The notes under the pieces were generated by a model that made no database searches, was not told the DNA's origin, and saw only the letters and a program-made list of their open reading frames with translations. Both the position numbers and the translations under genes were made by a program. Source: Candidatus Aminicenantes bacterium (GTDB lineage Bacteria > Acidobacteriota > Aminicenantia > UBA2199). From it: a stretch of DNA of 62,968 nucleotides. Below, piece after piece: positions 1-62,968 of the stretch. Within the stretch, counting starts at the first letter, position 1. Every line of letters begins with the position of its first letter. The stretch lies in contig DSBM01000141.1 of NCBI GenBank assembly GCA_011049425.1, positions 1 to 62,968 on the forward strand. Reading direction: 5' to 3'.

Positions 1-124
1 CAAGCCAGTCGTGTGCCTACAGGTTTTGAGCAAAAAACAATATCCAATGTTCCAAAAACCGCATCAATAAAGGGTTTTACTTTTCAAACTTCCCAAAATG
101 TGCGTTTTCGTCTCAAACGCAAGC

Positions 125-152
125 TTGACATTGGTGTCTGGATTGATACAAT
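125..152 (+). promoter_or_regulatory. Sigma-70-like promoter of the ABC operon
   Basis: TTGACA at 125-130, a 16-bp spacer, then TACAAT at 147-152. It lies about 70 bp before the ATG at 224 and therefore supports that start over in-frame codons further upstream. It would drive the four-gene operon ending at 5107. Confidence 0.6.
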
Positions 153-223
153 TTCAATCTGCATTACAATCGTCAAAAACCCGGACTGGCTGGAACGAGT
201 CATATCCAAGTGAGGAGAGTGCG

Positions 224-1168
224 ATGATCGAGGTGATGGACCTGACCAAGTACTACGGTAACCTTTGCGCCCTGGACCGCATCAACTTCCAGATTCATAA
301 AGGCGAGGTGCTGGGCATGCTGGGGCCCAACGGAGCGGGCAAAACCACGTGCATGCGCATTTTGACCTGCTACCTGAATCCGACATCCGGAAACATCACC
401 GTCAAAGGCATGAACGTTACGGAAAACCCGCGTTCCATAAAGCAGATCATGGGGTATTTGCCGGAGAATGCCCCCCTCTATCCCGAGATGCTGGTGTTTG
501 ATTACCTGGAATATGTGGCTGATTCCAGGAGGCTGGACCGGGAAGCCAAACAGAGTCGTATTGACTTTCTGTCACATATTTGCGGCATCCGTGAAGTCAT
601 GCATCAACCCATAGGTGAATTATCCAAAGGCTACAAGCAGCGGGTGGGATTGGCCCAGGCCATGATGGGCGATCCGGAAATCCTGGTGCTGGACGAACCC
701 ACTTCGGGATTGGATCCGAACCAGATTGTTGAAATCCGGGAGATCATCCGCGAAATCGGGCGCGAAAAAACCGTAATTCTGTCCACGCACATCCTCAGTG
801 AAGCCGAGGCGACTTGCGACCGGGCCGTCATTATTCACCAGGGACGCATCGTGGCGGACGGCGATATTACCGCACTCAAAGAAAGCGCCGGTCGCGATAC
901 CCGGATTGTGGTGACCCTGGCCAAAGCGGAAGCGGGGAAAGCCAGATCCGTGTTAAAGAAGGTGCCCGGCGTAATGGGCATCGATACGGAGTCCCATCCC
1001 GGAGATTCGGTTATTCATCTCAGCCTGGCCGTTGAACCGGGAAAGGATATCCGTGTGCCGGTATACCATGCCATCAAAGCAGAGGATTGGGACCTTCTCG
1101 AATTGCAACGCCAATCCAAGTCACTGGAACATATTTTCCGTGAACTGACCAAGGAGAACGTGCAATGA
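224..1168 (+). CDS. ABC transporter ATP-binding protein, GldA/NosF-like
   Basis: 314-residue ATPase of an ABC-2 type system. Walker A is GPNGAGKT (about residues 37-44), the signature is LSKGYKQRVGLAQ (LSKGY rather than LSGGQ, common in this subfamily), Walker B is ILVLDEPTSGLDP, and the switch histidine is in STHIL. A C-terminal extension of about 90 residues follows the ATPase core. I chose the ATG at 224 because it follows GAGGAGAG and the promoter at 125-152; earlier in-frame codons would lie within or before the promoter. It overlaps the next gene by 4 bp, and the order ATPase, permease, GldG-like, DUF4340 matches ABC loci often annotated as gliding-associated. The substrate cannot be read from sequence; gliding is not implied. 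Confidence 0.9.
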   Translation: MIEVMDLTKYYGNLCALDRINFQIHKGEVLGMLGPNGAGKTTCMRILTCYLNPTSGNITVKGMNVTENPRSIKQIMGYLPENAPLYPEMLVFDYLEYVADSRRLDREAKQSRIDFLSHICGIREVMHQPIGELSKGYKQRVGLAQAMMGDPEILVLDEPTSGLDPNQIVEIREIIREIGREKTVILSTHILSEAEATCDRAVIIHQGRIVADGDITALKESAGRDTRIVVTLAKAEAGKARSVLKKVPGVMGIDTESHPGDSVIHLSLAVEPGKDIRVPVYHAIKAEDWDLLELQRQSKSLEHIFRELTKENVQ

Positions 1169-1869
1169 AGCAGATTTTGAATATCGTACGCAAGGAATTG
1201 GCCAGCTACTTTGTTTCTCCCATTGCCTACATTGTAATCGCCATCTTCCTGGTGGTGACCGGATGGTTCTTTTTCTCGACCTTCTTTTTGTACAACCAGG
1301 CCAGCATGAGGGGATTTTTCTCGCTTTTGCCCATTATCCTCTCTTTTGTTGTTCCCGCCGTTACCATGAAACTCTTTTCCGAGGAATTCAATCGCGGCTC
1401 ATACGAGATGCTGATGACCCTTCCAGTAACCCCGGTTGAAGTCGTCCTGGGAAAATTCCTGGCCGCACTCGGATTCATCGTGGTCATGTTGCTTCCTACG
1501 GTGGTATACGCGTTGACCATATCCGGCATGGGAGATCTCGACCCGGGCCCCGTTCTGGGCGGATATCTCGGTGCCGTGCTGCTGGGCGGATTGTTTGCGG
1601 CGGTGGGGTTGTTCGCATCCTCCCTGACCCGCAATCAGATTATCGCCTTCATTATCGCCATGGCCATCTGTTTTTTTCTCACCCTGATCGACAAGATGCT
1701 CTTTTTCCTGCCCAAAGGCATACTCAGCATCATGTCCTACCTGGGAGCGGATTTCCACTTCCGTAACATCGCCAGGGGAGTATTGGATTCCCGTGACCTG
1801 CTGTACTTTATCAGCATGACGTTCATCGCGCTGTATGGCACCCACCTGGTGGTCCAGGAGCGCAAGTGA
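1165..1869 (+). CDS. ABC-2 type permease, GldF-like
   Basis: 234-residue integral membrane protein with about six hydrophobic segments, starting with one after the basic N-terminus (ELASYFVSPIAYIVIAIFLV). The conserved ABC-2 region EEFNRGSYEMLMTLPVTP sits near residues 72-90. It presumably forms the membrane channel for the upstream ATPase, whose reading frame it overlaps by 4 bp (ATGA), and it also overlaps the GldG-like gene. The length is typical of GldF-type permeases. Family assignment is firm; substrate is unknown. Confidence 0.87.
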   Translation: MKQILNIVRKELASYFVSPIAYIVIAIFLVVTGWFFFSTFFLYNQASMRGFFSLLPIILSFVVPAVTMKLFSEEFNRGSYEMLMTLPVTPVEVVLGKFLAALGFIVVMLLPTVVYALTISGMGDLDPGPVLGGYLGAVLLGGLFAAVGLFASSLTRNQIIAFIIAMAICFFLTLIDKMLFFLPKGILSIMSYLGADFHFRNIARGVLDSRDLLYFISMTFIALYGTHLVVQERK

Positions 1870-1877
1870 GGTCCAGT

Positions 1878-4109
1878 ATGAAAAATATCGCAGACAGCAA
1901 ATACACCAAGTTTGTCCTCTACTTGATCGTGGTCGTGTTGATCAACGCCGTGGGCATGAATGTTTTTTTTCGCGCGGATCTCACCGATTCCGGCTTGTAC
2001 TCCATCTCATCGATCAGCCGTGAAGTGGTGTCCACCTTGTCTGAACCGCTGACCATTCACGTTTTCTTTTCAGACAACCTGCCCGCGCCTCACAACAACA
2101 CGCGGCGCTATCTGGAAGATTTACTCAAGGAATACGCGGTTTACGGTAACCGCTTTTTTAACTATCGCTTTCATGATATCCGTTCCGCGGACACGCCGGA
2201 CCGGGGCGCAACTTCCCCGGAAAGCTACGGCATCTATCCTTTGCAGCTTCAATACCTCAAAAACGATGAAATCAAACTGTTGAAAGCGTATATGGGCTTG
2301 GTTCTGATTCACGGAGATATGGTTGAACAAATCCCCCAGATAACCTCCACCAGGGGGATCGAGTACCGTATTACAACCGCAGTTCAGAAGATGCACAACA
2401 AGATCGGCGCCCTGCTGGGTCTTGAAGACCCCATTCAGGTCAAGCTGGTCCTCTCTTCTTCTCTGCAATCCGTGGCGCCTTACATGAAACTCAACCAACT
2501 CATGGGTTTGCCGCAAACCCTGGAGCGGTTGACCAAAGAAATCAGTGAGCGCCACTACGGCAAACTGGAGTATGCGTATGTAGATCCCACCCGCGATCCT
2601 CAGGTAAAGGAATCCCTGAAAAAGTACCGCTTGATGGAGCTTTCGTGGCCCGACCTGCAGGATGCTTCCGGAAAAATGATCGCGGCGGGTGAGGGAGTGG
2701 CCGGATTGATTGTTGAGCATCAGGGCAGTATCCGGGAATTTCAACTCATTCAAGCCGTAAACATTCCCCTGATCGGCACGCAATACCGCCTGGTGGAGCC
2801 GGAACAGATTGAAAAACTCATCGAGGAGGGAACCGAGTCATTGTTGGACATCAACGCCGACATCGGATACCTGGAAGACCACGAAACATTGAGTTTGTTT
2901 AATCCCATGGCCTCCATGCAACGCATGGAGAATCCTGACACCATCACCAATTTCAACAACCTTGTCAAAGACATCTATACGTTGAAGCCCGTAAACCTGA
3001 CAAAAGACGGAATCGGAGGTGCTTTCGACACCCTGATCATCGCCGGTCCCAAAGAGGAATTTTCGCAATACGAGTTGTTTGTCATCGATCAATTCCTCAT
3101 GCAGGGCAAAAACCTGGCGGTATTCCTGGATCCGTTTAAGGAAGTCATGCCGCAGCAGAACATGAACTACATGAACCGCAACCAGGGACCGGTTTACCTG
3201 CCTTTGGACACCGGCCTGGAAAAACTCTTGTTCCATTACGGCGTTACGGTTCGCAAGGCTTATGTGATGGACGAAAAGTGCCTGCGCCAGCAGGTAGATG
3301 AACAATTTGGTGGTGGGGAACAGGTTTTTTATTTCGCCCCGGAAATTCAGCAGGAGTATATCGACAACTCCCTGCCCTTCATGCAGAACCTCAATCGCCT
3401 GGTGTTGTTGAGGACCGCGCCGTTGGAAGTGGACGCTGCCAGACTTGAGAAAAACAGCATCCATGCCACGACCCTTTTCTCTTCATCGCCGCGTTCCTGG
3501 GAGATGAGCAATCAAATCAACCTGAATCCCTTCATGATCCGCAAACCCCAGGATCCGGCCAAGTATCAGCAATATCCCCTGGCGCTGATGCTGGAAGGAG
3601 AATTCAGCAGCTTTTTCGCCGACAAAGCGATTCCGGAGCAAACGCAAGCTTCAGCCGATAGAGACAATGCCGAGGGCGTTCAACCTCTAGACGGCGCAGC
3701 CAAAAAGGCGGATGCGATCGATATGTCCAAGGTTAAGGATAAGGGAAGCATCCTGCGGCGCGGCAAAAGCGCCAAGATCTTTATCGTTGGAACATCGGAT
3801 ATCCTGCGCGACAACGTTATCGATGCCCGCGGCCAGGGCCAGAACGCCATCTTTGTTCTCAACCTCCTGGATCACTTGAATCAGCGTGACGGCATCGCCA
3901 TGATGCGCAGTAAGCAGCAGACTGTGGCGTTGTTGAAATCCAGCCGCACCACTGAGGGCGCCAAGACGTTCGCCAAGACATTCAACATCGCCGGGTTACC
4001 GTTGCTGGTGGTTCTGGCCGGGTTGGCCGTATGGTGGAAACGCAATCAGCGGAAACGCCGACTCCGCAGCCGGTTTTCACCCGCTGGCGCGAAAGGAGGT
4101 GAAGTATGA
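1878..4109 (+). CDS. GldG-like ABC transporter auxiliary protein
   Basis: 743-residue protein with one N-terminal membrane segment (KFVLYLIVVVLINAVGMNVFF), a long extracytoplasmic region and a C-terminal membrane segment (GLPLLVVLAGLAVWW) followed by a basic tail. The region after the first segment (YSISSISREVVSTLSEPLTIHVFFS) is characteristic of GldG / ABC-2 auxiliary proteins with an IFT52/GldG-type fold. An upstream GTG at 1866 is possible, but the ATG at 1878 has GAGG at proper spacing. A linker near residues 575-620 is polar and probably disordered. It likely works with the two preceding gene products; its molecular role is not established. Confidence 0.82.
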   Translation: MKNIADSKYTKFVLYLIVVVLINAVGMNVFFRADLTDSGLYSISSISREVVSTLSEPLTIHVFFSDNLPAPHNNTRRYLEDLLKEYAVYGNRFFNYRFHDIRSADTPDRGATSPESYGIYPLQLQYLKNDEIKLLKAYMGLVLIHGDMVEQIPQITSTRGIEYRITTAVQKMHNKIGALLGLEDPIQVKLVLSSSLQSVAPYMKLNQLMGLPQTLERLTKEISERHYGKLEYAYVDPTRDPQVKESLKKYRLMELSWPDLQDASGKMIAAGEGVAGLIVEHQGSIREFQLIQAVNIPLIGTQYRLVEPEQIEKLIEEGTESLLDINADIGYLEDHETLSLFNPMASMQRMENPDTITNFNNLVKDIYTLKPVNLTKDGIGGAFDTLIIAGPKEEFSQYELFVIDQFLMQGKNLAVFLDPFKEVMPQQNMNYMNRNQGPVYLPLDTGLEKLLFHYGVTVRKAYVMDEKCLRQQVDEQFGGGEQVFYFAPEIQQEYIDNSLPFMQNLNRLVLLRTAPLEVDAARLEKNSIHATTLFSSSPRSWEMSNQINLNPFMIRKPQDPAKYQQYPLALMLEGEFSSFFADKAIPEQTQASADRDNAEGVQPLDGAAKKADAIDMSKVKDKGSILRRGKSAKIFIVGTSDILRDNVIDARGQGQNAIFVLNLLDHLNQRDGIAMMRSKQQTVALLKSSRTTEGAKTFAKTFNIAGLPLLVVLAGLAVWWKRNQRKRRLRSRFSPAGAKGGEV

Positions 4110-5107
4110 AATTAAACTTCGGCCGGATCAGGAGTGAATTCGTGGTTTTGGCCCTGGTCATCATAGGGCTGACTCTGTTCCTGTTGTTGCGAAACCCCGA
4201 CCGCGTTAGGTATGAGTTGCCTCAGATCCCAATGGTGGAACGCGAGGCCATGGATCGGATTGAAATCCAATCCAAAAAAGGTCAAGTCGTTTTAGAGAAA
4301 AAGGCGGGAGAATGGCAATTGCAGCCTTCCAACCATGCCGTGGATCCATCACGCTTGAACAGTGCCCTGGATGCGTTGGTTGACCTCAGCTTGACCACGC
4401 TGGTTTCCAGTTCCAAAGATTTTCAACGTTACGGCATGGATCCGGACTCCGCCGTTCAAGTCAAAGCCTACGCGGGAAAAGAAGTGGTCCAATCTTTTAT
4501 ACTGGGTAAAGTCGCCTCCACCTATCGTCACACATTTCTGAGGTTCCCTGATGATCACCGCATCTACCATGCATCGGGTTCCCTGCGCACCCGCTTTGAG
4601 TACAGCGCGCAGGATTGGCGTGATAAGACCGTGTTGGCGTTTTCGAAAGATGAGATTTCTGAGATCGACGTCACGGCAGGCAATTGGTCCGGCACCTTTG
4701 TGCGCCAAGCGGCTGCCCCAAGGGTAAAAGATGATGAGAAAAATGTTGCCGGCAGCGAAATGACATCCACCGTAGAGTGGAAAAGTACGGATGGACACAG
4801 CGTTGAATCCAAAATCATGGATCCCCTGCTGCAGTCCCTGTCTGAACTCTCTTGCCAGGAATTCCTCCAGGCTGAGCCGGATGCAACAGGTACAACCATT
4901 GCCTTAAGGGTATCTTTGAAAGGCAGCAAGGAGTATCAACTCCAATTGCGACAAGCGCAAAACGGGGAAACCACCCGTTATACCGGCACATCTTCCATGG
5001 TTGCGCAGTGGTTCGTGATGCCCGCTTACACGGTTGAAGACTTGACAGGTAAAGCCGAAGCCTTGTTCAAACCTCAAGCGGGCGGCGATTCGTCCCGGAA
5101 AGATTAG
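4106..5107 (+). CDS. DUF4340 domain protein
   Basis: 333-residue protein with an N-terminal membrane anchor (FVVLALVIIGLTLFLLL) and an extracytoplasmic body of the DUF4340 type: repeated strands such as RIEIQSKKGQVVLEKKAGEW and the YGMDPDSAVQVKAYAGKE region. DUF4340 genes commonly follow gldF/gldG-like genes, as here. The start overlaps the previous stop by 4 bp and follows a strong AAAGGAGGTGAAGT ribosome site. It ends the operon and converges on the Lon-like gene with only 7 bp between them. The function of the domain is unknown. Confidence 0.82.
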   Translation: MKLNFGRIRSEFVVLALVIIGLTLFLLLRNPDRVRYELPQIPMVEREAMDRIEIQSKKGQVVLEKKAGEWQLQPSNHAVDPSRLNSALDALVDLSLTTLVSSSKDFQRYGMDPDSAVQVKAYAGKEVVQSFILGKVASTYRHTFLRFPDDHRIYHASGSLRTRFEYSAQDWRDKTVLAFSKDEISEIDVTAGNWSGTFVRQAAAPRVKDDEKNVAGSEMTSTVEWKSTDGHSVESKIMDPLLQSLSELSCQEFLQAEPDATGTTIALRVSLKGSKEYQLQLRQAQNGETTRYTGTSSMVAQWFVMPAYTVEDLTGKAEALFKPQAGGDSSRKD

Positions 5108-5114
5108 TTTGGGT

Positions 5115-7568
5115 TCATTGATCGCCTGAGGAATAGTGTCTGCCGCTTTCAGCGAACTCCCGTAACCGTTGGTTGACCCGGTGGTTGATCGTGCCCTCGG
5201 GGTAAGCGCCTTGCTTGTCGCGTGAGCCGGCGGGAATCCCCATAAGGATTTGCATGCCTTCGTCCACGTTCCGGACCGGCCAGATATGGAATTTTCCTTT
5301 GCGAACCGCCTCCACCAAGTCCTGACGCAACATCAGGTCATCTGTGTTCTGGTGGGGAATCATGACACCCTGTCGGCCTGTCAGTTTGCGGGCACGGCAA
5401 ACATCAAAGAAACCCTCGATCTTTTCATTGACGCCGCCGATGGGTTGAATTTCTCCCCTCTGGTTGACAGAGCCCGTCACGGCGATCGCTTGGGATATGG
5501 GGACTCCGGATAAAGCGGACATCAGGGCGTAGATCTCTGCAGACGAAGCGGAATCACCATCGACTCCGCCATAGGATTGTTCAAAGCACAAACTGGCGGT
5601 GACGGCCAACGGTTTGTCATGCGCGAAGCGTGCGCGCATGAATCCACTGATGATCAGCACGCCCTTATCGTGCAGGCTGCCGCTCAACTCCGCCTCCCGT
5701 TCGATGTTGACGATGCCCTCGCTGCCGACCGCGACTTGAGCGGTGATGCGGGAAGGTTTGCCGAACATCGCATCTCCCAGGTTAAAGACGGACAGGCCGT
5801 TCACCTGGCCCACCACGGAGCCTGTGGTGTCGATCATGAGGGAGCCGTCCTCGATCATCTCTTGAATCTTGGTTTCGATCAATCGCGAACGGTCGCGTTT
5901 TTCCAGAATGGCCTTGTCCACATCCGCTCCAAAGATATGTTTGCGGCCTGTTTTCCGTGCCCAGTAATCCGCTTCACGGATGATGTCTGCAATGTCATTA
6001 AACCGGGTTGAGAGCTTTTTGCGGTTTCCAGACAGTTTAACACCGTGTTCCAGTACGCGGGCGACACCACTGTTTTTCATTGCAAGCAAGTCTTCATTAT
6101 TTGCGATCCGATTGACAAAACCGGCATAATCCAGCATGCTTTTCTGATTTAAATCCATGACGGAGTCGAAATCCGCCCGCAGTTTAAAGATCTTCTTGAA
6201 TTCGGGATCGCGTTCAAACAGCAATTGGTACAGGTGGGTGTCTCCCACCAAGGCCACTTTGACGTCGATGCGGATGGGTTCGGGTTTCAATCCCGACACG
6301 GTTAACAGGTAGATGGGCGAATAGTTCTGAATCTCCAGGCGCCGGTTTCGCAGGATGCGCTTGAATGCCGGCCAGACTCCGGGCTCTGTCAGCAGGTCGA
6401 GCGCTTCTACGATCAGGAAACCGCCGTCGGCTTTTAACAGCGACCCGGCCTTGATGCGAGTGAAATCGGTGCGGGAACCGCCTGAGCCGTCTGCACTGAA
6501 TTCCACGCTACCGAACAGATTGCTGTAAGTGGGGGAGGTCTCGTAAATCACCGGGGCTTGGGGGGTTTTAGAGTTATCCACGAGCAGATTGACGCGGTAT
6601 ACCAGGAAAGGATCATCCGGGGAACCGGGCCGCGGCAGGGGGACACCCTGTTCTTTTTCAGCGGCCTGCGCCTTGCGAAAAAGGTTGAGCTGATCCATGA
6701 TGCTTTCGGTTACTTCGTCCAGGTACTGCGCGACTTTTTCCTGGGGGTGGCGTTCCCGGATCTCGCTGATATTGCCATGCACGACCGGCTTGGCGAATTC
6801 ATGATCCATCTCTTTCAGACGCCGGGCGGTTTCTTTCTCTAAAACGGCCAGTTTCTTGAACACATCTTCCAGTTCGTTGGAGAGCTTCTCCTGGGTTTTC
6901 TCTATCGCCTGGAACTTTTTTTCCGTCATTTTGCCCTCGTTTACCAGGGCACGCAGTTTGTCGGTATTGGCCGGTTTGCCGTCCACCATGGGAACCACAA
7001 CCGGGCGGGTCATGCCGCCGACCTGGATCTGGACCAGGGCAAAGCCTTTTTCACTTACTGTTTTTTCCAAATCCGCCAACAACTTTTTCTGCTGCTTTGT
7101 GACTTCGTTGAGCAAGGCCTTGCGGCTTTCAGTGTAACCTTCGCTCTCAAACAACTCGGGGATTTGTTTCACCAGGATTTCAATCAACTCATCCATTTCC
7201 CCTTTGAACGCGCGGCCCTGACTCGCCGGCAGGCGCAAAAGGCGTGGTGTGTCGTGATTGCGAAAGTCATTTACATACAATTTGTCATCCGGGATGCGCT
7301 TTAAGCGCTCGCTTTCACGGATCAGGCGACGCACCGAAGTCTTACGCCCGGTGCCCACTTTACCGGTTACGAATACGTTGTATCCTTGGCTCTCGATGTC
7401 AAAGGCCATGCGCAGGGCACTCAAAGCCCGGTCCTGACCGATGATCTCTTGGCAGGATTTCAAGTCGCTGGTGGTTTTGAATTTCAAGGTTCCGGGATCG
7501 CATTGCCAGCGAAGTTCCTCGGGTTTCAGCTCAACATGTTGCTTATCGTTTTTTTTCGCTTTGGTCAA
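5115..7568 (-). CDS. Lon-family ATP-dependent protease (S16, LonB/AAA_32-like)
   Basis: 817-residue protease. Walker A-like GKVGTGRKTS is near residue 68, and the AAA_32 region includes AGSLLKADGGFLIVEALDLL, where a Walker B would sit. The C-terminal S16 protease domain has the catalytic serine in GDSASSAEIYALM (about 671) and the lysine in GGVNEKIEGFF (about 713). The domain order and length fit the soluble Lon-like AAA_32 group rather than classical LonA. The first codon is TTG at 7568, supported by AGGAG about 6 nt upstream and by the absence of a nearby in-frame ATG. It probably degrades misfolded proteins in the cytoplasm. A long coiled-coil-rich insert (about 130-260) is typical. Confidence 0.92.
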   Translation of the reverse strand: MTKAKKNDKQHVELKPEELRWQCDPGTLKFKTTSDLKSCQEIIGQDRALSALRMAFDIESQGYNVFVTGKVGTGRKTSVRRLIRESERLKRIPDDKLYVNDFRNHDTPRLLRLPASQGRAFKGEMDELIEILVKQIPELFESEGYTESRKALLNEVTKQQKKLLADLEKTVSEKGFALVQIQVGGMTRPVVVPMVDGKPANTDKLRALVNEGKMTEKKFQAIEKTQEKLSNELEDVFKKLAVLEKETARRLKEMDHEFAKPVVHGNISEIRERHPQEKVAQYLDEVTESIMDQLNLFRKAQAAEKEQGVPLPRPGSPDDPFLVYRVNLLVDNSKTPQAPVIYETSPTYSNLFGSVEFSADGSGGSRTDFTRIKAGSLLKADGGFLIVEALDLLTEPGVWPAFKRILRNRRLEIQNYSPIYLLTVSGLKPEPIRIDVKVALVGDTHLYQLLFERDPEFKKIFKLRADFDSVMDLNQKSMLDYAGFVNRIANNEDLLAMKNSGVARVLEHGVKLSGNRKKLSTRFNDIADIIREADYWARKTGRKHIFGADVDKAILEKRDRSRLIETKIQEMIEDGSLMIDTTGSVVGQVNGLSVFNLGDAMFGKPSRITAQVAVGSEGIVNIEREAELSGSLHDKGVLIISGFMRARFAHDKPLAVTASLCFEQSYGGVDGDSASSAEIYALMSALSGVPISQAIAVTGSVNQRGEIQPIGGVNEKIEGFFDVCRARKLTGRQGVMIPHQNTDDLMLRQDLVEAVRKGKFHIWPVRNVDEGMQILMGIPAGSRDKQGAYPEGTINHRVNQRLREFAESGRHYSSGDQ

Positions 7569-7614
7569 CGTTTACTCCTGATCATGCCATCTGCCCGGCT
7601 GCGCCGGGAAAGGG

Positions 7615-8787
7615 TTAAGAGAAAATTTGGTACTCGCCGTTCAGAATCACCGGCGTGGGCGGGCCGCTACCCGCGGTCAGGGTCACTTCCAACAGGCGGA
7701 GCCGAGGTTGGGTTTCGGGAATGTAGATGCGATCCAGATGGATTACCTCCGCGGGAGAAGAGAAGCTGTCCGGTCCGACATCTCCACCAAAGTGATCGCT
7801 GCGCCCGAATGCAACGTGAAAGCCGAGTTTTTCATCCAGCAGGATCTCGTTAATGGGGGTGAGTCCGAAATCTCCGAGAACTCCGAACCCGAGTTCAGCC
7901 ATGTTGCCGTAAGCGGGTTCCCTCTTTAAGTGATTGCGTTCCGCATCAACCGATTCTGTTTCTCCGGAAACATCCACGGCGCGGTTTTCGCGGATGGTGA
8001 ACACGGCGATTTCGCCGTTGATCTCGACCGGCAGTTCGCCGCTGGTGCGGCTGACATCTTCGGCATTCCCGGATTTCCTGAAAAGTTCGCCTTCGTAGGG
8101 CACGATATAGGTTTCGCCGCTGGGGAGGTTGCCGGCAATGCCGGGTTCCGGGAAGCGGCCGCTGCTCAAATGGGCCAGGCGGTGGCGCAGATCGAAGTGC
8201 ATGCGGTATTCCTTGTGATCGTCCACCCGGAAACGCACGTTTGCCTCAACGGCGGGGTCAAGTAGTTCCTTGAGTATGCGGCAACGGCGGTTGACTTCAT
8301 TGTAGTCGATACGCAATGCGGGGATCATGGCGGAGATGAATCCGGGCATGGTAGCGGCACGGAAATGGTATTTGCGTGCGGCGTTCTTCAGCGGCGCCGT
8401 GGTTGAGTACTCCGTGGGCGCCAGAAGCAATTGGCATTGAGAAAACACCTTGTCGAAAGATGTGCGTTTGCCACTGGATTGAAGTTCATGCGCGGTTTCC
8501 GGAAGCGCTCCATCCACATCGTAAGCTGACTCGGGTAAGTCGGCGTTATTGGAACCCACATCGGGATAGGCGAAAAGGTGCACGCTTTCCAAACCGAGTA
8601 CAGCGGCGTGGAGGCGGATGGTATCTCTCCATGAAGCAGCGATCTGCCGGCGTTCCTGCCAACGGGGAGAGTCGGATTGGGATTGCCTGGGCAAATCGAC
8701 CAGAATTCCCAGTACACGGTCGGATTTCCCGGGAGAAAAAACCGACGCCAGTAAGCCGATCAACTCTTGAATGTCGAGTTGGTTCAT
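7615..8787 (-). CDS. M29-like metal-dependent aminopeptidase
   Basis: 390-residue protein resembling thermophilic-type (M29) aminopeptidases: GNLPSGETYIVPYEGE (about residues 215-232), GFGVLGDFGLTPINEILLDE and HVAFGRSDHFGGDVG, which carry the expected Glu/His/Asp metal ligands of this family. The ATG at 8787 follows AAGGAGG. It should remove N-terminal residues from peptides using two divalent metals in the cytoplasm. It is flanked by Lon-like and C69 peptidase genes on the same strand, with 23-46 bp gaps, consistent with a peptide-degradation cluster. It is somewhat diverged, so exact specificity is open. Confidence 0.82.
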   Translation of the reverse strand: MNQLDIQELIGLLASVFSPGKSDRVLGILVDLPRQSQSDSPRWQERRQIAASWRDTIRLHAAVLGLESVHLFAYPDVGSNNADLPESAYDVDGALPETAHELQSSGKRTSFDKVFSQCQLLLAPTEYSTTAPLKNAARKYHFRAATMPGFISAMIPALRIDYNEVNRRCRILKELLDPAVEANVRFRVDDHKEYRMHFDLRHRLAHLSSGRFPEPGIAGNLPSGETYIVPYEGELFRKSGNAEDVSRTSGELPVEINGEIAVFTIRENRAVDVSGETESVDAERNHLKREPAYGNMAELGFGVLGDFGLTPINEILLDEKLGFHVAFGRSDHFGGDVGPDSFSSPAEVIHLDRIYIPETQPRLRLLEVTLTAGSGPPTPVILNGEYQIFS

Positions 8788-8811
8788 AGCTGTCCTCCTT
8801 AGTGCCGGGTA

Positions 8812-10413
8812 CTAGAATTTCCCGGTGTACTTCGTCCAGATATCGTCTCCGAGTTTCCAGTACGCATCGGTTAAGCGTTTCATCCAGGATTGGCTGTAGC
8901 GGGTCAAGGCTTTTTTCAATCTGCGCGGGGTCTTTTTGTGCAAAACCATCATGCGTTCTTCAAAATCCGCCTGGGAGGCAAAAACCTCTTTTTCCAGGGG
9001 ATTCCGGACCGCGGCTACATCCTCACGCATATGGCCCCATTTCTGTGCGGCCAGGTCGGCAACCCGGTTAAACGCCCACCAGGCGCACTGCCGGTTAAAG
9101 CCGGAACGGCCGCAAACCCGCCATTCTGCAGGGAACGACTCGATACCGGCGTATATCGGGGCGTATGCCGTCATGGCGGGGTTGTCGTAACCCACCCAGG
9201 CGAGGCCGCCTATGGGGTCGGGGAGCCACGAGCGGACCTGGATCACGGTGGCGTAGGTACAATAGTATCGGGCAATGCAGCGTTCGCCGAGTTCGTTCCA
9301 ACCTCCGTTGATGGCAAACAGGGGCATCATGTCGTAATCCATGAAGGGATTGGCATAAGGGCTTTTTATGAAACGCCCTGTTCGCTCACCTTTTTTTGTT
9401 TCCGGTACCAGCATGAACTTGGTCATGTCAAAGGGGGTGCCCTCATAGGTGTCGCGGAAGATCTCCATGATTCGTCCGGGTGAGACCTTGGCTTCGGGTT
9501 GGACGGAAAAGGGGTGATTTTCGCTGTTCGGGTCCAGTTTCAGGCCGGGAGCCAGCAGGCTCAGAACTCGCCATTCCCGGCGCCGGGCGGCCATGCTGCG
9601 ACGGTGGGCGTATGCGTAACAGAATTCAAAGGGTTGGCCGGCCTGTGGATCAAAAAGTCCCATCTCGATGGCACGTTCGACTACATTGGCGGAAGCCATG
9701 TACTCATCCGGGCGATCCAGGTGGATTTGCCGAATCCGGGATGCGTTGGCGTTCACGGATACGTGCCCGTCCGGGACACGTTGGGCGGCCCATACAGCCC
9801 CTTTTCCACCCTTTCCAGGTCCGACGATTTCCAGGTGCCATACCTCCTGCGGGTCCGCGATGGTAAAGCACTCACCGCCATCGTTGTAGCCGTATTCTTT
9901 TGTGATTTCATCGGCGATGCGAATGGCGTGACGGGCCGAGGTGGCCCGTTCAAGCATGATGCGGTTGAGCTCATAGTAATCGATTATGCCCTGATCGCTG
10001 CGCATTTCCGCTTTTCCGCCGAAAGTGGCCTCACCGATGGCCACTTGTTTCTCGTTCAGGCAGGGCAGAGCGGTATTGATGTAACTGTATGTCTGTTTAA
10101 CCTGGGGAATCGTTCCCACCCGGCTCTGCCGGGAAAGATCATCCGCATGGCGGGTTAGATGGGAATCAGAAAAAACCGGCCGCATGGATCCGCTCGGGTA
10201 TCGGCTTGCCGGAACGACATCGATCCAGGTGCGATCCTTGTGCGAATCGCAGGTGTGGGACGTCATGACCGAGCCATCTGTTGACGCCAAGCGTCCAACG
10301 GTTATGCTGGTGCATCCGTCCGGGTGTTGCTCAGGTTCGTCCGGTCCGGGGAAAAGCGGTCCCGCCAGGCCGGCCAAACACAGTGATAAAAACAGAATAC
10401 GAAACAATTGCAT
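8812..10413 (-). CDS. C69 family dipeptidase, exported
   Basis: 533-residue peptidase U34/C69. The N-terminus is a signal peptide (FRILFLSLCLAGLAGPLF), followed by DGCTSITVGRLASTDGS; Cys34 is the predicted N-terminal nucleophile exposed after propeptide cleavage. Other family marks are NEKQVAIGEATFGG, YGYNDGGECFTIADPQEVWHLEIVG and the C-terminal part of the Ntn-hydrolase fold. It cleaves dipeptides or small peptides, here probably in the periplasm. A TTGCAT-17-TATAAT promoter lies just upstream (10450-10478), and AGAGGAG precedes the ATG. Confidence 0.9.
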   Translation of the reverse strand: MQLFRILFLSLCLAGLAGPLFPGPDEPEQHPDGCTSITVGRLASTDGSVMTSHTCDSHKDRTWIDVVPASRYPSGSMRPVFSDSHLTRHADDLSRQSRVGTIPQVKQTYSYINTALPCLNEKQVAIGEATFGGKAEMRSDQGIIDYYELNRIMLERATSARHAIRIADEITKEYGYNDGGECFTIADPQEVWHLEIVGPGKGGKGAVWAAQRVPDGHVSVNANASRIRQIHLDRPDEYMASANVVERAIEMGLFDPQAGQPFEFCYAYAHRRSMAARRREWRVLSLLAPGLKLDPNSENHPFSVQPEAKVSPGRIMEIFRDTYEGTPFDMTKFMLVPETKKGERTGRFIKSPYANPFMDYDMMPLFAINGGWNELGERCIARYYCTYATVIQVRSWLPDPIGGLAWVGYDNPAMTAYAPIYAGIESFPAEWRVCGRSGFNRQCAWWAFNRVADLAAQKWGHMREDVAAVRNPLEKEVFASQADFEERMMVLHKKTPRRLKKALTRYSQSWMKRLTDAYWKLGDDIWTKYTGKF

Positions 10414-10449
10414 ACGGACTCCTCTGATTCAGGATTCACAACCAGTTTC

Positions 10450-10478
10450 ATTATAAGGGCGGGGCAAGGGGAATGCAA
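10450..10478 (-). promoter_or_regulatory. Promoter of the C69 dipeptidase gene
   Basis: Read on the minus strand: TTGCAT (10473-10478), 17-bp spacer, TATAAT (10450-10455). Both hexamers are near consensus, and the ATG at 10413 lies about 30 nt after the predicted start. The downstream aminopeptidase and Lon-like genes may be cotranscribed. Confidence 0.65.
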
Positions 10479-10514
10479 CGGCGATTCGGCGCGTGAAAAA
10501 GTTAAGCCTGATGA

Positions 10515-10973
10515 TCAGCGGCGATAATTGCGGGCGATCAGAAAAACCCCCAGGCCGATAAAGATGCCGGGCCAGAAAAACATGCGCAGATGGTTTCGGA
10601 TCCACCAATAGTAATCGTTGAAGAGGGGGATGTTTCGCAGCAGAAAGAAAGCACCCAGGATAACCAGAATCAAGCCGAATACAACCGGACCGGAATGGGA
10701 AGCGGTTTCCGAGTCGCTTTCATTTTCAGTGGAAAGTTCGCGGGGGGAAGATTCTTCTCTATGCATCGACACAGTTTCTTCTTCGCTGTCCAGGGGTTGC
10801 TCGGGAATAATGAATATACCGGCAATGTAGGCGATTAGTCCGACACCGCCGGTAAACACGAGCAGAACCGCCCCGACACGTACCAGTACGGGATCCAGGT
10901 TGAAATACTCTCCGATACCACCACAGATTCCCGAAATCACACGGTCTTTGCGACTGCGATACAAGCGTTTCAC
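10515..10973 (-). CDS. PspC domain membrane protein
   Basis: 152-residue membrane protein. Residues 1-60 form a PspC domain (KRLYRSRKDRVISGICGGIGEYFNLDPVLVRVGAVLL plus a hydrophobic stretch). A polar, acidic linker (about 61-95) leads to two more membrane segments (VVFGLILVILGAFFLL and FWPGIFIGLGVFLIA) as in LiaF/DUF5668-type tails. The start is GTG at 10973, preceded by AGGAGG at 6 nt; an ATG just before it is out of frame. PspC proteins respond to envelope stress in other bacteria, but no PspA or PspB partner is visible nearby. Confidence 0.87.
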   Translation of the reverse strand: MKRLYRSRKDRVISGICGGIGEYFNLDPVLVRVGAVLLVFTGGVGLIAYIAGIFIIPEQPLDSEEETVSMHREESSPRELSTENESDSETASHSGPVVFGLILVILGAFFLLRNIPLFNDYYWWIRNHLRMFFWPGIFIGLGVFLIARNYRR

Positions 10974-11060
10974 TGCATGCCTCCTTGCCGGGCCAATCAG
11001 GCCGTCTAACCATTAAACGCAGGCGGGTAGAACTTGGTTCTCTAAAACGGGGGACCGTAT

Positions 11061-12185
11061 CTACAGGTCTCCGGAAAGCTTGACTCCACGCTCTTCCAAA
11101 AGTTTCCGAACCCGTTTAAACACACCCTCCATCTGGCCCAGATGTTCGGGCGCAACCACTCCCCGGCGCCGGATCCGACCCTCCGCAAGAATTCGAACCA
11201 CCGCGGAACAGGTGTATCCGGTGGTACGTGCCATTGAAGTGGTACGGGTCTTCCAATCGAACTGGTCAAACAACTCGAATGCCCGGTGAACCGGGTTGTT
11301 TCCCGATTTTCCCTTGATATCAATGCGCATGACGGTGAAATCCGCTTCATCGGGACGCATCTTCCATTGCGGGAAAAGAATGGCACTGGTCACATCCAGG
11401 GGAGCCAGCCGCTGATTTTTGATTTCCATCTCTTCACGGCTGAAGAATCCCGCACCACCCAGGATTTCCATCAGGGCCGCATGACCGGGATACCGAAGGG
11501 TTTTTTCCTTCATATTGGGAATTTTCATTGTTTTTAACAAGGTACGCAATCCATCCGTATGGAACGCTTCCAGGGTGCCGATGCCTTTGAATTCAACCCG
11601 TTCCAGGCCGGAAAGGGGCGGATACACGACCGGCTTGCCGTTCTGAACCATGCGGCAGGGGCGCGTGTACTCCTCAATAACATCAGCCGGTGAAAAACCG
11701 GCTTTGTATTCCCAGGGCCATTGCCGCTCCACCGGCAATCCCCCGACCAAACAGGAATAAGATTCGATGGCGTCCAGGCGCGTGGATTCATATCCCAGGA
11801 TCATGTTGCACAAACCCGGCGCTACACCACAATCCACTACCGCGGTGACTCCGGCTTTGGTTGCGCGATCCTCTAAAAGAAAGGGATCTTCGGGGCTGAA
11901 AGCGATGTCCACCACGTTGTTGCCGTTGTCGATCAGGTCTTTCAGAACGCCAAAGCCCATATGTCCGGGCAAGGCGTTTACCACTACGTCAAATCCACGA
12001 GTCAATTGTTTGAGCCGACGGGAATCCGCCAGGTCGGCGTGAACCGGCGTAACGGAAAATGACGAAGAAACGGCTTCAAGCGTGTGCAAATCCGCATCAG
12101 CCACGTGAACGCTGAATTCGCGACAGAGATCCGCCGCAACCGCGTGTCCGACCAAACCGCTGCCCAGAACAAGAATACGTTGCAT
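11061..12185 (-). CDS. Saccharopine dehydrogenase-like oxidoreductase
   Basis: 374-residue NAD(P)-binding protein beginning MQRILVLGSGLVGHAVAADL (Rossmann GxGxxG at residues 8-13), with the catalytic-domain features VDIAFSPEDPFLLEDRATKAGVTAVVDCGVAPGLCNMILG. This is the saccharopine dehydrogenase / lysine-6-dehydrogenase type. The ATG at 12185 follows GGGAGGTGAC, and the TTGAAG-17-TACAAT promoter at 12236-12264 excludes longer versions. It probably acts on a lysine-derived or related amino acid intermediate. It is monocistronic, so the pathway cannot be read from neighbours. Confidence 0.85.
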   Translation of the reverse strand: MQRILVLGSGLVGHAVAADLCREFSVHVADADLHTLEAVSSSFSVTPVHADLADSRRLKQLTRGFDVVVNALPGHMGFGVLKDLIDNGNNVVDIAFSPEDPFLLEDRATKAGVTAVVDCGVAPGLCNMILGYESTRLDAIESYSCLVGGLPVERQWPWEYKAGFSPADVIEEYTRPCRMVQNGKPVVYPPLSGLERVEFKGIGTLEAFHTDGLRTLLKTMKIPNMKEKTLRYPGHAALMEILGGAGFFSREEMEIKNQRLAPLDVTSAILFPQWKMRPDEADFTVMRIDIKGKSGNNPVHRAFELFDQFDWKTRTTSMARTTGYTCSAVVRILAEGRIRRRGVVAPEHLGQMEGVFKRVRKLLEERGVKLSGDL

Positions 12186-12235
12186 ACAAGTCACCTCCCA
12201 TGGTTCCGCAAAGAATAGCTGATGCTTGGATTCCC

Positions 12236-12264
12236 ATTGTACCCAAACTCGAACCAATCTTCAA
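12236..12264 (-). promoter_or_regulatory. Promoter of the saccharopine dehydrogenase-like gene
   Basis: Minus strand TTGAAG (12259-12264), 17 bp, TACAAT (12236-12241). Predicted transcription start near 12229, about 44 nt before the ATG at 12185. Confidence 0.6.
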
Positions 12265-12285
12265 TCGCTTGTCTCACCCAAGAGG

Positions 12286-12837
12286 ATGGCGTACAATTTG
12301 CATGTGCATGAGCATTTAAACCCTTTCAAACAAGAGTCCCTGGCTGAGTGCCTGAGGGGATTCCTCTGCCTGGCGGTCCATTTCTTGTTGCTTTTCTTTT
12401 TTGTGCGAACGTTCGCCTGCCAAACCATGGTCGTTTCCTCTGCCTCCATGAATAACAACCTGGTTGTAGGGGATCATGTGCTGGTCAACATGGTCTACTC
12501 ACGCGACGGATGGAACGCGATTGAACGGTTTTTCATGCCGCCGCGCGCACTCTGCCGGGGCATGGTGGTTGCGTTTCATCCACCCGGTTACGCGGATCGG
12601 GTTTTTGTCAAGCGCATCATCGGCCTGCCGGGAGAAGAGATCCGCATTCAGAAAGGTCAGGTTCTGGTAGACGGAGCGAGATTAAAAGAGACCTACTTGA
12701 ATGATCCAAGCAGCTCCGGTCGCAAAAGAGATTCAATCCATTGTCATGCACCTTCGGGTCATTATTACTGCCTGGGTGACAATAACGCTGCAACTTGTCA
12801 ACCAGATGCATCAAGCATCTCAGTAATGGCGGTATAG
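12286..12837 (+). pseudogene. lepB: Signal peptidase I, C-terminally truncated
   Basis: The N-terminal two thirds look like type I signal peptidase (S26): a membrane segment (FLCLAVHFLLLFFFVRTFA), the catalytic serine in SSASMNNNLVVGDHVLVN, the general-base lysine in RVFVKRIIGLPGEEIRI, and GHYYCLGDNN (box E). After GDNN the expected SxDSR and terminal strand are absent; the frame runs through unrelated residues and stops. The last 40 bp overlap the convergent GT9 gene, whose own C-terminus looks normal. The start is uncertain (ATG 12286 has AAGAGG too close; ATG 12226 is further upstream). I infer a 3' truncation by deletion or a local assembly join; activity is doubtful. Confidence 0.72.
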
Positions 12838-13868
12838 ACGGAGTCTGTAGAGATCTGAGCCATGCAGTTCATTTTATTGCAAGTACGTCGATGGCAGAAA
12901 CGGCACTCAACCGTGCTGACCACGGCGCGGGATAAAGGCAACAGGGAACCGTTGCGCCGGGGAGATGTCGGTGCAAACAGACCGACACTCGGAGTGTCGA
13001 CCACGTCCGCCAGGTGCAATGCCAGGGTATCCGCGCTGATGATACAAGTGGCGGAACGGATCAGGTGCACCAGGTCCACAAAATCGGTTTCCGGAGCCAG
13101 GGGGATCCCGGTTTTGTTTGAAATATCACGGGCGCGGTCCAACTCGGCCGCGTTCCCCCACAGCAGCACGGCGGGAACACGCGAAGCGACGATATGTCCG
13201 ATTTGTGCCAACAGGTCCAAAGGCGGGATTTTGGTTGGCCATCCCGCTCCCGTGTTTAGTAGACAGAAACCTGCGGAACCCGGGGACAAACGGTCCAGGA
13301 AGTCTTGCAACCGTGGCGATGGGGTGGCGTAACTCAGGCTCGGGTACTGAACCGTATTCGTGTTGACGCCCAGAGCGCTCAACAGGTGGAGATTCTTGTA
13401 AATCACATGGCTGTTTCCCGGCCACGGATCGGCCTGTAAACGATAGGCCAAAGACGCCAGGGGCTCGCGTAAGTTTTGAGAATGAAATCCCAACACATTC
13501 CGCCCCGCCATGCGTGCCACCAGTGCGGATTTGATTAAGCCCTGAAAGTCCACAACCAGTGAATACCTGTCGCGGTTCCTGAGGCGAAAAACGCGAACCT
13601 CCCTGAGTGCGTCGCGCATGGGTTTGTGACGGAGATCCAGCGAGTAGACGTGGTCGGCCACATTGAACACGGAAAGCAGCTTGTCAACAGGAGGTGAGCA
13701 GATCCAATCCAGGCTGCAACTTGGAAAGGCCCTTGCCATTTGAACGACCGCGGGCAAAGTGTGAATCACGTCTCCCAATGCAGACAAGCGAACCACGGCG
13801 ATCTTCTCGCCCGGACCCGGAATGGCCACACTTTCTTTTTTTAAATCGGTTTTCACTGACAGTTTCAC
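12798..13868 (-). CDS. Glycosyltransferase family 9, heptosyltransferase-like
   Basis: 356-residue GT9 enzyme. N-terminal KIAVVRLSALGDVIHTLPAV (about 22-41) with the conserved D of the GDV/I motif, SLVVDFQGLIKSALVARMAG, and the C-terminal donor-site region LADVVDTPSVGLFAPTSPRRNG are diagnostic of ADP-heptose:LPS heptosyltransferases. It should transfer heptose to the lipid A/Kdo core on the inner face of the inner membrane. It is third in a minus-strand operon after rfaE1 and rfaE2, overlapping rfaE2 by 4 bp, which supports heptose as donor. Whether it is heptosyltransferase I or II is not clear; a waaC-type role is plausible. Confidence 0.87.
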   Translation of the reverse strand: MKLSVKTDLKKESVAIPGPGEKIAVVRLSALGDVIHTLPAVVQMARAFPSCSLDWICSPPVDKLLSVFNVADHVYSLDLRHKPMRDALREVRVFRLRNRDRYSLVVDFQGLIKSALVARMAGRNVLGFHSQNLREPLASLAYRLQADPWPGNSHVIYKNLHLLSALGVNTNTVQYPSLSYATPSPRLQDFLDRLSPGSAGFCLLNTGAGWPTKIPPLDLLAQIGHIVASRVPAVLLWGNAAELDRARDISNKTGIPLAPETDFVDLVHLIRSATCIISADTLALHLADVVDTPSVGLFAPTSPRRNGSLLPLSRAVVSTVECRFCHRRTCNKMNCMAQISTDSVYTAITEMLDASG

Positions 13869-14362
13869 TGTTGAAGCGGTTTTTTTGATCTCTTTACCAA
13901 CCAGGAAGTGGATTGAACCTTATCGCCGCCCACTATCACGACCCGCCCGCCGTAAGCGCGGACCACCTCCTTTTCCGGGACTGTGTCGACGGTATAATCG
14001 GATCCCTTGCAGTGAAAGTGGGGTTTCAAAGCCAACAGCACTTCGGTCACCGTGGTCGCGTCAAACGCAACCACAAAGTCCACTCCTTCCACTGAGCAGA
14101 GGATGGCCATGCGCTCATGCTGGGGCAAAATGGGGCGTTCAGGACCCTTCAGGCTGCGCAGGGATTTGTCAGAATTGACCGCAACCACCAGGATGTCGGC
14201 TACAGCCGCAGCCGCCTTTAGGTAGCGGGCGTGTCCCACGTGGAAGAGATCAAAGCCACCGTTGGCCATTGCAATGGTTTTGCCTGCCTTTTTAAGCACA
14301 TCGATTCGCCGTGCAAGCTCGGAAAGCTCACTGATTTTGCAATCAGAAATTTCCCGGATCAC
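13865..14362 (-). CDS. rfaE2: D-glycero-beta-D-manno-heptose 1-phosphate adenylyltransferase
   Basis: 165-residue cytidylyltransferase-family enzyme: ANGGFDLFHVGHARYLKAAA contains the HxGH nucleotide-binding motif, followed by VVAVNSDKSLRSLKGPERP and HCKGSDYTVDTVPEKEVVRAYGG, both standard for RfaE domain II. It makes ADP-heptose from heptose 1-phosphate. The gene is separate from the kinase domain (rfaE1, immediately upstream, 4-bp overlap), unlike the fused HldE of enterics. The rfaE1-rfaE2-GT9 order indicates a dedicated LPS inner-core unit. Confidence 0.93.
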   Translation of the reverse strand: MIREISDCKISELSELARRIDVLKKAGKTIAMANGGFDLFHVGHARYLKAAAAVADILVVAVNSDKSLRSLKGPERPILPQHERMAILCSVEGVDFVVAFDATTVTEVLLALKPHFHCKGSDYTVDTVPEKEVVRAYGGRVVIVGGDKVQSTSWLVKRSKKPLQQ

Positions 14363-15360
14363 GGCAAAGTACCGGTAGACAGCGCATGAATCAGTTCATC
14401 GGGAGTAACCGTGGCGGCTCCCGCTTTCATTACCGTCAGTCCGGCCGCTACGGCGGCGAGTCTGGCGCAGGCAAGCATATCCGCACCCGATGCCAGGCCT
14501 AGAGAGAGCAAAGCGATCACGGTATCACCCGCACCGGTGACGTCCACGATCTCCAAGGGGCCGTATATTCCGATCCGGGTCGGCGGCCGGCTGGATTCCA
14601 GCAGTACCATGCCCTCATCACCGCGCTTCAACAACAAACCGTCACTGTTGATTTCCCGGTGCAGGTCGATTGCCGCGCCGATAAAATCCGCTTCACGGTT
14701 GAATTCCGTTGCGGGAAAGATGCGTTGCAGTTCAGTCAGGTTGGGGGTGGCTATGCGAACGTCCGGAAAAGAGCGCAGGTGACGGCGTGAATCAACCGCA
14801 ACCGGCGGAAAGTCAAATCGTTTGCGGGCGGAGTGGTAGTCCTTTTCGCGGACTGAGCAGCACAGGTAATCGGATATCACCAGGAAACTGCTGTCTTTGA
14901 GGACTTTTTCTAGTTGATCCAGCAGGTTCGCGTGGTGTTGTTCCGGCAGGGGCGAGCGGTTGAGGCGATCAATGCGCAATACCTGTTGCCGCCGGGTATG
15001 TTGATCTCCGGAAAGAATGCGTGTCTTGCGCGGAGTAATGAAATCCTTTACAGCCAACAAGCCGTCATCCGGGATCCCGGAACGGCTAAGCACATCACGC
15101 AGTATATCACCGCTCTGGTCCCGGCCGACAAAACCGATGGGGTGGGGTTCACCTCCCAGGGCACGGATGTTGGCGGCCACATTTCCCGCCCCTCCAAGAC
15201 GAAAATCATCACTTTCAAATTCAGTGATCAAAACCGGCGCTTCGCGTGAAACCCTGGCCGCGCAAGTGGTGATGTATTCGTCCAGGATCAAGTCTCCCCA
15301 GACGGCAATGCGTTTGCCGCGGAACTTCCGCACCAGTTGTTGCATTTCTCGGCCGATCAT
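14359..15360 (-). CDS. rfaE1: D-glycero-beta-D-manno-heptose 7-phosphate kinase
   Basis: 333-residue PfkB-type kinase, RfaE domain I. Visible marks are GDLILDEYITTCAARVSREAPV near the N-terminus, GGAGNVAANIRALGGEPHPIGFVG, and the C-terminal PfkB signature DVTGAGDTVIALLSLGLASGA with the catalytic Asp in GAGD. It phosphorylates heptose 7-phosphate at C1 for ADP-heptose synthesis. It overlaps rfaE2 by 4 bp and begins 12 bp after the end of the subtilase gene. No promoter was found in that short gap, so it may be read from the subtilase promoter. Confidence 0.93.
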   Translation of the reverse strand: MIGREMQQLVRKFRGKRIAVWGDLILDEYITTCAARVSREAPVLITEFESDDFRLGGAGNVAANIRALGGEPHPIGFVGRDQSGDILRDVLSRSGIPDDGLLAVKDFITPRKTRILSGDQHTRRQQVLRIDRLNRSPLPEQHHANLLDQLEKVLKDSSFLVISDYLCCSVREKDYHSARKRFDFPPVAVDSRRHLRSFPDVRIATPNLTELQRIFPATEFNREADFIGAAIDLHREINSDGLLLKRGDEGMVLLESSRPPTRIGIYGPLEIVDVTGAGDTVIALLSLGLASGADMLACARLAAVAAGLTVMKAGAATVTPDELIHALSTGTLP

Positions 15361-15372
15361 TTGTGGAAACGA

Positions 15373-17142
15373 TTATTGTTCCACACCGAATTCCAATACG
15401 AAAATGGAGGGGCCACTCTCTTCGCCTTCGCCGTCCACGCTGGTGAATGCGTATTTCACTTCAGTCCTTTTGGCCACTCGCCGGTGACGATACGAGAACG
15501 TGGCGGCGTCTACTTCAGCGAGATGTGTCATCTCGTTGTCGATTATCTGGTAAACGCGATATGCAACCACATTTTTGTCGTCGTTCAGTGGATTGGCGTT
15601 CCATGTCAGGGTGTTGATGTATTCCGTGTGTAGCATTGACTGGTTAAAAGACTGGCTGCCCTGGATGTTTACCGGTGGCGCAATGCTCATCAGGCTCATC
15701 AGGGCCTCACCCACATTGATGCGGGGCTTCTCTACTCCAGTCTGGCACTTGGTGACCACGCTGCGGCCGGAATATTCCAGTGCCGTTACCAACTCGTGAA
15801 CCGGCACTTCGCGGGAATACTGGCGGAAAATGGCGAATCCGCCGGCAACCATGGGCGCAGCCATCGAGGTTCCGCCCCAGTATTGATAACTGGAATTGCT
15901 GCCCCCTGTTGCGGAGCGGATACTTTGGCCCGGCGCAAAAAAGTCCAGCATTTGGGGATGAAAATTGCTGAAACTGGCTTCCTGATCATTCTTTGTAGTG
16001 GCACCGATGGCGATGGCGGAAGAGATGCAGGCCGGCGCACTGAGTCCATTGCACAACGAATCGTTTCCCGCAGAGATTACCGTGGGAATCCCGGCGGCGC
16101 GAAGGTTATCGATGGCATGTTTCACGTTGGGGTTGTCTATGTCGCATGCAGCGGCGTTGTCATATTCACCGCCGCCGAGGCTCATGCTGACGGCCGCAAT
16201 CCGCAACTGGTTGCGGCGCGAAAAGACAAATTCCAGCGCCTTGAGTTGGTCGGAATTGTAGGACATGACACAGGGCTCGCTTGAATTGCACTCCGCTGCG
16301 GAAAAGCGGGAAAAAACCTGGATGTGAATCAGGTTGGCATCTGGGGCGATTCCCCGGAAGGAACCACCGTTGTTGCCGGTTGCGATCCCGGATACGTGGG
16401 TGCCGTGATCGTAACCATAGTATTGCGGAGCGTACATGTGAGCCGCTCCCGGACCGGACATTTCACGCTGACCGTTGGGGCAATCGGCTTTCAAGGAGTA
16501 GCACTGCTCAACGACGGCTTTTCCCTGAAAGGCTTCATGGGAACGGCGAATACCGGAATCCAGGATCGCCACGTATTCACCGGCACCGGTGTAGCCCGAA
16601 GCCCAGGCGCTGTCCGCCCGGACCAGTTCAACCGCATCCGCCATCTGGGGTGAAGATGCCTCCTGCGGAAGAGAAGCGTTTGCCTGGTATTCGGGGATGC
16701 GCATCAGGCGGTCTTCCGTAATGGCCGCAACCTGATGCAGTTGTGCCAATTGCTCCAGGGTTTCCGCATTTACCCGCAGGGCCAGAACGGGAAGGGTGGA
16801 AAAAGTGTGGTGGATTTCCCAGTCCGAACTTCCCAGGTGAAAAAGGATTTCCTCACTCACATTGCGAATGGCCGTTTCCAATCTTAAATCCGCTTCCATG
16901 GACCTGTGAAAATCGCCCGGGTCCATTTTTCGTCTTGAATAACGGATGCAATCCGCGGTCAGGTATTCTATGCCGGGTACCCGTAAGCTCAGGATCACCG
17001 GTACAAAACCGTTTTGGTGGGCTTTGTTCAGCAGGTTATCGTCCAAAACGCCCGCCTTCTCAACGGCATTCAAAGAGAAACACATGATCAATACTGTTAG
17101 AATGGTTACGATCCCACGGCCCGGGAAGCGTTTGTTGTGCAT
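15373..17142 (-). CDS. Secreted subtilisin-like serine protease (S8)
   Basis: 589-residue subtilase. Signal peptide at 12-28 (VTILTVLIMCFSLNAV), an I9-like propeptide region, and the triad Asp (YVAILDSGI, about 193), His (DHGTHVSGIATG, about 247) and Ser (GGTSMAAPMVAGG, about 425), with the oxyanion Asn in TVISAGNDSLCNG. The last about 100 residues look like an Fn3-type beta domain (NTLTWNANPLNDDKNVVAYRVYQ). Several cysteines suggest disulfides. It has its own strong promoter (17187-17214), divergent from the flavodiiron gene. Secreted proteolysis is likely. Confidence 0.92.
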   Translation of the reverse strand: MHNKRFPGRGIVTILTVLIMCFSLNAVEKAGVLDDNLLNKAHQNGFVPVILSLRVPGIEYLTADCIRYSRRKMDPGDFHRSMEADLRLETAIRNVSEEILFHLGSSDWEIHHTFSTLPVLALRVNAETLEQLAQLHQVAAITEDRLMRIPEYQANASLPQEASSPQMADAVELVRADSAWASGYTGAGEYVAILDSGIRRSHEAFQGKAVVEQCYSLKADCPNGQREMSGPGAAHMYAPQYYGYDHGTHVSGIATGNNGGSFRGIAPDANLIHIQVFSRFSAAECNSSEPCVMSYNSDQLKALEFVFSRRNQLRIAAVSMSLGGGEYDNAAACDIDNPNVKHAIDNLRAAGIPTVISAGNDSLCNGLSAPACISSAIAIGATTKNDQEASFSNFHPQMLDFFAPGQSIRSATGGSNSSYQYWGGTSMAAPMVAGGFAIFRQYSREVPVHELVTALEYSGRSVVTKCQTGVEKPRINVGEALMSLMSIAPPVNIQGSQSFNQSMLHTEYINTLTWNANPLNDDKNVVAYRVYQIIDNEMTHLAEVDAATFSYRHRRVAKRTEVKYAFTSVDGEGEESGPSIFVLEFGVEQ

Positions 17143-17186
17143 GGGGTCCTCCTCTATGTCAGCGCATCATATACCCATAACCCGCT

Positions 17187-17214
17187 ATTATAGCACACCG
17201 CGATAGGTCTGCAA
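17187..17214 (-). promoter_or_regulatory. Promoter of the subtilase gene
   Basis: Minus strand TTGCAG (17209-17214), 16 bp, TATAAT (17187-17192), with TG one base before the -10 (extended -10). Predicted transcript start about 37 nt before the ATG at 17142, which is preceded by GAGGAGG. Confidence 0.68.
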
Positions 17215-17221
17215 CTCCCGC

Positions 17222-17250
17222 TTGAGTTTAGGCAAAGTACCGGTTAGAAT
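17222..17250 (+). promoter_or_regulatory. Promoter of the flavodiiron protein gene
   Basis: TTGAGT (17222-17227), 17 bp, TAGAAT (17245-17250), back to back with the divergent subtilase promoter only 8 bp away. The two -35 boxes nearly touch, so the promoters may compete for polymerase. Confidence 0.65.
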
Positions 17251-17288
17251 AAAATTCATAGAAAGCATGTCATCAGGAGGATTGTTCA

Positions 17289-18479
17289 GTGAAAAATGCC
17301 GTGCCATTGACCAATGACGTCTACTGGATTGGCGTCAACGATTTCGAAACCGACCTGTTTGAATCGATCTGGCCGCTTCCAGAAGGGGTCAGTTACAACG
17401 CCTATCTGATCCGGGATGAGAAGAATGTGATTCTCGATACGGTAGAAAAGGGATATATGCCCCAGTTCCTGGGAAAAATCCAATCCGCCCTTCCCGCGAA
17501 AGCATCCATTGATTACTTGGTGGTCAACCACATGGAACCCGATCATTCCGGCTCAATCAACCTGCTTCGCAATCTCTATCCGGAAATGCAAATTGTATGC
17601 AATCCCCGCACCGTGGATTTTCTCAAGGGGTTCTACGGAATTGATTCCGGGATCAAGATCATCGGTGACGGGGAGCGCTTGCATTTGGGGAATCATACCC
17701 TCGAGTTTCACTTGACCCCCATGGTTCATTGGCCGGAAACCATGATGACTTTTGAGACCCGGACCGGAACGCTTTTTTCAATGGACGCCTTCGGCGGATT
17801 CGGCGCGTTGCGGGGAGCGATTTTCGATGACGAGGTGGATGCGGACGAAAGAGAAAACGAAACCCTGCGCTATTACGCCAACATCGTAGCCAAGTTCAGT
17901 CCCATGGTGCAACGGGCATTGAAAAAGCTCTCCGGCCTCGATATCCGTATCGTTGCCCCCACCCACGGGACGGTATTTCGAACCAACCCCGAATACATCA
18001 TCAGCCGCTACGACCGCTGGAGCCTTCAGGAAACCGAGCCGGGAGTAGTGATCGCATATGCATCCATGTACGGTCATACCCAGGTCATGGCTGAAGCCGT
18101 GGCCCGCTCAATGGCTGTTCAAGGCGTCAAGCGGATCCGCCTGCACAACCTTTCTCATTCCCATCTTTCTTATGTATTGCGGGATATCTGGCGTTACCGC
18201 GGTTTGATGCTGGCCAGCAGCGCCTACAATACGAAGGCCTCTCCCTTTATGGAAAGCCTCTTGTCCATGTTGGAAAACGACAAGTTAAAAAACCGCCTGA
18301 TCGGGATATTCGGCACTTATAGCTGGAGCGGCGGCGGGGTGTCCGCCATCCGCGAATTTGCCGAAAAATCAGAGAACGAAACGGTGGAACCCGTGGTGGA
18401 AGTCAAATTCGCACCGGGCGATAACGACCTCGAGGACTGCCGCCGCCTGGGCAAGGCCATGGCCTCGCGGTTACTCTAA
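17289..18479 (+). CDS. Flavodiiron protein (FprA / rubredoxin:oxygen oxidoreductase)
   Basis: 396-residue A-type flavodiiron protein. The metallo-beta-lactamase domain has the full di-iron ligand set: HMEPDHSGS (H-x-E-x-D-H, about 80-85), the His in PMVHWPETM, the Asp in LFSMDAFGGFG and the His in VAPTHGTVF. The flavodoxin domain starts at about 255 (VVIAYASMYGHTQVMAEAVA). It reduces O2 to water or NO to N2O in the cytoplasm and protects anaerobes. The GTG start has AGGAGG at 7 nt. No rubredoxin domain or gene is nearby, so the electron donor is encoded elsewhere. It converges on the M28 gene with a 9-bp overlap. Confidence 0.93.
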   Translation: MKNAVPLTNDVYWIGVNDFETDLFESIWPLPEGVSYNAYLIRDEKNVILDTVEKGYMPQFLGKIQSALPAKASIDYLVVNHMEPDHSGSINLLRNLYPEMQIVCNPRTVDFLKGFYGIDSGIKIIGDGERLHLGNHTLEFHLTPMVHWPETMMTFETRTGTLFSMDAFGGFGALRGAIFDDEVDADERENETLRYYANIVAKFSPMVQRALKKLSGLDIRIVAPTHGTVFRTNPEYIISRYDRWSLQETEPGVVIAYASMYGHTQVMAEAVARSMAVQGVKRIRLHNLSHSHLSYVLRDIWRYRGLMLASSAYNTKASPFMESLLSMLENDKLKNRLIGIFGTYSWSGGGVSAIREFAEKSENETVEPVVEVKFAPGDNDLEDCRRLGKAMASRLL

Positions 18480-20282
18480 GACTTTGTTTTCAGAGTCCCA
18501 GCCGGCCAGGTGAAAGGCGGTCGCGTATACCAAGCGGGAAACGTTCTCTAAATGATCAAGACTGACTTTTTCCAGGCTGTCGGAGGGCATGTGGTAATCT
18601 TGGGTCATGGCCGAGAAAAAGAAGACCCAGGGGATGCCTTTGAAAGCAAAGGGCGCGTGATCACTTCCTCCGAAACCGGTTGACGGGCGAATCAAAAGAT
18701 GCATTCCCACCAGGGCGTTGGCCTGTTTCAGCGCTTCACGAACCGGAAAAGACCCGCGGGCACGTGACAGAATCATGAAGCGATCCACATCGATTTGTTC
18801 CAACTCTTTCTGAGGAATATCCATACCCCGCCAGCGACGCATGCTTTCCAATTGTTCGCGGGTCCAACGCCGGCTGATCATGTCCAGGTTAAGGTTGGCC
18901 ACGGTTTTGGCCAGGGGATAGGTAGGATGCGCTACGTAGTAAGTTGAGCCCAGCAGGCCGGATTCTTCTCCGGTCCAGAGGGCAAACAGAACGGTTCTTT
19001 TGGGCCGGGTGGGGTTGACGGCAAAAGCCTGTGCCACTTCCAGGACTCCGCAAACGCCGGAGCCGTTGTCGTCCGCCCCGTTAAAAATATATGGACCCTT
19101 TTTGCCCAGGTGATCGAGATGTGCGCCGATCACGATGACCTCATTTTTCACTTCCGCATCCGCTCCTTCCAGGACAGCCAGTACGTTGCGGCTGCGCACA
19201 AGTTGGGTTCGGCTCTTTGTGTTCAAGGTGAGGCGCACACGTGAAAGCAGGCGTGACGCGGGTTTATATGTGGTGTTTATGACGGATTGCAGGTTTTCCA
19301 AGCTTTCTCCGCACGTGGCGACAATCTCAGCGGCCATGCGCCGGGAGATTTGATAGGTTGGAATGGGAGCGCGGGGATCCGGGTTGTTTGAGTGGGGGAG
19401 CAGCAAACGCCGGCGCCCGGGATCAAACACCGGCCCGGAATCATCCACTTTATCGCGATCCAGGATCTTGGCGCCCAGGTAGCGGTTCTTTTGGGGCCGG
19501 TTTTCCACCAGCAATACGGCCAAAGCTCCTTTTTCGGCCGCGGTTTTCGTCCTGAGATCGCCGCCGTGCATGCGGCGACGCGGCTGGAAATAGCGCTTTT
19601 CATATTCGTCTTGATGAAAAGGGCTGTCGGCAAGGTCGGCTCCGGGGGCTTCGTTCAGGATCATCACGATTCTGTCTTTTGCCTGTATGCCGTGGTAATC
19701 ATCGTATTTTAACGATTTTTCCACTATGCCGTGTCCGGCGAACACCACCGGGGCTGTAATCGACCATGTGCCTGTTGATGTTGATGTGTAGTCGATTCCA
19801 TGAATGAAAGTTCGCTCACGCCTCACTCCGGAGCGCTTGGATTCCGCGGTAATGGATCCCGTGGTAGAAAGGACCTCGCGCATAACGACATCCTGGAAGT
19901 AGCTGCGTGATGGGGATTTGCGGGCATCACTACCGGCGGATAAAAGGTTTCTCGCGCGGGGTGCGTCGTGGATCAGGTCTCCAGCTGGCTCCAGTCCCCA
20001 CATGCGAAACAGGGCGGCGACGAATTCCGCGGCGATATCATATCCGCTGGAGGCCACTTCTCTGCCTTCCAATAAGTCGGAAGCCAGGAAACGCAGATAC
20101 GAATCGGCGTCGCGGCCCGTAATGGAAACGAAGCCATCGTGAATGGCGGCAGGTGGGGGCACGGGAGAATCAACCCGGTGAAAACCTCCGGGATCTCTGT
20201 CGGGTGTATCGCCAAAAGTCGTCGACAATGGATACACCCCCATCAGCATGAGCGCAAAGAGCAGGGACAGACATTTTTTCAT
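18471..20282 (-). CDS. M28 family metallopeptidase, exported
   Basis: 603-residue zinc peptidase. A signal peptide (LLFALMLMGVYPLSTTFG) precedes a PA-like insert (about 150-300) and the M28 domain: IVIGAHLDHLGKKG (zinc His/Asp), NGADDNGSGVCGVLEVA (bridging Asp), WTGEESGLLGSTYY (catalytic Glu-Glu), and a C-terminal GGSDHAPFAFKGIPWVFFF His ligand. It likely removes N-terminal residues from peptides in the periplasm or outside. It is larger than a minimal M28 because of the PA region. It adds to the peptidase concentration in this window. Confidence 0.9.
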   Translation of the reverse strand: MKKCLSLLFALMLMGVYPLSTTFGDTPDRDPGGFHRVDSPVPPPAAIHDGFVSITGRDADSYLRFLASDLLEGREVASSGYDIAAEFVAALFRMWGLEPAGDLIHDAPRARNLLSAGSDARKSPSRSYFQDVVMREVLSTTGSITAESKRSGVRRERTFIHGIDYTSTSTGTWSITAPVVFAGHGIVEKSLKYDDYHGIQAKDRIVMILNEAPGADLADSPFHQDEYEKRYFQPRRRMHGGDLRTKTAAEKGALAVLLVENRPQKNRYLGAKILDRDKVDDSGPVFDPGRRRLLLPHSNNPDPRAPIPTYQISRRMAAEIVATCGESLENLQSVINTTYKPASRLLSRVRLTLNTKSRTQLVRSRNVLAVLEGADAEVKNEVIVIGAHLDHLGKKGPYIFNGADDNGSGVCGVLEVAQAFAVNPTRPKRTVLFALWTGEESGLLGSTYYVAHPTYPLAKTVANLNLDMISRRWTREQLESMRRWRGMDIPQKELEQIDVDRFMILSRARGSFPVREALKQANALVGMHLLIRPSTGFGGSDHAPFAFKGIPWVFFFSAMTQDYHMPSDSLEKVSLDHLENVSRLVYATAFHLAGWDSENKVLE

Positions 20283-20348
20283 TCTCGCCTCGATTGCAAA
20301 CCTGAATTTCTATTTGATACGCAGTTCCGTCCCAAAGGGTTGTTGAAA

Positions 20349-20377
20349 TTGACTTGCGCCTTGAACTTCACTACTAT
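20349..20377 (+). promoter_or_regulatory. Promoter of the YgiQ-family gene
   Basis: TTGACT (20349-20354), 17 bp, TACTAT (20372-20377). The -10 overlaps the first candidate ATG (20376), so translation should start at the ATG at 20397, giving a leader of about 13 nt. Confidence 0.6.
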
Positions 20378-20396
20378 GAAATCGATATCCACGCGC

Positions 20397-21983
20397 ATGA
20401 AAAACCAATTCGACATCATTCTGGTTCTGCCGTACCCGTTCAGTGACCACCCTTCCTTTCCCGAAGGTCTGCTGGCAAGCGCGTTGAGAGCCGATGGTTT
20501 CCGTGTTGGGGTTCTGGATGCGCTGCATTGGCAGGATCCCCACGAATTCACCCTGCTGGGGCGACCGGAACTGTTTTTTGCCATTGTTTCGGGTCCGGTT
20601 GATTCCGTGATCATGAATTACACGCCCACGCTGAAGCGGCGCCGAGAAGACCTCTATCAAACGGACGGAAACGCGTTTTTTCCGGATTCTCCCCGCACGG
20701 CGGCTTCCCGGGTGCGTCCGGATCGTTGTGTCATCACCCTGGCCAATCAGATCCGCAAGGCGTGGAAAGACGTTCTGATTATTGCCGGCGGCATGGAAAC
20801 CAGTCAGCGGCTTTTTGCCCATTACGACTTTTTGCGACAACGCATCCGCCGTTCCATTCTGCTTGACGCCCGTCTGGATCTGGCGGTGGTCGGGATGGGA
20901 GAGATCCAGATATGCGCAGCGGCGCAAGCCATCGCTGACAAAAAGAACCTGCGGGAATTCAAAATCCCCGGAACCGCGGTAGTTCGCTCCAATCGACCCG
21001 ATGGCAGCGATTACGAGTTGCTGCCTGCATTAGAGGAAATCGAAAGCGATCCGTCTCTGTTGTTGAGTGCCTACAAAAAGCAAACCCGCGCTGATGCCCT
21101 GGGCAGGGGTGTCCTGCAACGCAACAATGACCGCTGGATCGTTTGCCAACCGCGGGCAATTTACACTCCAAAAATTTTGGATGGCATATACAATCGGGAG
21201 TACAAACGTTCTCAGCATAAAAATCGATCCATCTCTCCGGCGCTTGCAATGAACCTTTTTTCCATTACATCCCACCGCGGTTGTATGGGTCGATGCGCAT
21301 TCTGCGCCGTTTGTCGCCAACAGGGTGGAAACGTGATTTCGCGTTCGCCTGAATCGATTATACGGGAAGTGGAGCACATGTCTCGTCATCCCCGTTGGCG
21401 CGGCGTGATCAGCGATGTGGGCGGCGCAACCGCCGAGATGTACGGCATGGACGCTCACGTGCGTGATTTCAGGCCGCCTTACCTGGGTCTGTTGCGCATG
21501 GTTCGCCGCCATCCATTGGTGCGCAAGGTTTTTGTGGCATCCGGGGTCCGTCATGACTTGATGCTGAAATTTCCCGAATTGCTTGAAGAGATTATGCTTC
21601 ATCATAGCGGCCGATTCCTGCGGGTGGCTCCGGAGCACATCCATGATGACGTGCTCAAGTACATGGGAAAGCCGCGCTTCAGCCTGTTCCGGGAGTTCTG
21701 CTCTTTGTTTGGTGACATCAACCGCAGGTTGAAACGCCGGGTGGAATTGGCCGCGTACGTGATTGTCGGGCATCCCGGGGAAGAGGCAAAACACGTCAAG
21801 GACATGGCCCCGATGTTGCGGAATCTCGGGGTAGACCAAATTGACGCGCAGATTTTTACCCCCGCTCCCGGACTTTTGTCAACGGCCCTTCTCGTGAGCG
21901 GCACGGATGATCAGGGAACCGCCATTCCCGTCTGCCGGGATCCACGCGAATTGGATCGACGCAAAAACAGCCTTTATACCTGA
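20397..21983 (+). CDS. YgiQ family radical SAM protein
   Basis: 528-residue radical SAM protein of the UPF0313/YgiQ group. The N-terminal part (FDIILVLPYPFSDHPSFPEG, then VIIAGGMETSQR) is the B12-binding-like region of this family; the 4Fe-4S motif CxxxCxxC is in HRGCMGRCAFCAVCRQQGG (about 295), followed by ISDVGGATAEMYGMD and RVAPEHIHDDVLKYMGKP, highly conserved in YgiQ. The substrate is unknown for the family. The start at 20397 is set by the promoter, whose -10 covers the earlier ATG at 20376. The C-terminus is a little shorter than in many homologues. Confidence 0.9.
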   Translation: MKNQFDIILVLPYPFSDHPSFPEGLLASALRADGFRVGVLDALHWQDPHEFTLLGRPELFFAIVSGPVDSVIMNYTPTLKRRREDLYQTDGNAFFPDSPRTAASRVRPDRCVITLANQIRKAWKDVLIIAGGMETSQRLFAHYDFLRQRIRRSILLDARLDLAVVGMGEIQICAAAQAIADKKNLREFKIPGTAVVRSNRPDGSDYELLPALEEIESDPSLLLSAYKKQTRADALGRGVLQRNNDRWIVCQPRAIYTPKILDGIYNREYKRSQHKNRSISPALAMNLFSITSHRGCMGRCAFCAVCRQQGGNVISRSPESIIREVEHMSRHPRWRGVISDVGGATAEMYGMDAHVRDFRPPYLGLLRMVRRHPLVRKVFVASGVRHDLMLKFPELLEEIMLHHSGRFLRVAPEHIHDDVLKYMGKPRFSLFREFCSLFGDINRRLKRRVELAAYVIVGHPGEEAKHVKDMAPMLRNLGVDQIDAQIFTPAPGLLSTALLVSGTDDQGTAIPVCRDPRELDRRKNSLYT

Positions 21984-21995
21984 CCTGTATTTCTC

Positions 21996-22024
21996 TTGAT
22001 CGATGCTGCTGAATCGAGGATAAT
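21996..22024 (+). promoter_or_regulatory. Promoter of the three-gene cassette 22043-23417
   Basis: TTGATC (21996-22001), 17 bp, GATAAT (22019-22024). The predicted start at about 22031 leaves a very short leader that contains AGGAG directly before the ATG at 22043. Confidence 0.5.
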
Positions 22025-22042
22025 CTTTTCAGGAGTCGCATC

Positions 22043-22414
22043 ATGATCGTAAAACTGATCGCCCGTTTCATACTCACACAATCCGGCATACCTCTTACCG
22101 ACAGGGGTATAACCGCCCGCATTCATGACCGGGACCCGCTCAGCGATGACTTTCTGGCTGAATCCGGACTTTCAGATAAAGGCGAAGCGGAATGGATGTT
22201 TCCCATATCCGTTGCCGCTTCCCTGGATTCACCTGCGGAACGACGTCCCGGTATCTACGTAGAGCTTGACAAAGGCGGCCATGTGTTCTTCCAGAGTTTG
22301 GTGACAGCGGACATCGATTTTTTCCAACGGGATCCGGTGAGCGGTGAACACCGGGGCCGGACACTCTTCCTGGGCACTTTTCAGGTGGATCAACCGCCCC
22401 TCAATCCAGAATGA
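22043..22414 (+). CDS. Small hypothetical protein, possibly beta-rich
   Basis: 123 residues, no signal peptide or membrane segment. I do not recognise the family. Alternating hydrophobic residues and the segment ARIHDRDPLSDDFLAESGLS faintly recall transthyretin-like or C2-like domains in which D-x-D-x-x-S-D-D-F-L precedes a glycine-rich turn, but this is only a resemblance. AGGAG precedes the ATG. It overlaps the next gene by 4 bp (ATGA) and leads a translationally coupled trio ending in a thioesterase. Confidence 0.65.
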   Translation: MIVKLIARFILTQSGIPLTDRGITARIHDRDPLSDDFLAESGLSDKGEAEWMFPISVAASLDSPAERRPGIYVELDKGGHVFFQSLVTADIDFFQRDPVSGEHRGRTLFLGTFQVDQPPLNPE

Positions 22415-23004
22415 AGCATAATGCGCAGCCAAACCATTTTGAACGTGTCATCCGCTGGCACTTAACTCGTTTTCCCCGGCTGGAGACCCGCGATCTGGTA
22501 AAAATACTTTATCAAGCCGCTTTCGGAAATTATCACCTTGGCACGGATTTAGAGGAGATCCGCAAGCATATGGAAAGAGAACTGGCATCCAGGAGCAAAG
22601 ACCGTGATTCAGTCTACCTGATTGAACCCCTGTCGGCGGACATGGAAACCGGATGGGTACGCGTGAACCTGGATACCTGGCAGCGGGCCGGAGGTGACAT
22701 TGAACGACTCGTCGATGTGGTGGCGGCCAGCGCCGGCGGCCGTCAGGATGGCCGCGCCATGTTCGGGTTTCTGCTGCGCGATTTAAAAGCCTTTTTGCAA
22801 AAGGAAGCCATGGCAGTGCCCGGTGAAACCATTTCCTTCTGGACGAAATGGATGCAGGAAAACAGTTTTTCCCCGGTGCATCACTCAACAGCATATGTCC
22901 AGGCGTATCATCCCGCATACCGGGTCGTTTATTTCCCCCTGCTTTGCCGCTGCCTTCCGCTCCGCGCGACAGGCAAGGTTCCAAATCCGGGAGGTCTGAA
23001 GTGA
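22411..23004 (+). CDS. Conserved-looking protein of unknown function
   Basis: 197-residue soluble protein, basic at the N-terminus. Segments such as LETRDLVKILYQAAFGNYHLG and YVQAYHPAYRVVYFPLL look like family signatures, but I cannot name the family. No catalytic motif is evident. It starts within the stop of the preceding gene and overlaps the next start by 4 bp (GTGA), so the three proteins are probably made in fixed ratio. Codon use resembles the neighbours, with no sign of recent transfer. Confidence 0.65.
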   Translation: MKHNAQPNHFERVIRWHLTRFPRLETRDLVKILYQAAFGNYHLGTDLEEIRKHMERELASRSKDRDSVYLIEPLSADMETGWVRVNLDTWQRAGGDIERLVDVVAASAGGRQDGRAMFGFLLRDLKAFLQKEAMAVPGETISFWTKWMQENSFSPVHHSTAYVQAYHPAYRVVYFPLLCRCLPLRATGKVPNPGGLK

Positions 23005-23417
23005 GCCGAGACAACGATTTTTTCGAGACCACATTTCACGTGCGCTTCGCTGAAACAGACCAGATGGGCGTGGTGCATCATGCCGTGTATGCCGTCTGGT
23101 TTGAGGAGGGACGCTCCCAATGGATGCGTGCCAGGGGCCGGGATTACGCCGAATTTGATGCCAAGGGCATTAATCTGGCCGTAACCGAGTTGCGCATACG
23201 TTACCATCGACCCGCGCGTTACGGCAGGCGGGTCACTGTACGCACATGCATGGAAACGGTTCGCAGCCGGGGAATGGAAGTGAGTTATAAAGTCGTGGAC
23301 GCCGATTCAAGTGAACTGCTGGCTACGGGAAGCACGCGTCACGTAAGCACGGACCGCAACGGCAAGGTGGTCCGTATCCCCGACGCATGGTTGCGGTTCC
23401 TGATGCCGGAATCGTAA
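23001..23417 (+). CDS. Acyl-CoA thioesterase, YbgC/4HBT hotdog family
   Basis: 138-residue single hotdog domain. RFAETDQMGVVHHAVYAVWFEEGR (about 15-38) carries the catalytic Asp and the VHHxxYxxWFEEGR motif of YbgC-like thioesterases; ELRIRYHRPARYGRRVTVRT is the next conserved block. It hydrolyses short- or medium-chain acyl-CoA thioesters in the cytoplasm. The GTG at 23001 has GGGAGGT upstream and overlaps the previous stop. The role of its two unknown partners is not clear. Confidence 0.88.
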   Translation: MSRDNDFFETTFHVRFAETDQMGVVHHAVYAVWFEEGRSQWMRARGRDYAEFDAKGINLAVTELRIRYHRPARYGRRVTVRTCMETVRSRGMEVSYKVVDADSSELLATGSTRHVSTDRNGKVVRIPDAWLRFLMPES

Positions 23418-23471
23418 AAACCAGGCAAAAGGCATAGGATAAAGGATACTTTCAAGTTTTTCCCGCTCCAC

Positions 23472-23894
23472 TTATTGATCCCGCAACATTTGCAGCAGGG
23501 CCTTGCGTGAACGTGCTCCCAGGATCACATCGGTGATGCGCCCATCATCCACCCGCACGGTGGCCGGTGTGGCCATCACGCCAAAAGCCTGGGCGGCATG
23601 CCTTTCCGCGGCGGCGTTCAACACAAACACATCGTTACGCTCCTGTTGAAGTTCACGCATCAGGGGCGTCATGGAACGACAGGCGCGACAACCCGGGGCA
23701 TAAAAGTAAATCAGAACGGGCTTTCCCCCAGAAAAATCCCGGCCGCAAACATCCTTAAGCAGTGGGGCCGTCCGGCCGCGCATGCGCCTGGCTCTTGCGT
23801 ATGCCCACACTTGAACGCCGATGATAAAGGCGGCCACAACAGCCACAAGCAGGGCCAACCATTGAAAACTCCCGGCCGTGATTCCGCTTTCCAC
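23472..23894 (-). CDS. Membrane-anchored thioredoxin-like protein
   Basis: 140 residues: an N-terminal membrane segment (FQWLALLVAVVAAFIIGVQVWAYA) and a thioredoxin-fold domain with the redox pair CRAC in LIYFYAPGCRACRSMTPLM and the cis-proline in GVMATPATVRV. The anchor orientation decides whether it works in the periplasm; basic residues follow the segment (ARARRMRGR), so this is ambiguous. It starts with GTG. It is divergent from the ligase gene, with separate promoters. It is a general thiol-disulfide oxidoreductase; the partner is unknown. Confidence 0.82.
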   Translation of the reverse strand: MESGITAGSFQWLALLVAVVAAFIIGVQVWAYARARRMRGRTAPLLKDVCGRDFSGGKPVLIYFYAPGCRACRSMTPLMRELQQERNDVFVLNAAAERHAAQAFGVMATPATVRVDDGRITDVILGARSRKALLQMLRDQ

Positions 23895-23912
23895 ACTTCA
23901 CTTCCGGCTCAA

Positions 23913-23941
23913 AGAGTACGATTTTTTTACCCGAATTGCAA
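23913..23941 (-). promoter_or_regulatory. Promoter of the thioredoxin-like gene
   Basis: Minus strand TTGCAA (23936-23941), 17 bp, TACTCT (23913-23918). The start codon at 23894 is about 19 nt beyond the -10. Confidence 0.45.
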
Positions 23942-23956
23942 TTCCTTACTCATGCC

Positions 23957-23985
23957 TTGACATACCGTCCGCTAAAGGGCAAAAT
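23957..23985 (+). promoter_or_regulatory. Promoter of the CapK/PaaK-like gene
   Basis: TTGACA (23957-23962), 17 bp, CAAAAT (23980-23985). Predicted start near 23992; this favours the ATG at 24009 over that at 23997. Confidence 0.5.
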
Positions 23986-24008
23986 CCCTGACTGGAATGT
24001 CGGGAATC

Positions 24009-25385
24009 ATGGAAATCAAAGATCAATTGATACGATTCAAATTTCGCCTGATATATCGCCTGATCAACCCCGACGCGGCGGAGTTTCAACAACGCTTGTT
24101 GCAAGCGCAACACTGGAGCCGTGACGAACTGCCGGCCTGGCAGCGCAAACGGCTCCGCCGCCTTTTGAATAACGCCTGGGAGCACAGCCCTTTTTACCGC
24201 AGACGATTTAGCGAAGTCGGGATTCACCCCAATGACATCAACGGCCCGGAAGATTTACACCAATTGCCGGTATTGACCCGCCAAGATATTCGCGACCACT
24301 TACACGAAATCCTTGCCCGGAACGTGCCCAGGCAGTTTTTAAAACCCTCTACAACGGGTGGCACCTCGGGCATTCCCGTACGTACCCTATTGGATCGCAG
24401 GGTTCCCCACGCCGCCCTGGGTTGGCGGATGCTTTCCTGGTGGGGATACGGGCCGGCCGTGAATATGGGTTTGGCCTGGCGGGAGGTCGAAGCCTCATTG
24501 GTTCATCGATTTCTCAGCCGCGCTGTTGTATGGCCTTCCCGCCAGGTGCGCCTGAACGCCTCTGCAATTGACACGCGATCCATGGAGCGATTTGTAAGAG
24601 AATGCAAGCGCCTCGATATCCCCGTGCTTCACGGGTACACGGGAGCAATTCATCACTTGGCCAGATACCTGGAAAAGCGGGGCGGGGATCACTGGCGGCC
24701 ACGGCTGGTCTGGGTAACCTGTTCTCCCCTTTCCGGACCCCACCTCGAGCAGCTTAAGCGGGTTTTCCGGGCACCGGTTTTGGACCAATACGGCTCTTGC
24801 GAAGTGTATTGGATCGCTGCCCAATGTCCATACTCGGCGCCTAACTTGCACTTGTTCGCAGACGCGCGCCTGGTTGAGGTGACCGATTCGCGTTTTGAGC
24901 CTCTGCCGACCGGAAAGATCGGGAATCTCTTGATAACGGACCTGGAGAACCTCGCGTTTCCCATTATCCGGTACGCCATTGGAGACCGTGGCCGCCTGCT
25001 TCCCGGGAAATGTGAGTGCGGCATGGGGTTGCCCTTGATGGGTCCGGTTCAGGGAAAAAGCGTGGATACCATCCAACTGCCGGACGGTACGGCGATTACG
25101 GATATCAATGTCATTTTTGATGATTTTCCCGAGGCGGTGAATGCTTTCCAGGTATACCAGGATCGTGCGGGTAACCTGGAGATCCGTTATGTTCCCGTCA
25201 ATAACGAAAAACAAACCCTGCGGGCCGTACATATTGTTCGTAATCGCCTGCAGAACATGGTTCGTGGCCAGGTTGCGGTCCACATGCGTGCGCTGGAGCA
25301 AATCCCCCACCGCAAAGGCAAACTTCAATACGTATTCAGCGATTTCGATGGCGTGTCGGACACCCGCATTCAGCTCGATCAATAA
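24009..25385 (+). CDS. Phenylacetate-CoA ligase-like adenylate-forming enzyme (CapK/PaaK type)
   Basis: 458-residue protein. The P-loop-like region is KPSTTGGTSGIPVRT (about 112-126), followed by DQYGSCEVYWIAAQCP (A5-type motif) and GNLLITDLENLAFPIIRYAIGDRG (A7/A8-like), as in CapK/PaaK enzymes that activate aryl or other carboxylates with ATP. The substrate is unresolved; CapK homologues occur in capsule loci and PaaK in phenylacetate degradation, and no such genes flank it. The ATG at 24009 is preferred to 23997 because of the promoter. Its 3' end overlaps the convergent HAD gene by 50 bp. Confidence 0.82.
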   Translation: MEIKDQLIRFKFRLIYRLINPDAAEFQQRLLQAQHWSRDELPAWQRKRLRRLLNNAWEHSPFYRRRFSEVGIHPNDINGPEDLHQLPVLTRQDIRDHLHEILARNVPRQFLKPSTTGGTSGIPVRTLLDRRVPHAALGWRMLSWWGYGPAVNMGLAWREVEASLVHRFLSRAVVWPSRQVRLNASAIDTRSMERFVRECKRLDIPVLHGYTGAIHHLARYLEKRGGDHWRPRLVWVTCSPLSGPHLEQLKRVFRAPVLDQYGSCEVYWIAAQCPYSAPNLHLFADARLVEVTDSRFEPLPTGKIGNLLITDLENLAFPIIRYAIGDRGRLLPGKCECGMGLPLMGPVQGKSVDTIQLPDGTAITDINVIFDDFPEAVNAFQVYQDRAGNLEIRYVPVNNEKQTLRAVHIVRNRLQNMVRGQVAVHMRALEQIPHRKGKLQYVFSDFDGVSDTRIQLDQ

Positions 25386-26031
25386 AAGAGAGCAACTCTG
25401 CTGGAAAGCCGACAAGTATTTCCGCCCCGGCTGACTCAAGTTCTTCTTGGCTGCGAAACCCCCACAGTACGCCTGCGGCAACAGCTCCGGCCGCATGCGC
25501 GGTATGTATGTCCACGGCCGTATCTCCCACCATCAAGGTATTTTGAGGCAGGCAATCCATGGTTTTTATCAACTTCAAAAGCGCGGTTGGATCGGGTTTA
25601 AGCGGGGTTTCCTTTTCCGCCCCGACCACGGCTGAAAAGGGATTATCTGGGAAAAACCACTGTACCTGTTTCTCCAGGAATTCCCGGGGTTTGTTGGAAA
25701 GTACGGCCAGGTGAGTGCCCCGGCGATGCAACCCCGAGATCAACGGCGCAATTCCAGGATAGGGGCGGGTATGGTTTCGCCAGTTGCGCGCGTAATGACG
25801 GCGTACCCCGGCCAGCACGGCTTCAACTGTGTCCTTATCAAGGCTGTCGGAGGGAATGATCCGCTCTACCATGGTGCGCATGCCGTTTCCCACGAAAATG
25901 GCATATTGTCCGGGTGGGTGATGGGGAAACCCGGCTTGCTTCAAGGAGCGGTTGGCGGCTTCGGCAATATCCGCGAGCGAATCCAACAGGGTCCCGTCCA
26001 GATCAAACACCACGGCTTGAACAGGTGGCAT
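25336..26031 (-). CDS. HAD hydrolase, phosphoglycolate phosphatase-like
   Basis: 231 residues. Motif I is VVFDLDGTLLDS (Asp10/Asp12), the cap follows (GNGMRTMVERIIPSD), motif II is LAVLSNKPREF, and motifs III/IV are PLKPDPTALLKL and MVGDTAVDIHTAHAAGA. This is the Gph/PGMB group of HAD phosphatases with a helical cap. Phosphoglycolate is the usual substrate, but related enzymes differ, so I give no gene symbol. Its ATG directly follows the stop of the UPF0316 gene, indicating cotranscription. The 3' end overlaps the convergent ligase gene. Confidence 0.87.
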   Translation of the reverse strand: MPPVQAVVFDLDGTLLDSLADIAEAANRSLKQAGFPHHPPGQYAIFVGNGMRTMVERIIPSDSLDKDTVEAVLAGVRRHYARNWRNHTRPYPGIAPLISGLHRRGTHLAVLSNKPREFLEKQVQWFFPDNPFSAVVGAEKETPLKPDPTALLKLIKTMDCLPQNTLMVGDTAVDIHTAHAAGAVAAGVLWGFRSQEELESAGAEILVGFPAELLSFIDRAECGCPTRHRNR

Positions 26032-26628
26032 TTATTTCCCCTTGCGGTCCAGGAAACGGGAACGCCAACGTTCACGACCGATGCGGAAGGCAGCTGGGAA
26101 TACGCCTTCGCGGGCCGTGCGCACATCTTCAACCGAGTAGAAAGCCCGGGGGTTGAAATGACGGATCATATCCACCACCCGGGTCAGGTCCTTGCGGTTG
26201 ATGATCATGTAGATGATTTTAACCATTCCTTTGGTCCCGCGGGCATCCACGAGGGTAATGCCGAAATCGTTTTCCCGGAACCAGCGCACCAGACGACGTG
26301 AGTCCCGGCGCGTAACAATGCGGATGGCCAGGCGACCGACAGCGATTCGGTTCTCCAGGATCAATCCCACCAGATTGCCTGCGGCGAAACCGGCCGCGTA
26401 GGCGATGTAACAAATCCAGTTGTCCAGATTGCGGAAGATCTGATGGATGGCCAGCAACCAGATCAGCACCTCGAAAAAGCCCAGCAATGGAGCCCACAAT
26501 CGGCTGCCGCGGGTTACGAATACGATGCGCATGGTTCCCAGGGTTACATCCACTACACGTGCGATAAAAATCAGCAAAGGCAGCAGCAACCAGGTCCATA
26601 ACGGCGAATTTACCAGTTCTTGGGGCAT
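26032..26628 (-). CDS. UPF0316 / DUF2179-DUF5698 membrane protein
   Basis: 198-residue protein with three membrane segments: TWLLLPLLIFIARVVDVTLGTMRIVFV, LLGFFEVLIWLLAIHQIF and ICYIAYAAGFAAGNLVGLILE (a UPF0316 hallmark). A C-terminal DUF2179-like domain (KIIYMIINRKDLTRVVDMIRHFNP) follows. The function is unknown; DUF2179 is a small ligand-binding-like fold. The ATG at 26628 has GGGAG upstream and agrees with the promoter at 26671-26698; the longer form would reach it. It leads the HAD phosphatase gene. Confidence 0.87.
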   Translation of the reverse strand: MPQELVNSPLWTWLLLPLLIFIARVVDVTLGTMRIVFVTRGSRLWAPLLGFFEVLIWLLAIHQIFRNLDNWICYIAYAAGFAAGNLVGLILENRIAVGRLAIRIVTRRDSRRLVRWFRENDFGITLVDARGTKGMVKIIYMIINRKDLTRVVDMIRHFNPRAFYSVEDVRTAREGVFPAAFRIGRERWRSRFLDRKGK

Positions 26629-26670
26629 GCAGATATCTCCCGCGATAGCGCTGAACGCATCGCCAAGCAC

Positions 26671-26698
26671 ATTATCATGGACCCTGCCGGTGTGTAAA
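26671..26698 (-). promoter_or_regulatory. Promoter of the UPF0316 gene
   Basis: Minus strand TTTACA (26693-26698), 16 bp, GATAAT (26671-26676). Places the transcript start about 36 nt before the ATG at 26628. Confidence 0.5.
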
Positions 26699-26772
26699 GG
26701 GCCGGTGGAATTTCAGAAAAATTCTAAATAAATACAGATGCAAAGCGGGCCTGTTATAATGCCTGCATTTTC

Positions 26773-27738
26773 TTACGGTTCGAGCGCTTCCAGCCGGGCC
26801 ATAACCGTCATGCTTCCGCGGTTCCCCTTGGTGATCCGGGTTTGCAACTCATCCCGCAACAGCCGCCCGGAATGTGCATCCATTGTCACGCGGCGAATGA
26901 AAAGCTGAATGCGGAAGCGGCCCCAGATGGGAACATCCGGGTGAGCCGTGCCGCAAATTTGAATGGTTCCAGGAATAGACGGCTCCAAACGGTACAACAG
27001 GTGGAATGGCTTTTCCTGATTGAAATCCTTCAGTCCCTTGACAAAACGTGAAGCCAATGCGGCGATGGCGTTGATGGGTTGAGAGAAATCAAGGGCGGGC
27101 GAAACCCAGAATCCCGCTAAGACTGCTCCGTATTGAAAAACAAAAGCCTGATCAGGGGGGTGGAAGGAATGGTTGAACAGCCCGATCATCTCAACCATGA
27201 TGCGATAGAGGTTGAAATCGATCCGTAACTCCTCGGGATGGTAGCGAAAGCGCACATCCATTGAATAGTGACTGTTGGCATGGATGCCGCCGGGTGTGCG
27301 CTGAAAGCGGATGCCACCGCTTACCGGGCCATGAAAGCGGAACTGAAAATCTTTTACCCGGCGCACAAACCGCGGATAGTAAGAGAGATGTTGTCGCCAT
27401 TTTTGCCACAAATTCCGGCCGTTGCGGATGCCCCGCTCCAACTCTTTATCAGCCGTCAAAACCACCATTGTGTGGCCGGAAAATCCGGTTGTGCGCAGCA
27501 TGATTCCGGTTTGGTCGACAGTCTCGAGAACAAATTCTCTATGGCCCGGTTTCAACGGCATCACCTGGAAAAGAGCGGAAGCCTGGGAGCGGTAGAACGC
27601 ACGGTAGGGGATGATGAAAAGGATGTGCCCTTTGGCTGCCCCCTGCAAGCGGTAAATGAAACGGTAGCGCTCAGCCGATGGTAAACAAACCGTCATTGCC
27701 ATCAGCAATCCACAAAAAAAGCGTTTGGGGTTATTCAT
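26773..27738 (-). CDS. Exported protein of unknown function
   Basis: 321 residues with a signal peptide (FFCGLLMAMTVCLPSA). The body is mostly beta-strand-like and basic. The C-terminal part, with RFRIQLFIRRVTMDAHSGRLLRDEL, recalls DUF3108-like periplasmic proteins, which share a D-x-x-S-G-x-L ending, but I would not rely on this. The ATG at 27738 is preferred because the TTGACT-17-TAGAAT promoter at 27770-27798 overlaps the longer start. It is divergent from a DMT transporter gene and may act at the envelope. Confidence 0.68.
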   Translation of the reverse strand: MNNPKRFFCGLLMAMTVCLPSAERYRFIYRLQGAAKGHILFIIPYRAFYRSQASALFQVMPLKPGHREFVLETVDQTGIMLRTTGFSGHTMVVLTADKELERGIRNGRNLWQKWRQHLSYYPRFVRRVKDFQFRFHGPVSGGIRFQRTPGGIHANSHYSMDVRFRYHPEELRIDFNLYRIMVEMIGLFNHSFHPPDQAFVFQYGAVLAGFWVSPALDFSQPINAIAALASRFVKGLKDFNQEKPFHLLYRLEPSIPGTIQICGTAHPDVPIWGRFRIQLFIRRVTMDAHSGRLLRDELQTRITKGNRGSMTVMARLEALEP

Positions 27739-27769
27739 GCTGCGGTTGATCTCATGGACAGACAACGCC

Positions 27770-27798
27770 ATTCTAGGCGACTTTTGGAATACAGTCAA
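27770..27798 (-). promoter_or_regulatory. Promoter of the exported-protein gene
   Basis: Minus strand TTGACT (27793-27798), 17 bp, TAGAAT (27770-27775). It is divergent from the extended -10 at 27823-27831. Confidence 0.6.
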
Positions 27799-27822
27799 AT
27801 GCCCATTGATGCGGGTGATTTA

Positions 27823-27831
27823 TGTTAGAAT
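27823..27831 (+). promoter_or_regulatory. Extended -10 of the DMT transporter gene
   Basis: TGTTAGAAT (TG-n-TAGAAT). No good -35 is visible at 16-18 bp, as is usual for extended -10 promoters. Confidence 0.4.
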
Positions 27832-27864
27832 AGATCGGTATAAGTGGAGGATAACCTGGATATA

Positions 27865-28743
27865 ATGGGGAAAACCACCGCATTGCTCAGCGCATTGTCA
27901 TGGGCAATCGCGGTGATTCTGTTCAGCCATGCGGGAAAACAGATGCGCCCCGTAGCCCTTAACCTGTTCAAGACCACGATCACAACCCTGTTTTTGCTGG
28001 TCGTGATGTTGATTTGGGGCGTTTCACTGCTTCCATCCGGGCTCAGCCTGGGCGATTGGGGTATCGTGGCGTTAACCGGATTTCTCGGCATCACCGTGGC
28101 GGACTCCCTGTTTTTTGTGTGTTTGAATCTGCTGGGAGCGGGAATGGCGGCTATCGTGGACTGCCTGTACAGCCCAATGGTGCTTTTCTTTTCATGGTGG
28201 ATGCTCAGTGATGCTCCCGGGAGCACCAAAATCACGGGCGCGGCCCTGGTGGTGGTATCCGTGCTGGTGGCATCGATTCATCCGGGAGTGCCTGGACCGG
28301 GATGGCGCCGATTCTTGGCAGGTGTTTTGGCCGGCGCTGGCGCCATGGCCCTGATGGCCCTCAGTATCGTGCTGATGAAACCAATCCTGGACCGTGCCGA
28401 TTTCCTCTGGGTAACGGAGTTGCGCCTGGTTACAGCCCTGATTTTTCTTTTGATCCAGACGGCACTTCATCGCAAACGGCGCATGATTGTGGCTGAAGTT
28501 TTGGATCGTCGAAGCTGGCGCCATGCCATTCCCGGTGCGTTGATGGGAAACGTGATCGCCATGACCATGTGGGTGGCGGCTTTCAAGTTCACGGACGTGG
28601 CTTCCGCCGCCATCCTGAACCAAACCTCCACCATCTTTATCGTTATCCTGGCCGCAGCCTTTCTCAACGAACGCTTTACTCCGCGTCGCCTGATCGCCAC
28701 CTTGCTCGCCTTTGCCGGCTCCATTCTCGTCATCACGGCTTGA
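27865..28743 (+). CDS. EamA/DMT superfamily transporter
   Basis: 292-residue membrane protein with about ten segments arranged as two EamA repeats (KTTALLSALSWAIAVILFSHAG start; second half from about residue 150). The conserved LNLLGAGMAAIVDCLYSPMVLFFSWWML region is typical of drug/metabolite exporters. An in-frame GTG at 27844 or CTG at 27856 is possible because GGAGG lies at 27846-27850, 14 nt before the ATG; the exact start is uncertain. The substrate is unknown. Confidence 0.85.
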   Translation: MGKTTALLSALSWAIAVILFSHAGKQMRPVALNLFKTTITTLFLLVVMLIWGVSLLPSGLSLGDWGIVALTGFLGITVADSLFFVCLNLLGAGMAAIVDCLYSPMVLFFSWWMLSDAPGSTKITGAALVVVSVLVASIHPGVPGPGWRRFLAGVLAGAGAMALMALSIVLMKPILDRADFLWVTELRLVTALIFLLIQTALHRKRRMIVAEVLDRRSWRHAIPGALMGNVIAMTMWVAAFKFTDVASAAILNQTSTIFIVILAAAFLNERFTPRRLIATLLAFAGSILVITA

Positions 28744-28795
28744 GCTTCCCGATTGGAGTGTAAAAGGTCCAAAAGCGGCTCTGAAAGAATTCAGG

Positions 28796-30805
28796 TCAGT
28801 TTTTAGAAACAGTGGGAGTCGCTGGGTCACACACTTCATCCAGGCGCACCACCGTATTCTTGCCCATCTTTTTGCCGGCGTACATGGCTCGATCCGCTCC
28901 GCGGATGCACTCGTTCACCGGTCCGGGACGGTTGTATACATTGATGCCCATGGTAACGGTTAAAGAGATTTTGCGGTTCCGGTAATCCATGGGGGTCGCT
29001 TCCACCAGCGAGCGCAATTTTCCCGCCAGAACAGCTCCACCCTCCATATCGGTTTCCGGCAACATGATCAAGATCTCATCGCCCCCCCAGCGCGCGGCCA
29101 CGTCGGCCTGGCGCAAGTGATTCCGGACCAGCTCGGCCAGATGGCGCAGCATGCGGTCACCGCATTCATGCCCATAGGTGTCGTTGACACTTTTGAAATC
29201 ATCCACGTCAAGCATAATCAGGCAGAAAGGACGCCATGTACGTCCCATGCGCACCATTTCGATGTCAATGCGTTCCAGGATGCTATGCCGGTTGTAGAGC
29301 CGCGTAACATTGTCGAAACGGGCGATGCGTTCCATGCGGGCATACGCTTCGCGCAATTCCATTTCCGTGCGTGTACGCAAACGATGACGCCGGTACAGAA
29401 AAAGCAGGATCATGATGCCCATCGCCAGGACGGCGATAAGAAAGAGTGTAACCAGAATACGGCGTTTGCGGTCCAGTTGTCGGATTCGGATACTGCTTTC
29501 TTCCGACTTCTGGGCACTGAGGCGCTGCTCTGATTCGTATTCCGCCTGCAGGGCCAACAACTGGGCGTAATTTTCCCTTGAAAACAAAAGGGTCTGAAGG
29601 GTGGTGTATTCGCGATAGTGTTTTAATGCCTTGGCCAGGTCTTTTTTGTTTTCATATAAACGGATCAGGCTCCATACAGCATCCCTGTGCATGGAGCGTG
29701 ACTCCGTATCAACGGCCAGCCGCACGGCAAGTTTTAAGTGGGTTTCCGCCAGGTCCAATCTGTTTAGATCCAGGTATAGATTGCCCATGTTCAGGTGAGA
29801 GGCAACCATGCGTGGTTTGGCGTTCATGCGTTGAAACAATTCCAGTGACTGCTGATAACTGTTTAAGGCATCTCGCCACAATCCCCGGCGGTGAAATACA
29901 TCGCCGATGTTGTTTAAACAAACCGCCATGTAGTCCAGGCTGTCCAGTTTTTTTGCATCCGTATGCGCTGAAACGAATTTTGCCATAGCCTCACTGAAAT
30001 GGCCGCGATCTTTGTGAATTTCCCCGATGTTGACACGGCAGACAACCGCCAATTGCAGGTTGTCTGTCTCTAGCGCGATTTTTAGGGCACTTTGAAAATG
30101 AGACATGGCCTGGTCAGGGTTGTTCAGCCGGTTATACACATTGCCGATGCTGTTTAATACAATCCCGACACCGGGCTGCTGATCCAATTTTTCATAGATC
30201 CGCAGGGCTTTGAGCATGAAATCCAGGGCTTTGCGCAATTCACCTGAACGATAATGAATCAGGGAAATGTTGTTGAAAATCCCCGCCAAGCGCAGGCGGT
30301 CTCCTGCTTGCCGGATATGGCGGATCGCGCGTTGGAAATTGGCTAAAGCATTCGTGGAATCGCCGCGCTTTAAAGCCACGGCCGCCACACCGTTCAGGGC
30401 GGCACCCATGAGTCCGTGATGCTCTGATTCACTGCCGATTCGCAACCCCGCCCGGTAATCTTCTCTTGCTCCGTCCAGGTTTCCCGATTGAAGAAAGCCC
30501 CCTGCGCGTTGAATATGGGATCTACCCATGGCCACTTTACTATCCAACTCCCGCGCCAGTTCCAATGCCCGGGTGGCATAAAGAATCACTTTTTGCGGAT
30601 GACGCGAAACGTGATATTCAGACAACTCCAGCAGTATGTCCAAACGTTCTTTCCCGGTGGCGGTCTCTAAAGCATGTTCAAATTTGGCTGCGATTTCGTC
30701 AGGAGCGGGGGAATCGGTTTCTGCAGAGTTGAGGAAAGAGAAAAAAAACAGCAGGCATATCACCGAGATTTTCCATCCGGAAGAACCCCCTTTTTTTTTC
30801 CTCAT
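28796..30805 (-). CDS. TPR-repeat membrane diguanylate cyclase (GGDEF)
   Basis: 669 residues: N-terminal signal or anchor (ISVICLLFFFSFLNSA), about eight tetratricopeptide repeats (about 80-400), a membrane segment (ILVTLFLIAVLAMGIMILLFLY, about 462-483) and a C-terminal GGDEF domain (DNVTRLYNRHSILE to end). The active site is RWGGDEILI (GGDEI), and RQAD five residues before it matches the RxxD inhibitory site. It should make cyclic di-GMP from two GTP, with the periplasmic TPR region as sensor. It has its own promoter at 30840-30868, divergent from the mobile-element remnant at 30906-31051. Confidence 0.9.
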   Translation of the reverse strand: MRKKKGGSSGWKISVICLLFFFSFLNSAETDSPAPDEIAAKFEHALETATGKERLDILLELSEYHVSRHPQKVILYATRALELARELDSKVAMGRSHIQRAGGFLQSGNLDGAREDYRAGLRIGSESEHHGLMGAALNGVAAVALKRGDSTNALANFQRAIRHIRQAGDRLRLAGIFNNISLIHYRSGELRKALDFMLKALRIYEKLDQQPGVGIVLNSIGNVYNRLNNPDQAMSHFQSALKIALETDNLQLAVVCRVNIGEIHKDRGHFSEAMAKFVSAHTDAKKLDSLDYMAVCLNNIGDVFHRRGLWRDALNSYQQSLELFQRMNAKPRMVASHLNMGNLYLDLNRLDLAETHLKLAVRLAVDTESRSMHRDAVWSLIRLYENKKDLAKALKHYREYTTLQTLLFSRENYAQLLALQAEYESEQRLSAQKSEESSIRIRQLDRKRRILVTLFLIAVLAMGIMILLFLYRRHRLRTRTEMELREAYARMERIARFDNVTRLYNRHSILERIDIEMVRMGRTWRPFCLIMLDVDDFKSVNDTYGHECGDRMLRHLAELVRNHLRQADVAARWGGDEILIMLPETDMEGGAVLAGKLRSLVEATPMDYRNRKISLTVTMGINVYNRPGPVNECIRGADRAMYAGKKMGKNTVVRLDEVCDPATPTVSKN

Positions 30806-30839
30806 AGCGACTGCACGCGGCGCCCCAATGCTTGAATCA

Positions 30840-30868
30840 ATTTTAGCTCAGCCACAAAGGCTTTGCAA
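30840..30868 (-). promoter_or_regulatory. Promoter of the TPR-GGDEF gene
   Basis: Minus strand TTGCAA (30863-30868), 17 bp, TAAAAT (30840-30845). Located 35 bp from the ATG at 30805. Confidence 0.6.
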
Positions 30869-30905
30869 TGGCTTGTAAAGGTTTGATTGCAATGTTCAAA
30901 AGCAC

Positions 30906-31051
30906 CGATCTCTTGTGTTTCGTGTGTGTTAGCACACATTGGTGATAGGCGAGAGTCTGTGGGGATAAGCACCCGGAGGGCATTCTCCTTCAGCCTTCCC
31001 CTTTTTTCAAATCAGAAGAACTTCCCAACCCACACAAAATGGAAGAGAACT
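30906..31051. mobile_element. MITE-like element remnant, copy A (146 bp)
   Basis: A short element bounded by imperfect inverted repeats. The left end (from 30906) reads GATCTCTT..TTTCGTGTG; the right end read on the minus strand reads GTTCTCTTCCATTTTGTGTG. Both halves are homologous to the larger copy B (53132-53491, opposite orientation): A 31031-31050 equals the reverse complement of 53133-53152 over 20 bp, and the left half matches B's right half (shared CACATTGGTGAT and similar blocks). A lacks about 210 internal bases of B. The ends resemble ISL3-type termini (GGYTCTyT), but this is a guess. No target-site duplication is visible. A TGTGTG-TTAG-CACACA hairpin lies near the left end. Confidence 0.62.
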
Positions 31052-32145
31052 TAAAAACGGATATAAAAACGGATATACTTGATTCTGTTCTCAGTCTCGG
31101 TTACCATTTGAACCAATTGAATCCGAAAAGCACAAATCCCAGACAGCTCGTTTTATTGAGATTTGCCGCCTGGCTCATATTCGGACTGGTATGCTTCCTG
31201 TTGCTGGATCGGCTCATGTTTCTGGGCGTACGCGAATCCGCGTTTCACTGGTATCGTCAGCATGAGAGCGAACAGGATCCCCTGCTGAAAAATTTGCGTC
31301 GCGATTACTACGATATGCTGATTATGGGTTCCTCACGCAGCTATAAAGGGTTGTTGCCGATCCACTTTTATGATATTTTGAATCGAAAACCCCTTCAAAT
31401 CAGTCTCAAAGGCAAGTACCCCAAATACAATTATCATTTTTACTCACGTTTTCGACGCCTATCCAAACCTCCCGATCTGGTTATTTACGGAGTCGATTAT
31501 CATATTTTCTGTATTCACTCATGGAACCTGCTTTTGCAGGACTTGAACCTGGATGGTGCGATCGAGCGTTTTCCCCTGCCACAAAAATCTGATCAGGGCT
31601 TTGTCAACGAAATTTCCTGGTTGGTGCAGGGAAAACCACAAATCGAGCGTTTTTTTCAGGACATGATCTCAAATCATTCGGGATCAGTTTCTCAAACACA
31701 AGCCATATCCACCTATCTCGGTCAGCAGGAAAGCAATGTGCGCGTTCACCGTCCGGCGCGTTTTCAGCGAATTCCCTATGCATCCTTTCCCGGCATTGAA
31801 GGCGAATACCTGATCCGCTTGCTCAGTTTGTTGCAGGAAGATGGTGTGCGGGTTTACATGGTGATCCTGCCGGATTACATTGGTACCCATCAAACGCTTC
31901 AGGGCAAAGAACGATTTTATCAGGATATCCACAATTTGTGCGATCGTTTCAGTCAGGTGACCTGTATGAATTTTCACGAGCAGAGCGCGTTCGAAATGGA
32001 ACGCGCGGATTATTTTGCCGACGGGGGGTGGGGGAGTGGAAACAGTCACTTGTCCGCAAGTGGAGCCCGAAAGCTGGCGGAACTCATCTGTGAGCGCATT
32101 GCAGAAGAATCAGGCACGAGCAAACCCGGAATGGTGACGCGATGA
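31039..32145 (+). CDS. SGNH-hydrolase-like membrane protein of unknown function
   Basis: 368 residues with one membrane segment (FAAWLIFGLVCFLLLDRLMFLG, about 39-60), then a domain starting DMLIMGSSRSYKGLLPIHFYDIL: GSSRS is the block I pattern of SGNH/DltD-like proteins, and later GSGNSHLSASGARKLAELI contains the D/S-x-x-H-like block near the C-terminus. A role in cell-surface acyl transfer or esterase activity is inference. The ATG at 31039 lies inside mobile-element copy A and lacks a ribosome site, so the true N-terminus is uncertain. The gene overlaps the SMUG1-type gene by 4 bp. Confidence 0.68.
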   Translation: MEENLKTDIKTDILDSVLSLGYHLNQLNPKSTNPRQLVLLRFAAWLIFGLVCFLLLDRLMFLGVRESAFHWYRQHESEQDPLLKNLRRDYYDMLIMGSSRSYKGLLPIHFYDILNRKPLQISLKGKYPKYNYHFYSRFRRLSKPPDLVIYGVDYHIFCIHSWNLLLQDLNLDGAIERFPLPQKSDQGFVNEISWLVQGKPQIERFFQDMISNHSGSVSQTQAISTYLGQQESNVRVHRPARFQRIPYASFPGIEGEYLIRLLSLLQEDGVRVYMVILPDYIGTHQTLQGKERFYQDIHNLCDRFSQVTCMNFHEQSAFEMERADYFADGGWGSGNSHLSASGARKLAELICERIAEESGTSKPGMVTR

Positions 32146-32915
32146 ACCCGGACTCCACATCCTCCGGAATGCCCAAAACCCTTATGGAAATTTCCCGCGA
32201 ACTGAATGAGGCTGTATCCAAAATGAAATTTCATGCCCCGGTATCCGTGGTCTACAATCCCCTGGAATATGCCTGGGAACCCTATAGCCAATATCTGAGA
32301 CTTTACGGCGGCGGGCCGAAGCGAACCGTCTTTCTGGGTATGAATCCGGGACCATGGGGAATGGGGCAAACCGGAGTTCCGTTTGGTGAAGTGACCCGGG
32401 TGCGCCGGTGGCTGGGTATTTCGGGTAGAGTGTCGGTTCCCGGCGTTGTCCATCCCCAAAGGCCCGTACAGGGATTTGAATGCCGCCGTTCTGAAGTCAG
32501 CGGACAACGTTTGTGGGACTTGTTTTTACGCCGATTCAAAACCCCCCGGCATTTCTTTGCTGATCACTTTGTGGCCAATTACTGTCCGTTGTTGTTCTTT
32601 GACGAACATGGCCGCAACCTCACCCCCGATCGCCTTGGCGCTGCGGACCGTGACGTTTTGTTTCCCATTTGTGATATCCACCTGGTTGGCCTGGTCGAGA
32701 TCCTCCGGCCCCAGTGGCTGGTGGGAGTAGGACGATTCGCGCAGCAACGCGCCGAGAACGCGCTGAAACACTTGTGCACCAGGGTAAGCGGCATTTTGCA
32801 CCCCAGCCCGGCCAGTCCGGCGGCCAACCATGATTGGCAGGGCAGGGTCATTGCCACCCTTGAGGAAAACGGGATATGGCCGATTACACAGCAGGAACGG
32901 AATAACTCGACATGA
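32142..32915 (+). CDS. SMUG1-type single-strand-selective uracil-DNA glycosylase
   Basis: 257 residues. Motif 1 is FLGMNPGPWGMGQTGVPFGE (about 64-83), followed by VRRWLGISGRV and NYCPLLFFDEHGRNLTPD; motif 2 is HPSPASPAANHDW near residue 227. These are diagnostic of the SMUG1 family (UDG family 3). It excises uracil and related damaged bases from DNA. Such bacterial SMUG1-like enzymes are rarer than Ung. It is coupled to the upstream gene by a 4-bp overlap, but no functional link is apparent. Confidence 0.9.
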   Translation: MNPDSTSSGMPKTLMEISRELNEAVSKMKFHAPVSVVYNPLEYAWEPYSQYLRLYGGGPKRTVFLGMNPGPWGMGQTGVPFGEVTRVRRWLGISGRVSVPGVVHPQRPVQGFECRRSEVSGQRLWDLFLRRFKTPRHFFADHFVANYCPLLFFDEHGRNLTPDRLGAADRDVLFPICDIHLVGLVEILRPQWLVGVGRFAQQRAENALKHLCTRVSGILHPSPASPAANHDWQGRVIATLEENGIWPITQQERNNST

Positions 32916-33003
32916 ACACGATATGGATTTCAATCCCGATGCATCGCCCCTGAATATGCCGGGGTTGAGTTGGAGTTACTGATATGTCGCGATATTTGGC
33001 ATC

Positions 33004-33060
33004 ATGGCGGTTGTGGCGTTGGCCATGATCTGGGTGTTTCATCGCCGCAAATGTCTGTAA
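33004..33060 (+). CDS. Possible 18-residue membrane microprotein
   Basis: MAVVALAMIWVFHRRKCL: a hydrophobic stretch followed by a basic Cys-containing tail, in the 164-bp gap before the MscS gene. The frame is open from 32983. No ribosome site is seen before the ATG. It may be chance or the tail of a decayed gene. Confidence 0.18.
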   Translation: MAVVALAMIWVFHRRKCL

Positions 33061-33079
33061 ACGGGTAACGGAGGTGCGG

Positions 33080-34147
33080 ATGAACGGTCACTGGATTGAA
33101 TGGTTGCAGTCATTGATCCCCATGCTGGTCCTGCTGGCGGTGACGGCATCGCTGTGGCGTCTGCTCAAAACGTGGTTTTCGCGTCGCGAAGAGAAATATG
33201 GGCGCCAGGCTGCGTTTTCCCGCCAGCTGACAAAGGTTTTCATGACCGTTGCCGTGGTGACCGGAATCATCGCAACCGCGCCGGTCAGCGGAGAGATTCG
33301 CGGCCAGTTGCTGGGGTTCTGGGGCATCTTGATCAGCGCGACCCTGGCCTTGTCGGCCACGACCTTCCTGGGAAACCTGCTGGCCGGATTCATGCTCAGG
33401 ACAGTGGGCGGCTTTTCCGCGGGGGATTTCATTTGTGTTGATGAACATTTCGGCCGTGTGACCGAGCGCGGTGTTTTCCATGTGGAAATTCAGACGGAAG
33501 AGAGTCAACTGGTAATGCTGCCAAACATATTGGTCGCTTCTCGCCCCACGCGCATCATGCATTCCCGGGGAACCCTGGTTTCCTGTTCGCTGTCGCTGGG
33601 TTATGACCTGCACCGGCTCAATGTCGAGCCCGTCCTGATAGAAGCAGCGAAACGAGCCGGGCTTGAGGAGGCCTTTGTACGCATTACCGAATTGGGAAAC
33701 TTCGCGGTTACATACCGGGTATCCGGCCTGCTCAGAGAGGTGAAAACCCTGATTTCTTCGCGTTCCAAACTTCACGCTTTCGTGCTCGATTCACTGCATG
33801 AAGCCGGCATGGAAATCGTTTCCCCCACTTTTATGAACCAGCGCCGGTTGGAGGCCTCTCCACCCGTTATTCCAAAAAAGCCGATGGGGATCAAGGACAA
33901 GAGTGAAGAGAAAACCGACCCGGAGCAGTTGATTTTCGCCAAAGCCGAAGCCGCGCACAAACTGGAGAGCCTCGTGGAAGGCATTGATGCACTCAAGGAG
34001 CGCATCAATGCGTTGGAAGAAGACAAGAAAGCCGCGGATGAAGAACAACGCTCCGACGTGGATTCCCGCATTCAGCGCATGCATAATTGGCTGCATGTCC
34101 TGGAAGACCGCTTGAAAGAAAAGCGCATGGAAATCGATAATCACTGA
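33080..34147 (+). CDS. MscS-type mechanosensitive ion channel
   Basis: 355 residues. Hydrophobic segments at about 8-27 (LIPMLVLLAVTASLWRLL), 50-70 and 78-105; the last, ISATLALSATTFLGNLLAGFMLRTVGGFSAGDFICV, matches the pore helix and start of the beta domain of MscS. A mixed alpha/beta domain follows, and about 80 C-terminal residues form a charged, probable coiled coil (ALKERINALEEDKKAADEEQ). It should open under membrane tension and release solutes. The ATG at 33080 has GGAGG at about 6 nt; the in-frame GTG at 33074 is too close. Confidence 0.87.
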   Translation: MNGHWIEWLQSLIPMLVLLAVTASLWRLLKTWFSRREEKYGRQAAFSRQLTKVFMTVAVVTGIIATAPVSGEIRGQLLGFWGILISATLALSATTFLGNLLAGFMLRTVGGFSAGDFICVDEHFGRVTERGVFHVEIQTEESQLVMLPNILVASRPTRIMHSRGTLVSCSLSLGYDLHRLNVEPVLIEAAKRAGLEEAFVRITELGNFAVTYRVSGLLREVKTLISSRSKLHAFVLDSLHEAGMEIVSPTFMNQRRLEASPPVIPKKPMGIKDKSEEKTDPEQLIFAKAEAAHKLESLVEGIDALKERINALEEDKKAADEEQRSDVDSRIQRMHNWLHVLEDRLKEKRMEIDNH

Positions 34148-34163
34148 AACCAGCGTGGCGGCG

Positions 34164-34589
34164 TTACTCTCCGTCCAACGACTTCACCTGTCGCCGGCTT
34201 TGCTTGATTTCTTTGCGCTTGCGCTTTTCTTGCAAGCGACGGCGATCCGCGGAGAGGGATGGGCGAGTCGGATGCCTGTGCCTTGGAGTAACCAGGGCTT
34301 GCAGGATCAGTTCCCGCAGGCGCCTGCGGGCATCCCTGCGGTTGGCCTGCTGGGTGCGAAAACGCCGCGCATCAATAAGCAGTATGCCTTGCGACGAGGT
34401 GCGCCCGCCCGCGATGCGATGTAACCGTTCTTTAACCTCCGAGGCCAAATCTGTACAGGATTTCAGGTCGAAACGCAATTGAACCGCGGTTGACACGCGG
34501 TTGACATTCTGACCTCCGGGACCGGATGCGCGGATGAAGTGCTCATTCAGCCAGCGTTCGTTAATGGATATGCTGCGGTTAATGCGCAT
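34164..34589 (-). CDS. arfB: Peptidyl-tRNA hydrolase ArfB (YaeJ)
   Basis: 141-residue release-factor-like protein: HFIRASGPGGQNVNRVSTAVQLRF includes the catalytic GGQ, and the C-terminus is a basic tail (RRRLQEKRKRKEIKQSRRQVKS) that in ArfB enters the empty mRNA channel. It rescues stalled ribosomes by hydrolysing peptidyl-tRNA. The likely -10 (ATTCTA on the plus strand, 34601-34606) is only about 12 bp upstream of the ATG, implying an almost leaderless message; an alternative GTG at 34610 would lie inside or before the -10. Confidence 0.9.
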   Translation of the reverse strand: MRINRSISINERWLNEHFIRASGPGGQNVNRVSTAVQLRFDLKSCTDLASEVKERLHRIAGGRTSSQGILLIDARRFRTQQANRRDARRRLRELILQALVTPRHRHPTRPSLSADRRRLQEKRKRKEIKQSRRQVKSLDGE

Positions 34590-34600
34590 GGGAAGAATTG

Positions 34601-34606
34601 ATTCTA
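34601..34606 (-). promoter_or_regulatory. Likely -10 of arfB
   Basis: TAGAAT on the minus strand, 12 bp before the ATG at 34589, with only a weak -35 (TTCTGC) 17 bp upstream. Suggests a transcript with a leader of about 5 nt or less. Confidence 0.35.
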
Positions 34607-34714
34607 TCACAATTGAGCGGGCTGCAGAAAATTCAAGCCTTTTGGTGAATCCCCGTCCGCGTTACGGTTGTCATTGGAAATGAAAAGCGATTCCGTTTGG
34701 AACAGGAGGTTTTT

Positions 34715-35659
34715 ATGAGCAATTCAGTTCTTTTTAGAACGGCCGGCGTATGCATGGTTGCCGTAATCTTGATGTTGCCGGGCTCGATGCCAACCGCAGC
34801 CGCGGAGGGTGAACCCGCTTTTCTGGGCGTAGTTGTGCAATCCATTGACCACTCAGAAAAGAAAAGCCTGGGAATCACCCATGGGATCAAAGTCGTGGCA
34901 GTCGAGCCTGAGTCTGCCGCGGAAAAAGCTGGGGTCCGCAGGAACGATGCAATCCTCAGCCTGAACAACCAGGATATCCTGATGCCAAGAGACTTGATTT
35001 CTCTGGTAAGAAAGCACAAGCCGGGTGACAAGGTAACCCTGATTCTCTTCCGTGACGGCAAAGAGAAAAAGATCGCCGTGCATCTACAGGAAAGAAAGGC
35101 GTTGGGAAAGGATAAGCCGTGGCATGAGATGGGCGGTCGCAAGGGATTTCAAATGCAGCCGCGGCCCTGGCTCGGAATCAGATTGCACGCCATGAATGAC
35201 GAATTGGCGTCTTATTTTCAGGTTACGCCTGAAGATGGTGTCCTGGCCCTGGAAACGGAAAAAGATGGTCCCGCGGCCAGGGGCGGCCTGCGGGCGGGGG
35301 ATGTGATCCGGCAATTGGACAACGAGCGCGTGCGACGCCCATCCGATGTAACCCGGATTCTCAACGAATTGGAGTGTGGAAGAGAAGTCCAGGTGCAGGT
35401 CATGAGGAGAGGAAAGACCAAAACCCTTACGGTTACGATCGGCGAAGCGCAATGGGGCAAAGAATTACGCTATCACTTGTTCCGAAAAGACAAAGATGAG
35501 CCGGGTGAAGGTCTGTCACCCTTTCCGCAAGCATTGAGAAACTTGCGTTTCCGGCTGCCCCGGCATGTAGATGAACACATGCAACTCCGTGTGCCCCGCC
35601 GCCTGCAGCGTGATTGGGAAGAGCGCCGCATACACAAACGGCGGCGGGCCTCGATCTGA
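34715..35659 (+). CDS. Secreted protein with two PDZ domains
   Basis: 314 residues: a signal peptide (FRTAGVCMVAVILMLPGSMPTAAA), PDZ1 (about 30-120; GIKVVAVEPESAAEKAGVRRNDAILSLN) and PDZ2 (about 148-240; DGVLALETEKDGPAARGGLRAGD). The basic C-terminus has no trypsin-like domain, so it is not a DegP/HtrA protease. PDZ-only envelope proteins often act as scaffolds or adaptors for proteases. A strong AGGAGG precedes the ATG at 34715. There is no clear promoter; the weak candidate TTGTCA at about 34668 lies near it. Confidence 0.85.
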   Translation: MSNSVLFRTAGVCMVAVILMLPGSMPTAAAEGEPAFLGVVVQSIDHSEKKSLGITHGIKVVAVEPESAAEKAGVRRNDAILSLNNQDILMPRDLISLVRKHKPGDKVTLILFRDGKEKKIAVHLQERKALGKDKPWHEMGGRKGFQMQPRPWLGIRLHAMNDELASYFQVTPEDGVLALETEKDGPAARGGLRAGDVIRQLDNERVRRPSDVTRILNELECGREVQVQVMRRGKTKTLTVTIGEAQWGKELRYHLFRKDKDEPGEGLSPFPQALRNLRFRLPRHVDEHMQLRVPRRLQRDWEERRIHKRRRASI

Positions 35660-35685
35660 TTCTCTGTAGTCGCTTTGGCGTGCCA

Positions 35686-35721
35686 CCTCTCCCGGCAGGG
35701 TTGACCGCCTTCCGGGAGGGG
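35686..35721. promoter_or_regulatory. Inverted repeat overlapping a promoter
   Basis: CCTCTCCCGG (35686-35695) pairs with CCGGGAGGGG (35712-35721) over ten positions with one G-T pair. It lies across the -35 and spacer of the promoter at 35701-35729, so it could be an operator, or an RNA hairpin ending the upstream PDZ transcript (no T run follows). Confidence 0.4.
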
Positions 35722-35729
35722 TCTACAAT
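35701..35729 (+). promoter_or_regulatory. Promoter of the HD-domain gene
   Basis: TTGACC (35701-35706), 17 bp, TACAAT (35724-35729). The 17-bp spacer contains the right arm of the inverted repeat described at 35686-35721. Confidence 0.6.
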
Positions 35730-35776
35730 TGGATTGTGAATAAACCCATTCCGCAGATTATCCATCAATTTTTCGC

Positions 35777-36334
35777 ATGAACTCGAAGCGGAATTTGAAT
35801 CCTTTCCGGGCTTCAAAGATCGATTTGTCCGCTTTGTATGTCACTATCGAAAACAATCACCCTTTTAACCGGCTGGAGCCGGGGATTCACGGTGCCGGCC
35901 ACGCCAGGCGGGTATTGCTGTTCAGCCAGTTGATCGCTGCCTTGATCGAGGAAGCACCGGATGCGGTGCCCGTGGACCGGCCCCTGCTTCTGATTGCATC
36001 CCTGTTACATGATTGCGGTAGAAGAAACAACGGCATCGATCCGGAGCATGCCTACCGTTCAGCGGAGATGGCAGTGGAGTTTTGCCGCCGGCACGATATC
36101 GGGTGTGATCGGGAAAAACTGCGGGATTGCATTCGTTACCATTGCAAGTCCGGGTGTTATCCATTGCGCGATCCATCCATTGAGGCGCGGATTCTGGCTG
36201 ACGCCGACAAACTCGACCGTTTCCGCTTTCATTCAGCCTCCTCCCCGCTGAACGCATCACTTCTCGAATTAAACGTCAGCCACGATCTTATCCCAATGGC
36301 CAGGGACCTCAACGGGCATCCGTCGGCGTGTTGA
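35777..36334 (+). CDS. HD-domain metal-dependent phosphohydrolase
   Basis: 185 residues. The metal-binding pattern is seen as HGAGHARRVLLFS (about 38-50), the HD pair in LLIASLLHDCGRRNNG, and the final Asp in ILADADKLDRFRFH. This matches small HD/HDc hydrolases that act on nucleotides or other phosphates. The substrate is unknown. The ATG lacks a recognisable ribosome site, so the start may be downstream, though no other ATG occurs before the HD core. Its promoter lies about 50 bp upstream. Confidence 0.78.
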   Translation: MNSKRNLNPFRASKIDLSALYVTIENNHPFNRLEPGIHGAGHARRVLLFSQLIAALIEEAPDAVPVDRPLLLIASLLHDCGRRNNGIDPEHAYRSAEMAVEFCRRHDIGCDREKLRDCIRYHCKSGCYPLRDPSIEARILADADKLDRFRFHSASSPLNASLLELNVSHDLIPMARDLNGHPSAC

Positions 36335-36349
36335 TTCCAGCTGCGGCGA

Positions 36350-36379
36350 TTGGATTTGTATCCGGGCAGTTCGTATAAT
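36350..36379 (+). promoter_or_regulatory. Promoter of the lipoprotein cyclophilin gene
   Basis: TTGGAT (36350-36355), 18 bp, consensus TATAAT (36374-36379). The ATG at 36402 follows with GGAG in a leader of about 16 nt. Confidence 0.55.
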
Positions 36380-36401
36380 AAACTACGCGGAGAGGAACGA
36401 G

Positions 36402-38078
36402 ATGAAAATCATTTGTTTGGGTTTGTGCCTGATCGTGGTGCAGACCGGGTGCGCCACCTCGCCGGATCAGAAGCCGATGGTGGAAAAGACGCCTGGGGTT
36501 CCGCTGGGAACACTGGAAATCCTGCGGGCGGAAGATTCGCGAAATTGCCATGCCCTGCTGCAGATGGCCGCTTCCTTGAACTTCGATCGCGCTTTTCTGG
36601 CGGAGCGGCTGGCCATCGCCTCGGGACGAATTCCATGTTTTCAAACCTGGCAATTGCTGGCGGCACAGTTCGGACACCATGAAAACGTGGCCCGGGCATT
36701 GGCCGTGGCCGTGCGTTTTCCGGAAACGCAGTTTCCCGGGGATAAAGTTTTGGGCACACTCCTGGAACTGCCACCTTCTCAGGCTGTTGCGGAGACCCTG
36801 ATGTACCTCGATACGGATGCGGCTTTTCAGGCGGCACTCGGGCTGAAACCCTACCAGCGTACGGTTGCAAAAAACCTGTGGCGCATGAAGTCCCGCGTGA
36901 ACAAGGAAATTCTCAATCTCTTTTTCGAAAAATTTCCCAGAGAAACCGTAATCTCCTTGTCGCGCATGAAGGTTGAAGGATTTCTCAGCAAAGAGATACT
37001 GCAGCGCATGCCCTGGCAGCAGCGGCAGATTGGGTGCGCGGTTTGCCTCCATGCGCAGGATTTCCTTGCCGACCCGTCATGGCAGGTCCGTATTGCTGCA
37101 CTGCGCAAAGCCCAATCAGGTAATGCCGTCCGTTCTTTATTGAACGATCCCAGCGCCCTGGTGCGTTGGGAAGCCTTGAGAGCCATGCTGCGCATCGACC
37201 CCCATTGGCAACCGCAAGATATCGATTCGCTGCATCCCTGGGAAGCGGAAACCCTGGCGGCGGCAGCGCATACTCCGGCGGAAACCGTGAAAAGCCTATT
37301 TGCAAAGGGAGGCGTTTACGCCGAAATCACAGCGCCCCATATGCCGGAAGAAGCGGCCCAGGCGGTTCTGGCAGAGAAACTCTCCCATCGTGCGCGCATC
37401 CGTTACCTGGAAAAGTGTTTTGGAGAAGAGCGGGCTGTTGCGGAAGCCAAACAACTTTTCCAGACGCATGATTCGGCTTACGCGTTGGAATACCTGCTTG
37501 GCCGCAAAAGTGGAATCGACCGCAACGCCCTGGCCGCTGAAGCCAGGCTCAGGGACAATTTTGCCTCCGTGCTGGCGGATTTCGGCTTTTTGACGCCCCC
37601 GATTGGGGAAAGTACACCGAACCGCTATGCTCTTGCCTTAAAAGAGGTTGAAAAATACCGGGGCTTTCGCGTCCATACCGGGCAGGGAACAATGGAATGC
37701 CGGTTTTTTGGCGAACAGGCGCCACTGACATGCGCCTCATTTATCAACCTGGTTAAAAGCGGGTTTTTCGACGGGCTCGTGGTTCACCGGGTCGTGCCCG
37801 GTTTCGTCACCCAGGACGGTGATCCCAGTGGAAGCGGATCCGGCGGCCCCGGATACACCCTGCGTTGCGAGTACAATGAATTGAAATACGACCGGGCGGG
37901 CCGCGTGGGCATGGCTCTTTCGGGCAAAGATACGGGAGGCAGCCAGTATTTCATCACCCACGCACCCGCCCCGCATCTGGATCACCGTTACACGGTTTTC
38001 GCCCAGGTGGACAAGGGGCTGGATGTGTTGTCCCAACTCCGTCAGTATGACCGCGTGGAGCGGATCGATTTGCTGTGA
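36402..38078 (+). CDS. Lipoprotein with N-terminal helical region and C-terminal cyclophilin
   Basis: 558 residues. The lipobox is in CLIVVQTGCATS (Cys17 lipidated). About 380 residues of helix-rich sequence follow, probably HEAT/ARM-like (RIAALRKAQSGNAVRSLLNDPSALVRWEALRAMLRI). The last about 150 residues are a cyclophilin-type peptidyl-prolyl isomerase: FGEQAPLTCASFINLVKSGFFDGLVVHRVVPGFVTQDGDP, GRVGMALSGKDTGGSQYFITHAPAPHLD. It should assist folding at the outer or inner membrane on the periplasmic side. The cyclophilin active-site Arg (HRVVPGF) is present. The N-terminal region presumably recruits substrates; this is inference. Confidence 0.87.
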   Translation: MKIICLGLCLIVVQTGCATSPDQKPMVEKTPGVPLGTLEILRAEDSRNCHALLQMAASLNFDRAFLAERLAIASGRIPCFQTWQLLAAQFGHHENVARALAVAVRFPETQFPGDKVLGTLLELPPSQAVAETLMYLDTDAAFQAALGLKPYQRTVAKNLWRMKSRVNKEILNLFFEKFPRETVISLSRMKVEGFLSKEILQRMPWQQRQIGCAVCLHAQDFLADPSWQVRIAALRKAQSGNAVRSLLNDPSALVRWEALRAMLRIDPHWQPQDIDSLHPWEAETLAAAAHTPAETVKSLFAKGGVYAEITAPHMPEEAAQAVLAEKLSHRARIRYLEKCFGEERAVAEAKQLFQTHDSAYALEYLLGRKSGIDRNALAAEARLRDNFASVLADFGFLTPPIGESTPNRYALALKEVEKYRGFRVHTGQGTMECRFFGEQAPLTCASFINLVKSGFFDGLVVHRVVPGFVTQDGDPSGSGSGGPGYTLRCEYNELKYDRAGRVGMALSGKDTGGSQYFITHAPAPHLDHRYTVFAQVDKGLDVLSQLRQYDRVERIDLL

Positions 38079-38106
38079 TACCAGGTCATGCCAGGAGACC
38101 GGCAGT

Positions 38107-38478
38107 TTAAGTCCAGAGAAATGCGGTTTCAACTTCACCGACCGTGCTGCCCGCGACCACCGCATGATTCAGACCATGGGTTGCTTCCGTGTGACCTCCC
38201 ACAATGGATACGCCCAGGCAGAGACAAGCCTCGTGAATCTGAGTAAAAATTGCGTCGGCATCGGAACGGCGGGCACGGCTTTGCGGTAAGAGGATGCAGG
38301 CTTGAAACCAGCAGGGACGCGCACCGCTGGTTGCCACGTCGTTGGCGTTGACGTGGACCGCATACCAACCGATCCGGTCCGAGAGCATTGCTTCCAGCAT
38401 GTCTGGAGGTAACTTTCCCAGTCCCCGGAAGGGATCATTGCCATTCTCTATTGATTTTCGCCTTTTTGGGGGAGGCAT
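38107..38478 (-). pseudogene. Decayed AIR synthase/HypE-like gene fragment
   Basis: 123 codons with two recognisable blocks of the AIR synthase-related family: GLGKLPPDMLEAMLS (N-terminal end of the domain) joined directly to DRIGWYAVHVNANDVATSGARP, then EACLCLGVSIVGGHTEATHG. In intact relatives about 45 residues containing the ATP-binding GEDAAxID-like region lie between these blocks, and about 180 more residues follow GGHTE. Here both are missing, so the gene has an internal in-frame deletion and a 3' truncation. The ATG at 38478 is followed by PPPKRRKS. It is convergent with the cyclophilin gene. Confidence 0.78.
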
Positions 38479-38597
38479 GACACCATTATATACAGGCGGG
38501 TTGCGAGTTCCAGGCAAAACCTTTACCCGCCTGTTTCGTATGAGTCTTATCCATTTGCAGATTCGCGCAGGAGTGTGCATATACAAGTCGGTTTTCA

Positions 38598-38606
38598 TGC
38601 TATAAC
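38598..38606 (+). promoter_or_regulatory. Extended -10 of the second DMT gene
   Basis: TGCTATAAC, an extended -10 (TG-n-TATAAC), 21 bp before the ATG at 38628. No clear -35. Confidence 0.4.
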
Positions 38607-38627
38607 TGGTTCGGGTAGAGATCAGCG

Positions 38628-39575
38628 ATGAACGCATATATGGCGGGCGCCACTATTGAGCGTTCGGGGTTTGGCTACGCTTTTTTTACTTTTACCTGCT
38701 TTGGAGTCACCAATTTCCTGTTGGGCGTGATTGCCGAGCAAGCCACCGCTGCAGATCAGGTTGTTCTGGTTGCACCCGTGGTGCTGTGGTTGGGCACAGG
38801 CCTGCTGGGGTTGGCTTTCCTCCTGTCACCCAGGGGAAAATCCCTGTGGCGGAAGGCCGTTTCAAACCCCGGACATTTCTGGATGGCAGCGGCAGCCGGA
38901 GTATGCCTGGCACTGGGGATGCTGACCCTGAAACTCGGGTTCCTGGCTGACCCCGCATCCAAAGGACCGATTACGGCCGTTACCGCCGCAAACGCGGTTG
39001 TGGTGGCCCTGCTGGTTCGCTTTTTGCTGAGGGAACGGTTGCTTTGGCCTCAATGGGGAGGAATCCTGGTCACGGTGGCGGGCATTTCCGTAATGGCGCT
39101 TTCAGCCGGTGGCGGCAACGCCTTGCGTGGACTGGGATATGGTGTAATCACCCTGACCTGTTTTGGTATTACCAACACCGTTCTCAAGCTATTGGGTCAC
39201 CGGGGTATGCCCTCCATGTCCGCGGCGATCACGATCTGGCTTGCCGTGGGCGCCTGCGGGGCCTTTGGAATCGTTGTCGCCACTGTGACGGGTCCGAATA
39301 TATTTCAACTCAAACCAATCTACCTATTGCCGGCCGCCCTGGTGGCGGGCCTGTCTCTGGGTGCCGGGATGTGGTCCCTGAAGCGCGGTGTGACGGTAGG
39401 GCGGGCGGGCCCGGTGACGGCTATTGCCGGAGCCAACGCGTGGCTGGTCACCGTGCTGGACTTGCTGGCGTTCCGGCATTTTCCGTCACCACTTAAATTA
39501 ACCGGGATGGTTATCGCGTTGATCGGGGTGGCGTTTCTGGCACTCTCAATGCCTCGGCGTGGGTTCAGGGGATGA
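38628..39575 (+). CDS. DMT/EamA-like transporter
   Basis: 315-residue membrane protein with about ten segments and internal duplication: YAFFTFTCFGVTNFLLGV near the start and GYGVITLTCFGITNTVLKLLG in the middle. GPITAVTAANAVVVALLVRFLLRE and GPVTAIAGANAWLVTVLDLLAF are the matching C-ends of the two halves, typical of DMT permeases. The substrate is unknown. The ribosome site is weak (GAGATCAGCG), and the leader is about 15 nt. It converges on leuS with an 11-bp overlap. Confidence 0.82.
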   Translation: MNAYMAGATIERSGFGYAFFTFTCFGVTNFLLGVIAEQATAADQVVLVAPVVLWLGTGLLGLAFLLSPRGKSLWRKAVSNPGHFWMAAAAGVCLALGMLTLKLGFLADPASKGPITAVTAANAVVVALLVRFLLRERLLWPQWGGILVTVAGISVMALSAGGGNALRGLGYGVITLTCFGITNTVLKLLGHRGMPSMSAAITIWLAVGACGAFGIVVATVTGPNIFQLKPIYLLPAALVAGLSLGAGMWSLKRGVTVGRAGPVTAIAGANAWLVTVLDLLAFRHFPSPLKLTGMVIALIGVAFLALSMPRRGFRG

Positions 39576-42030
39576 TATTGAGTATGCGTCCGGGAATAAA
39601 GATCACTTTGCGGAAAGGACCTTCACCCACATGGCGGTGGATGGTTGCATCACGCAACGCGTAAGTCATTACCGTGTCCTGATCGGCGTTGTTCGGCACC
39701 CGGATGCTGCCGCGGAATTTGCCTTTTACCTGCACGCCGATCTCAACTTCCTGATCAAGCAGGAAACGCGGATCATGCTGCGGCCAGGAAGCGTCCAGGA
39801 CCAGGCCTGGAAATCCCGCTTGTTCCCACAGCTCACACGCGAAATGGGGAGCAAAAGGAGTCAATAATACCAGTAGATCGCGCACGGTTTCGCTGGCCAC
39901 CCCCCGGAGTTGAAGAGACAGGGCGTTGGTAAACTCCATGAAAGCGGAAACAGCGGTATTGAACTTGAAGCTCTCCAGGCGGTCGGTAACGTCGTGAATC
40001 ATGCGGTGACGCAGACGGGCTACGGCGTCACTCTCCGTTTCGCGGCGCTGGTCGGAAGCAATCCAGCCGGTGACCAGTTCCCAGGTGCGTTTCAGGAAAC
40101 GGTATACTCCGATGATGCCCCGATCCGACCATTCGCTGTCCTGTTCCGGCGGGCCGATAAAGAGTTCATACATGCGCAGGGTATCCGTACCGAATTCAGC
40201 CATGATCTCATCGGGACTGACCACATTGCCCTTGGACTTGGACATCTTTTCAATGCGCCCGGTTTTTTCGCTGCGTCGCGTCACCATGCCGATGCAGAAG
40301 AGGCGCTTATAGGGCTCTTCCCATTGAACCTCACCGATATCAAAGAGGAATTTCTGGTAAAAACGCGCGTATAGCAAGTGCAGAATGGCGTGTTCAATGC
40401 CACCCACGTATTGATCAACCGGCATCCAGCGGGCTTCCAGGTCGGGATCGACCAGGGCTTTGTTGTAGTGGGGGCTGATGTAGCGCAAATGATACCAGCA
40501 TGAACCCGCCCATTGGGGCATGGTATTGGTTTCCCGCTTGGCTGGACCGCCGCAATGCGGGCAGGCCACATTGACCCAGTCATCAATGCCGGCCAGGGGG
40601 GATTCTCCGGTGCCTGTCGGTTCATAGTGCTCCACGTCGGGCAAGAGTACGGGAAGGTCTTTTTCCGGAACCGGTACCTCTCCGCATTGGGGACAGATGA
40701 TGATGGGAATGGGTTCCCCCCAATAGCGTTGCCGAGAAAACACCCAATCCCGCAGTTTGTAGTTCACCCTGGATTCTCCAAGCCCGCGGCTTGTCAGTTC
40801 ATCCGTAATGAGACGACGCCCTTTATGGCTGGAAACGCCGTCAAACCTGCCGCTGTTGACCATGACGCCCTCACCTTCATATGCGACCGCCAGTGAATCG
40901 TCTTGGTTTTTTACCGTGTCAGGAGATGAAATCACTTCGCGGATGGGCAGGTTGAAGCGGGTCGCGAATTCAAAATCCCTCTGGTCGTGAGCAGGGACCG
41001 CCATGATGGCGCCGGTACCGTACGACATGAGCACGTAATCTGAAATCCATACCGGAATTTCTCTTCCGTTGACCGGGTTGAGCGCATACGCGCCGGTAAA
41101 AACCCCGGTTTTTTCCTTATCCAGGGCGCTGCGCTGCAATTCCGACTTACGCCGGGCCTGTTCAAGATATTCTCTTATCCCGGTTTTCTGCGCTTCTGAA
41201 GCAATGCGCATCACCAGTGGATGCTCGGGGGCCAGAACCATGTAGGTGGCGCCGAACAATGTATCCGCTCGAGTGGTAAAAACGCGTACATCGTGAGCAT
41301 CTTTGGATTCCGCCTCATGAATGCGAAACACCACTTCGGTGCCGTCACTGCGGCCGATCCAGTTGCGTTGCAGGATTTTAACCCGTTCCGGCCAATCCAG
41401 GTCATCCAGATCCTTAAGCAGCCGATCTGCATAGCGGGTAATGCGCAACATCCATTGCATGAGATCTCTCTGGACAACCGGACTGCCGCATCGTTCACAA
41501 CCGCCATTGATCACTTCTTCATTGGCAAGACCGGTTTTGCAGCTGTCACACCAGTTAATGGGTACCATCTGGCGATAGGCGAGGCCGGCCTTGAACATTT
41601 TTACAAAAATCCACTGTGTCCAACGGTAATACCCGGGATCCGAAGTGTTGATCTCCCGTTCCCAATCGTACATGCACCCGAAGCGCTGGAGTTGTTGCTT
41701 GAATTTTTTGATGTTGCTTTTTACGCTGACGCGGGGGTTGATTTTTTTCTTAATGGCGTCGTTTTCCGCGGGGAGCCCAAATGCATCCCAACCCATGGGA
41801 TGCAACACATTGTAGCCGCGAATGGACATGTATCGACTCCACACATCGCTCAGTACATAGCCGCGTGGGTGTCCGACATGCAGGCCGCTGCCGCTGGCGT
41901 ACGGGAACATGTCCATACAGAAATACTTGTGTTCAGACTTGGACGTGTCGCAGCGATGAAGATTTTTTTCCGTCCAGATGCGTTGCCACTTTTCTTCATA
42001 CCTGGCGGGGAGAAAGTCCGTTTGAATCAT
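39565..42030 (-). CDS. leuS: Leucyl-tRNA synthetase
   Basis: 821-residue class I aminoacyl-tRNA synthetase. The HIGH-type motif is in YASGSGLHVGHPRGYVLSDV, the CP1 editing domain includes FTTRADTLFGATYMVLAPEHP and GTGAIMAVPAHDQRDFEFA, and KMSKS is in KMSKSKGNVVSPDEI. Zinc-type CxxC pairs occur in NWCDSCKTGLANEEVINGGCERCG. The ATG at 42030 has AGGAG at 8 nt; the longer form would overlap the TTGGAG-16-TATAAT promoter at 42085-42112. It charges tRNA-Leu. Length and motif set are normal. Confidence 0.97.
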   Translation of the reverse strand: MIQTDFLPARYEEKWQRIWTEKNLHRCDTSKSEHKYFCMDMFPYASGSGLHVGHPRGYVLSDVWSRYMSIRGYNVLHPMGWDAFGLPAENDAIKKKINPRVSVKSNIKKFKQQLQRFGCMYDWEREINTSDPGYYRWTQWIFVKMFKAGLAYRQMVPINWCDSCKTGLANEEVINGGCERCGSPVVQRDLMQWMLRITRYADRLLKDLDDLDWPERVKILQRNWIGRSDGTEVVFRIHEAESKDAHDVRVFTTRADTLFGATYMVLAPEHPLVMRIASEAQKTGIREYLEQARRKSELQRSALDKEKTGVFTGAYALNPVNGREIPVWISDYVLMSYGTGAIMAVPAHDQRDFEFATRFNLPIREVISSPDTVKNQDDSLAVAYEGEGVMVNSGRFDGVSSHKGRRLITDELTSRGLGESRVNYKLRDWVFSRQRYWGEPIPIIICPQCGEVPVPEKDLPVLLPDVEHYEPTGTGESPLAGIDDWVNVACPHCGGPAKRETNTMPQWAGSCWYHLRYISPHYNKALVDPDLEARWMPVDQYVGGIEHAILHLLYARFYQKFLFDIGEVQWEEPYKRLFCIGMVTRRSEKTGRIEKMSKSKGNVVSPDEIMAEFGTDTLRMYELFIGPPEQDSEWSDRGIIGVYRFLKRTWELVTGWIASDQRRETESDAVARLRHRMIHDVTDRLESFKFNTAVSAFMEFTNALSLQLRGVASETVRDLLVLLTPFAPHFACELWEQAGFPGLVLDASWPQHDPRFLLDQEVEIGVQVKGKFRGSIRVPNNADQDTVMTYALRDATIHRHVGEGPFRKVIFIPGRILNIIP

Positions 42031-42084
42031 CTGCATAACTCCTGCGCGCCCGCGCTGAACCCGGCAAGGCGGGCGGGAAATTAA

Positions 42085-42112
42085 ATTATAGCATACAAAG
42101 GCAGCGCTCCAA
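42085..42112 (-). promoter_or_regulatory. Promoter of leuS
   Basis: Minus strand TTGGAG (42107-42112), 16 bp, TATAAT (42085-42090), with TG before the -10. The GC-rich leader of about 48 nt could form a hairpin (CGCCCGC with GCGGGCG); no leucine T-box was recognised. Confidence 0.6.
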
Positions 42113-42135
42113 AAGCCTGTGACAAAAAATTGTGG

Positions 42136-42164
42136 TTGACAATGCAAAACAGCTGTGCTAATTC
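42136..42164 (+). promoter_or_regulatory. Promoter of the twin-HTH MerR gene
   Basis: Consensus TTGACA (42136-42141), 17 bp, TAATTC (42159-42164). MerR-type regulators often act at promoters with 19-20 bp spacers; this one has a normal 17 bp, so classical MerR untwisting is not expected here. Confidence 0.6.
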
Positions 42165-42168
42165 TCTG

Positions 42169-42201
42169 TACGTGCACGTTACGATAACTATACGTTCACG
42201 T
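42169..42201 (+). promoter_or_regulatory. Probable operator: direct repeats TACGTKCACGT
   Basis: TACGTGCACGT (42169-42179) and TACGTTCACGT (42191-42201), 22 bp apart start to start, that is two helical turns, just after the predicted transcription start of the MerR-type gene. The first contains the palindrome ACGTGCACGT. Likely an autoregulatory site. Confidence 0.5.
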
Positions 42202-42212
42202 AGAGGTATGAA

Positions 42213-42932
42213 ATGACACCCAAAAATGTAATTTTCATTGACGAGTTGATCGGTATGATCGGTGTAGAAGAAACCCGGGTCCGGGAGTGGATGGAAAGCG
42301 GACTCCTGCATCCCATTGGCCAATCCGAAGACGGCCAAGCGGTTTTTTCAATGTTGCAGGTGGAACGTGCACGAAAAATCAGTCGTTTGGCGACTATGGG
42401 GTACAACCAGGCCGAGATCCGGCGCATTGTCCGCAAAGTCGGTATTCCTGGAGAAAACCCCAAACCCGATTCAATCAAAAACCACCAGCCTTTAACCGTG
42501 GGCGCTCTGGCCGATCGCGTCGGTGTGAGTCCCCGCACCATCAAACACTGGGAGGAAAAAGGCATTATTGAACCGGATATGCGCAGCGAGGGGGGCTTCA
42601 GGCTCTACTCCGAATCTTTTGTTTATCTGTGCCAGTTGGTCCGCGACCTGCAGCTGTTCGGGTACAGCCTGGATGAAATCAAAAATGTTTCCGATATGTT
42701 CCGCATGTTCATGACACTCCAGGCATCATTGGATGCACTTCCATGGGAGTCGGTAAATGAGCACCTCAGCGCCATGCTGCGGGAGATTTCCAACCTGGAC
42801 GAACGCATGGCCATGTTGAAAACGGGTATACGCCGTTGGGAAGGGCTTTTGGGTAAAAAAAGCCGGGAGATCACAACCTTGCAGCGTCGCAATCACAAAC
42901 GCAAAAAAGCCGCAAAAGGAGAAAGCCATTGA
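42213..42932 (+). CDS. MerR-family regulator with two MerR-like HTH domains
   Basis: 239 residues. A first MerR-like domain (about 1-75: FIDELIGMIGVEETRVREWMESGLLHP, then RLATMGYNQAEIRRIVRKVG) is followed by a second complete one (about 90-165: PLTVGALADRVGVSPRTIKHWEEKGIIEP, GGFRLYSES, LQLFGYSLDEIKNV). The C-terminal region is helical and ends in a basic tail, with no metal-binding cysteines. Two DNA-binding domains in tandem are unusual for MerR proteins, which normally have one per subunit and dimerise. GAGG is upstream. The gene overlaps the hydrolase-like gene by 4 bp, indicating a regulatory pair. The signal is unknown. Confidence 0.85.
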   Translation: MTPKNVIFIDELIGMIGVEETRVREWMESGLLHPIGQSEDGQAVFSMLQVERARKISRLATMGYNQAEIRRIVRKVGIPGENPKPDSIKNHQPLTVGALADRVGVSPRTIKHWEEKGIIEPDMRSEGGFRLYSESFVYLCQLVRDLQLFGYSLDEIKNVSDMFRMFMTLQASLDALPWESVNEHLSAMLREISNLDERMAMLKTGIRRWEGLLGKKSREITTLQRRNHKRKKAAKGESH

Positions 42933-44146
42933 ACCCGGCAAGAGAATCCCACCTGATGTTCGCAGCGCTCAGGCATTGCAAAAACGAAATCGAAATACCG
43001 GAACTGGATATCAGGGTCCGCCGCTTCAAGATGGAATCAAAAAACGGTTATCTACAGCATGGGGGTAAGCCTTGCTGTCCGATTCATGGTTATGAATTTC
43101 CGGTATCGGCTTCACGTTTTCATCACGAAACCAACCAACTTGCGGACGCCTTGATTCCCGAGAACCTGTCGTTTGCGTATTTCATGGTGACAAGCCGCCC
43201 GATTCCTGCCAAGCCCGCCAGAGGAGTAATCCTGCTGTTTCATGGTCTGAACGAAAAAAGTTGGCAGAAATACCTGCCCTGGGCGCTTCGCCTCCATCGT
43301 GGAACCGGAAAGCCGGTGATTTTGTTTCCTCTGGCATTTCACATGGATCGCGCCCCCGCAGAGTGGATAGAACCGCGTTCCATGCAGGTTCTCAGCCGAG
43401 AGCGAGCCGCACGCCACCCCGCCATCCATGCCCATTCACTGGCCAATGCGGCAATCAGTGAGCGCCTGGAGGCCGATCCCAGACGTTTCGCCTGGTCGGG
43501 GCTGCAATCGCTATACGACCTATTCGACCTTTGCCGCCGCATCCGCGCCGGGCTTCATCCCGGGATCCTTCCCAATCCACGCATCGATCTCTTCGCTTAT
43601 TCAATCGGCGCGTTCCTTGCCTTGATCGCCATCATGACCAATCCGGGGAATATCTATTCCACGTCCCGCCTGTTTTGTTTCTGCGGCGGCTGCGTCCTGA
43701 ACCGCACGAACCCCACCTCACGCTACATAATGGACAGCGAGGCCACTATCGCGTTGTACGCAATGTATGTCGAGTACCTGGAAACGGAAATTCGAACCAA
43801 CCCCCGTCTGGCCCACTTCATCTCCTCGATGCATCCCGAGGGGATGTTTTTTCGTTCACTGTTGGATTTAAACCAAATGGCCGAGTTCAGAGATCTACGC
43901 CTGCATCAACTGCGAAGCCGCATCCGCGCGCTGGTACTGAAGCGGGATCTTGTCATACCTCCCCTTGAAGTGATCTATACCCTTCAAGGACGTCATCGCA
44001 AGATCCCCATCCGTATCCGCCAAACCGATTTTCCTTATCCATACACCCATGAAAACCCATTTCCATTACAATCATCCCACTCCGGGCAAGTGACTCGAAT
44101 GATGGACCGCACAATGGCGGGCGCATCCCGGTTCCTTTCCCACTGA
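42929..44146 (+). CDS. Alpha/beta-hydrolase-like protein of unknown function
   Basis: 405 residues. GVILLFHGLNEKSWQKYLPWALRLHRGTGKPVILFPLAFH (about 92-131) looks like the oxyanion-hole region of an alpha/beta hydrolase, and LFAYSIGAFLALIAI (about 218-232) supplies a nucleophile elbow (A-Y-S-I-G). Candidate Asp and His residues follow but cannot be assigned. A DUF6051-like family is possible. Translation starts at TTG 42929, overlapping the MerR stop codon, with GGAG in front. The coupling suggests the regulator controls it directly, perhaps with its substrate as signal; this is inference. Confidence 0.72.
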   Translation: MNPARESHLMFAALRHCKNEIEIPELDIRVRRFKMESKNGYLQHGGKPCCPIHGYEFPVSASRFHHETNQLADALIPENLSFAYFMVTSRPIPAKPARGVILLFHGLNEKSWQKYLPWALRLHRGTGKPVILFPLAFHMDRAPAEWIEPRSMQVLSRERAARHPAIHAHSLANAAISERLEADPRRFAWSGLQSLYDLFDLCRRIRAGLHPGILPNPRIDLFAYSIGAFLALIAIMTNPGNIYSTSRLFCFCGGCVLNRTNPTSRYIMDSEATIALYAMYVEYLETEIRTNPRLAHFISSMHPEGMFFRSLLDLNQMAEFRDLRLHQLRSRIRALVLKRDLVIPPLEVIYTLQGRHRKIPIRIRQTDFPYPYTHENPFPLQSSHSGQVTRMMDRTMAGASRFLSH

Positions 44147-44181
44147 TACTGAATGATGCCGCCCATTCCCTGTTTGAATCG

Positions 44182-44889
44182 TTAATCGCGTGCAAACAAA
44201 GATACCAACGCAAAAGAGGCCCTTTCCCTCAAGTGGTGTTGGTATAGATGGGACATGGGCGTGCTTTCCGGATTGATCTCCACCATGACGGCACCGGATT
44301 CCCGGGCAAGTTGCGGAAATCCCGCCGCGGGCCAGACCACTCCCGAAGTGCCCACGGAAACAAACAAGTCACACCGTTTTACCGCGCCTGCGGCCGTTTC
44401 CATCAGTCCCGTATCCATGGTATCACCAAACCAGGTGATGTCCGGGCGCATCCATGCAAGGCAAGAGGGACATTGGCGATGGGCGAATTCCGCCTGTTCA
44501 AGGTCTTTTTGAACGCCGTGTTGTGGGCAACGCATCCGCCACAAGCTGCCGTGTATCTCCAATACATTGCGGCTGCCCGCGCGCTGGTGCATGCCGTCGA
44601 TGTTCTGGGTAATCAACGTCACCCGGGGATGGATGGTTTCCAGATCAGCCAGGGCTTTGTGTCCGGCATGGGGAATACAATCCAGCACGGCTTTGCGACG
44701 TTTCTCATGAAAATCCAGTACTGCTTCGGGCTTGTTTTCAAACGCTTCCTGGCAAGCGTACTCCTGCCAGCGATACTGGTTCCAAATGCCGCCACTGCCG
44801 CGATAGGTGGGTACACCGCTCTCAGCCGACATGCCGGCGCCGGTAAACACCACGATTGCCCGGGCTTTGCGCCAGGAAGTAAGGCTCAT
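44182..44889 (-). CDS. cobB: NAD-dependent protein deacylase, CobB-like sirtuin
   Basis: 235 residues. VVFTGAGMSAESGVPTYRG (NAD-binding), TLITQNIDGMHQRAG, catalytic His in VLEIHGSLWRMRC, and SVGTSGVVWPAAGF all match bacterial class III sirtuins such as E. coli CobB. The zinc pairs read CPQH and CPSC; CobB itself has CSQS in the first pair. The Tyr-x-x-Arg acyl-lysine selectivity motif reads H-x-x-R (FHEKRRK), so desuccinylase preference may be altered. The start overlaps the PilZ stop (ATGA). It deacylates lysines using NAD. Confidence 0.9.
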   Translation of the reverse strand: MSLTSWRKARAIVVFTGAGMSAESGVPTYRGSGGIWNQYRWQEYACQEAFENKPEAVLDFHEKRRKAVLDCIPHAGHKALADLETIHPRVTLITQNIDGMHQRAGSRNVLEIHGSLWRMRCPQHGVQKDLEQAEFAHRQCPSCLAWMRPDITWFGDTMDTGLMETAAGAVKRCDLFVSVGTSGVVWPAAGFPQLARESGAVMVEINPESTPMSHLYQHHLRERASFALVSLFARD

Positions 44890-45206
44890 TTGCTTTCCAA
44901 GATGCGTTCAAGGTATTTCTGGTAAAGCTGAGGCGGATCGATCACGGCCAATCCGGTTTCTCTCAAATGGGCGCCCTTTAATTGGATCGGGTCATGCACC
45001 CAGCGAACAGAAGCTTTCAGGGTTACCGGCTTGCCGTCGATATCCAGGCGCACCATTACCTCCCGGTATGTGGGCAGGGTTTTTTCGCAACGCAGACAGA
45101 TTCCCCGGGGGGAGATGTCTACGACCACGGCGGGATATTCAACCCCATCCATGACAACCACAACGTTCTTCAGGCCATACAGGCGTTTTTCCTTGCGGGG
45201 ATTCAT
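44886..45206 (-). CDS. PilZ-domain cyclic di-GMP receptor
   Basis: 106 residues forming one PilZ domain: RKEKR (RxxxR at residues 4-8) and VVVDISPRGICLRC (D-x-S-x-x-G) are the cyclic di-GMP-binding motifs, both intact. The ATG at 45206 has GGAGAA upstream; longer forms would run into the promoter at 45238-45265. It is a single-domain adaptor, so it probably binds another protein when loaded. Coupling with the CobB-like gene by a 4-bp overlap suggests coexpression. Confidence 0.85.
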   Translation of the reverse strand: MNPRKEKRLYGLKNVVVVMDGVEYPAVVVDISPRGICLRCEKTLPTYREVMVRLDIDGKPVTLKASVRWVHDPIQLKGAHLRETGLAVIDPPQLYQKYLERILESK

Positions 45207-45237
45207 TTGTTCTCCATGAAGCAACTCTTCCAAATGC

Positions 45238-45265
45238 ATTCTAAGCAAATAAAGAAAAAATTCAA
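45238..45265 (-). promoter_or_regulatory. Promoter of the PilZ-cobB operon
   Basis: Minus strand TTGAAT (45260-45265), 16 bp, TAGAAT (45238-45243). It is divergent from the promoter at 45292-45320. Confidence 0.55.
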
Positions 45266-45291
45266 ACCTCTCGCCAATATGGCGGCGCCAG

Positions 45292-45320
45292 TTGAAACAG
45301 TGTCTGAAGTACTTTATATT
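45292..45320 (+). promoter_or_regulatory. Promoter of the cytidylate-kinase-like gene
   Basis: TTGAAA (45292-45297), 17 bp, TATATT (45315-45320). The ATG at 45373 lies about 45 nt after the predicted start. Confidence 0.6.
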
Positions 45321-45372
45321 GTTATTAAGAGATGCAGGGGAGTTTTTTCAGATCTTCCCGGAAGGAGGCAAG

Positions 45373-46194
45373 ATGGCCGTTGTGACACTTTCACGCAGCC
45401 TGGGCAGCTTGGGAACGCAAATGGCGGAAATCCTGCAGCAACGGATGGATTTGCCCCGCCTGGACAAATCTTCCCTGGAAGGCATTTTTTCCGACTACGG
45501 TGAGGCATTGGAAAACCTGGAGCGCTATGATGAAAAGCGCCCCTCATTCTGGGACAATTTTTCCTCGCAAAAAGACCGCTACCTGCATTTTCTGAAAACC
45601 GCCATATTCGAGTTTGCCGGTACCGGGAACGCCTTGATACTGGGCCGCGGGGGACAGATCATCCTGGCGGGGATCCCCGGTGTAATCAAGGTACAAGTAA
45701 CCGCACCGATCACGGTACGCCGTGATCGCCTGATGAAGCGTTACGGCGTAGAAGAAAACCAGGCCATGGCCATGCTCCGCCAGAGTGACCGTGAGCGCTC
45801 CGGATTCCACCGATTCTTTTTTAATGTGGACTGGGATTCACCGGATCTGCACGATCTGGTGATCAACACCCGGGAAGTGGAAGCGGAAACCGCGGTGGCC
45901 ATGATCGGCAGTCTGGTGGATTCTCCCCCTTTCCGGGAACAGGCCCAACGGCAACAGGAGTTGATCCGCGACTTGAGCTTGGGGCACCGGGCAGCGACCG
46001 CCATTTTGTATCATGCCCATATTCCCATTCAGTTTCTGGAAGCGGAAGCCCGCAACGGTCGTGTGAGCCTGAGGGGGTCAACGGTCATTCGCGCGGATAT
46101 TGACCGCGCCACCCGCGCGGCTGCGGAAGTAAAGGGAGTTCAACAAGTTGACAACCACATCCAGTTCGTACCCATGACTTTTTCCATGGGTTAA
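45373..46194 (+). CDS. Cytidylate kinase-like protein with C-terminal BON-like domain
   Basis: 273 residues. The N-terminal about 200 match the cytidylate kinase-like family (PF13189 type): VVTLSRSLGSLGTQMAEIL replaces a classic P-loop, then LILGRGGQIILAGIPGVIKVQVTAP and RRDRLMKRYGV. The last about 70 residues (NGRVSLRGSTVIRADIDRATRAAAEVKGVQQVDNHIQFV) look like a BON domain, normally a membrane- or ligand-binding unit of periplasmic proteins, here without a signal peptide. The ATG has GGAGG. The substrate is unknown; the BON part may sense a ligand. Confidence 0.8.
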   Translation: MAVVTLSRSLGSLGTQMAEILQQRMDLPRLDKSSLEGIFSDYGEALENLERYDEKRPSFWDNFSSQKDRYLHFLKTAIFEFAGTGNALILGRGGQIILAGIPGVIKVQVTAPITVRRDRLMKRYGVEENQAMAMLRQSDRERSGFHRFFFNVDWDSPDLHDLVINTREVEAETAVAMIGSLVDSPPFREQAQRQQELIRDLSLGHRAATAILYHAHIPIQFLEAEARNGRVSLRGSTVIRADIDRATRAAAEVKGVQQVDNHIQFVPMTFSMG

Positions 46195-46207
46195 GTGGCG
46201 AATTTAT

Positions 46208-47095
46208 TTAGTTTTTCAGCCTTTTCTGCAAAGCCTTCATCATTTCCTGGGCTTTGGCCGTGGTCAGTATGATTCCGCCTGTTTCTCTTGCCAGCCGGGA
46301 AAAGAACTGGTACATGTCGGTGGAGTGTTCATGCAGCTCCATGCGGCGCGGCACGCGCTCACTTCCGGTTTGCAGGTAAGCGAAATTCAGTGTGACGCCT
46401 GCATCCCGGAAGGCGTCAATCACCGCCTCTAATTTCTTTGGGTTTTCATGCTGAGTGGGTTCCAGAAATATCTCGCGGGCAATAAAGGCCAGGTCCACAT
46501 TCTGCATAAAACCGTCCATCATGGTGGAATCGGGAATGGGACGAAACTCTTTCTGGAAAAACACCACCACGTGGTTTTCTCCCGGCGTCTTGCGGAACAT
46601 GTCGGCGAACTGCAATAGCAGGGGCTGATTGATGCGGCGTTGGGATTGCAGGTTGGCCAGTCCCTGGCGATACTGGTTCAGCAGGCTCTTGGTATCGCTC
46701 CCCTTGGCTTCGAAGAGCATCTCCTCTAAAAGCCCTTTCAATTCGTTAAAGGCCTGGCGGTGGCCGGTGGCGGCCATATTGCTGTCCGTCTTCAACTTAT
46801 CCTGCAACCATTGTGAGAGTTCCGCCTTGGGACGCGACAGCGTCTGCTCGGAGAAGCCGTATACCCGGGCGGGGGAGTATACAATAAGATTATCTCCCGG
46901 ACGGATCAGGTCATAAAAGATGGTGTTTACCGTGCTGCGGATCCTTGAGTCATAGTTTTTGATTTCGTAACAGATGATCAGGTTGCGCCTCGGATTGAGG
47001 CTGTCATCTTTTTCAGGCAGGGGGGCGGCGCTGGAGACCAAAGACCCGGTAATCAGCAACAAGCCCAGGCAAGTTATGGCAATGGATGCTTTCAT
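46208..47095 (-). CDS. Secreted VWA-like protein of unknown function
   Basis: 295 residues with a signal peptide (IAITCLGLLLITGSLVSSA). The order RNLIICYEIKNYDS, DLIRPGDNLIVYSPARVYGFS and GENHVVVFFQKEFRPIPDS suggests a von Willebrand A-like fold as in the VWFA-related proteins frequent in Acidobacteriota, but the MIDAS DxSxS is absent. A helical insert lies at about 110-180. AGGAG precedes the ATG at 47095. It is 38 bp after the 600-residue unknown on the same strand, so both are probably cotranscribed from 49037-49066. Confidence 0.65.
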   Translation of the reverse strand: MKASIAITCLGLLLITGSLVSSAAPLPEKDDSLNPRRNLIICYEIKNYDSRIRSTVNTIFYDLIRPGDNLIVYSPARVYGFSEQTLSRPKAELSQWLQDKLKTDSNMAATGHRQAFNELKGLLEEMLFEAKGSDTKSLLNQYRQGLANLQSQRRINQPLLLQFADMFRKTPGENHVVVFFQKEFRPIPDSTMMDGFMQNVDLAFIAREIFLEPTQHENPKKLEAVIDAFRDAGVTLNFAYLQTGSERVPRRMELHEHSTDMYQFFSRLARETGGIILTTAKAQEMMKALQKRLKN

Positions 47096-47133
47096 TTTTC
47101 TTCTCCTTTTCCGGTCTTTTGCGTTTGACCGGG

Positions 47134-48936
47134 TCACTGGCTTGAAGACGCAATAATGTCCAGCCAGTTGAACCATATGGGGTGATGAGATTTGTACCAC
47201 ACGAGGATTTGTTTCAGTTTGCGCTGTTTCTCCAGAGAGATCACTTCCGGAGCAATGCGTTCGAAATGGACGCGGATCCTGTCTTCGCCGATAAACTCCA
47301 ATGCTTCGGAGCACAATGTTTGCAGTTCATTGCGGATGCGTCCGGAATCTGATATCTTGACCGGCCGGCTCTCATAGTCTTCTCCGGCCAGGAAACGGTT
47401 CAGCAGGGGGTTAAACACCAGGCGGCTCTGTTCCATGCTTTCCATCAACCGCAGGGTGAAAGTGATGTCTTTGTCGCCGCGTTTGCAAGAAAGACGCACA
47501 CATACCCGGTATACTCCGTCGGCCACCGCTTCAACGCCTTTTACTCCGGAATAGGGGTCGGGCCGCATGTAGCCGCATACCGCAAGTACTTCCCATTGCT
47601 TTTCCGGAAAGAAGTCATTGGCTTCAATACAGTTGATTTTTAGGGGAATGCCCGCTTGCCTGCCTTCCCGGATCATGGCCGCATAAGTCATTGCATCGCC
47701 ATCGCCTAATGGTTTGCCCATCACGGCTTTTAACTTTTCATTGAAATCCGCGCTATCCGGATTCAGCAGCATGATGTCCTGCTCTTTTTCAAAAGAGAGC
47801 TTGAAATTGGAGGTAAACACGCATAACGATGCAGATAGCCCCATGATGGGGGCGAGGCTGGCCGCCTGCATGGCCTCCGCGGATGCCGCGTAACCGTCTA
47901 CGATAAAAAGATGCAAATCGCCGGCGCTGTCTATCCAGGTTCCCACACGAAAGGTGGGTGCGTATGTTCCGGATTCGGTAAAGGCATTCAACCCCGAAGG
48001 CAAAACCCAGTCATCATCCACCAGGTGAACGCCCATTTCCAGCCATTGACTCCATAAGGTTCCGATGCGGCCCTGCCGGCTGCTGCCGCGCAGGGTCCAG
48101 ACATGGATGTTGCGGCGCTGAATACCCGGGTAAGTGGCTTCGATGGCTTCCAATACCAGTTTACGGGGGGTGCGGAAATTGATGAGCAGAGACCGGCGGC
48201 AAGCATATTCCACCACTTCGCCCGGCAAAAACAGGTTGCCCATGTAACCTTCATAGGGACGTGAGATGTGCAGGGGTTGATCAAACAGGTGCAGCACGGT
48301 CATGGGCCCGGTTTCTTTGCCTTTGGCGAAACGGGACGTGTTCTCCAGGGTATCGATGGCCGCGCCCCAAACCGTGATGCCCGAATCCTTCAGGTCTTTG
48401 TAAAACCGGTCCCATTCGTAGCCGGGTTCGTTCAACAGTCGCTGAATACGCCGATCCAGCCAGTGGGCCACCTCGGGGCGGGCATAGACACGACCGAAAC
48501 CCAGCAGGGGGTTGGAACCCATTTCCGGGGTTTCCCCGGCTTTGGGCATGAGTCCTTCTCCCATGCACACCATGATGGCGTGGTTCTCAGGCAATTGCCT
48601 GGACAGGTACCAGAGGCTTTCGCTCATGGCGTAGGCGGAAATTGCGTCCGCATCTTTCTTGACCTCGTTTAAGCCTGTTTTGTCTAAGCCGGCACCCGCG
48701 CCAAAACGGCCGAACAACTGAGTTCCCAATGCGGTTACCGCACCGGTCATGGCAAGTAAACGCTCCATTTGCCCGTTTAGAAACGAGATTTCAGAAGTAA
48801 ATTCCTGAACAGGTTCACCCCGGGTCCAGCGCACCTCGACATCTTCGAGCCACAAATGAAAACGCCCCAGGATGGGACGGGTGTCGAATGCCCATTGGGC
48901 AATGAGGTTTTGCTTTTCCTGAAAAGGACTGTTCAT
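47134..48936 (-). CDS. Large soluble protein of unknown function
   Basis: 600 residues, no signal peptide or membrane segment. I do not recognise the family. The sequence looks well structured: PLHISRPYEGYMGNLFLPGE, RRNIHVWTLRG, GVHLVDDDWVLPSGLNAFTE and DGYAASAEAMQAASLAPIMG appear motif-like with conserved-looking Gly, Trp and acidic residues. The C-terminal third is beta-rich and resembles a substrate-processing or storage domain only in general terms. GAGGAG lies before the ATG at 48936. It is cotranscribed with a secreted VWA-like protein, although it itself appears cytoplasmic. Confidence 0.72.
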   Translation of the reverse strand: MNSPFQEKQNLIAQWAFDTRPILGRFHLWLEDVEVRWTRGEPVQEFTSEISFLNGQMERLLAMTGAVTALGTQLFGRFGAGAGLDKTGLNEVKKDADAISAYAMSESLWYLSRQLPENHAIMVCMGEGLMPKAGETPEMGSNPLLGFGRVYARPEVAHWLDRRIQRLLNEPGYEWDRFYKDLKDSGITVWGAAIDTLENTSRFAKGKETGPMTVLHLFDQPLHISRPYEGYMGNLFLPGEVVEYACRRSLLINFRTPRKLVLEAIEATYPGIQRRNIHVWTLRGSSRQGRIGTLWSQWLEMGVHLVDDDWVLPSGLNAFTESGTYAPTFRVGTWIDSAGDLHLFIVDGYAASAEAMQAASLAPIMGLSASLCVFTSNFKLSFEKEQDIMLLNPDSADFNEKLKAVMGKPLGDGDAMTYAAMIREGRQAGIPLKINCIEANDFFPEKQWEVLAVCGYMRPDPYSGVKGVEAVADGVYRVCVRLSCKRGDKDITFTLRLMESMEQSRLVFNPLLNRFLAGEDYESRPVKISDSGRIRNELQTLCSEALEFIGEDRIRVHFERIAPEVISLEKQRKLKQILVWYKSHHPIWFNWLDIIASSSQ

Positions 48937-49036
48937 GAGTTTCTCCTCTGCCACGGGAATATCATCCGGGGTAACGCCCGGAATCACGCCGCGCCGTCAC
49001 GTTCATCTCTCCCGATCTCCGGTCCATCTTAAGGGC

Positions 49037-49066
49037 ATTGTAGGCCAGCCGAAAAGGTAAAGTCAA
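49037..49066 (-). promoter_or_regulatory. Promoter of the unknown/VWA-like pair
   Basis: Minus strand TTGACT (49061-49066), 18 bp, TACAAT (49037-49042). Leader of about 94 nt to the ATG at 48936. Confidence 0.5.
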
Positions 49067-49131
49067 GCGCCGGAATGCCGTTGCCGGGTTGACATTTCGA
49101 ATACATCGCAGTGTTGTTTCCCTGGAAAGAA

Positions 49132-49953
49132 TCAAGGCAATCGCCGGCTCTTGAGGAATAGAGCCGCAGTGATCCGCACCAGAAAAAATACAAGCAGCGA
49201 AGTAAACACAATGGTTGCACCCGAAGGAACATTCAATATGTGAGAAGCCGCCAACCCCCCCAGGGTGGCCATCAGGCTGAACAGGATCGCCAGCGGAATC
49301 ATGGAACGAAAATCTTTGGCCAGCAGGTTGGCGGTTGCAGGGGGAACGGTCATCAGAGCCAGAACCAGCACAATGCCCACCACCCGGATGTTCACCACAA
49401 CCGTCAGGGCGGTCAGTACCATCATCAACGATTGCATGCCGCTGACCGGGACGTTTCGGGTGCGGGCAAACTCCGCATCAAAAGCAAGGTACAGAATGCG
49501 GCGAAAACGCCACCAAAAAACGCTGACTACCAGACCGGCCAACCCCGCCATCAAGCCCAGGTCTGATCGGGAAACGGTCAGGATATCACCAAACAAAAAC
49601 GTCATGAGGTTGGCGGCATAACCCGGGGTCAAGAAAACAAACAGCACCCCCAATGCCATGCCGAAAGACCAGATCATGCCGATAAGGGAATCCCGGCGCA
49701 CGCGCATGTGCGCACCCATGGATTCAAGAATAACAGCGGAGAACACGGCGAAAAACGCGGCTCCCGCCATGGGGTTCAAGCCGAAAAAATAAGCGATTCC
49801 CACCCCGCCGAAAGCTGCGTGGCTGATTCCGCCGGTGATAAAAACAATCCTGCGGCTGACGATATAGGTGCCGATGAATCCGCAGGAAATACTGACCAGC
49901 ACGGCTGCCAGAACACCATGAACAAAATATCGGTATTGAAACAGTTCAATCAT
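49132..49953 (-). CDS. znuB: Zinc/manganese-type ABC transporter permease
   Basis: 273-residue ABC-3 permease with about eight membrane segments. The region HAAFGGVGIAYFFGLNPMAGA (about 45-65) and LVLALMTVPPATANLLAKDF (the C-terminal contact loop) are typical of ZnuB/MntB. It forms the channel for metal import with the ATPase encoded just upstream, with an 8-bp overlap. Order on the transcript is binding protein, ATPase, permease. Zn is the likely substrate, but Mn or Fe cannot be excluded by sequence. Confidence 0.9.
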   Translation of the reverse strand: MIELFQYRYFVHGVLAAVLVSISCGFIGTYIVSRRIVFITGGISHAAFGGVGIAYFFGLNPMAGAAFFAVFSAVILESMGAHMRVRRDSLIGMIWSFGMALGVLFVFLTPGYAANLMTFLFGDILTVSRSDLGLMAGLAGLVVSVFWWRFRRILYLAFDAEFARTRNVPVSGMQSLMMVLTALTVVVNIRVVGIVLVLALMTVPPATANLLAKDFRSMIPLAILFSLMATLGGLAASHILNVPSGATIVFTSLLVFFLVRITAALFLKSRRLP

Positions 49954-50731
49954 GGTGATTCCGCTTGGGGAGAGACGAATTGTTATCTTGATGGGATTTC
50001 AGCACCCGATGGGGGACCCGTCCATGCGTGATCAGGTCAATGGGACATCGATAAGATTCCATTAATTCCTGGGTGATTTCGCTGGATTCATGATGGTAAA
50101 GTGATCCGTTTACGCAAGCAATCGATTGTACCTGGGAAGCGATCATTCCCAGGTCATGAGAAACCATCAGAATGGCCATATCCCGGTTTAACTCGGTCAA
50201 TAATTCGTGAAAATTCCGGCCGAAATCACGATCCGCGTAGGTGTCCGGTTCATCCAGCAAGAGCAGGGGAGGTGAAGCCACAATCGCTCTGGCCAGGAAT
50301 ACCCGCTGCCGTTGTCCCCCGGACAACTCTCCCAAAGGACGGCGTCCCAGCGCCGCAATGCCCATTCGCTGCATTACTCTCTGTACTGGAATGTCGCCGG
50401 GTTCATTCGCGTCTCTTGTCATCAGGCCGGAACGGACTACGTCTTTAACGGTTATGGGGAAATCGGGATCCACCTGGGCCGATTGGGGCATGTATCCCAT
50501 GGAAAACCGCTCCACTTCGCTACCGCCCCGGAAATAGCGTATGATGCCGCTCCACGGGGGAAGCAGCCCCAGGATGACCTTTAACAAGGTTGTTTTGCCG
50601 CTTCCGTTGGGTCCGACAATCCCGATAAAATCATGGGAATGCACACAAAAATCCACATCCAGCAGTACCGGTTGCCGACCATAGCCGGTCCGGACTTTCT
50701 CTAGTTTCAGAATAAGGTTACGGGTGGTCAC
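49946..50731 (-). CDS. znuC: Zinc/manganese-type ABC transporter ATPase
   Basis: 261 residues. Walker A IVGPNGSGKTTLLK (about 39-52), signature GELSGGQRQRVFLARA, Walker B PPLLLLDEPDTYAD and switch His in LMVSHDLGM. The C-terminal 45 residues are an extension rich in His and polar residues (SLYHHESS, PKRNHHD), common in metal ABC ATPases. It starts with GTG overlapping the znuA stop (GTGA). It powers the permease encoded downstream. Confidence 0.9.
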   Translation of the reverse strand: MTTRNLILKLEKVRTGYGRQPVLLDVDFCVHSHDFIGIVGPNGSGKTTLLKVILGLLPPWSGIIRYFRGGSEVERFSMGYMPQSAQVDPDFPITVKDVVRSGLMTRDANEPGDIPVQRVMQRMGIAALGRRPLGELSGGQRQRVFLARAIVASPPLLLLDEPDTYADRDFGRNFHELLTELNRDMAILMVSHDLGMIASQVQSIACVNGSLYHHESSEITQELMESYRCPIDLITHGRVPHRVLKSHQDNNSSLPKRNHHD

Positions 50732-51648
50732 CGTAGTGAAACCTCTTGAGCGGTACGCAATTTCCGGGCCGTCGAGATCAAGTTTTCAGCCCAATCCTCC
50801 GCCAACGGGTCCAGAATCACAACCCGGCCGTTGATCTCACGCGCCACGACTTTTGCGGCTGCCGTGTCAAACTGAGGCTGAACAAAGACTGTGCGCAGTC
50901 CTTCACGGCGCGCCAGGGCAATGATGCGTGATAAATCCCCGGGTGCCGGGCTTTTGCCCTCCGCTTCAATCACAACCTGCTCTAATGCGTAATCGCAGGC
51001 AAAATATGCCCAGGAAGGGTGAAAAACCATAAAACTCCGGCGGGGCAGGTCTGCCAGCATGTCATGGATTTGTTTGTCCAGGGCTTTGATTTTTCTTGCC
51101 AATTGCCTGTAATTACGGCGGTATTCCTCGCCATGTTCAGGATCCAGACGCACCATTGCGTTCATGATGTTCTCAGCTTGTATCAACATCAGCCTTGGAG
51201 ACAGCCAGATGTGGGGATCCACGCCGTTGGAATGCCGGTGGTCGTGTCCTTGTGGAACAATCCACTCCACTCCTCTGGATGTATCCACTATTTCCAGGTT
51301 GGGATAGACGGAACGGATGCGATCTGTCCAGGTTCGCTCAACCGGAAGCTTTCCAATGCGGAACCAGGCCAGGGAACGTCCCAGGCGACGGATCCGGCTG
51401 GGGGCCGGAGCAAACGTGGCTGGATTAAATCCCGGGGGAATCAAGACCTCCACGTGGAAGCGATTGCCGACAATTTGGTGCACGATCTCTTTTTGTGGCA
51501 GGATGGTAACAGCTATGCTCGGGGTATCCGCTTCGCCGGCAGCTGAGTGGCAAGCGGCCAGACACAATAACGCGACACCCGATAAGACCACCGAGATCAA
51601 GCGTTTAACTTGGCGCTTGTTTCGACCTGATCGCCGGACAACGTCCAT
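50728..51648 (-). CDS. znuA: ZnuA-like metal-binding lipoprotein
   Basis: 306-residue periplasmic binding protein of the cluster 9 type. The lipobox is LLCLAACHS (Cys33). Metal His ligands 2 and 3 are in GVDPHIWLSP and FMVFHPSWAYF, and the terminal Asp in VVILDPLAEDW. The usual first ligand (PHxYEP) is replaced: the segment reads PPGFNPATFAPAP, with Ala in the His position. A short His-rich loop (HDHRHSNG) precedes the second ligand. This may weaken or change metal specificity. The promoter is TTGCGG-17-TACAAT. Confidence 0.87.
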   Translation of the reverse strand: MDVVRRSGRNKRQVKRLISVVLSGVALLCLAACHSAAGEADTPSIAVTILPQKEIVHQIVGNRFHVEVLIPPGFNPATFAPAPSRIRRLGRSLAWFRIGKLPVERTWTDRIRSVYPNLEIVDTSRGVEWIVPQGHDHRHSNGVDPHIWLSPRLMLIQAENIMNAMVRLDPEHGEEYRRNYRQLARKIKALDKQIHDMLADLPRRSFMVFHPSWAYFACDYALEQVVIEAEGKSPAPGDLSRIIALARREGLRTVFVQPQFDTAAAKVVAREINGRVVILDPLAEDWAENLISTARKLRTAQEVSLR

Positions 51649-51700
51649 TATGGCTCCCGGATCCGGTTACGATTGAAGCCGCAACCGGTCGCTGGTATTG

Positions 51701-51729
51701 ATTGTAGATGGAAATGGGAAATCCCGCAA
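51701..51729 (-). promoter_or_regulatory. Promoter of the znuACB operon
   Basis: Minus strand TTGCGG (51724-51729), 17 bp, TACAAT (51701-51706). No convincing Zur-type palindrome was seen around it. Confidence 0.55.
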
Positions 51730-51743
51730 GCAGCAGCCCGGCA

Positions 51744-52952
51744 TTACTTGCGCAATTCGAAACCGTCAAAATGAACACCGTCCACGGTCCAGGCGTCAAA
51801 ACGCAAGCGATCTTTTTCCACTTGAATCACCTGGTACAATTGGCGGTCTGCGGCCATACGGGCCATGATGGAACCGTATAACGGGTTCAGGGGATATTGC
51901 TTGGGACCGCCCACGCTCACCACGTATACGGTTCCCCCCCTAGTGGAACGGACCCGGCGACCGGCCCGCAGGCGAAAGGTTCGCCCATACGTATGATCAT
52001 GTCCCTGAAGCACAAGATCCACGCCATGGGCGTCGATAATCGGAAGCAGTTGTTGCCGCAGCTCCAGGTTGTCGCGATCGCGTCCCGTTGAGTAAATCGG
52101 TTGGTGCATCAAGAGCACGGTCCAGCCACCGGAGCGTTTTTTTCGCAGAACCCGGTCCAGCCAGGCGGCCTGTTCACGAACGGCGGTATTCGGATTCAGG
52201 GCCACAAGGCGCGCGCCCTGTACATCCAAAGTATATACGGTTTCTTCCAGCCCCGGCGGGCCGTTCTCCGGCAGGGTGAAGTGGGGGCGCCACAACGGTG
52301 TCAAGTCCGCACTTTTTTTGGAGGGCGTGCGCCTGTATTCGTGGTTGCCCGGAACCATAAGTTGGGGAATGCTGCGGAATATCCATTCACCCACGGTAAA
52401 CCATTCCCCCCACTTGTCGTCCCGCCATGCACGGGAGACCAGGTCACCGGCGTGCAACATGAAAAGCGCATCGGGGGCCTGGAGTATGGAGGCACGCACA
52501 ACCCGGCCACATTGAGATGCCAACTCGTTTTGCAAATCACCCAGAAAAACAAAGCGGAAAGCGCGCCGATCATCCGCGGCTGTGCGGAAATGGTTCCATT
52601 CGCTCCAATGCTCTCCGGAACCCACGCGATAGGCGTACAACGTGTCGGACTTCAGTGCAGAGAAGCGCGCGCTGTGTGTCCATACCGTTTCACCTTTGCC
52701 CGTATCCAACTCCATGCTGGCGGCTTTCACCACGAAGGCTCCGGCCGGAGTCAGGGGAGAGGGCGAAGCTGTTTGAATCTGGGCGGCCGCGTCGGCGGCG
52801 GGAGCGTGTGTCCGCCAGGTCACGGCGGCGGTGGTTGCCGGATCCCCATACCAGTTCAGTACAATTCGTCTGGGAACGCGATCCGCCGCCAATGCGCCGC
52901 TTGCGGCCCAAACCGGGAGCAGGATGGCTATCAATAAAGGTTGTTTTCTCAT
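51744..52952 (-). CDS. Purple-acid-phosphatase-like metallophosphoesterase, exported
   Basis: 402 residues. Signal peptide (PLLIAILLPVWAASGALA), an Fn3-like purple-acid-phosphatase N-domain (RIVLNWYGDPATTAAVTWRT), then the calcineurin fold: FVFLGDLQNE, MLHAGDLVS, VPGNHEYRRT, VLLMHQPIYS and LVLQGHDHTYGRTF supply the two-metal site. It should hydrolyse phosphate esters outside the cytoplasm. The Asp of the first motif is followed by LQN rather than the more usual D-x-G/Q variants, which is acceptable. It has its own promoter. Confidence 0.9.
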   Translation of the reverse strand: MRKQPLLIAILLPVWAASGALAADRVPRRIVLNWYGDPATTAAVTWRTHAPAADAAAQIQTASPSPLTPAGAFVVKAASMELDTGKGETVWTHSARFSALKSDTLYAYRVGSGEHWSEWNHFRTAADDRRAFRFVFLGDLQNELASQCGRVVRASILQAPDALFMLHAGDLVSRAWRDDKWGEWFTVGEWIFRSIPQLMVPGNHEYRRTPSKKSADLTPLWRPHFTLPENGPPGLEETVYTLDVQGARLVALNPNTAVREQAAWLDRVLRKKRSGGWTVLLMHQPIYSTGRDRDNLELRQQLLPIIDAHGVDLVLQGHDHTYGRTFRLRAGRRVRSTRGGTVYVVSVGGPKQYPLNPLYGSIMARMAADRQLYQVIQVEKDRLRFDAWTVDGVHFDGFELRK

Positions 52953-52992
52953 CTGTTGCCTCGTATTACAGAATTGAGTTGAAAAGATTCAC

Positions 52993-53022
52993 ATTCTACA
53001 ATGAAAATTCCTTGGATGTCAA
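52993..53022 (-). promoter_or_regulatory. Promoter of the metallophosphoesterase gene
   Basis: Minus strand TTGACA (53017-53022), 18 bp, TAGAAT (52993-52998). Leader of about 35 nt to the ATG at 52952. The remainder of the 631-bp gap 52953-53583 holds element copy B and the marR control region. Confidence 0.55.
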
Positions 53023-53131
53023 CACAACATGGCCGATCAATTTCATTAAAAATGACGTTTCTGCACAATCCCGCGTTGGTATTGGCGCGCACTGAAGTCT
53101 GTTCAAAAAGCCCATAAAGCTGTTTTTTTTT

Positions 53132-53491
53132 GGTTCTCTTCCATTTTGTGTGAGTTTAAAGGTTATTCCAATTTGAAAAAATATAGAGGCTCCAGGAGAG
53201 TACCCTTCCGGGCACAAAGCATCGCTCACCACTTCGGTCCAGACCCATTGCGGTCTTTTTGCGTATTTAGCCGACCACGGCGGTTGTTCGGGATGTGACC
53301 GCGGCCGGCTTTCGTCCTCGATGAATACCCCTCAGCCGACCATCCTGTCTCAGACCATGGGTCCCCGGAACCTACGTTTGCGTTCGCTTATGCTGTATGC
53401 CCTGCGGGTATGTATGCCCTATGGGTACTCATCACCACAGCTTCTTGTCAATCACCAATGTGAGTTTACCCATACAGAACCAGGGAGAACC
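53132..53491. mobile_element. MITE-like element remnant, copy B (360 bp)
   Basis: Terminal inverted repeats: the left end reads GGTTCTCTTCCATTTTGTGT and the right end, read on the minus strand, GGTTCTCCCTGGTTCTGTAT. Flanks are T-rich (TTTTTTTT before, TTGTTTTT after), seven of eight matching, compatible with an 8-bp target duplication. The reverse complement is homologous at both ends to copy A (30906-31051). The interior holds a 2 x 17 bp tandem repeat (53394-53427) and a hairpin AGACC/GGTCT (53241-53256) followed by T5. No transposase frame was recognised. It is a non-autonomous or decayed element, perhaps ISL3-like from the GGTTCTC ends. Confidence 0.62.
53394..53427 (+). repeat. Tandem duplication, 2 x 17 bp
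   Basis: TGTATGCCCTGCGGGTA (53394-53410) followed at once by TGTATGCCCTATGGGTA (53411-53427), 15 of 17 identical. Copy A has only one related ACCC..AGGG unit, so recombination between such units may have produced its internal deletion. Confidence 0.75.
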
Positions 53492-53521
53492 TTGTTTTTG
53501 AACCTGAACCCATGCTATGGT
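53492..53521 (+). promoter_or_regulatory. Promoter of the marR-type gene
   Basis: TTGTTT (53492-53497), 18 bp, TATGGT (53516-53521) with TG one base before the -10. The -35 begins immediately after the end of element copy B, and the first operator overlaps the -10. Confidence 0.42.
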
Positions 53522-53534
53522 TGGAGGGCCAACC
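53519..53534 (+). promoter_or_regulatory. MarR-type operator O1
   Basis: GGTTGG-AGGG-CCAACC, a perfect 6-bp inverted repeat overlapping the -10 and start region. Same core GTTGG-N4-CCAAC as O2. Confidence 0.62.
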
Positions 53535-53549
53535 AAAACCAGACTTACA

Positions 53550-53565
53550 AGTTGGCTTGCCAACT
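53550..53565 (+). promoter_or_regulatory. MarR-type operator O2
   Basis: AGTTGGC-TT-GCCAACT, a perfect 7-bp inverted repeat, centred 31 bp (three turns) after O1 and 18 bp before the ATG. A repressor bound here would block transcription and possibly translation. Confidence 0.62.
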
Positions 53566-53583
53566 ATAAAGGGAGGGGGTAAA

Positions 53584-54060
53584 ATGGATGAAGGAATTCT
53601 CCGTCGCCTGATGCGTTGCGCCCGGCAACTGGAACGCCTTTCCGGCAGAGACCTTGCGTCGCTGGGCCTTGGCAGCGGGCGGGTGCGTTTGCTGCTGGGT
53701 ATATTGCAAAATCCCGGAGTGACCCAGGAAAGCCTGAGCATTCACGCCGGTGTGGACAAGACCACCACGGCCAAGGCGGTCAAACGCCTGGAAGCCCGGG
53801 GATACGTACAAAGGCTGCAAGACGAAACCGACCGCAGGCTGCGGCGCTTGTTTCCCACAGATTCGGCCCGTTCGCTGAAGCCGGACCTGGAGCGGCGCTT
53901 GCGCCTCGTTCATGAAATCATGTTGCAGGGATTTCTGGAAACGGAAATCTCCCGCCTTTCCGGTTATCTTTCACGCATGCTGGAAAATCTGGACCGCAAT
54001 TCCGGCCGGAATGGAACCCTGGACTTTCGTGCGGTTCCGCCAACCACGGGATGGGATTGA
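53584..54060 (+). CDS. MarR-family transcriptional regulator
   Basis: 158 residues. The winged helix is at about 35-100 (GSGRVRLLLGILQNPGVTQESLSIHAGVDKTTTAKAVKRLEARGYVQRLQDETDRR), flanked by dimerisation helices. The ATG at 53584 follows GGGAGGGGG. Two palindromes of a common core precede it, suggesting autorepression. The next gene is an SLC13-type transporter 87 bp downstream, probably under its control. The effector is unknown. Confidence 0.88.
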   Translation: MDEGILRRLMRCARQLERLSGRDLASLGLGSGRVRLLLGILQNPGVTQESLSIHAGVDKTTTAKAVKRLEARGYVQRLQDETDRRLRRLFPTDSARSLKPDLERRLRLVHEIMLQGFLETEISRLSGYLSRMLENLDRNSGRNGTLDFRAVPPTTGWD

Positions 54061-54147
54061 TCTGTTGAACCTTGTATGATCCTTGTGGTAAGGTCCGGTT
54101 TGATTGCGTTCAGCATTGCGCCGACAACGGTTACTGGAAGGAGGTCA

Positions 54148-55929
54148 GTGACAGAGATGGGGTTTGATTTCTGGTACACCTTGACCCTGCTTGTCGCCAT
54201 GATCATTGTCCTGATCGACGAATGGATCGATATCGAGCTAACCGTTGTAACGGTCTTGTTCTTACTCACAATCGGCGGTGTTGTCAGCGCGGGCGAAGCT
54301 GTAGCAGGGTTTTCCAACATCGGCGTGATCTCGATCGGCTTGCTCTTTCTTTTGGCCGGGGCCATGCAGACCAGCGGCTTATTGCCCATAATCAACCGTT
54401 TGATCCTGGGAAACTCCTCTAAAAACGGCATGCGCCGCAAACTGGCCCGCCTGCTCTTTCCCGTCACCCTGCTATCCGCTTTCATGAACAACACCCCGGT
54501 AGTGGCAATGTTGATCCCGCCAATCAAAAAATGGTGCCAGGAACACGGCATCTCCGTGTCACACTTCCTGCTTCCATTGTCGTATGCGGCGATCCTGGGG
54601 GGATTGTGCACCTTGATCGGCACCAGCACCAACCTGATTATCCACGGACTCTTGCTCGAGAACGGCTACAAGGGGTTGGGTTTTTTTGAAATTTCACGCA
54701 TTGGTATTCCCGTTGCGCTCTTGGGTCTGGTTTACCTGGTTGTGGTTGGAAACAGGTTGCTGCCCCAGCGGCGTGAACCCATGAGTAAACTGACGCGTCA
54801 ACTGCGCGAATTCGTGGTGGAAATGAAAGTGGGGGAGGGTTTTGAAGGTATCGGCCGCAGTGTGGAAGCGGCCGGGTTGCGCCACCTTCAGGGATTGTTT
54901 CTTTTCCAGATCCAGCGTAAAGAAACGGTGCTGGCTCCCGCCCGCCCGGATGAAACCGTCCGGGATGGAGACCGCTTGTTTTTTACGGGGATCCCCGACA
55001 CCATTCTGGAACTTCAGAGGATCCCCGGCCTGCAACCAGCCAAAACCATTCACTTTAACCTGAAATCGGACCGTCCGGGCCGCGTCTGCGCATTTGAAGC
55101 CGTGATTCCCGCCAGTTCCGCCCTGGTGGGGAAGAAAGTCAGGGAATCAGACTTCCGCGGTCGCTATGGAGCGGTGATCCTGGCCATTCACCGCGGCGGC
55201 GAACGCATTGCCAAAAAAATCGGCAACATCGTCCTGCATCCCGGTGATACGCTGCTCATGCTGGCGGATCATGAGTTCTCTGAGCGCTGGCCCCAGTCTT
55301 CCGATTTTTACCTGGTTTCCCTGCCTACGCCCCTTGACGGCAAGCATCCCTATCGCAAATGGGTCACCGGCGGTGTTTTTGCGGCCATGATCGTGATGTC
55401 CGCCACGGGCGTTCTGCCCCTGGTGGTTGCCGCCGCCGGGGCGGCGGTGGTCCTGAGCTTATGCGGATGTTTGCCTGGAAAAAGCGTAATGGTGGATTGG
55501 AAGGTGCTCATCATTATCGCCTCCATGTTCGGGATCGCCGCCGCCATGCAAAACTCCGGTTTGGCGGAATACTTTTCCTGGAAAATCGTCCAGCTTGGCC
55601 GCCATTTCGGCACTTTCGGCGTATTGTGCGCGGTGTACCTGTTGACCAGCCTGTTTAATTCGGTGATTACGGGCAACGCCACCGCGGTGCTTTTTTTCCC
55701 CATCGCCGTGAGCGCGGCCACATCCGTAGGCGCCGATATTCATCCATTTGCCCTGGCGGTGCTGGTTTCAACGGCAGCGACTTTTGCCACTCCCATCTCT
55801 TACCAGACCAATCTCATGGTTTATGGACCCGGTGGATACCGCTTCACTGATTACCTCAAGATTGGTTTGCCCTTACAGGTGCTGATCGCCGCGCTCTCCC
55901 TCTTCCTAATCAATCACTTCTACCTGTAG
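54148..55929 (+). CDS. SLC13-type permease with two TrkA_C (RCK_C) domains
   Basis: About 593-residue DASS-type transporter: membrane segments at the N-terminal part (GVISIGLLFLLAGAMQTSGLL, NNTPVVAMLIPPI) and the C-terminal part (ITGNATAVLFFPIAVSAATSV, ATPISYQTNLMVYGPGGYRF), separated by two RCK_C-like cytosolic domains (about 205-275 and 295-375). The SNT-like motifs NTP and NAT sit in the expected hairpins. Substrates of this group include sulfate, carboxylates and tellurite. GTG 54148 lies very close to GGAGG, and ATG 54157 is an alternative. Confidence 0.87.
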   Translation: MTEMGFDFWYTLTLLVAMIIVLIDEWIDIELTVVTVLFLLTIGGVVSAGEAVAGFSNIGVISIGLLFLLAGAMQTSGLLPIINRLILGNSSKNGMRRKLARLLFPVTLLSAFMNNTPVVAMLIPPIKKWCQEHGISVSHFLLPLSYAAILGGLCTLIGTSTNLIIHGLLLENGYKGLGFFEISRIGIPVALLGLVYLVVVGNRLLPQRREPMSKLTRQLREFVVEMKVGEGFEGIGRSVEAAGLRHLQGLFLFQIQRKETVLAPARPDETVRDGDRLFFTGIPDTILELQRIPGLQPAKTIHFNLKSDRPGRVCAFEAVIPASSALVGKKVRESDFRGRYGAVILAIHRGGERIAKKIGNIVLHPGDTLLMLADHEFSERWPQSSDFYLVSLPTPLDGKHPYRKWVTGGVFAAMIVMSATGVLPLVVAAAGAAVVLSLCGCLPGKSVMVDWKVLIIIASMFGIAAAMQNSGLAEYFSWKIVQLGRHFGTFGVLCAVYLLTSLFNSVITGNATAVLFFPIAVSAATSVGADIHPFALAVLVSTAATFATPISYQTNLMVYGPGGYRFTDYLKIGLPLQVLIAALSLFLINHFYL

Positions 55930-55984
55930 TCCGTTCTCAAATTCTTGAAACCACAGCCACTGGCATTCGGACAAAGCAACGCCG

Positions 55985-56013
55985 TTGACGCCTTACGGGA
56001 CCTCTGCTACAAT
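55985..56013 (+). promoter_or_regulatory. Promoter of the tRNA-Ser gene
   Basis: TTGACG (55985-55990), 17 bp, TACAAT (56008-56013). The predicted start is about 6 nt before the mature tRNA 5' end. Confidence 0.62.
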
Positions 56014-56025
56014 CGTGGACTGCGC

Positions 56026-56115
56026 GGAGGGATGGCAGAGCGGTCGAATGCGGCGGTCTTGAAAACCGTTGGCCTTTAACGAGGCCCGTGGGTTCGAATC
56101 CTACTCCCTCCGCCA
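56026..56115 (+). tRNA. tRNA-Ser(TGA)
   Basis: Acceptor GGAGGGA pairs with TCCCTCC; the D-arm, the anticodon loop CTTGAAA (anticodon TGA, reading UCA), a long variable arm typical of tRNA-Ser and the T-arm GTGGGTTCGAATCC are present. The discriminator is G, and CCA is encoded (56113-56115). The 3' portion, from the T-loop through CCA and 9 more bases, is duplicated 120 bp downstream. Confidence 0.96.
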
Positions 56116-56124
56116 TTCGAACCC
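56097..56124 (+). repeat. Direct repeat, first copy (tRNA-Ser 3' end, attachment-site-like)
   Basis: 28 bp identical to 56217-56244. It covers part of the T-arm, the acceptor 3' strand, CCA and nine bases beyond. The last nine bases (TTCGAACCC) are the reverse complement of 56090-56098, giving an inverted repeat around the tRNA 3' end. Confidence 0.85.
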
Positions 56125-56162
56125 ACGTTTTCCGGGTTCGACTAATTCGCGATCTGCGAATT
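56117..56162 (+). repeat. Two hairpins after tRNA-Ser
   Basis: TCGAACCC (56117-56124) pairs with GGGTTCGA (56134-56141), loop of nine; AATTCGC (56144-56150) pairs with GCGAATT (56156-56162), loop GATCT. No long T run follows either, so they could be processing or termination structures or part of a repeat. Confidence 0.55.
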
Positions 56163-56216
56163 TGGACCGTGAGCGCAGCGAACGGCCCGCAGGGTGAGAC
56201 GTAGCAGCGGCTCATC

Positions 56217-56244
56217 AATCCTACTCCCTCCGCCATTCGAACCC
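56217..56244 (+). repeat. Direct repeat, second copy (tRNA-Ser 3' end)
   Basis: Identical to 56097-56124, exactly 120 bp away. The interval between the copies has no gene. The pattern resembles duplicated attachment sites left by an integrative element that has since been lost, or a slipped duplication. Confidence 0.85.
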
Positions 56245-56296
56245 GGCAGGCTGAACAACCGCAAACCGGATCCTCGTTTCCTGCAGATCGATCTGT

Positions 56297-56302
56297 TACA
56301 AT
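56297..56302 (+). promoter_or_regulatory. -10 element of the HAD gene
   Basis: TACAAT ending 7 bp before the ATG at 56310, so the transcript would begin at or next to the start codon. No ribosome site or good -35 is visible. Confidence 0.4.
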
Positions 56303-56309
56303 CTCTTTC

Positions 56310-57128
56310 ATGAAAACCGGAACAACTCCACGCCTGGTCGCTTCCGACCTGGGGGGCACCCTGGTTCCTCTCAAAGAAGAGGCCGTTCCACCCGCAACCC
56401 TTGCCGTCCTGGACGCGATCATGGCCCTGGGTGTTCCCGTCGCTCTGGTGACGGGTTTCAACCTCTACACGGCCCGGCGCATGGCGGCCGGCCTGAAGAG
56501 ATCGCCCTGGCTGCTGGTCCAGAACGGCACCCTGGCTCTGAAGAATAACAAGATCGTTTGGGAACATGGTTTGGCGGCGGATGAAGCAAAAAAACTGGTG
56601 CGCACATTGGAAGCGCTGAAAGTCCCGGTTGTGGTCTACCGCAGCCTGTCCCGAGGCGGCAGCCCTGAATACCGGGGCTTCGGCATGTTCAGTCGCAGCA
56701 CTCCCTTTCGGACCGTGGAGGAATTTTCCGACTTTTCCGACATCACCGGGGTATCAACCCGGATCGCCAACGACAGGGTGGGGGAGGTGAAAACCGCTCT
56801 GAACAGTTGCCTGCCAGTGAAATCCCGCTTGATCTCTTCCCGGGGCAATAGCCGCACCTGGCTTGAAGTCACCCCTGTTGGTGCGCGTAAGGATCAGGCT
56901 TTGCGTCGCCTTTGTACGGAACTGGGCGTGGATCCGCAGCAAGTAATCTATTTCGGTGACAACCTGAATGATCTGGAAGCATTAGAGATGGTGGGATTTC
57001 CCAGGGTGGTTGCGGATGGCCTGGCGGAGTTGCGAAACCTGTTTCCGCAAGTGGCGGCAGCATCCCATCAGGGGCCGGCCCGTGAACTGGTACGGTTATT
57101 CGAACTTGAGCAGCCACCCGGCTTATAA
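56310..57128 (+). CDS. HAD-IIB hydrolase (Cof/MPGP-like) with altered motif I
   Basis: 272 residues. Motif I reads VASDLGGTLVPL: the nucleophile Asp is kept, but the second Asp (acid/base of DxDGT) is Gly. Motif II is ALVTGFN, motif III contains the Lys in GARKDQALRRL, and motif IV is YFGDNLNDLEALEMVG. The C2-type cap fits sugar-phosphate phosphatases such as mannosyl-3-phosphoglycerate phosphatase. Without the acid/base Asp, phosphatase activity may be weak, absent or changed. It may be translated from a leaderless message. It is followed by a FetAB-like pair. Confidence 0.83.
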   Translation: MKTGTTPRLVASDLGGTLVPLKEEAVPPATLAVLDAIMALGVPVALVTGFNLYTARRMAAGLKRSPWLLVQNGTLALKNNKIVWEHGLAADEAKKLVRTLEALKVPVVVYRSLSRGGSPEYRGFGMFSRSTPFRTVEEFSDFSDITGVSTRIANDRVGEVKTALNSCLPVKSRLISSRGNSRTWLEVTPVGARKDQALRRLCTELGVDPQQVIYFGDNLNDLEALEMVGFPRVVADGLAELRNLFPQVAAASHQGPARELVRLFELEQPPGL

Positions 57129-57207
57129 TGCCGATTTGTTGCCGGCCCTTGATTCCAATTGCCGGAAACGGTAAGGTATTGGCCTCTTGCCGGTAAAAGA
57201 AGCAACC

Positions 57208-57843
57208 ATGCTGCAACTGGAAAGGATCCGTGTCCAACATGACGGTAACCCGATCCTTCGGGACGTTGACCTGTCTGTGGCCAAAGGGGAAAAGATCTGG
57301 ATCCACGGACCCTCAGGCAGCGGCAAGACCACTTTGTTAAAAGTGCTGTTTTGCGCGGAGTATTTTGAAGGCCGGCTGCTTCATGAGAATCGCCCGGTTA
57401 CGCCTCCGGAATTGACGCATTACCGCTCACACCTGGGATTTGTATCCCAACGCATCCCGGATTTCGATCTCACCGTTGGCGAAGTATTGCGCTATCCCCT
57501 CCAATTTCGCGCCAATCGTCATCGCTCCTTTCCCCAAGACCGGGCAATGGAGTTGCTTGCGCAACTGCACTTCAAGCAGGATGTGTTGTCCAGACGGTTT
57601 CCCAGCCTGTCCGGCGGTGAAAAACAGCGCCTGATGGTTTTGTTGCTCCTGCTCGTGAACCGTCCGGTGTTTCTTCTGGATGAAGTCACGGCCGCCCTGG
57701 ATCCGGAAAACATCGAAAACGTGGTACGTCTGCTGACCGCGTCTCCCGGCCGGACCGTGATATCGGTGTCTCACAATCGCGATTGGGAAACCTTCTCTAC
57801 CCGTTCCCTGTTCATGCAATCCGGCAGTTTGCAGGCAGAATAG
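57208..57843 (+). CDS. fetA: ABC transporter ATPase, FetA/YbbL-like
   Basis: 211 residues. Walker A IHGPSGSGKTTLLKVL (about 32-47), signature PSLSGGEKQRLMVLLLLL, Walker B VFLLDEVTAALDPEN, and switch His SVSHNRD. The partner gene 2 bp downstream encodes a UPF0014 permease, which identifies it as the FetA half of a FetAB-type exporter. In E. coli FetAB is linked to iron efflux. An in-frame TTG at 57187 is possible, but the ATG at 57208 is preferred although its ribosome site is weak. Confidence 0.85.
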   Translation: MLQLERIRVQHDGNPILRDVDLSVAKGEKIWIHGPSGSGKTTLLKVLFCAEYFEGRLLHENRPVTPPELTHYRSHLGFVSQRIPDFDLTVGEVLRYPLQFRANRHRSFPQDRAMELLAQLHFKQDVLSRRFPSLSGGEKQRLMVLLLLLVNRPVFLLDEVTAALDPENIENVVRLLTASPGRTVISVSHNRDWETFSTRSLFMQSGSLQAE

Positions 57844-57845
57844 CC

Positions 57846-58631
57846 ATGGGCGCCAAAGCGATCAACCTGTTTTCCCTGGCGACATTCTCGTTGTTGTTGC
57901 TGGTACCCATCAGCGTGTTCCTGTTTCTGCGCATTCCCCGTATCCGCGCACTGTTGATCGCACATATACGTATGGTGGCGCAGCTCTTCCTGGTCGGCCT
58001 GTACCTGGAAACCATTTTCCGCATCAACCATCCCCTGATCAATCTGGCCTGGATCCTGATCATGATCGCCGTTGCCTGCACGGCGGCTACCAGCCAGAGC
58101 GGCCTGCGATTAAGGCGGTTTTTTCTTCCACTGGGCACGGCGTACCTGATCAGCATGGCGGCAATTTTCGGCGCTTTTTTTATTGTACTTGAACCCCGGA
58201 CCGTATTTTCGGCCCGTTATCTGATCCCCCTGGGAGGCATGATCCTGGGCAATATCCTGCGCAGCAATGTCATTACGCTGGACCGATATTTTCACGGCCT
58301 GCAGAAGCGCCCGGAAGAGTTCATCACCCATCTTTCCATGGGGGCCACCCCCTGGGAGGCCCGCAAACCTTTTATGGCTGACGCCCTGAAAGCCGCCGTA
58401 TCCCCCCAAATCGCCACTGTCGCCACCATGGGACTGGTGTCCCTTCCCGGCATGATGACCGGGCAGATTCTGGGCGGCAACTCTCCGTCCGTGGCTATTC
58501 AATACCAGATCCTGATCATGGTCGCCATCTTTACCACGGCAACGGTTTCGGCTTTCCTGGGCATGGTGTTTGCCTCCCGGCGGGCTTTTGACGGCTACCA
58601 GCGTCTTCGTCCCGGCCTCTTCCGCCATTGA
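57846..58631 (+). CDS. fetB: UPF0014 membrane protein, FetB/YbbM-like iron exporter permease
   Basis: 261 residues with about seven membrane segments: FLVGLYLETIF, WILIMIAVACTAA, YLIPLGGMILGNILRSNVITLDRY and the near-invariant LVSLPGMMTGQILGGNSPSVAIQYQILIM, which is diagnostic of UPF0014. It is the permease of the FetA ATPase and begins 2 bp after it. The likely role is export of iron or protection from metal and oxidative stress, based on E. coli FetAB. Confidence 0.9.
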   Translation: MGAKAINLFSLATFSLLLLVPISVFLFLRIPRIRALLIAHIRMVAQLFLVGLYLETIFRINHPLINLAWILIMIAVACTAATSQSGLRLRRFFLPLGTAYLISMAAIFGAFFIVLEPRTVFSARYLIPLGGMILGNILRSNVITLDRYFHGLQKRPEEFITHLSMGATPWEARKPFMADALKAAVSPQIATVATMGLVSLPGMMTGQILGGNSPSVAIQYQILIMVAIFTTATVSAFLGMVFASRRAFDGYQRLRPGLFRH

Positions 58632-58723
58632 ACCATATCTGCGAGCTTGTATGCGACTTGCGTGCATCCTTTTTGACAGCCGCCATAACCATTTTGCCCG
58701 TGCTGTCTTTTGATCCCGGTTTA

Positions 58724-58732
58724 TGCTATGAT
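58724..58732 (+). promoter_or_regulatory. Extended -10 of the propeller-GGDEF gene
   Basis: TGCTATGAT ends 9 bp before the ATG at 58742, giving a transcript that starts within about 3 nt of the start codon. TGTCTT 17 bp upstream is a weak -35. Confidence 0.42.
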
Positions 58733-58741
58733 TGAACGGCC

Positions 58742-61720
58742 ATGATGCGCCGGATCGCCTTTTCAGGTCTACTCCTTCTGGGAATGTGGACTTTTATTCG
58801 CGGGGTTCAGTACCCCATTATTCATTACAAAACTTCCGACGGACTTCCGCAGAACTACATTACCGCTTTGGCGCAGGACTCGGACGGATTTATCTGGGTG
58901 GGGACCCAGAGTGGAATCGGCATCTTCGACGGTAATGACTTTATACGCACACTTTCAACCATGGAGGGGCTTCCGGGCAGTTACATCAATGACCTGGTGG
59001 CGGGTCCAAACAACCAAATGTGGGTGGCGACCGACGAGGGCGCCGCCCTGATGCAGTCCATGAAAACCACCCATGTATGGGCCCGGGGAACGCGCATTCA
59101 GCGTTTGTTTCCCGTTTCCGGAACCGGCTTGGGTTTCTTTGCATTGGGGGGCGGCCGCCTCCTGCGAGTGGACGATTCGCAGGAACCGGCTACCGTTGGT
59201 TTTTTAGGAAATGACAAACAGCAAAGAATCCGTCACGCTGCCCTGGACACCCGGGGGACCTTGACTGTCCTGGCCAACCGGCAAGTGTACCAGCTCACGT
59301 CCGAGGGTCAATGGATTCCATTTGATACCAACCGCGCCATCGATTTCCTGATTTACCGTCAAGACAAGCTATACCTGGCTGGAGAGGGGGTCCTCAGTAT
59401 CGCCGCACCGGGAGAGTCGATCGTTTCCGTGAACCTTCCGGCCGCATGTGGAGAGATGCGTGACCTGGATATAGATCAAGGTGGAGGCATCTGGCTGGGA
59501 ACAGATAAGGGCTTGTTCAGTTATGACCCCGGACCCGGTGATTGGCAACATTTTCACGCCGGAAACGGGTTGAACTACTCCCGAGTCAACCGCGTATTCG
59601 TGGATCGTGAACACACGGTATTCGCCGGTACCCGTTACGGTTTGTCATTCCTGTCCGGAATCACTTTCCGCATGTATTCGACAGACGACGGCCTGCCTTC
59701 CGAATTCATCTGCAGCCTGCTGGAAGATACACCCGGCACCATCCTGGCCGGCGGATACGACGGCATATCTGAGATCCGTAACGGGCGCGGTCGAGCGTTT
59801 GCCGTGAACCGGCAATTGCAGAACAAACAGGTGCGGGCTTTACTGAAGGTCGGTCCGCGAAATTACCTGGTGGGCACTCGTTACAACGGCATCTTCCGCT
59901 GGGACCGCAACCAACGCCTGGAGCTCCTTCTGGGTGATGTGCGGGTTTTAAGCGCCATCAGGGACAGCAACAGTGTGTTCTGGTTCGGAACGGACAACGG
60001 ATTGTTGCGCTACGACGGCCATAACTCGTTCCAGACCATTCTTGAGGGGCTTCACCATCAGCGGGTCTGGGCCATGGCCGAATGGTCTCCCGGAGTATTG
60101 ATTCTTGGAACCGGCAACGGCCTTCAAGTCTACTCTCATGGCCGATTTGTTTCCAGTGACTTGGAAACCCGCCTGGGACCGATCAATATAACCGACATTC
60201 ACGTGGCATCCTCGGGGGAAATCCTGGTTTCCTCCGTGGTCCATGGCCTGTTCATCTACCGTGAAACGGATCTACTGAACTTCACCACCCGCAACGGCCT
60301 GTTGCACAACGATGTATGGTACGCGCTCAAAGATTCTCAAGGTCAAATCTGGCTCAACACCAGTGTCTCTCTGGATCGATACCACAACGGGTATTTCTCT
60401 CACTTCAACAAAAACACAGGCCTGTTTGGAGATGAGGGATTCATCCATACCACCCTTGAAACCAGCGACGGCAGCCTGTGGTTCAGCGTATCCCCGGGCC
60501 TGGTGGAACTGCCTCCCAGCACGCGCAGCCTGGACCCGGTTCCTCCAAGGGTTCCCAACTTGAGTATACGTGTAGATGATCAGCCTATCCCCCTGGACAA
60601 ACCCATCCAACTCAGCAGCCGCCAGAATTCAGTAGAGTTTTCCTTTTTTACGGTTTCCACACGCCGGGACCAGCCTTTGTATTATCGCTGGCGCCTTTTG
60701 CCCCGTCAGCAAGAGTGGCAGCCCCCTTCCCAGAAAACCAGTGTTCACTTCCTTAACCTCAGGGAGGGTCTTTACACATTTGAAGTCATGGCGGATAACG
60801 GTTTTTTCCAGGAAGACTCTCAGAAACAATGTCAACGCATCTCTTTTGAAGTCACTCCGCCGCTATGGAGACAATGGTGGTTCTGGGGTCTGACCGCATT
60901 GGCGTTTTTCGGACTGATCCGGCTGGCTACATTCATACGCCTGCGTATGCTGGAAACCCAGAAACGCAAACTGGAGCAGCGGGTATACGAACACACAAGT
61001 GAGTTGGCACGAAAAAACCATGAATTGGTGGTCTTATCCATCACCGATCCCCTCACCGGCCTCAAAAACCGCCGTTACCTGAACGATCGCATCGGTGACG
61101 ATGTACACATGATCGAACGCAGTCTTTTTCCGCGCAAAGATTCCGCGGCCGCGGGGCGCCGTTACCGCCGCGAAGATTTGATCCTGACCTTTTATGTGAT
61201 CGATATCGACCACTTTAAAAGCGTGAATGATATTCACGGCCACACTGCGGGTGACCGGGTTCTGGTGGGAGTGGCTCAGGCCCTGCGGCGGGAGTTGCGC
61301 ACATCGGATATCATTATCCGTTGGGGAGGTGAGGAGTTCCTGGTGGTCACACGCAACAAGCGGGCAGACAACTCCTACCTGTTGGCTGAACGCCTGCGCA
61401 AGAGCATTGAATCCAGGGCGTTCCACATCTCCAGCGGTGAAACGGTCCGGCGCACCGTCAGCATCGGGTTCGCGCGCTATCCTTTTGTTCAAGGAAATAT
61501 TCGAGCGGTCTCCTGGCAGCAAGTGATCTCACTCGCAGACTCCGCCATGTATCTGGCCAAACTGAACGGTCGCAATCTTTCAGTGGGAATCGATCCCGGG
61601 CCAGGATTCACGGAAGTGCCTTTTTCTCAAATCATTACCAGGATGGATGAACAGGCCGCGGCCGGACGCATCCGGCTCTATTCCACCCGGGATGAACTTC
61701 AATTCCATTCCCACACATGA
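58742..61720 (+). CDS. Propeller-sensor diguanylate cyclase (Reg_prop / Y_Y_Y / GGDEF)
   Basis: 992 residues. Signal peptide (IAFSGLLLLGMWTFIRG), two-component-regulator propeller repeats (about 25-600; DGLPQNYITALAQDSDGFIWVG and many W-x-G-T variants), a Y_Y_Y domain (about 620-700), a membrane segment (WWFWGLTALAFFGLIRLATF, about 710-730), a coiled coil, and a GGDEF domain with RWGGEEFLVV near 861. RTSD five residues before is the inhibitory site. The usual partner is a histidine kinase; here the output is cyclic di-GMP synthesis, probably in response to an extracellular ligand. No ribosome site; likely leaderless. Confidence 0.9.
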   Translation: MMRRIAFSGLLLLGMWTFIRGVQYPIIHYKTSDGLPQNYITALAQDSDGFIWVGTQSGIGIFDGNDFIRTLSTMEGLPGSYINDLVAGPNNQMWVATDEGAALMQSMKTTHVWARGTRIQRLFPVSGTGLGFFALGGGRLLRVDDSQEPATVGFLGNDKQQRIRHAALDTRGTLTVLANRQVYQLTSEGQWIPFDTNRAIDFLIYRQDKLYLAGEGVLSIAAPGESIVSVNLPAACGEMRDLDIDQGGGIWLGTDKGLFSYDPGPGDWQHFHAGNGLNYSRVNRVFVDREHTVFAGTRYGLSFLSGITFRMYSTDDGLPSEFICSLLEDTPGTILAGGYDGISEIRNGRGRAFAVNRQLQNKQVRALLKVGPRNYLVGTRYNGIFRWDRNQRLELLLGDVRVLSAIRDSNSVFWFGTDNGLLRYDGHNSFQTILEGLHHQRVWAMAEWSPGVLILGTGNGLQVYSHGRFVSSDLETRLGPINITDIHVASSGEILVSSVVHGLFIYRETDLLNFTTRNGLLHNDVWYALKDSQGQIWLNTSVSLDRYHNGYFSHFNKNTGLFGDEGFIHTTLETSDGSLWFSVSPGLVELPPSTRSLDPVPPRVPNLSIRVDDQPIPLDKPIQLSSRQNSVEFSFFTVSTRRDQPLYYRWRLLPRQQEWQPPSQKTSVHFLNLREGLYTFEVMADNGFFQEDSQKQCQRISFEVTPPLWRQWWFWGLTALAFFGLIRLATFIRLRMLETQKRKLEQRVYEHTSELARKNHELVVLSITDPLTGLKNRRYLNDRIGDDVHMIERSLFPRKDSAAAGRRYRREDLILTFYVIDIDHFKSVNDIHGHTAGDRVLVGVAQALRRELRTSDIIIRWGGEEFLVVTRNKRADNSYLLAERLRKSIESRAFHISSGETVRRTVSIGFARYPFVQGNIRAVSWQQVISLADSAMYLAKLNGRNLSVGIDPGPGFTEVPFSQIITRMDEQAAAGRIRLYSTRDELQFHSHT

Positions 61721-61726
61721 GGTAAG

Positions 61727-61987
61727 ATGTTCGGCTCAATAGGTTTTCAGGAAATTCTTTTAATTTTTGTTGTCGTTCTACTGGTTTTCGGACCAGACAA
61801 ATTGCCACGCTTTGCCCGTGAACTGGGAAAATTCATCCGCGACTTCCGCTCCACGGTAAACGATGCCAGGCATACAATTCAGGAAGAGGTTGACCGACAC
61901 GATATCACAAAGGATATCCGCAATATGGACAGTGAACTGAAAAAACTCCAGGATGATGATCACAATGGTCCAAAGAAAAGCGGATGA
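61727..61987 (+). CDS. tatB: Twin-arginine translocase subunit TatA/TatB-like
   Basis: 86 residues: a membrane helix (FQEILLIFVVVLLVFG) followed at once by PDKLPRFARELGKFIRDFR, an amphipathic helix, and a charged tail. The Glu in the helix (FQEI) and the proline pattern (FGPDKLP) are typical. TatB is slightly favoured, but in a two-gene tatAC-like unit it may serve as TatA. AGGTAAG lies before the ATG. It is linked to tatC at 61989. Confidence 0.87.
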   Translation: MFGSIGFQEILLIFVVVLLVFGPDKLPRFARELGKFIRDFRSTVNDARHTIQEEVDRHDITKDIRNMDSELKKLQDDDHNGPKKSG

Positions 61988-61988
61988 G

Positions 61989-62696
61989 ATGACTTTTTTT
62001 GAACACCTCGGCGAATTGCGCCGACGGATACTCATATCTTTAGCCATTATTCTGGTTTTCTTTCTGGTGTCCTGGAACTTCGTGGACGAATTTTACGCCT
62101 GGATTGCCCAACCCGTACAGCAATTCCTGCCTCCAGGCCAGAAACTGGTGTTTACGGCTCTGACTGAACCGTTCATGATGTACATCAAACTGGCCTTCAT
62201 GGTATCTGTTTTTGGCGCTTCGCCATTGATATTCCACCAGTTATGGCTGTTTATCGCTCCAGGCCTGTATCCCAAGGAACGACGCCTGGTTTTTCCCTTT
62301 GTATTATTTACCACTGTTTTTTTCCTGCTTGGCGGCGCTTTTGGATACTATGCCATCTTTCCCTGGGCATGCCGTTTCTTTCTTCAGGTCGGACAGGATT
62401 TTACACCCATGCTGACCATCAACCAATACCTCTCGTTGGCGTTCCGGGTGATCTTCGGCATTGCCGTTGTGTTTGAACTTCCGGTACTGGTATTTCTCTT
62501 GTCACGGCTTGGCATTGTTACCGCGCGCATGCTGATTCGTTATTTCAAGTGGGCAATTGTGCTGATTTTTATTCTGGCCGCGGTAATCACACCCACACCC
62601 GACATGGTTACGCAATCCCTTTTTGCAGGCCCCATGATCCTGCTCTACCTGCTCAGTATCGGAATCGCCCGCCTGGCCGCGCCCCGCCGCAAATAA
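61989..62696 (+). CDS. tatC: Sec-independent translocase TatC
   Basis: 235 residues with six membrane segments. The N-terminal MTFFEHLGELRRRILISLAII (conserved FxxHLxELRxR), FTALTEPFMMYIKLAFMVSVF, FWLFIAPGLYPKERR-like LWLFIAPGLYPKERRLVFPF and PTPDMVTQSLFAGPMILLYLLSI match TatC, the receptor for folded Tat substrates. The ATG at 61989 is chosen to match the family N-terminus; upstream in-frame ATGs overlap tatB. It likely pairs with the upstream TatA/B-like protein. Confidence 0.95.
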   Translation: MTFFEHLGELRRRILISLAIILVFFLVSWNFVDEFYAWIAQPVQQFLPPGQKLVFTALTEPFMMYIKLAFMVSVFGASPLIFHQLWLFIAPGLYPKERRLVFPFVLFTTVFFLLGGAFGYYAIFPWACRFFLQVGQDFTPMLTINQYLSLAFRVIFGIAVVFELPVLVFLLSRLGIVTARMLIRYFKWAIVLIFILAAVITPTPDMVTQSLFAGPMILLYLLSIGIARLAAPRRK

Positions 62697-62787
62697 TCAC
62701 GACCGTTCTTTTTGACATCCATATAGCTGCTGGCTTTTCAGGCCCTGATCTGGTATATTATCTGTATTTCCATTGAGGAGTTTTTAC

Positions 62788-62968
62788 GTGATTTATATCT
62801 ATAAACTCATCTTTGTCGCCGTATTTGCGTTTATCGGGTATCACCATCCGCCGTTTCTGGGAACCACGCAACAAATGGGAGCGGTCATCGGTGCCGCTAC
62901 CGCCCTGGCCCTGGTGATCCTGGCGCTGCGTGTCCGCGTCACCGAATTGAAATACATCTGGAGCTCAT
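62788..62968 (+). CDS. Partial membrane protein, possibly PIN/TRAM (YacL)-like
   Basis: 60 codons up to the window edge, starting with GTG preceded by GAGGAG at 7 nt. Two membrane segments are visible (KLIFVAVFAFIGYHH and GAVIGAATALALVILALRV), then a basic, conserved-looking LKYIWSS. This arrangement resembles the N-terminal membrane part of YacL-type PIN/TRAM proteins, but with so little sequence it remains a guess. Confidence 0.55.
   Translation, partial: MIYIYKLIFVAVFAFIGYHHPPFLGTTQQMGAVIGAATALALVILALRVRVTELKYIWSS

Follow-up and report, generated by a model that had tools for sequence, protein, structure and literature searches.

The two short repeats examined here, copies A and B, are very probably old, worn, non-autonomous MITEs of the ISL3 type, the longer of which carries a structured core. 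Both lie in what we call the window, the whole 62,968-nucleotide stretch of Aminicenantes DNA that was analysed. Membership in ISL3-type MITEs is by itself routine, of a kind already known. The core, an imperfect hairpin of ~200 nt with conserved internal loops, is a conserved structured element in its own right, belongs to one Aminicenantes family and is apparently undescribed. We lean, by a little, towards regarding it as a new class of structured element, whether RNA or invertible DNA hairpin: one that sits at fixed intergenic sites in either orientation in sister species and that, in the genus of the window, an ISL3 MITE took up and multiplied to tens of copies.

Copies A and B and their transposon family

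The first-pass annotation had described A and B as homologous elements sharing both ends, and direct reading agrees: positions 31031-31050 of A equal the reverse complement of 53133-53152 of B in 20/20 bases, CACATTGGTGAT is common to the other halves, and imperfect inverted repeats starting GGTTCTC bound both copies at both ends (A: 5' CGATCTCTTGTGTTTCGTGTGTG and, as reverse complement, 3' AGTTCTCTTCCATTTTGTGTGGG; B: 5' GGTTCTCCCTGGTTCTGTATGGG and 3' GGTTCTCTTCCATTTTGTGTGAG). The repeat search of the window pairs the same places as I1 and I2. Their homology goes beyond chance: aligned locally, A and the reverse complement of B score 68, while the best of 500 dinucleotide shuffles reaches 27 (mean 16.8, s.d. 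2.3). The features of both copies are collected in Table 1.

Table 1. Features of the two MITE copies, in window coordinates.
Feature	Position	Strand	Remarks
Copy A, short-form ISL3-type MITE, degenerate	30906..31051	+	146 bp; both ends fit the family; without core; duplication lost (3/8)
Left terminal repeat of A (LE type)	30906..30930	+	4 mismatches to GGWTCTMTTNCRTTTTGTGTGGGTW
Right terminal repeat of A (RE type)	31027..31051	-	1 mismatch; contains the ATG (31039) of the ensuing 368-aa ORF
Copy B, long-form ISL3-type MITE	53132..53491	-	360 bp; LE at the high end
Left terminal repeat of B (LE type, worn)	53467..53491	-	
Right terminal repeat of B (RE type)	53132..53156	+	1 mismatch
~200-nt structured core of B (putatively captured)	53200..53412	-	closing stem TACCC..GGGTA / GGGCATA..TATGCCC; model R1, 213 bits
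Target duplication of B, low side	53124..53131	.	8 bp, TTTTTTTT; 7/8 match with high side
Target duplication of B, high side	53492..53499	.	8 bp, TTGTTTTT

Two further observations concern the surroundings. The 368-aa ORF that follows A (31039-32145) begins inside A's right end (ATGGAAGAGAAC), which may supply its start codon; the ORF has no match in Pfam. Beyond B, a tRNA lies at 56026-56112, and 28 nt including its 3' end (56097-56124) are repeated exactly 120 bp downstream, at 56217-56244, in a manner resembling an attachment site.

The family is much larger than these two copies. A BLAST search with B returned 47 matches in the assembly to which the window belongs (2.62 Mb in 171 contigs; all copy counts derive from searches of it), and the 25-bp end pattern GGWTCTMTTNCRTTTTGTGTGGGTW occurs there at 101 places with at most three mismatches, compared with none for the reversed pattern in the same assembly. 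The prospect that no further copies would be found and that scores would stay at the level of shuffled sequence is clearly contradicted. In many cases a copy lies at the end of a contig because the assembly broke there on the repeat, and we therefore estimate that the true copy number is probably ~50, about half of the end count. The ends are of two types, LE (GGATCTATTACGTTTTGTGTGGGTAAAT) and RE (GGTTCTCTTCCATTTTGTGTGGGTTTGG), which are opposed as imperfect inverted repeats, and A, B and the rest of the family are multicopy, short and without a transposase.

Family ends are present in 25 of the 119 genomes searched, and in relatives of the organism they bound three elements of 1.33 kb (L117, L118 and L119), each with one ORF of 416-420 aa. 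The two ORFs scanned, those of L117 and L119, are full ISL3 transposases, with the domains Zn_ribbon_ISL3, HTH_Tnp_ISL3 and DDE_Tnp_ISL3 (E about 5e-70) and 342 bits against NF033550 transpos_ISL3 (cut-off 180); the ORF of L118 is nearly identical to that of L117. Exact 8-bp duplications flank L117 (TTTTAATT) and L118 (AGTTTAAT), and no direct 8-bp duplication was found at L119. Because the ends of A and B match those of intact ISL3 elements of other Aminicenantes, we assign both to the ISL3-type MITEs; the earlier reading as decayed, ISL3-related MITEs is thereby borne out by intact elements of relatives with equal 25-bp ends and, in two of three, exact 8-bp duplications. A search for a full autonomous element in the window's own genome, whose metagenome assembly is fragmented, gave no intact ISL3 transposase with family ends; its ISL3 remains are just two decayed transposase fragments at contig edges, without matching ends. 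The same ISL3-type ends were also seen in Auribacterota and Thermodesulfovibrionales MAGs (L128, L129 and L156), which suggests transfer of these ends between phyla.

Alignment of the complete copies separates short forms of 143-152 bp, among them A, from long forms of 326-365 bp, among them B, with one copy of intermediate size (248 bp). The long form equals the short form plus an insert of ~200 nt between AGTACCC and GGGTACT, and is far commoner, accounting for most copies. A had been said to lack its middle; the middle is indeed absent from A, but it is itself a separate conserved structured element. The chances are even that the A-type short form arose from the long form by an internal deletion between the AGGG direct repeats. 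The converse order makes the short form original, with the core inserted later into the central palindrome AGTACCC-GGGTACT. Both junctions fit, since short forms read AGTACCCAGAGGGTACT and long forms hold the core exactly between the arms; the great predominance of long forms favours deletion, and we found no evidence that separates the two orders.

A conserved structured core in five genera

The insert folds better than its own shuffles (z -5.8). A covariance model built from 19 core copies of the window's genus (R1) found, outside that genus, full-length cores in seven genomes of one sister genus (best E 1.7e-15). A second model (R2), built from 14 sister-genus copies only, which were aligned by sequence alone and then folded, recovered the MITE cores of the window's genome (E 1.5e-16), including that of B at 53203-53411 (E 1.6e-11), as well as copies in three further genera. 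The R2 matches fall in 17 genomes, all of one family and comprising five genera with that of the window; there were none in 108 other members of the class, nor did a set of 396 genomes taken from the phylum give any match beyond the family. No MITE ends surround the cores of the four sister genera, and one core of the genus mate (G001 C14) is also without clear MITE ends.

Compensatory changes across genera exceed the controls, as a structured element should display. In the 14 sister-genus copies, 44 of 70 pairs carry such changes. The figure rises to 63 of 70 with 40 copies, whose alignment was fitted to the model and hence is biased towards it, which the 14-copy sequence-only alignment is not. 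Over the 40 copies 764 cells are changed on both sides, compared with 240 +/- 12 after shuffling and at most 172 after sliding, which is over four times any slid control; the covariation score is 0.649 vs 0.172. The internal loops GAACG-AAACGGAGG / CCGGAGTGGTGAACG are near-invariant across genera, and the core hairpin reads ACTGTTTGAG..CGAGTTGG.

At the gathering score, the covariance models of Rfam 15 gave no family for the window, B or the sister-genus loci, the hits being chance ones apart from tRNA. The core resembles the structured RNAs of that collection in its ~200 nt, heavy covariation and conserved internal loops, and matches no family among them. A 5S rRNA ancestry, prompted by the string CATCCCGAAC, receives no support from Rfam. 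A phage origin was likewise rejected, with 17 IMG/VR motif matches that are at chance level by our own estimate and in which the covariance model found no full-length core. A search of the open-licence literature gave no relevant work on noncoding RNA in Aminicenantes, and a single paper in which the ISL3 family and MITEs appear side by side.

In a sister genus, cores occupy three intergenic sites that are shared between species. The first lies between genes for an RluD-like pseudouridine synthase and an ArsR-like regulator, the second beside a dnaJ-like gene (start MKDYYEILGV; all named from sequence), and there is a third. At each of the three, the core stands in one orientation in some species and in the opposite one in others. 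At the first site, two cores are 90% identical after one is reverse-complemented, and their flanks are 88-89% identical in the same orientation. Strict inversion of the core in place, by way of its arms, was set aside: at two of the sites the adjoining flanks do not align cleanly, so independent reinsertion may be the cause instead, and with the nearest flank bases aligning badly no clean inversion breakpoints emerged.

In one sister-genus genome (G003, L289-L298), most of ten cores lie inside a larger palindromic repeat with inverted ends GGCTTTCGCCATCATCC / GGATGATGGCGAAAGCC; the MITE is therefore not the only type of repeat that carries the core. Elsewhere (L277, L283 and L247), a second, partial core (CGGAGTGGTGAGCG) adjoins the full one in its right flank, separated from it by a short AAAAGTGA-like repeat.

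Is the core an RNA or a folded single-stranded DNA? We take it to be most likely an RNA. The internal loops and the core hairpin would permit tandem G-A pairs, which we read as a hint of RNA. G-U pairs number 78 vs 47 A-C mismatches among 2435 cells, and because this excess is only modest, the count does not separate the two. Somewhat doubtful, though a serious contender, is the reading that the core is a folded single-stranded DNA (REP-like, attC-like or some other hairpin substrate) that a recombinase of its own spreads, with covariation arising from the constraint on a DNA hairpin or from template-switch repair of a palindrome. The scarcity of G-U pairs would agree with this, as would the varying orientation at the three shared sites and the dispersal of the core, with several to ten copies in each genome, of which some lie at contig ends. 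Against it speak the near-invariance of the loops across genera and the better fold of one strand in 14/14 copies, a strand signal that is weak overall. A link to REP/RAYT systems was rejected, with Y1 transposases in 18 of the 19 genomes tested, irrespective of whether these have a core, and no core beside any of the 20 fetched Y1 (REP-type) loci. Integron attC sites have terminal RYYYAAC/GTTRRRY boxes and a linked integrase, whereas the conserved motifs of the core lie in internal loops and not at its ends.

Target duplications and octamer arrays

Young copies in the window's genome are flanked by exact 8-bp duplications. Among 12 complete copies the duplication is exact in four (C41, C10, C14 and C165) and matches at 7/8 in two more (B and C144); several older copies, like A, retain no recognisable one. 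The duplicated octamer is AAAAGTTG/CAACTTTT at C41, C10 and C165, and TTTACTTT at C14. The octamer AAAAGTTG/CAACTTTT precedes family ends in register in 35 of 100 cases exactly and in 52 of 100 with at most one mismatch, compared with a background over window positions of 0.005% and 0.1%, respectively. It is the preferred insertion target of the family.

Arrays of three or more units, (RARAGTTG)3, give 37 matches in the window's genome and 46 in its single genus mate, and one match in the other 117 genomes. At L202-L230 such arrays run on into GAGAGGGAAGAAGT and palindromes such as GGGGCGGTTCGCGAACCGCCCC; octamer array, GAGAGGGAAGAAGT and palindromes together are a second composite intergenic repeat of the genus. 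Because many arrays are without a MITE and belong to this other composite repeat (array-GAGAGGGAAGAAGT), we read them as a pre-existing preferred target. It is unlikely that the MITE itself made the arrays, each insertion followed by imprecise excision adding one 8-bp unit. The unit length equals the duplication length, and, but for that one match, arrays occur in no genomes other than the two of the genus; however, many have no adjacent MITE and stand among other palindromes, and units differ inside a single array. As for the resemblance of A and B being accidental, or due to two unrelated decayed insertion sequences, this is scarcely credible, since nothing but the degeneracy of A favours it and both the alignment score, 68 against at most 27 in the shuffles, and the ~100 ends in the genome contradict it.

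Proposed mechanism and relation to known systems

An ISL3 transposase acting in trans would cut the MITEs at their 25-bp ends, and insertion would duplicate 8 bp, favouring the octamer AAAAGTTG. We infer the mobilising enzyme because the genome's own assembly has no intact ISL3 transposase bearing these ends. A MITE would have captured the structured core and then amplified it in the window's genus, such that A would be a worn short form without the core and B a long form carrying it.

For the fosB ISL3-like transposon, inverted repeats of 25 bp and 8-bp duplications that are AT-rich are reported (PMC5559704). Like ISL3-family insertion sequences (Pfam DDE_Tnp_ISL3, NCBIfam NF033550), the family of A and B has an AT-rich 8-bp target duplication, and its 25-bp ends are those of the autonomous Aminicenantes ISL3 elements; A and B, in contrast, have no transposase and measure 146 and 360 bp, and their family prefers a specific octamer. 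Known bacterial MITEs include Correia elements and TIMEs (PMC4133298), and a MITE of Porphyromonas gingivalis contains a minisatellite (PMC4596501). These are likewise short and non-coding, and their terminal inverted repeats belong to a known family of transposons, but the parent of A and B is ISL3, and what lies inside is a structured element conserved in its own right, not a remnant or a minisatellite. The heptamer STRRs of cyanobacteria are dispersed short tandem repeats. The TAACTGA direct repeats of Beggiatoaceae are dispersed short tandem repeats too (PMC4679880). The octamer arrays share with both an intergenic position and a unit of 7-8 bp; they differ in that the 8-bp unit has the length of the MITE duplication and serves as the insertion site of the MITE.

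Here a transposon seems to have acquired a structured element that is itself conserved. Because four sister genera have the fold without these transposon ends and the window's genus has it inside a MITE, its capture and spread can be traced by genome comparison. If the core is a DNA, it is a hairpin that stands either way round at fixed sites next to conserved genes. If it is an RNA, it represents a new RNA family, and tens of MITE copies could alter many transcripts at once.

Follow-up and report, generated by a model that had tools for sequence, protein, structure and literature searches.

Twin-MerR regulator genes linked to a DUF6051 hydrolase or a B12-binding radical SAM enzyme: a probable autoregulated repressor cassette

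Introduction

The classical mechanism of MerR-type regulators is an untwisting of the promoter (PMC9909328). An over-long spacer of 19 to 20 bp is a trait of MerR activators and not of all MerR members. A second MerR-like domain within one chain is found in FtsR (Rv1828), which, according to PMC6683498, is a dimer on an inverted repeat, binds DNA with its N-terminal domain and has its regulatory domain at the C terminus; it activates ftsZ and has other targets. By its model name, the fused-homodimer HspR (NCBIfam NF047377) represents a known MerR-type repressor made of two fused copies. The DUF6051 proteins were classed as hydrolases with a double cap that have retained the triad; in PMC11878206 they are mainly from Bacteroidetes, have PadR, LytTR and FadD as neighbors, and membrane cleavage was guessed as their activity.

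Here, we analyzed a gene pair in a 62,968-nucleotide stretch of DNA (the window) from Candidatus Aminicenantes bacterium, in which, in contrast to these described contexts, a DUF6051 gene stands behind the gene of a twin-MerR regulator. An earlier note on this DNA had proposed that the regulator, a direct-repeat operator in its leader and the adjoining hydrolase gene form a metabolite-sensing module. A limited literature search found no earlier description of such a regulator-enzyme module.

Results

The regulator contains two unequal MerR domains

The regulator ORF (42213-42932, plus strand, ATG start) encodes 239 amino acids, with two helix-turn-helix domains, HTH1 (about 42228-42443) and HTH2 (about 42492-42692), followed by a long coil (about 42744-42920), all on the plus strand. 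When the halves were scanned separately against Pfam, residues 1-88 matched MerR_1 with an E-value of 2.6e-10 (40.7 bits) and the remainder with an E-value of 3.8e-14 (53 bits); with a cut-off of 21.6 bits, PF13411 was exceeded in both halves, which assigns both to the winged HTH domains of the MerR superfamily. The AlphaFold2 model (pLDDT 88.1, pTM 0.61) comprised two MerR folds, a flexible link at residues 82-89 modeled with low confidence, and a 59-residue helix. In structure comparisons, both halves aligned with solved MerR folds. HTH1 was nearest to GlnR, TipAL and TnrA (Z 11.6-11.0), with 74 residues superimposed at 2.1 Å on the GlnR-DNA complex 4r4e (Z 11.6), and HTH2 together with the coil was nearest to CadR (Z 10.4) and CueR, the NCBIfam model of CueR matching with an E-value of 8.9e-17. 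HTH2 with the coil also resembled the C-terminal domain of Rv1828 (5ydc, residues 126-245), which matched regulator residues 92-200 with a Z of 8.2 over 104 residues at 5.2 Å; thus, a second MerR-like domain per chain has a precedent.

Among 59 non-redundant homologues, the mean column entropy was 2.07 bits for HTH1 versus 0.83 bits for HTH2. Arg108, Lys111, Trp113 and Arg130 of HTH2 were invariant and Arg124 almost so, residues that we take to be DNA contacts from established knowledge of MerR proteins, whereas the matching stretch of HTH1 was variable. The earlier claim of two complete MerR-like DNA-binding domains thus holds for the fold of both halves but not for the conserved DNA-contact positions, which are missing from the first. 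Judged from the alignment, HTH1 keeps the MerR fold without these positions and looks repurposed.

The regulator falls outside the known families that it resembles. The NCBIfam FtsR model matched it in two stretches, but the score of 38.5 bits was far from the equivalog cut-off of 150 (NF050798); in contrast to FtsR, the conserved domain is here the C-terminal one, and the known target is the regulator's own operon. The CueR, ZntR, CadR and MerR equivalogs gave 54 to 61 bits versus cut-offs of 147 to 168 (CueR, 61.4 versus 147.4 bits), and the regulator differs from these proteins by the extra MerR fold in front, by a mostly 17-bp promoter spacer and by its single cysteine. The score with the fused-homodimer HspR model was 34.6 bits (cut-off 300), and the two halves are unequal here. 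The single cysteine, Cys140, was kept in 88% of the 59 non-redundant sequences; cysteine sensing was rejected because the residue is replaced in about 12% of them. Neither a ligand nor a ligand-binding domain was found for the regulator, which leaves the proposed metabolite sensing without support.

The downstream gene encodes a DUF6051 alpha/beta-hydrolase

The second ORF (42929-44146, plus strand, 405 amino acids) begins with a TTG codon that overlaps the stop codon of the regulator gene in TTGA, as the earlier note had read it. The product was identified as a member of DUF6051 (Pfam PF19519, E 5.5e-116) with 388.4 bits versus a gathering cut-off of 27, the match covering profile positions 14-405 of 406. 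Its structure model (pLDDT 86.8, pTM 0.89) was nearest to esterases and peptidase-type hydrolases, with the best Z of 20.0 to esterase folds, and gave a Z of 8 or more with all 1000 chains compared, as expected for an alpha/beta-hydrolase fold. The predicted fold agrees with the hydrolase-like nature of this protein as read in the earlier note. Ser225 (43601-43603), Asp340 (43946-43948) and His374 (44048-44050), all encoded on the plus strand, were invariant in 21 sequences; from residue order and motif, they are predicted to form the catalytic triad.

Beyond the pair and convergent to it, the minus strand codes at 44182-45248 for a member of the Sir2 family and for a protein with a PilZ domain. 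The product of 45292-46194 is a fusion of a cytidylate-kinase-like domain (Pfam PF13189) with a BON domain (PF04972).

Each operator box at this locus is an inverted pair of half-sites

The regulator promoter has a perfect -35 hexamer, TTGACA (42136-42141, plus strand), and a weak -10 element within 42157-42164; a consensus promoter scan of the window did not list it. Two boxes on the plus strand follow, box 1 (TACGTGCACGT, 42169-42179) and box 2 (TACGTTCACGT, 42191-42201), the second of which abuts the ribosome-binding site AGAGG (42202-42206, plus strand). The two TACGTKCACGT repeats that the earlier note had seen 22 bp apart are indeed located at 42169 and 42191. They are the only exact matches in the window, and none of 100 shuffles contained two matches (mean 0.00). 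Exact matches to TACGTNCACGTWR in the whole genome (2,623,831 bases) were likewise restricted to these two boxes, and with up to one mismatch there were 22 matches versus 38 for a reversed control pattern.

Each box is a MerR-type dyad, box 1 for instance containing two inverted ACGT half-sites, and the boxes look like direct repeats because the unit is near-palindromic. The term direct-repeat operator thus says too little about the inner structure of the boxes, and their spacing varies among the relatives below. No match to Rfam, for a riboswitch or another known RNA in the leader, was obtained in 41000-46000. An RNA hairpin between the boxes was set aside since the likely transcription start would fall inside box 1.

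The operator is conserved in the leaders of related regulators

We compared 73 non-redundant regulator leaders. TACG/CGTA words occurred 3.08 times per last 75 bases, in comparison to 0.66 ± 0.10 (sd) in shuffles. Box 1 was present in 71 of the 73 leaders, box 2 in 67 and both in 65. In relatives, box 1 (consensus CcTATACGTAtACGT) lies in the -10/start region and mostly follows the -10 element, and box 2 (consensus TATACGTAaAGG) runs into the ribosome-binding site, often with one half-site only; the arrangement of four half-sites seen at this locus is thus not generally conserved. The outer TACG words were 25 to 44 bp apart, with clusters at 28-30, 34-35 and 40-41 bp, and a fixed box-to-box geometry was rejected on account of this variation. 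These clusters (loci L054-L133) step by about 6 bp, which is no helical turn; the dyad unit also repeats every 6 bp.

TTGACA, or a hexamer with one mismatch to it, together with a -10-like hexamer was recognized in 68 of the 73 leaders. The best-fitting spacer was 17 bp in 47 of these 68 promoters, 19 bp in six and 20 bp in one, so the over-long spacer of activators does not surround the operator in most of them. Some leaders (e.g. L128 and L133) place the dyad between the -35 and -10 elements.

The regulator gene is linked to one of two enzyme genes

A close homologue of the regulator (E < 1e-50) was present in 20 of 59 relatives searched, and the next gene in 19 readable cases encoded a B12-binding radical SAM enzyme (16, including one with a broken frame in G014) or a DUF6051 protein (3). 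For a larger comparison, a named collection was scanned with two HTH2 peptide patterns, which favors close kin; this gave 80 regulator loci (best of 99 relatives), a set that overlaps the former one. The loci carried the names Aminicenantes, Acidobacteria, Ignavibacteria, Neomarinimicrobia, Spirochaetes, Bacteroidetes, Chlorobiota and Clostridiales, and most related contigs were named Candidatus Aminicenantes or Acidobacteria. Homologues with one HTH only had been named in advance as evidence against the twin-domain reading; the twin architecture was instead conserved, with encoded regulators of 225-285 amino acids at 79 of the 80 loci and the remaining one (L113) cut by the contig end.

DUF6051, the radical SAM enzyme or both came next in 76 of the 79 loci with readable downstream DNA, and start codons overlapping the regulator gene were frequent among the conserved loci of several phyla. 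The neighborhood search suggested in the earlier note, for which a missing linkage would have counted against the module, thus retained the coupling of the regulator to an enzyme, but with a shift in the partner: radical SAM genes were found at 55 of the 79 loci versus 22 for DUF6051 and are therefore the usual partner. One locus, L131, with the order regulator, DUF6051, radical SAM, was counted in both. The radical SAM partners contain a B12-binding and a Radical_SAM domain, and their nearest NCBIfam models were BchE (183 bits, cut-off 481.35) and HpnJ (170 bits, cut-off 577.6), values that were obtained with one representative and were similar for a second. At L098, a GDSL-type hydrolase (PF13472) is next. 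At the near-identical Neomarinimicrobia loci L075 and L079, only the first radical SAM codons are left after the regulator, followed by another reading frame (membrane-protein-like by eye), with regulator and operator intact.

The window's class comprised 142 genomes, 55 of which contained the regulator in one copy each, and all four DUF6051 genes present in this class adjoined it. A radical SAM orthologue is absent from the genome of the window, where the best E-value was 1.2e-41 as compared to 1.6e-285 for a true member. In a tree of the 80 regulators, calculated with a quick method, the partner label must have changed a minimum of four times, and well-supported branches require two or more of these changes. 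Three Aminicenantes DUF6051 types clustered with radical SAM types; the branch of this locus' regulator is long and its placement unsure.

At L055, L060, L063, L065, L069, L078 and L126, all in one clade, the radical SAM gene is followed by genes for an ABC-type ATPase and a permease-like protein (both named by eye), about 1.5-3.6 kb past the regulator; recurring at few loci only, they were rejected as a part of the module. The divergent leuS was not among the recurring neighbors clustered across the loci. A role in anti-phage defense was rejected: PADLOC matched HTH2 to mad1 and the radical SAM enzyme to PDC-M51A, both at superfamily level only, and gave no match for the two hydrolases.

The operator is also found at an unlinked radical SAM gene

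An exact search for TACGTNNACGTATA in 41 genomes yielded 24 distinct places, of which 15 were the regulators' own leaders, one preceded an unlinked radical SAM gene and eight were elsewhere. Half of these eight were in one 10-Mb genome; five of the eight, one of them from this genome, were read, and three of the five were located inside ORFs. One exact dyad stands before an FMN-binding-like lipoprotein gene (L185, G153:C106) and another near a lipocalin-like gene (L189, G159:C282), both assigned by eye; these may be further targets or chance. In addition, a slightly extended dyad was sought in 18 relatives, with one mismatch allowed. Seven of them gave matches. In six, the leader of the genome's own regulator was the only place; the remaining one, the 10-Mb genome, had ten, all on contigs other than that of the regulator.

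In G158, the dyad is located just upstream of the radical SAM orthologue, with the regulator and DUF6051 genes located on a different contig (L128). The promoters of the two loci closely resemble each other, with TTGACT, the dyad TATACGTATACGTATA and TATATT, and the radical SAM promoter has one dyad without a clear box 2. The operator therefore links both enzymes to one regulon in that genome. Among the 18 DUF6051-type genomes outside the window's class, a radical SAM orthologue (E ≤ 1e-80) was absent from 17, the exception being G158.

The class of a Melioribacteraceae genome comprised 197 genomes, 34 of which contained DUF6051. The regulator adjoined DUF6051 at six of 30 loci read in this class and was absent at E ≤ 1e-30 from the other 28 of the 34 DUF6051 genomes. 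At the 24 regulator-less DUF6051 loci read, no dyad occurred in the 250 bases upstream, and no neighbor of DUF6051 outside the module recurred in the majority of them. G191 of the same class has the regulator without DUF6051, with the radical SAM gene next to it.

Discussion

The gene pair is probably a repressor cassette that is self-contained and autoregulated. The twin-MerR protein would bind the ACGT-NN-ACGT dyads as a dimer, by means of the conserved MerR domain in its second half; with box 1 on the -10/start region and box 2 abutting the ribosome-binding site, it would keep RNA polymerase away from the promoter of its own gene. Upon a signal, which the degenerate first MerR domain may sense, the promoter would be freed and the downstream enzyme made. 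The enzyme so controlled would be the DUF6051 serine hydrolase at this locus and the B12-binding radical SAM enzyme in most relatives, possibly within one regulon. The mostly 17-bp spacer and the placement of the boxes favor repression over the classical MerR untwisting; the weak -10 element of this locus, the spacers of 19 bp (6/68) and 20 bp (1/68) and the eight of 24 exact dyads away from the module are at odds with it.

An activator that untwists the promoter upon a signal would agree with the nearness of HTH2 and the coil to CueR and CadR, with activation being common among MerR proteins (PMC9909328) and with leaders such as L128 and L133, in which the dyad lies between the promoter elements. 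It would, however, hardly be expected to have spacers of mostly 17 bp (47/68) instead of 19-20 bp, nor a box 1 that mostly comes after the -10 element and a box 2 at the ribosome-binding site, and we consider it quite improbable. The regulator could also be imagined as a dimer that clamps both boxes with both MerR domains, HTH2 on one and HTH1 on the other. This is unlikely in view of the variable contact positions of HTH1, a box spacing of 25 to 44 bp and the single dyad, without a clear box 2, at the unlinked radical SAM promoter, even though HTH1 retains the MerR fold (Z 11.6 to 4r4e) and a Pfam score above the cut-off, and two boxes occur in 65 of 73 leaders. The earlier suggestion that one protein contacts both repeats accordingly does not appear to be the simplest reading, with HTH1 lacking the positions conserved in HTH2.

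Finally, the pair might be an ordinary local gene order with the hydrolase as a passenger and without functional coupling, as could be suggested by one class in which 28 of the 34 genomes with DUF6051 lack the regulator. One of the two enzymes is nevertheless kept behind the regulator at 76 of 79 loci from several phyla, start codons often overlap and the operator recurs at an unlinked enzyme gene in one genome, which makes mere gene order very hard to credit.

For the probable repressor cassette, we would guess by analogy that the controlled enzymes modify or turn over a lipid or another ester, because of the hydrolase partners, the distant kinship of the radical SAM enzymes to BchE and HpnJ below the family cut-offs, and the guess published for DUF6051 (PMC11878206). 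In a more speculative and rather improbable extension, one MerR domain would have turned sensor within the same chain and the enzymes would act in a two-enzyme pathway, in which an undescribed modification introduced by the B12-dependent radical SAM enzyme would be removed or processed by DUF6051, with lineages keeping either enzyme under the same switch.

The module is real and conserved and consists of two genes; it is a variation on MerR regulation as already known, with a regulon that is new, and not a new kind of system. It brings DUF6051 and a radical SAM subfamily akin to BchE and HpnJ together under a common switch whose operator is defined, and it is a clear example of a second MerR domain in which the fold is kept but the conserved DNA-contact residues are not. 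Finding what releases the repressor would reveal the substrate class.
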